A stretch of 5,551 nucleotides of DNA from Chloroflexota bacterium. GTDB lineage: Bacteria > Chloroflexota > Anaerolineae > Anaerolineales > Villigracilaceae. Below are positions 1 through 5,551 of the stretch, in pieces. The position numbers and the translations under genes were made by a program. Numbering within the stretch: position 1 is the first letter of the stretch; every line of letters begins with the position of its first letter. Where the stretch lies: NCBI GenBank assembly GCA_021796315.1, contig JAJYOH010000425.1, forward strand, positions 1 to 5,551. Reading direction: 5' to 3'. The notes below the pieces were generated by a model. The model did no database searches and was not told the DNA's origin. It saw nothing but the letters and a program-made list of their open reading frames with translations.

Positions 1-691
1 TTCGCTCGGTGCAATCTACGGTGTATTGAAGGCTCGTCCCTTCTGGTATCGTCCTGACGTTGCTGTGCTGTTCATTATATCGGCGGTGGCTGGCGGCATG
101 GCGCTGACAGTCTTTGCGTCCATGCTGGCGCCAAAGCTGACCAAACGCGCCGTGATCAAAGAGGAATTACTTGAACGCGTATCCTACTTCATCGGTTGGA
201 TGATGGCCGCTTATTTATACTTCCGCTTCTGGGACGCGCTCTCCATGACCTATACATACCAGGCCGGGCGCACCGAAGGCTTGAATCTTCTTACAAGCGG
301 GACGCTTTCGTTCAACTTCTGGATCGGCGAAATCCTGTTGGGCGCAGTGGCGCCGATGATCATCCTGATCAACAAGAAGATGCGTATGAATCAAACCTTG
401 CGGATGGTGGCGCTGGCTCTCATTGTCGGCGGCGTAGTGGCTTATCGCTGGGATACCAATCTAACCGGTCTGCTGGTGATGGTTTCATACCTGCCCGGTA
501 ATCTAACCGTCACCTACACCATGTACCGACCGTCCATCGTGGAATGGATGGCCGGGCTTGGCGTCGTGGCTTACGGACTAACTCTCTTCTCATTGGGTGT
601 CCGCTATCTGCATGTGGTGGATCATAGAATCTATGAGGAAGAGGAACACGAATCAGTCAAGCTTGAATCAACAGAGGCGGTACCCGCCTGA
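1..691 (+). CDS. NrfD/HybB-family quinone-interacting membrane subunit, C-terminal part (5' partial)
   Basis: The reading frame is open to the left edge (first complete codon at base 2), so the start lies outside; a TTG at 26 is in frame but is not a convincing start. 229 residues are visible. Counting from the TTG codon, about five hydrophobic helices can be seen near residues 12-35, 52-72, 98-115, 125-140 and 170-195, followed by a short acidic, probably soluble tail. Features recalling the HybB/QrcD branch of the NrfD family are KARPFWY before the first visible helix, the GE...G...P pattern (101-110), an Arg-Trp-Asp-Thr-Asn segment (141-145) and YRPSIVEW (167-174). Such proteins are integral subunits that exchange electrons or protons between the quinone pool and a periplasmic Fe-S, molybdopterin or haem partner. 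The partner is not in the window, so substrate and direction are unknown. It appears to be the last gene of its operon, since a terminator follows within 20 bases. ActC/ActF of alternative complex III is less likely because their GWH-type motif is not seen in this part. Confidence 0.82.
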   Translation, partial: SLGAIYGVLKARPFWYRPDVAVLFIISAVAGGMALTVFASMLAPKLTKRAVIKEELLERVSYFIGWMMAAYLYFRFWDALSMTYTYQAGRTEGLNLLTSGTLSFNFWIGEILLGAVAPMIILINKKMRMNQTLRMVALALIVGGVVAYRWDTNLTGLLVMVSYLPGNLTVTYTMYRPSIVEWMAGLGVVAYGLTLFSLGVRYLHVVDHRIYEEEEHESVKLESTEAVPA

Positions 692-707
692 GGATTTATG
701 CAAAACA

Positions 708-738
708 AAAAAGGACGTCCAACCTGGGCGTCCTTTTT
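708..738. terminator. Bidirectional intrinsic terminator between convergent genes
   Basis: AAAAAGGACG (708-717) pairs perfectly with CGTCCTTTTT (729-738). On the + strand RNA the stem can extend inward by a U-G pair and two C-G pairs, leaving a five-base loop (721-725). The A run on one side and T run on the other give a U tract after the hairpin in both directions. It lies 16 bases after the NrfD stop and 14 bases after the stop of the - strand fusion gene, so it can end both operons. Confidence 0.88.
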
Positions 739-752
739 ATCTCAACCATCGT

Positions 753-2885
753 TTACTTTTCCAATGCTCCGGCGTTAATCCAATTTGTGATGATTTGAAT
801 CTCGGCCTCTGACAATTTACCGCCCGGAGGCATGAGCATTCCATCTTTCTGGGTTCCCGTGATCTTTTGCACCAGCAAACTATTTGCTGCATTGCCGGGA
901 ACTACTACAGGAGCGTGAGCGCCGCTTTCCATGACTGACTTGTAGCTGGAAGCATCCCATCCGCCCGAACTCCCATGACACGCACTGCACTTGTTCTTAA
1001 GAATGGGCAAAACGTCCGCACTGAATGACGGGATGGCTGATGGAGTAGACGTAGTCGTTCCCGTGCTGGCGCCTCCACTGCCAAAAGTTCGAATGAACTC
1101 CACTAACTGGTCGATTTGATCTGAATTCAAAACCTCGCCCCAGGCGATCATCGAAGTATCTTTATGACCGTTGCTGATCGTGTCAGCGATATTCTGATCA
1201 GTATTGGCCTGCTGGAATTTGGGATCGTTCAACGCCGGGCCAACACCGCCTTCGCCATTCTGGCCATGACACTGGGTGCACAAGCCGGTGTAGATTTTCT
1301 CGCCGGTTAAAGAAAGCACAGGCGGTGTTGGCGTTGGCTGCGCTTCGGGCTGAGCCTGCACCGGGGGCTTATCCTGCCAGGAGCGCAGATAGGCAACAAT
1401 CGCATCAATTTGCGTATCATCCAGAGGGCCGCCCGAAGATGTGCCGAAGGGGGACATTCCAGCATTCGGCTGTCCTTGAGAGATAATTGCGCGCAACGTA
1501 AAGTCGTCGCGCGTTTTTAGAAATTCTGCAGTACCAATGGGTGGAATGGCGGTGCCGGGGTGCGTTGGGTTGGGTCCACCTTCACCGAACTGACCATGGC
1601 AAACCGCACAGCTGCTTTCAAAGAGCTTTTGTCCGGTTGCTACAGAAGTGCCCTGGGTTGCCTGCAAAGTGTAGTTTACAAGCGCGTCCAACTGTTCAGG
1701 CGTTAATACCGATCCCCAAACTGGCATTGTTTGGTGGGCACCGCCGGTTGAAATAATTTGCTTGGCCTGCTCTACGCTTTCAGCTTTCGGAACGCGATCT
1801 CCATGACAGCTTTTACAATTGTTGTCAAAGGACTGCTTGCCAGATGGCATAGCACCCGGGTCAACCACATACTGGGCAAGAATATCGATTTCACTTTGAC
1901 TCAGTTTTTCTTTCCAGGCTGGCATCTCGAGATGCTGTCCGCCCGTGCTAATCAGTTTGCGAAGCTCATCTTTAGAACCATTGAAAGCAACCGAACTGCC
2001 GTGACAGGGAGAGCAGTTAGTTGTAAACAATCTGGAGCCATCTGGCGCAACCAGGAAGTTCAGAAGGCGGGTACGTTGCTCCTGATCCATCGCAGTGGAC
2101 AGGTTGGGGATATTTAAATTGGCATGGGGCGGGTAGCTTAGTCCCAATTCCAGGGCTTTTTTAAGTTCTATTGGATTGCTGGAAACCAGTTCATCCACTT
2201 TATGACATTCACTACAATACTGAGTGAAGAGTTGGCTTCCTCCCGGAGAGAGAATAAATCCTGCCAACGCATCAATTTGATCGGTTGAAAGATCAGCACC
2301 CCAGGCAGGCATTCCTTCATGCTTTCCTTTGGCAATTACATCATGCAAATTAATCCCAGCAGGAACTACGATTGATTCTCCGTGACAGGGAGCACAGTTG
2401 GCGGTATATAAGGCTGCCGTCTGATCTCCTGATTTGGTTTCTGCTGGCGGTGGCGCTTCGCGTACTGACTGAATGGTCAGGAAAAGAATGCCCGCCAAAA
2501 TGACAAGGGTGCCGCTAATGACGATCGGCCTGCTGCGAAAATCCCGAAACCGGCTCCGGTCGATGAACGGCAGGAGAAATAGAATCAATATGGCCAGTGT
2601 TGGAATCAGCACAACACCGATCACTTCCAGGTTGCCGGGGAAATACTTCAAGAGTTGGAACAGGAACAAGAAGTACCACTCCGGGCGGGGAGTGTATGTG
2701 GTGTCCGCGGGGTTTGCACGGTTCTCCAAGGGCGCGCCGATAAAGTAGGCCAGCGCGACCAGGATGAGGAATAAAACCAATGAAACTACCGCATCTTTGA
2801 AGATTATGTCGGGAAAGAAAGGAACACCTTTCTTCTTTTCTTCATGATACTTTTCGAGATAAGCTTTCTTCTCTTCGTCGTTCAT
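753..2885 (-). CDS. qcrC: QcrC-like fusion: cytochrome b subunit IV domain plus seven c-type haem domains
   Basis: 710 residues. The N-terminal part (about 1-145) is a cytochrome b C-terminal/subunit IV domain with three helices (about 32-50, 87-107, 119-139) and the quinol-site PEWY motif at 68-71, followed by a FLFLFQLLKYF segment very like Bacillus QcrC. Three helices place the rest outside the membrane, where c haems are attached. Seven CXXCH sites follow, with Cys at 164, 224, 291, 357, 426, 536 and 633. Probable distal Met ligands are M192, M321, M387, M477, M579 and M683 or M685; domain 2 has none in the expected place. Domains 1-4 are compact (about 66 residues each), 5 and 6 are of ordinary cytochrome c size with GxGG after the haem site, and 7 is a different type ending in an MPPGG and NWINAGA pattern. 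Pro/Thr-rich linkers lie at about 506-525 and 604-620. Bacillus QcrC has the same layout with one haem. The start is fixed by an AAGGGAG site 8 bases upstream, inside the end of the cytochrome b gene. Likely role: terminal electron-output arm of a menaquinol-oxidising bc complex. Confidence 0.93.
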   Translation of the reverse strand: MNDEEKKAYLEKYHEEKKKGVPFFPDIIFKDAVVSLVLFLILVALAYFIGAPLENRANPADTTYTPRPEWYFLFLFQLLKYFPGNLEVIGVVLIPTLAILILFLLPFIDRSRFRDFRSRPIVISGTLVILAGILFLTIQSVREAPPPAETKSGDQTAALYTANCAPCHGESIVVPAGINLHDVIAKGKHEGMPAWGADLSTDQIDALAGFILSPGGSQLFTQYCSECHKVDELVSSNPIELKKALELGLSYPPHANLNIPNLSTAMDQEQRTRLLNFLVAPDGSRLFTTNCSPCHGSSVAFNGSKDELRKLISTGGQHLEMPAWKEKLSQSEIDILAQYVVDPGAMPSGKQSFDNNCKSCHGDRVPKAESVEQAKQIISTGGAHQTMPVWGSVLTPEQLDALVNYTLQATQGTSVATGQKLFESSCAVCHGQFGEGGPNPTHPGTAIPPIGTAEFLKTRDDFTLRAIISQGQPNAGMSPFGTSSGGPLDDTQIDAIVAYLRSWQDKPPVQAQPEAQPTPTPPVLSLTGEKIYTGLCTQCHGQNGEGGVGPALNDPKFQQANTDQNIADTISNGHKDTSMIAWGEVLNSDQIDQLVEFIRTFGSGGASTGTTTSTPSAIPSFSADVLPILKNKCSACHGSSGGWDASSYKSVMESGAHAPVVVPGNAANSLLVQKITGTQKDGMLMPPGGKLSEAEIQIITNWINAGALEK
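1632..2414 (-). repeat. Four tandem compact cytochrome c modules within the fusion gene
   Basis: Codons 158-418 encode four consecutive modules whose haem cysteines are 60, 67 and 66 residues apart (164, 224, 291, 357). Modules 1, 3 and 4 share the plan: aromatic residue, NC-x-x-CHG, a short helix with the ISTGG or IAKGK pattern, MP-A/V-W, then an L-S/T-x-x-x-I/L-D-x-L helix. Module 2 fits by position but lacks the MPxW core. This is a protein-level repeat that has diverged at the DNA level and points to internal duplication of a minimal haem domain. Confidence 0.8.
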
Positions 2886-2888
2886 CGA

Positions 2889-3548
2889 TTACTCTCCCTT
2901 CTTTGGTACGGCACTAATACCGATCTTGATGACCAAATAGAGATGGACGCCAATTAGGAGCGCTAATGTGGCGGGCAGCACCCAAACATGCGCGCCAAAA
3001 AACCGGGCTAGTGTGACGGCAGAAAGGTCTGGTCCACCGCGCATGATTCTCAGCAGATAATCTCCGATAATTGGAGGTGTACCTGCAATGCGAGTCCCCA
3101 CTGTGGTAGCCCAATAGGCTTTCTGATCCCAGGGAAGTAAATAACCGGTGAAACCAAAACCAATAACAACCAGAAGAAGGACCACTCCAGTTATCCAAGT
3201 CACTTCACGAGGATATTTGTAAGCACCATAGAAGATCACGCGAAGCATATGCAGCACTACCACCACAACCATGGCGCTCGCTCCCCAATGATGCAATCCA
3301 CGAATCAGCCAGCCCATTGCGACCTGTGTTGTGATGTATTGAACACTGTCATATGCATGATCAGGCGTAGGAACGTAGTATATGGTCAGCAAAATTCCTG
3401 TGACTGCCTGATTTACAGCAAGAAACAGGGTCGCGCTTCCCAAAGCATAGAACCAATTAACCTTCGGAACTTGGCGCAGGAATATCACATCCCAGACCTG
3501 ACGCCACCCAACGCGCTCATCCAACCAATCTGCAAATTTGATTAGCAT
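2889..3548 (-). CDS. qcrB: Cytochrome b6-type subunit (N-terminal cytochrome b domain) of a menaquinol:cytochrome c reductase
   Basis: 219 residues from the ATG at 3548, chosen because GGGAGG sits 5 bases upstream; an in-frame ATG at 3584 would overlap the Rieske gene by 35 bases and is less likely. The protein carries four transmembrane helices (about 33-58, 77-102, 113-136, 184-207). Haem histidines are at H86, H100, H187 and H202, the same positions as in chloroplast b6, with 14 residues between the last two (b6 spacing, against 13 in mitochondrial cytochrome b). H86/H187 should bind haem bL and H100/H202 haem bH. GYLLPWDQKAYWAT (135-148) is the conserved segment near the quinol oxidation site. 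The residue matching b6 Cys35, which anchors haem ci, is Ala35. The protein ends before subunit IV, which is encoded by the next gene after a 3-base gap. It forms the membrane core that oxidises quinol on the outer face and passes one electron inward. Confidence 0.95.
   Translation of the reverse strand: MLIKFADWLDERVGWRQVWDVIFLRQVPKVNWFYALGSATLFLAVNQAVTGILLTIYYVPTPDHAYDSVQYITTQVAMGWLIRGLHHWGASAMVVVVVLHMLRVIFYGAYKYPREVTWITGVVLLLVVIGFGFTGYLLPWDQKAYWATTVGTRIAGTPPIIGDYLLRIMRGGPDLSAVTLARFFGAHVWVLPATLALLIGVHLYLVIKIGISAVPKKGE
2894..2900 (-). promoter_or_regulatory. Ribosome binding site of the fusion gene
   Basis: On the - strand AAGGGAG lies 8 bases before the ATG at 2885 and overlaps the last codons of the cytochrome b gene, suggesting coupled translation of the two halves of the split cytochrome b. 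Confidence 0.75.
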
Positions 3549-3549
3549 C

Positions 3550-4029
3550 CTAACCTCCCAAAATGAACAATTGATCGTTTTCAACTTTAACCTCGTACCT
3601 ATTCAATGGACGAGGCGGTGGACCGGCTAATACCTTCCCCTCTTTATCAAAAACCCCATTATGACATGGGCAGACAAAATTATTTTGCTCCGCAATCCAT
3701 CGAACGCGACAACCAAGGTGCGTGCATACATTTGACATCGCAACAAAATCGCGTCCATCCTGAGTCAGAATATAAACAGCCAATTCCTCTTCATTAGTCA
3801 CCCAGCCAGTCTGCCGCTGGATATTGACTTTGAACAAGGTGGGCACACCGATTTCGATTTTGGCTGTAGAGCCTAGTTGGATCCAGCCCTCACCTTGAGA
3901 ACTCTTAAGAGCAGGTTCCACAACATAAACAATGGCGGGGACTGCCCAGGATAAGCCAATCACTCCGCCAATGGCCGCGATGGTCAGCTTCATGAAATCC
4001 CGTCGTGATACATCTTTCTTGTCTTCCAT
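3550..4029 (-). CDS. qcrA: Rieske [2Fe-2S] iron-sulfur subunit of a menaquinol:cytochrome c reductase
   Basis: 159 residues from the ATG at 4029, which has AAGGAG 7 bases upstream; a GTG at 4035 is in frame but only 1 base from that site. The N-terminus has a Tat-type motif SRRDFMK (8-14) before a hydrophobic segment (about 15-38), typical of Rieske proteins that are exported folded and kept as an uncleaved anchor. Cluster box 1 is CTHLGC (102-107) and box 2 is CPCHNG (120-125). C102, H104, C120 and H123 should hold the cluster, and C107 with C122 should form the disulfide. GPPPRPL (136-142) is the proline loop. In box 2 the Ser and Tyr that hydrogen-bond the cluster in high-potential Rieske proteins are replaced by Gly125 and Phe127, which suggests a lower midpoint potential suited to menaquinol. 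It takes the first electron from quinol at the outer site and passes it to the haem c arm. It is the first of three tightly packed genes. Confidence 0.95.
   Translation of the reverse strand: MEDKKDVSRRDFMKLTIAAIGGVIGLSWAVPAIVYVVEPALKSSQGEGWIQLGSTAKIEIGVPTLFKVNIQRQTGWVTNEEELAVYILTQDGRDFVAMSNVCTHLGCRVRWIAEQNNFVCPCHNGVFDKEGKVLAGPPPRPLNRYEVKVENDQLFILGG
3554..3559 (-). promoter_or_regulatory. Ribosome binding site deciding the cytochrome b start
   Basis: GGGAGG on the - strand lies 5 bases before the ATG at 3548 and within the last codons of the Rieske gene. It supports 3548 over the in-frame ATG at 3584, and suggests translational coupling with the Rieske gene, whose stop codon ends 1 base before this start. 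Confidence 0.8.
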
Positions 4030-4036
4030 TTGCACG

Positions 4037-4042
4037 CTCCTT
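4037..4042 (-). promoter_or_regulatory. Ribosome binding site deciding the Rieske start
   Basis: AAGGAG on the - strand lies 7 bases before the ATG at 4029. The alternative GTG at 4035 would leave only 1 base of spacing, so the ATG start is preferred. Confidence 0.8.
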
Positions 4043-4194
4043 CTTATCCGAATTCCAGAAATTTTATTATCTGCTTATATATTCACCGCTTGGTATTAGT
4101 TCAGCGCAGTGGAGATTATTCTGTCAAACTATCTTCTACCCGCGTTATACAGCACACAGTTCATGTACATTATTCTCAAATTGATCCCATCACA
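4043..4194 (-). promoter_or_regulatory. AT-rich leader before the Rieske gene, possible internal promoter
   Basis: With the Rieske ribosome binding site this is a 165-base gap between the multihaem gene stop and the Rieske start. No hairpin with a T tract was found, so transcription may read through. Scattered promoter-like words exist on the - strand: TTGACA (4127-4122), TAATAC (4098-4093, 23 bases further on, too far for a standard pair), TATAAC (4149-4144) and TATAAG (4079-4074). None forms a well-spaced -35/-10 pair, so a separate promoter for the three bc genes is possible but unproven. Confidence 0.25.
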
Positions 4195-5551
4195 TTACTC
4201 CTCAGGCGCGCCAGCATCAATCCATTTCTTTATGAGGGCAAGCTCATCGGCGGAAAAATTAGCAAAGTGTTTGGAACTTTGAATTTTTACCAACAGACTA
4301 TTGGCCGAGTCATTAGAGAGAACGACAACACCATCTGCGCCGCCTTTCATAATGTTGTTATAACTGGTCAGGTCGAGCCCTTTGGGGGCTGAAGCGCCCT
4401 GGTGGCATACCGCGCACTTGGCGCTGAACAACGGCCCAATATTTGCATTGTAAGTTGGATTTCCGACCACAGGTACAGGTGCCTGAGTGGGTTCTGGAGT
4501 GGGCAGTTGTGCTTGAAGGATTTCCCGTAATTTTGGAGCGTCGAATCCAGCATAACTAAGGACACTACCATGGCAAGCACTATTTGAGCAGAAGGATTTA
4601 TTGGAAGTTGTACCCGCCCCTTCAGTGGTATGGCAGTTCGAACAAGTGGCATCAAAGGCCTGGTTGTGCAAACTGATCCAGTTGGAATTCAAATGAGACT
4701 CGGGCTCGGGGCCTTTGCTGATCTCGATCTTGGTTACAAAATCCTGTGATCCGCTGACGACCGGGATGGAGTGACACAAGTTGCACTCAAGAGGAATGGC
4801 CTTCTGATTAGAGTCCAAATGTTTGCCATCGTGGCAGCGGAAGCAGCCAGCTGAATCAAAGTGACCAATGTTATTTGGATGAGCATTCCAATCCGATTTC
4901 TGATCCAGGAAGACTGAGTCGTTGAAAATCGTTACCAGCTCTTTGACCGCTGCGTCGATTTTGTCTTTATTGGCAGCATAGTAATCAGGATAGTTGGACT
5001 TGTAATAGTCAGCCAGTTTTTCTATCCCGGCAATCCCCTCCTGCTGAGTAGTATATTGCGCGCGTAAGACCTCTACAGCCTGGCGGCGAATAAAGGGGAT
5101 GTCAGTGGATATTGCCCCGGCTTGCATCGATCGGTCAACCGACTCCTCAGGTGTATAAACGCGGTGAGTAATGCGATTGTGGCAGGTAATGCAGTCTACT
5201 CGTTTGAGCTGGCTTGGATCCGCTTTAGAGGGATCAAAGTTAGAAGTCACATCAGTGAACTCTTGCACACTGCCATCGTCGTTAATAACGCGAACATAAG
5301 GGATGCTCTGATCCAATTTATCGGTGGCATAATAATAGACTTGATTCTCGATGTGCCAGTGGATGCCGCGGCCCAATCCCTCACGCTTGGTCCCACCGCC
5401 CGTCTTAAGCACCAGACTAACACTATAAGGTGTATTTTCTTTATCGGGTTGGAAATGGTAAATTACCCGCAGGCTGTCATCGGAAAATTTCTCGGGCGTA
5501 TGACATTTCTCGCAAGTATCCCGCGCCGGGATCGAATGACACAGGTTGCAT
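4195..5551 (-). CDS. Multihaem c-type cytochrome, NapC/NirT-like annotation class (5' partial)
   Basis: The frame is open to the right edge, with its first complete codon at 5550-5548; the GTG at 5412 is in frame but two haem sites lie upstream of it, so it is not the start. 451 residues are visible. CXXCH sites begin at residues 1, 13, 120, 236, 256, 303 and 379, and a wider C-SNSA-CH (CX4CH) site at 321-327, giving at least eight c haems. Conserved-looking blocks are GIHWH (63-67), a helical stretch after the third haem, and NIGH followed by CFRCHDGKH (227-243). I recall this pattern from multihaem cytochromes often labelled NapC/NirT or cytochrome c3-like in anaerobic or metal-reducing bacteria, but the N-terminal domain that would settle the family is missing. 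A Pro-rich linker (about 349-362) precedes a C-terminal monohaem domain like the last domain of the downstream fusion protein. It should act outside the cytoplasmic membrane as an electron carrier. Its position upstream of the bc genes on the same strand suggests a shared pathway; the direction of transfer is unknown. Confidence 0.88.
   Translation of the reverse strand, partial: CNLCHSIPARDTCEKCHTPEKFSDDSLRVIYHFQPDKENTPYSVSLVLKTGGGTKREGLGRGIHWHIENQVYYYATDKLDQSIPYVRVINDDGSVQEFTDVTSNFDPSKADPSQLKRVDCITCHNRITHRVYTPEESVDRSMQAGAISTDIPFIRRQAVEVLRAQYTTQQEGIAGIEKLADYYKSNYPDYYAANKDKIDAAVKELVTIFNDSVFLDQKSDWNAHPNNIGHFDSAGCFRCHDGKHLDSNQKAIPLECNLCHSIPVVSGSQDFVTKIEISKGPEPESHLNSNWISLHNQAFDATCSNCHTTEGAGTTSNKSFCSNSACHGSVLSYAGFDAPKLREILQAQLPTPEPTQAPVPVVGNPTYNANIGPLFSAKCAVCHQGASAPKGLDLTSYNNIMKGGADGVVVLSNDSANSLLVKIQSSKHFANFSADELALIKKWIDAGAPEE

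What the first reader, a model, noticed from the sequence alone, without database searches (positions are those of the whole stretch)
753..2885. A QcrC-type bc-complex subunit enlarged from one to seven haem c domains
Seen: a subunit IV domain with PEWY and three helices joined to seven CXXCH domains, downstream of Rieske and b6-type genes. Known: Bacillus QcrC has the same plan with one c haem, and other bc complexes use one- or two-haem partners. Inference: the complex carries a built-in molecular wire that could replace separate soluble cytochromes and reach a distant acceptor, such as an oxidase, a reductase or an outer-surface cytochrome. I cannot tell whether this architecture has been described before.
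Basis: partly seen in the sequence, partly recalled or inferred. Interest (0 to 1): 0.75.

Follow-up and report, generated by a model that had tools for sequence, protein, structure and literature searches.

The report
Respiratory bc complex with seven-haem tail
A respiratory enzyme of uncultured Chloroflexota bacteria has one membrane subunit that continues into a chain of seven electron-carrying haem domains; it is real, conserved and specialised, and may carry electrons across the cell wall.

Summary
ORF 753-2885(-) joins a b6f subunit-IV domain (PEWY) to seven CXXCH domains, behind Rieske and b6-type genes. It is no assembly join: 203 of 213 listed homologues carry seven motifs, and the form lies on megabase contigs. 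It occurs in 27 of 251 genomes of one Chloroflexota order but 1 of 400 drawn from the phylum, the centre itself. Its sister is a two-haem subunit IV, not a one-haem QcrC; the two form separate clades (UFBoot 99-100), and the two-haem domains match D5 and D7. sdhA lies beside 20 of 20 two-haem loci and 0 of 25 long-form loci; an ImcH-like cytochrome lies beside 19 of 25. Carriers lack Omp85 (0 of 34), and 11 of 34 lack haem-copper oxidase. Best reading: a Q-cycle menaquinol oxidase whose tethered haem chain feeds a multihaem network in a single-membrane cell, possibly reaching the surface. The acceptor is inferred. New variant of a known kind; the nearest known (anammox and Geobacter ext complexes) keep multihaem cytochromes in separate genes.

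The parts
753..2885 (-). Seven-haem subunit IV (SUIV-c7), 710 aa
2451..2885 (-). Subunit IV (petD-like) membrane domain, about aa 1-145, three membrane-length helices
   Evidence: PF00032; helices 26-48, 86-108, 120-143 in a model that is of low confidence here
2673..2684 (-). PEWY motif, aa 68-71
2253..2432 (-). D1, CXXCH at aa 164, conserved Met192
2052..2252 (-). D2, CXXCH at aa 224; His254 at the position where D3 and D4 have Met, so bis-His ligation is predicted
1854..2051 (-). D3, CXXCH at aa 291, Met321
1647..1853 (-). D4, CXXCH at aa 357, Met387
1353..1646 (-). D5, CXXCH at aa 426, Met477; equivalent of the first c domain of the two-haem paralogue
1311..1352 (-). Pro/Thr-rich linker, aa 512-525, pLDDT below 50
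1077..1310 (-). D6, CXXCH at aa 536, Met579; no equivalent in the two-haem paralogue
1026..1076 (-). Ser/Thr/Gly-rich linker, pLDDT below 50 at aa 604-616
756..1025 (-). D7 (PSCyt1 type), CXXCH at aa 633, Met685; equivalent of the second c domain of the two-haem paralogue
2889..3551 (-). b6-type cytochrome b, 220 aa, four haem-ligand His aligned with b6; no haem-cn Cys
3550..4029 (-). Rieske [2Fe-2S] protein, 159 aa, TAT-like N terminus, CTHLGC and CPCH boxes
4195..5551 (-). C-terminal part of the NapC/ImcH-like multihaem cytochrome, cut by the window edge; seven CXXCH in the part seen
   Evidence: 56% over 447 aa to L004:8504-10213

Best explanation
It is the third subunit of a Rieske/cytochrome b quinol oxidase: subunit IV carries the PEWY part of the Qo site and, on the outer face, seven covalently tethered c-type cytochrome domains. 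Menaquinol is oxidised at Qo; one electron goes through the b haems (Q cycle), the other through the Rieske cluster into the haem chain. D1-D5 follow without low-confidence linkers, probably as a semi-rigid block; D6 and D7 hang on flexible linkers as mobile heads. In these single-membrane cells the chain lies outside the membrane and hands electrons to the co-encoded multihaem cytochromes, and through them to anaerobic, possibly extracellular, acceptors. It is the specialised bc complex, in many genomes a second one; the two-haem paralogue beside succinate dehydrogenase is the housekeeping one. Shown by sequence: gene identity, seven sites, conservation, paralogue split, gene neighbourhood, absence of Omp85. 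Inferred: menaquinol as substrate, Q cycle, electron order along the domains, acceptor and direction.
For: Pfam and alignment to b6f chains. Seven motifs in 203 of 213 listed homologues. Separate clades, UFBoot 100 (both genes), 100 (subunit IV), 99 (cyt b). sdhA in 20 of 20 two-haem and 0 of 25 long-form loci; another ORF of at least four haems in 0 of 20 versus 21 of 25; ImcH-like cytochrome in 0 of 20 versus 19 of 25. ImcH-like protein at E <= 1e-40 in 33 of 34 carriers versus 14 of 34 genomes without the long form; at E <= 1e-150, a cut chosen after seeing the list, 31 versus 14 (Fisher p = 2e-5 for the latter). CX3CH plus seven CX2CH in 11 of 11 full-length ImcH-like proteins, one hydrophobic stretch each; the Anaerolinea thermophila ImcH homologue in PMC6295460 also has one transmembrane motif. 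Omp85 in 0 of 34 carriers while 7 of 14 control genomes ring. COX1 absent from 11 of 34 carriers. Lipoprotein cytochromes with collagen-like stalks lie within 15 kb of the long form in 8 of the 13 carriers that have them (positions).
Against: No biochemical data; no solved structure resembles the array (TMq at most 0.24 among the 50 listed of 286). Full model weak (pTM 0.38), D1-D5 moderate (pTM 0.61); haem distances not measured. Collagen-stalk cytochromes are equally common in genomes without the long form (13 of 34 versus 13 of 34). COX1 is present in 23 of 34 carriers, and in G475 it lies about 21 kb from the long form. Six of 25 loci lack the ImcH-like gene; four of the 25 (L003, L007, L078, L079) show no other gene of four or more haems, in 20 kb for L078 and L079.
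Confidence: 0.6

Rival explanations
1. The chain is a hard-wired link to a haem-copper oxidase, as diheme QcrC is in actinobacterial III-IV supercomplexes, replacing soluble cytochrome c.
For: The c domains match the CcoP and diheme actinobacterial QcrC profiles, both below cut-off, and bc-oxidase supercomplex chains in the PDB. COX1 in 23 of 34 carriers, in one of them (G475) about 21 kb from the long form.
Against: 11 of 34 carriers have no COX1 at E <= 1e-20, including G443, whose 3.4 Mb contig spans about its whole genome. No significant enrichment over genomes without the long form (20 of 34; p = 0.6). By the places listed, COX1 lies within 25 kb of the long form in 1 of 34 (many contigs are short).
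Confidence: 0.15
2. The complex is a hub feeding cell-surface or wall-space reductases (nitrite, tetrathionate, N-oxides), not extracellular solids.
For: Neighbouring 8-haem proteins match cytochrome c554, DmsE and NrfB type models, the NCBIfam ones below cut-off. NrfD and Fe-S modules lie nearby. In Campylobacter the menaquinol-cytochrome c reductase is coupled to nitrate and TMAO respiration (PMC6195509; title and start of abstract seen in listing).
Against: No specific reductase was recognised next to the genes, but only a few neighbours were scanned against families; stalked lipoprotein cytochromes suggest a longer path.
Confidence: 0.2
3. Electrons run inward: the chain takes electrons from an outside donor (Fe(II), a partner cell) and the complex reduces quinone in reverse.
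For: Multihaem conduits can run both ways (established knowledge). A QrcA-type 5-haem protein (111 bits, cut-off 180) and a molybdopterin-type protein lie near the complex in L072.
Against: Six of seven domains have a conserved Met, expected to give high potentials suited to accepting from Rieske; nothing shown directly.
Confidence: 0.08

Closest known systems
Anammox Rieske/cytochrome b complexes Kuste4569-4574 and Kustd1480-1485 (PMC12954380, passages seen)
   Same: b6-like four-helix cytochrome b, subunit-IV-like protein, Rieske protein and hexa- or octahaem cytochrome c
   Different: There the multihaem cytochrome is a separate subunit, subunit IV is modelled with five helices, and a putative NAD(P) oxidoreductase is present; here the haems are fused to a three-helix subunit IV and no such gene was recognised (not searched for by profile)
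Geobacter extHIJKLMNOPQS cluster (PMC5877670, passages seen)
   Same: Rieske ExtO, cytochrome b ExtP and membrane protein ExtQ beside 10- and 12-haem cytochromes; window cyt b scores 224 bits against ExtP (cut-off 290) and the fused protein 27 bits against ExtQ (cut-off 150)
   Different: Multihaem proteins are separate genes; outer-membrane porin-like ExtI is part of the cluster
Bacillus QcrC and other bc complexes with fused c domain (architecture recalled, not tested here)
   Same: Subunit IV plus c-type domain on one chain
   Different: One haem c (recalled) instead of seven; the nearest relative found here has two
Two-haem subunit IV of the same Chloroflexota order
   Same: Same membrane domain; D5 and D7 equivalents
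   Different: No D1-D4 or D6 equivalents; adjacent to sdhA; separate clade

Membership tests
Rieske/cytochrome b (bc) complex | Cytochrome b N-terminal part with four haem-ligand His | tested here: met
   PF00033 175 bits; the four His align with b6 chains
Rieske/cytochrome b (bc) complex | Rieske protein encoded with it | tested here: met
   PF00355 48 bits, cut-off 20.3
Rieske/cytochrome b (bc) complex | Subunit-IV part with PEWY | tested here: met
   PF00032 50.5 bits, cut-off 20.7; PEWY
Rieske/cytochrome b (bc) complex | Quinol oxidation with Q cycle | not testable with these tools
   biochemistry needed
Cytochrome b6f proper | Covalent haem cn/ci cysteine in cyt b6 | tested here: not met
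   Ala in the window; of 77 neighbouring cyt b entries 70 matched the pattern: 67 Thr, 3 Ala, 0 Cys; 7 not matched
Cytochrome b6f proper | Cytochrome f as c-type subunit | tested here: not met
   No cytochrome f family among the Pfam matches of the five window proteins; class I c domains instead
Bacillus-type QcrC | Subunit IV fused to a single haem c domain (definition recalled) | tested here: not met
   Seven CXXCH
Anammox-type multihaem Rieske/b complex | Multihaem cytochrome c as a separate subunit | tested here: not met
   Fused to subunit IV
Anammox-type multihaem Rieske/b complex | NAD(P) oxidoreductase genes in the cluster | not tested
   No profile search for it; the window holds none
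ImcH homologue (neighbouring gene) | NapC/NirT-like region with CX3CH plus CX2CH motifs | tested here: inconclusive
   PF03264 match of the L004 copy; CX3CH and seven CX2CH in 11 of 11; one hydrophobic stretch, as in the Anaerolinea thermophila homologue, against three in Geobacter; no direct alignment to ImcH

The most novel reading that the evidence does not exclude
A proton-translocating Q-cycle entry point for extracellular electron transfer in a single-membrane bacterium: the quinol oxidase carries its own covalent seven-haem conductor, with a predicted bis-His haem second in line, spanning toward the cell surface without soluble carriers.
Probability: 0.3. Interest if true: 0.8.

Novelty: new variant of a known kind. 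Interest (0 to 1): 0.55.

Why it matters
Known quinol oxidases of bacterial extracellular electron transfer such as ImcH (NapC/NirT-like) and CbcL (HydC/FdnI-like; PMC6295460, passages seen) are not Rieske complexes. A bc complex with a built-in conductor would couple such transfer to a Q cycle and show how cells without an outer membrane move electrons outward. It also gives a clean natural experiment: a housekeeping two-haem and a specialised seven-haem bc complex in one genome. Finally, it is a marker for respiration in a large, mostly uncultured group.

Tried and rejected
Assembly join: rejected.

Dedicated oxidase link: tested by COX1 frequency; no significant enrichment.

Collagen-stalk cytochrome as specific partner: tested, no association (13 of 34 versus 13 of 34).

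Structure route: the full model is too weak for haem geometry; the D1-D5 model is moderate; the PDB matches listed were single c-domain fits or poor multi-domain overlaps.

The first tree kept only three two-haem rows because of a too narrow motif filter. It was repeated with 59 rows, 19 dropped for want of a cyt b that passed the filter.

Origin of the D1-D4 cassette outside this family: not found, but searched only through, which list the best 120 of 2678 and of 1714 hits. Fused multihaem subunit IV in other phyla: not searched beyond these. Rooting of the two clades: not done.

Literature: ten searches. No listed title or abstract beginning tells of a subunit IV fused to seven haems; one search listed 15 of 1,886 and 15 of 36. 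The library holds open-licence papers only, so this is not proof of absence.

Full report
What is there. No whole genome is held for the window. Its ten named relatives are all titled Chloroflexota or a group of it: three Anaerolineales, one Anaerolineae, one Thermoflexales, one 'Chloroflexus sp.', four with a phylum name only. On the minus strand lie, in order of transcription, a multihaem cytochrome cut by the window edge (4195-5551), a Rieske protein (3550-4029), a b6-type cytochrome b (2889-3551) and the 710-aa protein of the finding (753-2885). The Rieske and cyt b genes overlap by two bases, and cyt b and the 710-aa gene are three bases apart, so they look like one operon. A convergent NrfD-type gene lies at 2-691(+). 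A hairpin with T-runs between them (690-750; -17.6 kcal/mol, z -2.65) looks like a shared terminator; the simple terminator scan did not list it.

Anatomy. The protein starts with a petD/subunit-IV domain (PF00032, aa 57-145) with PEWY, followed by seven c-type domains. Every cysteine is in a haem motif, and shuffles give 0.006 motifs on average. D1-D4 are short (60-70 aa) and related to each other: hhalign E-values are 1e-21 for D1-D3, 3.7e-27 for D3-D4 and about 5e-16 for D2-D3 and D2-D4. D5 and D6 are longer class I domains, and D7 is of the PSCyt1 type. The whole-protein model has mean pLDDT 72.6 and pTM 0.38; it drops below 50 at aa 50-87, 143-152, 512-525 and 604-616, so the membrane part is not well modelled. 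D1-D5 alone give pLDDT 82.7 and pTM 0.61, with no stretch below 50 except residues 1-3. This fits a five-domain block with two tethered heads, but gives no haem distances.

Haem ligands. Domain alignments were made from 157 proteins chosen for exactly seven motifs (144 to 148 distinct rows per domain). D1, D3, D4, D5, D6 and D7 each have a Met conserved in at least 99% of rows. D2 has none above 75%; instead it has a His in 146 of 146, 30 residues after the first Cys, where D3 and D4 have their Met. Among the 213 listed homologues that His is found within one residue of the place in 212 of the 212 with seven or more motifs; 63 of these 212 do have some Met in the wider D2 stretch. I therefore predict a bis-His haem in D2. 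This is inference: D1, D3 and D4 also have a conserved His three residues before their Met.

How common. Of 120 best homologues 115 have seven motifs, 3 eight, 1 ten, 1 six. Adding a search from a distant member gives 213 listed proteins: 203 with seven, 8 with eight, 1 with ten, 1 with six. These are the best 120 of 2678 and of 1714 hits. In P0012 the extra haems are repeats of the last domain (alignment); L053, L054 and L056 stop after D6. Where a source gave an organism name, it was Chloroflexi, Chloroflexota or Anaerolineales. With the window protein as query, strong matches (E <= 1e-100, counted by me from the rows) occur in 27 of 251 genomes of the order of G003, a genome titled Anaerolineales, and in 16 of 152 of the family of G001. 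They occur in 3 of 296 genomes drawn from the class of G005 with completeness of at least 80 and in 1 of 400 from its phylum, the centre itself; both used E <= 1e-60. One of the three class hits is G002, titled Thermoflexales, so the form may not be confined to one order. Two of the 27 (G503, G429) are truncated copies, and two more genomes (G423, G480) have only small pieces. The form sits on contigs of 4.5 and 3.4 Mb (G448, G443).

The paralogue. At E <= 1e-25, 68 further genomes of the order sample have a shorter subunit IV and no long form, and 13 of the 27 long-form genomes have it too, two of these as partial genes (my count of rows). Of 78 distinct subunit-IV proteins read from loci, 35 have seven motifs, 32 two, 4 six, 2 five, 2 three, and one each eight, four and one; some are cut by contig ends. 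hhalign pairs the first c domain of 15 two-haem proteins with D5 (E 4e-32) and the second with D7 (E 2e-24). In trees of subunit IV, of cyt b and of both, 27 long forms (four or more motifs read) and 32 short forms (three or fewer) fall on two sides of one branch (UFBoot 100, 99 and 100). Nineteen further rows, 16 of them long, were dropped because no cyt b passed the filter. So the difference is a D1-D4 cassette plus D6, in one clade. Whether it was gained or lost is open, since the tree is unrooted.

Neighbourhoods. I compared 25 long-form loci (the window, the ten loci, and the fourteen 13-20 kb stretches) with 20 two-haem loci (8-20 kb, chosen for genomes with both forms or long contigs). 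Long-form loci range from 3 to 22 kb, which lowers their counts. sdhA is in 0 of 25 and 20 of 20. A second ORF with at least four haem motifs is in 21 of 25 and 0 of 20. The NapC/ImcH-like seven-haem protein is in 19 of 25 and 0 of 20 (missing in L003, L007, L076-L079). Eleven full-length ImcH-like proteins each have one CX3CH, seven CX2CH and one hydrophobic stretch. PMC6295460 (passages seen) counts one Chloroflexi ImcH homologue and says that of Anaerolinea thermophila has only one transmembrane motif. Other neighbours are 8-, 9- and 10-haem proteins, a cytochrome b scoring as formate dehydrogenase gamma (below cut-off), NrfD plus Fe-S modules, a histidine kinase carrying two CXXCH motifs, and in L072 a QrcA-like 5-haem and a molybdopterin-type protein.

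Genome-level tests. I took 34 genomes with the long form and 34 with a shorter subunit IV and no long form (haem number read only for part of these). The ImcH-like protein is in 33 versus 14 at E <= 1e-40, and in 31 versus 14 at E <= 1e-150, a cut chosen afterwards (p = 2e-5 for the latter; kinship not corrected). COX1 is in 23 versus 20. A relative of the collagen-stalked 8-haem lipoprotein is in 13 versus 13. Omp85 is in 0 of 34 carriers, with the family found in 7 of 14 control genomes, consistent with a single membrane. MAG incompleteness can lower any of these counts.

How it most likely works. By homology the complex oxidises menaquinol with a Q cycle. Subunit IV of b6f has its C terminus on the outer side (established knowledge), so the haem array is outside the membrane, facing wall or surface. 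The Rieske head should reduce either D1, which is nearest the membrane in sequence, or D5, which is the counterpart of the first c domain of the ordinary form; I cannot decide. The array then passes electrons to the co-encoded multihaem cytochromes. Oxygen respiration through a haem-copper oxidase cannot be the only use, as 11 of 34 carriers lack one, among them G443 with a chromosome-size contig. Extracellular transfer is the boldest fit and remains unproven.

What is known. Rieske/b complexes with multihaem partners exist: the anammox complexes with hexa- or octahaem subunits (PMC12954380, passages seen) and the Geobacter ext cluster (PMC5877670, passages seen). In both the multihaem proteins are separate. 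The anammox Kuste3096-3097 complex has a two-haem domain fused to cytochrome b (same passages). ANME-2a and -2b archaea pair a VhtC-like cytochrome b with 7-11-haem proteins (PMC9012536, passages seen; the word Rieske does not occur in it). Ten searches of an open-licence library listed no title or abstract beginning on a subunit IV fused to seven haems. I rate it a new variant of a known kind.

Noticed in passing
L004:10271-11554, L072:5385-6647, L075:5032-6294, L126-L154: Family of 8-haem cytochromes with an N-terminal collagen-like Gly-X-Y stretch: of 29 loci 28 have six or more repeats in a row and 25 also a lipobox, in genomes where carriers lack Omp85: possible stalked surface cytochromes.
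   Followed up: partly
L004:2421-3935; L072:11926-13440; L075:11577-13091: Histidine kinase-like protein with two CXXCH motifs next to the seven-haem gene, followed by a response regulator: a possible c-haem redox sensor for the cluster.
   Followed up: no
L076 (G503), L077 (G429): Truncated seven-haem genes on chromosome-size contigs, matching the query only from aa 177 and aa 323 on, with no Rieske or cyt b mapped beside them; natural loss or assembly fault not decided.
   Followed up: no
P0012: A 1056-aa relative with ten haem motifs through repeats of the last domain.
   Followed up: partly
L086, L087, L088, L090: Subunit IV proteins of 645-697 aa with only two haem motifs and a long part free of them.
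   Followed up: no
window 690-750: Hairpin with T-runs between the convergent NrfD and seven-haem genes, likely a shared terminator.
   Followed up: partly
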